A DNA stretch of 6,462 nucleotides from JACPSX01 sp035288405 [NCBI: bacterium] (GTDB lineage: Bacteria > JACPSX01): NCBI GenBank assembly GCA_035288405.1, contig DATEAK010000020.1, positions 1 to 6,462 of the forward strand. Direction: 5' to 3'. Of the stretch, positions 1 through 6,462 are shown piece by piece (position 1 is the stretch's first letter; each line of letters starts with the position of its first letter). A model generated the notes under the pieces. That model had not been told where the DNA came from, searched no databases, and saw only the letters and a list, made by a program, of their open reading frames with translations. Both the position numbers and the translations under genes were made by a program.

Positions 1-62
1 TCCGCATTGACCGCAATCGGATTTTAATCGCCAACCCAGAAATTCTCAGGGAACTTCTTTAA
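1..62 (+). CDS. C-terminal fragment of a probable Crp/Fnr-family regulator (5' end outside window)
   Basis: The frame that starts at base 3 is open from the window edge to a TAA at 60-62 and reads RIDRNRILIANPEILRELL. A basic turn, then a hydrophobic strand ('RILIANPE'), then a short leucine-rich helix at the very end is the usual finish of the winged helix in Crp/Fnr regulators, where the wing is followed by 'i.i.d.e.L..l'. Only about 19 residues are visible, so this family call is inference from pattern. A perfect Crp-type palindrome lies about 160 bases downstream, which fits a regulator placed beside its target operon. Other winged-helix regulators (Rrf2, GntR, MarR) could end similarly. 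Confidence 0.45.
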   Translation, partial: RIDRNRILIANPEILRELL

Positions 63-70
63 AAAGCTTT

Positions 71-206
71 CAGCTATCAGCAATCAGCTTTCGAACCACA
101 GAGTTACGGAAAACCACAAGAGAAAAATAGTTATCCGGGCAATAGAGAGGTACCATGAGTCCGGTTGCCCGGAAGCTAACAGCCGAAAGCTGAGCGCTGA
201 CTGCTT
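71..206. repeat. REP-like palindromic repeat, copy A (arms 71-92 and 185-206)
   Basis: The left arm (71-92) and the reverse complement of the right arm (185-206) match at 17 of 22 positions by hand alignment, around an interior of about 92 bases. The arms are rich in AGC/CAGC words. The right arm shares GCTGAGYGCTGACTGCT, with one variable base, with copy B at 4556-4572. The left arm shares CAGCAATCAG (78-87) with copy B at 4525-4534. Two loci with the same arms in the same orientation indicate a dispersed repeat family of REP/BIME type rather than a chance palindrome. No transposase is encoded inside. Confidence 0.6.
134..173. repeat. Perfect 9-bp inverted repeat (hairpin) inside repeat copy A
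   Basis: TCCGGGCAA at 134-142 is exactly complementary to TTGCCCGGA at 165-173, with a 22-base loop that contains GGTACC. No T-tract follows, so it is not a clear intrinsic terminator. It may still fold in the transcript of the upstream gene, or be the core of the repeat element. Confidence 0.5.
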
Positions 207-223
207 GCTTTTCTGAATCCCTA

Positions 224-239
224 TGTGACTTTAGTCACA
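224..239. promoter_or_regulatory. Crp/Fnr-type operator, perfect TGTGA-N6-TCACA palindrome
   Basis: TGTGACTTTAGTCACA is a perfect inverted repeat with 7-base arms and a 2-base centre. It matches the classical Crp half-sites TGTGA/TCACA with the 6-base spacing exactly. Related half-sites are known for Crp and for HcpR-type nitrosative-stress regulators of the Crp/Fnr superfamily. The palindrome centre (231.5) is 41.5 bases before the ferredoxin ATG, and a Crp/Fnr-like gene end lies just upstream. Operon control by that neighbour is inference. Whether it activates or represses cannot be read because no strong -10/-35 pair is evident. Confidence 0.6.
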
Positions 240-272
240 GCACCTTTTTCCTATCAGGCTCATCTTAGGGCC

Positions 273-488
273 ATGAATGATGCTTTGCCCTTCATTGACG
301 TGGAACGATGCAACGGCTGTGGCGAGTGCGTGAGAGATTGTCCCGAATCCGCCTTGGTAATGGCGGCTGCGAAGACGATCATTGCGCTGCCCAAAAAGTG
401 TACGTACTGCAGCGCATGCGAAGGGCTGTGTCCCGAGAGGGCCATTCGCTGCCCCTATGAAATCGTGATGGGGCCAGTAGTCAATTAA
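273..488 (+). CDS. 2[4Fe-4S] ferredoxin-type protein, 71 aa
   Basis: This is a small electron carrier, probably cytoplasmic. Two complete CxxCxxCxxxCP motifs are visible: Cys13-16-19-23 followed by Pro24, and Cys43-46-49-53 followed by Pro54. That is the classic bacterial-type dicluster ferredoxin layout, at the usual family length. An extra Cys60 follows the second motif. The start at ATG 273 (MNDALPFIDVERC) is preferred. An in-frame GTG at 225 would put the start inside the Crp-type operator and add 16 residues unlike a ferredoxin N-terminus. The Shine-Dalgarno signal at 273 is weak (AGGG at 267-270, very close to the ATG). The gene is 22 bases from the DUF2249-hemerythrin gene, so co-transcription is likely and it may supply electrons to those di-iron proteins (inference). 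The partner reductase is not in the window. Confidence 0.85.
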   Translation: MNDALPFIDVERCNGCGECVRDCPESALVMAAAKTIIALPKKCTYCSACEGLCPERAIRCPYEIVMGPVVN

Positions 489-510
489 GCCAGAGAAAAG
501 GAGACAAGAG

Positions 511-1326
511 ATGGCGGCAACAGGTCAAGCGACAATCTTGGACATGAGAGAAATCGAGATTCCCCGTCGACACTCGCGGTTCTTTGAAACGTTCGACGGC
601 CTGCCCTCGGGGGAATCCATGATTCTGGTCAACGATCACGACCCCAAGCCTCTCTTCTACCAACTTTCCGCCGAGCGCAAGGGGGAGTTCGACTGGAAAG
701 CCCTGGAAGAAGGACCGCAAGTGTGGCGGATCGCCATCACCAAAGTAGGACGCGGCCACGAGATTTCGCAAGGAACAGCCACCGGGATTTTGAAGCATGA
801 ACATGAGGCCATTGAAAAGATGCTGGAGGTCCTCTCCATTTTCGCCCGGAAGATCGAAAGCGGTCAGACCATAGAGGCGGAAACACTGAAAAAGACCCTG
901 GAATTCTTCCGGCTCTTTGCGGACAAGTGCCACCACGGCAAGGAAGAAGCCCACCTCTTTCCCGCTCTGGGGCGGAAAGGATTTCCCATCGATGGGGGGC
1001 CCATCGGAGTCATGCTCATGGAACACGACCACGGCCGCCGTTTCGTCAAAGGGATGGTCGAAGCCGTGGATTCCTGGGAAACCAAGGGAGAAGAGGCTCG
1101 CAAAGCGTTCGTACAAAATGCCAAACGCTATGTAAACCTCCTGCGTGATCACATCCTCAAAGAGAACAACATTCTATTCAACATGGCGGATGAATCCCTG
1201 ACCCCGGAAGAGCAGAAGGCTCTGTCCTTGAAGTTCGAGGAGGTCGAGGAAAAGGAAATGGGCCACGGAGAACACGAGCGACTCCATCACGTCATGGATG
1301 AACTGATCCGGATCGCAAACGCCTGA
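511..1326 (+). CDS. DUF2249-hemerythrin fusion protein, 271 aa
   Basis: The protein has two domains. Residues ~10-79 match DUF2249, a small domain reported to resemble TusA: an N-terminal 'LDMREIEIPRRHSRFFETF', then 'NDHDPKPLFYQL', then 'FDWKALEEGPQVWRIAI'. Residues ~92-262 form a hemerythrin/HHE four-helix domain with candidate di-iron ligands His96/His98, His141/His142 with Glu145/Glu146, His172/His174, and His214 with Glu218 ('HILKENN'). A His/Glu-rich tail (residues 251-260) follows. There is no signal peptide, so it is probably cytoplasmic. Bacterial hemerythrins of this type bind O2 or take part in NO and iron-sulfur stress responses. The DUF2249 role is not established. ATG 511 is supported by AAGGAG at 498-503 with 7-base spacing. 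It follows the ferredoxin by 22 bases and precedes a second hemerythrin gene. Domain assignment is strong; the function is inferred. Confidence 0.9.
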   Translation: MAATGQATILDMREIEIPRRHSRFFETFDGLPSGESMILVNDHDPKPLFYQLSAERKGEFDWKALEEGPQVWRIAITKVGRGHEISQGTATGILKHEHEAIEKMLEVLSIFARKIESGQTIEAETLKKTLEFFRLFADKCHHGKEEAHLFPALGRKGFPIDGGPIGVMLMEHDHGRRFVKGMVEAVDSWETKGEEARKAFVQNAKRYVNLLRDHILKENNILFNMADESLTPEEQKALSLKFEEVEEKEMGHGEHERLHHVMDELIRIANA

Positions 1327-1353
1327 GCACTCCACAGCGTACTTTCAGGCGGC

Positions 1354-1377
1354 GGGGGCTCCGGAGGGGGAGCCCCC
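1354..1377 (+). promoter_or_regulatory. GC-rich perfect hairpin between the two hemerythrin genes
   Basis: GGGGGCTCC (1354-1362) pairs perfectly with GGAGCCCCC (1369-1377) across a 6-base loop, 28 bases after the upstream stop codon. No run of T follows, so it is not a canonical rho-independent terminator. A stable hairpin inside an operon gap commonly protects the upstream mRNA or partly reduces downstream expression. That role is inference. Confidence 0.55.
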
Positions 1378-1410
1378 CGTCAAGGGGGAAGCGAGGACGA
1401 AAGGAAAGCC

Positions 1411-1417
1411 GAGAGGG
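1411..1417 (+). promoter_or_regulatory. Ribosome binding site for the GTG start at 1423
   Basis: GAGAGGG at 1411-1417 lies 5 bases before the GTG. It supports this non-ATG start, since no in-frame ATG lies near the beginning of the hemerythrin-like fold. Confidence 0.55.
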
Positions 1418-1422
1418 ATCAG

Positions 1423-2007
1423 GTGCAAATCTCACTCCTAAAAACCGCGCCGTCTTTTGACCATCCGATCGACGTCCTTATCGCCTGCCACGGCCGGATC
1501 ACAGGGTATCTGGAGATTCTCGAGAAAATCGGGGAAGCCTTACTGCAGGGGGAACTTTCTGACACCCTTTGCATCCGTCTCAAAGAAGTCCTGCGCTACT
1601 TTGAAACCGGAGGCGTCCATCATATCGAGGATGAGGAAGAATCCCTGTTCCCACGTCTTCTCCGACAAACCGGCAAAGAAGCTGAAGATTTAGTCATCCA
1701 CATACAACGTCTTACATCGGATCACGACGATGTCCAGACATCTCATCAGGTCCTCTCAAAAGTCTCCAGAAAGCTCGTGGAACTTGCCCCGAAAGTCGAT
1801 AAGGCATTGGCACAACAGTTTTCGGAGACCATCTCCATCCTCAATCATATATATCTTCCGCACATCGAGATGGAGGACAAGATCTTGTTCCCGTTTGCAT
1901 CCGCCAAGCTCTCCGCTGAGGATTTGCTGGCTCTTGGACGGGAAATGGCCCAACGTCGGGGAATCGATCCCAAAAGGCTTTCAGAGCCTTGGCCAAAGAC
2001 GGTTTAG
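1423..2007 (+). CDS. Hemerythrin HHE cation-binding domain protein, 194 aa
   Basis: This is a single-domain hemerythrin-like protein, predicted cytoplasmic. The candidate di-iron ligands appear in the family order: His23 ('ACHGRI'), His66/His67 with Glu71 ('HHIEDEEESLFPRL'), His101 ('SDHDDV'), and His147 with Glu151 ('HIEMEDKILFPF'). The two 'xxLFP' signatures close helices 2 and 4, as is typical. Its length fits a full HHE domain of ~165 residues plus a short charged tail. It uses a GTG start with a good ribosome site. It lacks the DUF2249 domain of its neighbour and is clearly diverged from it, so the pair is unlikely to be a recent duplication. Such proteins bind O2, or protect or repair iron centres under NO or oxidative stress. 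Which of these applies here cannot be told from sequence. Confidence 0.88.
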   Translation: MQISLLKTAPSFDHPIDVLIACHGRITGYLEILEKIGEALLQGELSDTLCIRLKEVLRYFETGGVHHIEDEEESLFPRLLRQTGKEAEDLVIHIQRLTSDHDDVQTSHQVLSKVSRKLVELAPKVDKALAQQFSETISILNHIYLPHIEMEDKILFPFASAKLSAEDLLALGREMAQRRGIDPKRLSEPWPKTV

Positions 2008-2033
2008 GATCCAGGCACTGCTGAACGGAAAAA

Positions 2034-2049
2034 CCTGATTTGCGTCACC
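2034..2049. promoter_or_regulatory. Possible degenerate Crp-type site upstream of the kinase gene
   Basis: CCTGATTTGCGTCACC keeps 7 of the 10 half-site positions of TGTGA-N6-TCACA with the correct 6-base spacing, and lies 9 bases before a TTGACA hexamer. It is a weak match and could be chance. It is reported because a perfect site of this type controls the head of the same gene set. Confidence 0.2.
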
Positions 2050-2058
2050 AATTCCGGC

Positions 2059-2087
2059 TTGACATCAGAAATTCGAAGGCTTAAGAA
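2059..2087 (+). promoter_or_regulatory. Candidate sigma70-type promoter for the kinase gene
   Basis: TTGACA at 2059-2064 is a perfect -35 consensus. The hexamer 17 bases downstream (TAAGAA, 2082-2087) matches TATAAT only at 3 of 6 positions. A 165-base gap before the kinase start leaves room for a separate promoter. A 6-bp stem (2077-2082 / 2091-2096) overlaps the candidate -10. Confidence 0.25.
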
Positions 2088-2160
2088 AGAAAGCCTACGT
2101 GCCGATATGGCTTGCAAGTGTTCTTCAGCAACTAACTTAATGAGCAAGCGATCGCCTCGG

Positions 2161-2167
2161 AAGGGGG
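2161..2167 (+). promoter_or_regulatory. Ribosome binding site that favours the GTG 2173 start
   Basis: AAGGGGG ends 5 bases before GTG 2173. The alternative in-frame starts at TTG 2059, ATG 2107 and ATG 2140 have no comparable site. The protein fold also begins immediately after GTG 2173 with the first beta strand of a Rossmann domain. Confidence 0.55.
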
Positions 2168-2172
2168 CACAA

Positions 2173-4554
2173 GTGCTTAGGATTGCGATTGTTGGCGCCG
2201 GCCACGGAGGTACGGCGCTCCTTCAACTCCTGCACAAAAAACCGGGAATTGAAATTGTCGGTATTGCCGATCGCAATCCCCAGGCTCCTGGCTTGGCACT
2301 GGCCAGCCAGTTCGGTCTTCCTACCACTCAGGATATTCGAGAACTGCTGAAATCTCCGCTGCCTCAAATGCTTATCGACGTATCGGGAGATCCAGAGGCG
2401 GCTGTCGCTCTCAAAGCGATGATTCCCCCAACGACAGAGTTTCTTTCTGGACATAGCCTCCATCTTCTATGGAGCCTGATCCAGGATCAAAATCCTCTGA
2501 CGATCCAGGTGAAAGAATCCATGGAAGCCATTCTGAATCTCGATTCAGAGGATCGATTCACCTTCTGGAACCGGGGAGCGGAACAACTGCTGGGCTACCG
2601 ATCCGAGGAGGTCATAGGAAAGCCGGTTTCCTTCATCGTTCCCCCGGAGCGTAAAGGGGAAGTCGACAAGATTCGCGAGTCCCTGAAAGAGCAGGGTTTC
2701 TTGCGCGACTTCGAGACCGAGCGGTTGGCCAAAAGCGGCATCCGGATTCCGGTCAGTATCAACGTAACTGCGGTGCGGGACGAGAAGGGGCAGCGGGTAC
2801 ATCTTACCGCCGTTCTGCGGGACATTCGGGAAAGCAAAAAACTGTCCCAGGAGAGAGAGGCTCGCTTCCAGGAACTCAAAACCCTTCATGAGATCAGCCA
2901 GACGATTTTAAATGCTCAAGATCTGAAAACCATTCTCGATGGGATCCTGGACAAGGCTATTGCGGTGGGTTCCTTCGACCTGGGCATTATCCGTCTTTTG
3001 GACTCCCGCGCGAAAAGGCTCGAGCCCGTAGCGTCCCGCGGATATCAAAACCCTGAAAACGTAGAGTTCCATCCGCAAAACTCGATAAATTCGAAGATGT
3101 CAAAGCTCCTGCTCCGAATCATGACTTACCAGGAGTCTCGTGTAGAAGAAAATGTCCCGGAGTGCGAGGGGCTGCGTACGTTCAAGCGCGAGGGAGTTCA
3201 GTCAGCCATCGTGATCCCCGTGCGTGCCGGAGAGGAGATGCTCGGAGTTCTGCAACTGGGAAGCCGCACCCCGCGCAAGTTCCTGCCGGCCCAGGTGGAT
3301 CTCTTGGAAGCGATCGGCAGCCAGATGGGCATCGCCGTGCAAAAAGCCCGGCTGTACGAGGAGACCCGACAGGCCTACGAAAGGCTCAAAGCAACCCACG
3401 AGCAGATGATTCAGGTGGAGCGGCTGCGAGCTCTGGGGGAACTGGCCAGCGGCGTCGCCCACGACTTCAATAACCTGCTGACCGCAATTCTGGGGCGCAC
3501 CGAGGTCCTCCTGGAAAAAGTCAAAGATCCAGCCGTTCGAAAGAGCCTCGAAGTGATTCATAAAGCTACACTGGACGGGGCTTCCACAGTCCAGCGAGTG
3601 CAGGAGTTCGCCCGGTTTAAAGACGAGGAACCCAATACCGCATCCGTCGACCTTGCCGCGATTGTGGCCGACGCCATTGAGTTTACTCACAGCCGCTGGC
3701 TCAAGGAGTCGCAAACCGCCGGAATCTCCATCATCATGAAAAACGAATGTAAGGACCTGCCCCTGGTTCTCGGAAGTCCTTCTCAACTCAGAGAAGTGTT
3801 CACCAACCTGATCCTCAACGCAGTGGACGCCATGCCCCAGGGAGGAACTATCCACTTTCAGGCTCAAACGAGTGGAAATCTTATTGTCCTGGAGGTCAGC
3901 GATACGGGAATCGGCATCCCACCGGCGACCCAGCAGAGCATCTTCCAGCCATTTTTCACCACCAAGAATCAAAAGGGAACAGGACTCGGGCTCAGTATTG
4001 TGGAAGGGATTATCCAGCGGCATCAGGGGAGCATTCGGGTGAAAAGCCAGGAAGGCCAGGGCACGACTTTTACGATCCACCTTCCGATCGCCACCCCGGT
4101 TGCAGACGGTGAGACGGTGAAAGTTTCCGCTGATACCGGCCCCATGGGGAACATTCTGATCATCGATGACGAGGAACCCGTTCGGGAGATCCTGTATGAT
4201 ATTCTCGAGCTGGCTGGTTACAAAGCGCAAGCGGTCGCTTCAGGCCCCGAGGGACTGGCCTTACTGAAAGAGACAGATTTCGACCTGCTGATCACCGACC
4301 TGAAGATGCCCGTAATGAACGGCTGGGAAGTTGCAAAGGCCGTCAAAGCTTCTCATCCGGATCTCCCCGTGGTGCTCGTCACCGCGTGGGGGAAGGAATT
4401 GACCAGGAAGCAATCCCGGGGGAATGGAGTGGCAGCAGTCATTACCAAACCATTCCGTTCCCGGGAAATCACCGACACAGTCTCCGAACTCCTCGGCAAG
4501 ACTCGGAAGAAAGCATTCAGCAGCCAGCAATCAGAACTCAGAGGGATGCCCTGA
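2173..4554 (+). CDS. Hybrid sensor histidine kinase with N-terminal Rossmann domain (Rossmann-PAS-GAF-HisKA-HATPase-REC), 793 aa
   Basis: This is a cytoplasmic two-component hybrid kinase with no membrane segments or signal peptide. Domain order: Rossmann NAD-binding-like (residues 1-~105) with GAGHGG at 8-13 (GxGxxG) and Asp33 at the end of strand 2, as in NAD-preferring folds; PAS/PAC (~113-220); GAF (~240-392); a short coiled linker; HisKA with the H-box 'GVAHDFNNLL', phospho-acceptor His430; HATPase with N-box Asn549, G1 DTGIG 577-581, an 'FQPFFTTK' F-box and G2 GTGLG 602-606; receiver (~658-780) with acidic pair Asp665/Asp666, phospho-acceptor Asp709, Thr737 and Lys759. All catalytic residues appear intact. 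No DNA-binding or Hpt domain is visible, so the output partner lies elsewhere. The GTG 2173 start is chosen over an upstream extension of 38 residues (see the ribosome site). The last ~13 codons lie in a palindromic repeat. Redox or dinucleotide sensing by the Rossmann domain is inference. Confidence 0.9.
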   Translation: MLRIAIVGAGHGGTALLQLLHKKPGIEIVGIADRNPQAPGLALASQFGLPTTQDIRELLKSPLPQMLIDVSGDPEAAVALKAMIPPTTEFLSGHSLHLLWSLIQDQNPLTIQVKESMEAILNLDSEDRFTFWNRGAEQLLGYRSEEVIGKPVSFIVPPERKGEVDKIRESLKEQGFLRDFETERLAKSGIRIPVSINVTAVRDEKGQRVHLTAVLRDIRESKKLSQEREARFQELKTLHEISQTILNAQDLKTILDGILDKAIAVGSFDLGIIRLLDSRAKRLEPVASRGYQNPENVEFHPQNSINSKMSKLLLRIMTYQESRVEENVPECEGLRTFKREGVQSAIVIPVRAGEEMLGVLQLGSRTPRKFLPAQVDLLEAIGSQMGIAVQKARLYEETRQAYERLKATHEQMIQVERLRALGELASGVAHDFNNLLTAILGRTEVLLEKVKDPAVRKSLEVIHKATLDGASTVQRVQEFARFKDEEPNTASVDLAAIVADAIEFTHSRWLKESQTAGISIIMKNECKDLPLVLGSPSQLREVFTNLILNAVDAMPQGGTIHFQAQTSGNLIVLEVSDTGIGIPPATQQSIFQPFFTTKNQKGTGLGLSIVEGIIQRHQGSIRVKSQEGQGTTFTIHLPIATPVADGETVKVSADTGPMGNILIIDDEEPVREILYDILELAGYKAQAVASGPEGLALLKETDFDLLITDLKMPVMNGWEVAKAVKASHPDLPVVLVTAWGKELTRKQSRGNGVAAVITKPFRSREITDTVSELLGKTRKKAFSSQQSELRGMP

Positions 4555-4573
4555 GGCTGAGTGCTGACTGCTG
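4518..4573. repeat. REP-like palindromic repeat, copy B, spanning the kinase stop codon
   Basis: The left arm (4518-4541) and right arm (4551-4573) are inverted repeats with about 20 of 23 paired positions (one gap) around a 9-base loop. The right arm shares 16 of 17 bases with copy A (4556-4572 versus 189-205). The left arm shares CAGCAATCAG with copy A. The element covers the kinase C-terminal codons and stop, and sits in the 38-base gap between convergent genes. A T-rich stretch (4584-4594, CTTCTTCTTTA) follows on the + strand, so it could act as a bidirectional terminator, but the U-tract is interrupted. Confidence 0.6.
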
Positions 4574-4592
4574 ATGGCGGATAGCTTCTTCT

Positions 4593-5585
4593 TTAGCGAT
4601 AGAGCTTGTCAATAAATCCGCTGCTCTCCAGCTCGGTATCCAAACTCTCATCCACAAACCGGTTCATGGTTACATTTTTCGCCTCAGGGCGCTGCTCGGC
4701 CACCGCCTCCCGGATTGTGTTTAGAATCTCCGGGGCGAACCGCAAATTTCTGGGAGCACCCTGGGAAGACAGGCGATAATCGTACTCGGCCAGATCCGGA
4801 GTCATTCGAAGATATTTCGCCAGGATTTTCAGGCTCCCATCCCGGTTCGTTTTAAAGTAGTGGGTGGCCTCGGCAAATCCCATCAGAATCCGCTTCAGCA
4901 GATCCCGGTTGTCTCGCATGAATTCTCGTTTCACCACCACGGCCGCATCCGAGTAAGGCACTTTGCCGGCGGCAATGTCGTAGGCCACATTGAACCCCAT
5001 ACTTTGAGCTTTCTTGTGGCCCGCCGGCGTGATCGTGGCCGCATCGGCCCCCCCGGATAGGACTGATGCGAGACGATCCGAAGACCCTCCCGCCTGGATC
5101 AGCTGATAATCCCGGTCCGCTTCCAGTCCGAATTTCTTCAAGGCAAAGCGGGTCACAAAGTCCGAGGAGCTTCCCCGGCGTCCGATGGCGATCCTCTTTC
5201 CCTTGAGATCCTCCGGTCGTGTGATTCCCTCCCGGGCGACGATTTCGTTCGTCATCAGGCTCGAAAGATTGCCCACCATAATCATATCCGCTCCGGCCAG
5301 CGCGCCGTTCACTGTGCTCACCGGCGAGAGCACTCCGAACTGAACTTGGCCGGAGATGATGGCCGCTACCGCAGCCGCCCCTCCCTGGACGAAGATCATT
5401 TCCACATCCAGGCCCTGCTTCTGAAAGAAGCCGGCCTCCTTTGCGATCCATAGTGCCCCCTCGCTTGCCGTCGGAGTGCTGTAGATGGACTTGATGCTTT
5501 GGGCTTCTATGGAAACACCTCCCAATCCGCCCAGGACAAGGATCCCTCCCACCAAAAGCGCCGAAAAGATCATTCTGAGTTTCAT
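4593..5585 (-). CDS. ABC transporter periplasmic substrate-binding protein, NMT1/SsuA-type, 330 aa
   Basis: This is a type-2 periplasmic binding fold that delivers a small ligand to an ABC importer. The start at 5585 gives a Sec signal peptide: MKLR, then a hydrophobic run to ~residue 24, with likely cleavage after Ala28 (SIEA|QS). No lipobox cysteine is present. Family features follow: 'EGALWIAKEAGFFQKQGLDVEM', 'AIISGQVQFGVLS' and 'PEDLKGKRIAIGRRGSSSDF'. These are typical of NMT1/THI5, SsuA and TauA relatives, and the length is normal. GGAGGAGGG (minus strand, 5596 to 5588) precedes the ATG. An upstream in-frame ATG at 5684 would overlap the previous gene and bury the signal peptide, so it is rejected. 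It lies 37 bases after a related binding-protein gene, in the same operon. The ligand is not predictable: taurine, sulfonates, nitrate, pyrimidine precursors and aromatic acids are all known in the family. No ATPase or permease gene is in the window. Confidence 0.87.
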   Translation of the reverse strand: MKLRMIFSALLVGGILVLGGLGGVSIEAQSIKSIYSTPTASEGALWIAKEAGFFQKQGLDVEMIFVQGGAAAVAAIISGQVQFGVLSPVSTVNGALAGADMIMVGNLSSLMTNEIVAREGITRPEDLKGKRIAIGRRGSSSDFVTRFALKKFGLEADRDYQLIQAGGSSDRLASVLSGGADAATITPAGHKKAQSMGFNVAYDIAAGKVPYSDAAVVVKREFMRDNRDLLKRILMGFAEATHYFKTNRDGSLKILAKYLRMTPDLAEYDYRLSSQGAPRNLRFAPEILNTIREAVAEQRPEAKNVTMNRFVDESLDTELESSGFIDKLYR

Positions 5586-5587
5586 TT

Positions 5588-5596
5588 CCCTCCTCC
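5588..5596 (-). promoter_or_regulatory. Ribosome binding site for the downstream binding-protein gene
   Basis: GGAGGAGGG read on the minus strand ends 2 bases before the ATG at 5585-5583, with its GGAGG core 6 bases upstream. It fixes the start at the signal peptide rather than at upstream in-frame codons. Confidence 0.6.
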
Positions 5597-5622
5597 ATTC
5601 GAGCAAGGTTTTGGTGTCGCCT

Positions 5623-6462
5623 TCAGCGATACAAGCTCCGAATAAAACCGCTTTCGTCGAGCTCTTTGACAAAGCGATTATCAAAAAAGTCTTCCGGGTT
5701 CGCAGTTTTCGCCGCCGGGATCGTGGGCGCCCTCTGGTCCAGAACCGCCTTCACAGCCGCAGCCGGAACATAGGGAATCGCCTCGAAGATCGGCTCATAC
5801 TCCTGATACGTCTTCTCCAGAATATCTCCCTCCGTTGTCTTCGTGTACTTGCCGATCACTTTCTTAGTGTATTCCTTGTCCGTCTTGGAAACGGCGATCC
5901 CTTCCACAAAGGCTTTTACGAACGCGCGCACGCTGTCCGGGCGGGCTTTGAGATAGTTATCGCTCACGGCGACCCCGGCCAAGATGTACGGGAATTTGTA
6001 CTTCCACGTATCCACCAGGAGTCTGAGTCCCAGTTGATCCGCTTTGAAACTGGATGGCGGGGCCAGAAGCCCTGCCTGGACGACACCCGATGCGACGGAA
6101 GCCAAAATTTCAGGCACACTGCGGGTCTGGATGATCCCTACATCCGTACCCATCTTGAGGCCCGCCTCCTTTAAAATGATCTGCATGGCCAGGTCCACGC
6201 CCGACCCAAACCGGGTGATCGCCGCCTTTTTTCCCTTCAGATCCGCGACGCTGCGAATGTCCTTCTGCGCGTAGAGGTGGAAACGCAGGTAATTACTGTA
6301 GGCGAGCACCATCTTGATCCCGGCTCCGGCCATCCGGGCATCGATAATCCCGGCACCGGCCGTCTCGGCAATCTGAATGTCACCGGAAATTAACGCCGGC
6401 GCCACCTGGGCGCTGCTGGCCAGATAGATGAGCGTCACATCGAGTCCATATTTATCAAAGAG
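5623..6462 (-). CDS. ABC transporter substrate-binding protein, NMT1/SsuA-type (N-terminus beyond window)
   Basis: The frame is open from the right edge (6462) to the TGA at 5623, giving about 279 residues. It begins inside the family motif 'LFDKYGLDVTLIY', so roughly 40-50 residues, including the expected signal peptide, are missing. Further family features are 'APALISGDIQIAETAG', 'VADLKGKKAAITRFGSGVD' and 'ASVASGVVQAGLLAPP', consistent with a type-2 periplasmic binding protein. The C-terminus 'ESGFIRSLYR' parallels 'SSGFIDKLYR' in the next gene, which shows common ancestry, but the cores differ widely. A GTG at 6438 would be an internal, wrong start because it truncates the first helix. The substrate is unknown. 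It is the upstream member of the minus-strand operon. Confidence 0.87.
   Translation of the reverse strand, partial: LFDKYGLDVTLIYLASSAQVAPALISGDIQIAETAGAGIIDARMAGAGIKMVLAYSNYLRFHLYAQKDIRSVADLKGKKAAITRFGSGVDLAMQIILKEAGLKMGTDVGIIQTRSVPEILASVASGVVQAGLLAPPSSFKADQLGLRLLVDTWKYKFPYILAGVAVSDNYLKARPDSVRAFVKAFVEGIAVSKTDKEYTKKVIGKYTKTTEGDILEKTYQEYEPIFEAIPYVPAAAVKAVLDQRAPTIPAAKTANPEDFFDNRFVKELDESGFIRSLYR

What the first reader, a model, noticed from the sequence alone, without database searches (positions are those of the whole stretch)
2173..4554. Rossmann NAD-binding-like domain fused to a PAS-GAF hybrid histidine kinase
The first ~105 residues show strand-GAGHGG-helix, an acidic residue (Asp33) at the end of strand 2 and 'LIDVSGDPEA', all as in Gfo/Idh/MocA-like or homoserine-dehydrogenase-like NAD domains. 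No catalytic oxidoreductase domain follows; a PAS domain comes directly after. This suggests a cytoplasmic kinase that could sense NAD(H) or a related nucleotide directly. Similar architectures may exist in environmental genomes, but their ligand is, to my knowledge, not established. All kinase and receiver catalytic residues are present, so it should be an active enzyme.
Basis: partly seen in the sequence, partly recalled or inferred. Interest (0 to 1): 0.62.

Follow-up and report, generated by a model that had tools for sequence, protein, structure and literature searches.

The report
Widespread NAD-type sensor on signalling proteins
This bacterial signalling kinase carries, as its input end, a small domain built like the NAD-binding part of metabolic enzymes, and the same domain turns out to sit on many unrelated kinds of bacterial signalling proteins, so it may be a general, so far unnamed way for cells to read their metabolic or redox state.

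Summary
ORF 2173-4554 (GTG start, 793 aa) is Rossmann-PAS-GAF-HisKA-HATPase-receiver, with catalytic motifs intact and no oxidoreductase domain. Residues 1-106 fold as an NAD-type Rossmann domain (pLDDT 86.5; nearest solved structures: acylating acetaldehyde dehydrogenase, Gfo/Idh/MocA; Rex also matches).

The same N-terminal domain occurs in several bacterial phyla, fused to histidine kinases, sigma54 activators, chemoreceptor signalling domains or diguanylate cyclases, and alone. Among 109 complete non-redundant proteins Pfam finds HATPase_c in 41, GGDEF in 26, MCPsignal in 23 and Sigma54_activat in 14, but GFO_IDH_MocA in only 26. In 89 relatives that my search pattern did not force, the glycine motif and an acidic residue 33 are kept together in 85; position 33 is acidic in 89 of 89.

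Several sigma54-type members sit in front of bkd-like (BkdR position), methylmalonyl-CoA or fumarase operons. In a Nitrospira kinase one predicted helix runs from the Rossmann domain through the phospho-acceptor histidine.

Most likely: a non-catalytic sensor binding an adenine dinucleotide, NAD(H) first choice, that steers the output through its last helix. Ligand binding is inferred, not shown.

The parts
2173..4554 (+). hybrid histidine kinase gene, GTG start, 793 aa: Rossmann-PAS-GAF-HisKA-HATPase-receiver
2173..2490 (+). N-terminal Rossmann sensor domain, residues 1-106
   Evidence: Pfam GFO_IDH_MocA 6.6e-8; model pLDDT 86.5, pTM 0.80; PDB matches
2194..2211 (+). GxGxxG dinucleotide loop GAGHGG, residues 8-13
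   Evidence: conserved
2269..2271 (+). Asp33, acidic end of strand 2 (adenosine ribose position in NAD enzymes, recalled)
   Evidence: D 82 + E 7 of 89 relatives not forced by the search pattern
2371..2394 (+). end of strand 4, LIDVSGDP, residues 67-74 (family: [DEN]-x-T-G)
2449..2490 (+). last helix of the sensor, residues 93-106, proposed signalling helix
   Evidence: continuous with the phospho-acceptor helix in the Nitrospira model
2527..2832 (+). PAS domain, residues 119-220
2914..3342 (+). GAF domain, residues 248-390
3433..3618 (+). HisKA domain, residues 421-482, phospho-acceptor His430 at 3460-3462
3775..4092 (+). HATPase_c domain, residues 535-640
4153..4482 (+). receiver domain, residues 661-770, phospho-acceptor Asp709 at 4297-4299

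Best explanation
Residues 1-106 are a non-catalytic sensor domain, one member of a large family of N-terminal Rossmann domains that bacteria attach to many signalling outputs. I think it binds an adenine dinucleotide in the cytoplasm, NAD(H) first choice: the glycine loop would hold the pyrophosphate, Asp33 the adenosine ribose, and the [DEN]-x-T/S-G loop after strand 4 would lie by the nicotinamide side. Which redox form is bound, or whether the pocket is filled at all, would change the position of the last helix (93-106). That helix leads into the next domain (PAS here; straight into the phospho-acceptor helix in Nitrospira kinases) and so sets kinase activity; the phosphate then goes to the attached receiver. 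Shown here: the domain, its predicted fold, its family, the conservation of the pocket motifs, the range of outputs, the metabolic operons beside several sigma54 members. Inferred: ligand, direction of the effect, the helix mechanism. The PAS and GAF domains are further inputs of unknown ligand.
For: Fold: AlphaFold2 model pLDDT 86.5, pTM 0.80; Foldseek best 4jn6, 4lrt, 1nvm, acylating acetaldehyde dehydrogenases at about 1e-5, and all 35 rows at E <= 1e-3 are NAD(P)-type oxidoreductase domains; VIA-align Z 13.7, rmsd 2.8, 113 aligned with 4lrs_B; GenD2 with NAD, 6nor, Z 12.7; Rex 7wb3 Z 10.4. Profile against PDB sequences: 4lrs 7e-7, Rex 5zz5 2.3e-5. Conservation in 89 non-redundant relatives that do not match my search pattern: G8 88 (1 gap), G10 86, position 13 G 72/C 16/A 1, position 33 D 82/E 7, T71 83, G72 78; loop and acid together in 85 of 89. 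A profile of residues 41-112 alone gives 117 unique hits without the forced pattern; 110 keep G.G..[GASC]. No catalytic use: the Lys of the Gfo/Idh/MocA EKP motif (recalled) has no counterpart, Lys at positions 91-96 in 0, 1, 0, 9, 1, 0 of 138. Outputs: 109 complete proteins, HATPase_c 41, GGDEF 26, MCPsignal 23, Sigma54_activat 14. Metabolic context of sigma54 members by family libraries: L285 precedes phosphate butyryltransferase, a Glu/Leu/Phe/Val dehydrogenase, butyrate kinase, dihydrolipoyl dehydrogenase, E1 alpha (the last below its cut-off); L276 and L279 precede succinate-CoA ligase and methylmalonyl-CoA mutase; L042, L097, L274, L275, L277, L278 precede fumarate hydratase. Coupling: helix 98-154 in the Nitrospira kinase model passes the phospho-acceptor His.
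Against: No binding was tested. A Rossmann fold alone does not name a ligand; the nearest structures are enzymes whose site also takes CoA (recalled). Five relatives have an altered loop (L143, L213, L257, L259, L260), so some members may not bind dinucleotides. The profile was built from sequences that all carry the motifs, and the loci fetched are the better-scoring ones. The continuous helix is in another protein, with block pLDDT 58 to 77 over residues 101-140 and pTM 0.46. The operons handle acyl-CoAs and organic acids as well as NADH, and other sigma54 members lie by sugar kinase, FAD oxidoreductase or amidohydrolase genes, so context does not single out NAD(H).
Confidence: 0.6

Rival explanations
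1. The domain senses CoA or an acyl-CoA (or another acyl or organic-acid metabolite) rather than NAD(H), reporting the load on branched-chain amino acid, propionate and dicarboxylate catabolism.
For: Closest structures are acylating acetaldehyde dehydrogenases, which use both NAD and CoA (recalled). Sigma54 members lie by phosphate butyryltransferase, methylmalonyl-CoA mutase and succinate-CoA ligase genes.
Against: Position 33 is acidic in 89 of 89 unforced relatives, which fits a free ribose and not the 3'-phosphate of CoA; the acetaldehyde dehydrogenases have Gly at the aligned place (alignments). The genes behind the Nitrospira kinases show no such link; the neighbours of GGDEF and MCP members were not examined.
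Confidence: 0.17
2. The domain has lost ligand binding and works as a dimerisation or protein-docking module, for example for a metabolic dehydrogenase or a scaffold.
For: No catalytic part; the last helix, with A96 and W100 common (106 and 76 of 138), leads into the output helix; some members have altered loops.
Against: A pocket with no ligand should not keep GxGxx[GAC] plus an acid at 33 in 85 of 89 diverged relatives.
Confidence: 0.13
3. The domain binds another adenosine ligand such as SAM, ADP-ribose, AMP/ADP or FAD and reports something other than redox state.
For: The same loop and acid serve several adenosine ligands in Rossmann proteins (recalled). Lower rows of the fold searches include proteins that are not NAD domains, such as GAR transformylase, a haem-binding protein, MurC and methionyl-tRNA formyltransferase.
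Against: All 35 Foldseek rows at E <= 1e-3 are NAD(P)-type oxidoreductase domains, and the 11 PDB sequence matches are dehydrogenases or reductases and Rex.
Confidence: 0.08
4. It is a true oxidoreductase fragment or a chance gene fusion without function.
For: Pfam calls it GFO_IDH_MocA.
Against: The same fusion layout recurs: L282 is Rossmann-PAS-GAF-HisKA-HATPase-receiver, 799 aa, and the family occurs across several phyla on signalling outputs.
Confidence: 0.02

Closest known systems
Rex, NAD(H)-sensing repressor
   Same: Rossmann domain used to sense NAD+/NADH, reviewed in PMC8063818 (passages seen); matches the profile at 2.3e-5 and the model at Z 10.4
   Different: Rex has the Rossmann domain C-terminal of a DNA-binding domain and a domain-swapped helix (PMC8063818 passages); here it is N-terminal and drives kinases, AAA+ activators, cyclases or chemoreceptor domains
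BkdR, sigma54 activator of the bkd operon of Bacillus
   Same: L285 has this Rossmann domain, two PAS regions, Sigma54_activat and HTH_8 (690 aa) and stands in front of ptb, a Glu/Leu/Phe/Val dehydrogenase, buk, lpd and an E1 alpha-like gene, the order that passages of PMC4428206 give for B. thuringiensis
   Different: Output is a sigma54 activator, not a kinase. The named BkdR of B. subtilis or B. thuringiensis was not read here; the passages seen of PMC4428206 and PMC3734008 mention only PAS/PAC domains at its N-terminal side
Acylating acetaldehyde dehydrogenase (DmpF/BphJ type, names recalled)
   Same: nearest fold and sequence among solved structures: 4lrs Z 13.7, 7e-7
   Different: enzyme with a catalytic domain; Gly in place of the acid at position 33 in the alignments
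Gfo/Idh/MocA oxidoreductases (PF01408)
   Same: Pfam match over residues 2-68; GxGxxG and acid after strand 2
   Different: no catalytic C-terminal domain, no EKP lysine, T-G in place of the usual T-P after strand 4 (usual form recalled)
Hybrid PAS/GAF histidine kinases
   Same: kinase and receiver motifs present
   Different: Rossmann input domain in front

Membership tests
Hybrid histidine kinase | HisKA, HATPase_c and receiver with catalytic residues | tested here: met
Hybrid histidine kinase | autophosphorylation | not testable with these tools
   needs purified protein
Gfo/Idh/MocA oxidoreductase | N-terminal NAD-type Rossmann domain | tested here: met
   Pfam 6.6e-8 over 2-68; fold
Gfo/Idh/MocA oxidoreductase | C-terminal alpha/beta catalytic domain | tested here: not met
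   PAS follows at 119
Gfo/Idh/MocA oxidoreductase | EKP lysine after strand 5 (recalled) | tested here: not met
   LSGHSLHLLW 91-100; Lys at 91-96 in 0 to 9 of 138
Rex-type NAD(H) sensor | GxGxxG and acidic residue after strand 2 (recalled as shared with Rex) | tested here: met
Rex-type NAD(H) sensor | winged-helix DNA-binding domain and swapped C-terminal helix | tested here: not met
   architecture
Rex-type NAD(H) sensor | NAD(H) binding that changes output | not testable with these tools
   no binding assay
The Rossmann sensor family described here | domain at the N-terminus of a signalling output, [DEN]-x-[TS]-G after strand 4, last helix before the output | tested here: met
BkdR | Sigma54_activat and HTH_8, bkd operon neighbours | tested here: not met
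   the window protein is a kinase; neighbours are hemerythrins and NMT1-type binding proteins

The most novel reading that the evidence does not exclude
Bacteria possess a general NAD(H)-sensing input domain, comparable in use to PAS or GAF, that was overlooked because Pfam files it, when it sees it at all, under oxidoreductases. It plugs into histidine kinases, sigma54 activators of the BkdR type, chemoreceptor-type proteins and diguanylate cyclases, so that one redox signal can reach transcription, phosphorelays, motility and c-di-GMP.
Probability: 0.45. Interest if true: 0.85.

Novelty: new variant of a known kind. Interest (0 to 1): 0.66.

Why it matters
Direct NAD(H) sensing is well established for Rex, but I found no account of it as a built-in input of histidine kinases, chemoreceptors or sigma54 activators (paper searches, open-licence papers only). 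If right, one testable domain would explain the input of many orphan signalling proteins, including kinases common in Nitrospira genomes and BkdR-type regulators, and it could be tested at once in a laboratory strain.

Tried and rejected
Relatives in viral contigs: four scans gave no relative. Phage records: the five best of 203 listed match only from residue 402 on, the kinase part. Plasmid records: 15 matched the domain: one is the relative in Acetoanaerobium noterae, L001, 12 are annotated acetaldehyde dehydrogenases, two are Listeria records (one annotated SAF-domain protein, one without annotation) that I did not pursue. The first genome scan with a back-translated alignment found nothing; a DNA pattern found 107 stretches. 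That pattern forces residues 8-10, 12, 13, 27-31, 33, 35 and 40 in whole or part, so I did not rest the conservation claim on those loci; E27, which it forced, is poorly kept elsewhere (22 of 89).

Chance or fragment: rejected on recurrence of the same layout. True oxidoreductases also match the profile, but weakly: the Gfo/Idh protein of N. moscoviensis scores 1.3e-4 and 2e-6, against the limit of 1e-12 used in the surveys; the Nitrospirota survey used 1e-6 (118 of 198; 93 of 198 at 1e-12 by my count of its table). I did not check each weaker Nitrospirota match.

Domain tree: 139 rows, 110 columns, 71 of 136 inner branches unresolved. Output type needs at least 18 changes among labelled rows, 29 if unlabelled rows count as a state, against a shuffled mean of 69. 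It suggests several swaps of output and cannot order them. 14 of the 139 rows got no output label from my motif patterns.

A direct look at B. subtilis BkdR failed: control genomes are named but not readable, no Bacillus record of the plasmid collection matched the domain of L009 (one search matched the PAS and sigma54 part), the 1999 BkdR paper is not held. PMC12016497 came up for Rossmann only as an author name.

Neighbour of the window-type kinase: a rubrerythrin-family gene (Pfam, L287) lies beside it in four genomes; these are near-copies, so it counts once. The window has two hemerythrin-type genes instead. This hints at di-iron proteins but is too little to build on.
Full report
What is there. 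The gene at 2173-4554 codes for 793 residues. Pfam gives GFO_IDH_MocA at 2-68, PAS 119-220, GAF 248-390, HisKA 421-482, HATPase_c 535-640 and a receiver 661-770. The kinase and receiver motifs are there, and no stretch looks hydrophobic enough for a membrane span. The match is beyond chance: 6.6e-8 for the domain alone, and 12 of 20,000 shuffles carry the spaced motif in the first 60 residues.

Fold. A model from 103 aligned domains (window plus 102 of the 107 pattern loci; five were cut too short) has pLDDT 86.5 and pTM 0.80, with strands 2-7, 26-32, 66-69, 89-91, a short extended piece near 51-52, and a last helix 93-106. Foldseek's best solved structures are acylating acetaldehyde dehydrogenases at about 1e-5; the 35 rows at E <= 1e-3 are all NAD(P)-type oxidoreductase domains. 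VIA-align gives Z 13.7 (rmsd 2.8, 113 aligned) for 4lrs_B, 12.7 for GenD2 with NAD and 10.4 for Rex. By sequence profile the solved relatives are acetaldehyde dehydrogenase (7e-7) and Rex (2.3e-5), then a DapB-type reductase and Gfo/Idh/MocA proteins.

A family of input domains. One plasmid-collection record, Acetoanaerobium noterae, encodes the domain in front of a stretch with a chemoreceptor signalling motif. A strict DNA pattern, absent from 200 shuffles of the window and from the viral collection, found 107 stretches in the genome collection. By eye all 107 read in frame as this domain, with Gly8 at residue 7 to 15 after the nearest start codon. Ten representatives by Pfam: HisKA/HATPase with or without receivers and GGDEF, Sigma54_activat with PAS and HTH_8, MCPsignal, GGDEF with GAF, and one protein with PAS and GAF only.

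Profile surveys of whole genomes: phylum of N. moscoviensis 118 of 198 (E 1e-6); phylum of a Mariprofundales genome 98 of 299; phylum of a MAG titled Deltaproteobacteria 56 of 198; phylum of a Virgibacillus genome 60 of 199 (a second, overlapping draw from a Pelotomaculum genome 46 of 149); phylum of an Acidobacteriaceae genome 8 of 149; phylum of a Brocadia genome 6 of 149 (E 1e-12 each). These centres were chosen because they had the domain, so the shares are not unbiased. Records titled Omnitrophota and Nitrospinota are among the loci too.

Other forms: short proteins of about 215 residues, domain plus a minimal MCP part (L213, L215-L218); two domains in tandem before PAS (L219-L222; L220 by Pfam ends in a kinase); stand-alone copies, seven of the 109 proteins being 123-141 residues long. 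Of 138 non-redundant domains in 134 proteins, 25 proteins were cut by the end of their stretch and left out. In the 109 complete ones Pfam at 1e-5 finds HATPase_c 41, HisKA 34, GGDEF 26, MCPsignal 23, Sigma54_activat 14, HisKA_3 4, Response_reg 4, but GFO_IDH_MocA in 26, DapB_N 11 and NAD_binding_3 8 (25 of 31 families are printed, so a rare catalytic domain could be among the six not shown). Pfam thus sees the Rossmann part in a minority, which would explain how it was missed.

Is the pocket kept? The pattern forced several positions, so I counted only relatives that do not match it. Of 276 profile hits, 138 are non-redundant below 75% identity, 89 of them outside the pattern. There: G8 88 (one gap), G10 86, position 13 G 72, C 16, A 1; position 33 D 82, E 7; A44 88; position 69 D, E or N 88; T71 83; G72 78. 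Loop and acid together: 85 of 89. A profile that never saw residues 1-40 gave 238 unique hits, 117 outside the pattern, of which 110 keep G.G..[GASC] in the stretch before; of the seven others two are cut by the contig end and five have changed loops. The catalytic lysine place of Gfo/Idh/MocA enzymes is not kept. I read this as a pocket under selection for an adenosine dinucleotide with free ribose, and no catalysis. That reading of Asp33 and of the T-G loop is from general knowledge of NAD enzymes.

Context. In Nitrospira the 345-residue Rossmann-HisKA-HATPase kinase is followed, usually overlapping, by a longer gene; in N. moscoviensis Pfam finds HAMP, PAS, HisKA, HATPase_c and, under its cut-off, dCache_1 in it. 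Of 54 loci, 46 show that gene's start by eye (L074 a diverged one); L028 and L063 gave unclear frames, L031, L045 and L083 have a gene that looks like a peroxiredoxin, L057 none, and L071 and L092 have no sequence there. A second Nitrospira type has HisKA_3 and stands beside a receiver-GerE (NarL-type) regulator in both genomes looked at, L139 and L141.

Sigma54 members give the best clue. L285 (690 aa; two PAS, Sigma54_activat, HTH_8) precedes phosphate butyryltransferase, a Glu/Leu/Phe/Val dehydrogenase, butyrate kinase, dihydrolipoyl dehydrogenase and an E1 alpha-like gene (the last below its NCBIfam cut-off), the order given for the bkd operon driven by BkdR in PMC4428206 (passages). L009, L051 and L058 show parts of the same order, L009 and the cut L051 gene scoring below the butyryltransferase cut-offs. 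L276 and L279 precede succinate-CoA ligase and methylmalonyl-CoA mutase. L042, L097, L274, L275, L277 and L278 precede fumarate hydratase alpha; sucC follows in L042, a malic-enzyme-like gene in L277 and L278 (below the cut-off), and MeaB precedes in L274. Not all fit: L280 and L055 lie by FAD oxidoreductases, L281 by an amidohydrolase, L085 by an FGGY sugar kinase, and L099 and L104, by eye, by sugar genes as well. So the theme is catabolism in general and not one pathway.

Same architecture elsewhere. L282 is Rossmann-PAS-GAF-HisKA-HATPase-receiver, 799 aa (my profile finds the Rossmann part; Pfam the rest); L286-L288 hold near-copies in three other genomes. L283 is Rossmann-PAS-HisKA-HATPase-two receivers-GGDEF. 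The window domain's best identity among the loci is about 51%, to Nitrospira locus L050; its own organism is unknown and no genome is held.

Mechanism. In the Nitrospira kinase the Rossmann domain is joined to the phospho-acceptor helix with almost no linker. The model of L016 (54 sequences) shows one helix 98-154, from the last Rossmann helix past the phospho-acceptor His136; mean pLDDT 80.1, pTM 0.46, block means 58 to 77 over residues 101-140. A change in the pocket could thus turn or shift the kinase helix directly. In the window protein the same helix enters a PAS domain. This is inference.

Known or new. A Rossmann NAD(H) sensor is known (Rex); kinases with odd inputs are known. What I could not find, in the ten paper searches named under Why it matters, is this domain as a shared sensory module. 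Only open-licence papers are searched there, and I saw passages, not whole papers, of PMC4428206, PMC3734008, PMC11206085, PMC6046458, PMC9332280, PMC8063818 and PMC12016497 (of the last also abstract and outline); other papers only as search listings. I therefore call it a new variant of a known kind.

Noticed in passing
511-1326 and 1423-2007: Two hemerythrin-type genes (DUF2249 plus HHE, and HHE) lie directly upstream of the kinase on the same strand; they may be its targets or share its signal (oxygen, NO or iron).
   Followed up: partly
225-488: Small two-cluster 4Fe-4S ferredoxin-like ORF upstream.
   Followed up: no
4593-6462, minus strand: Two NMT1-type binding protein genes in tandem, convergent with the kinase.
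   Followed up: no
L219, L220, L221, L222: Proteins with two copies of the Rossmann sensor in tandem before PAS domains (L220 also Pfam). In all four the first copy has Gln or His at position 12 of the glycine loop (GRQG, GRHG), unlike the second copy.
   Followed up: partly
L149, L214, L223, L224, L225, L226: Stand-alone copies of the domain, about 130 residues, in several genomes; partner proteins unknown.
   Followed up: no
L213, L215, L216, L217, L218: Very short proteins, sensor plus a minimal MCP signalling part of about 100 residues, apparently with no room for a membrane anchor.
   Followed up: no
L257, L259, L260: Members of about 800 residues from the Acidobacteriota survey with a GANLEG loop in place of GxGxxG; they may bind something else or nothing.
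   Followed up: no
L282, L286, L287, L288: A rubrerythrin-family gene (Pfam on L287) next to kinases of exactly the window architecture in four closely related genomes, while the window has hemerythrins.
   Followed up: partly
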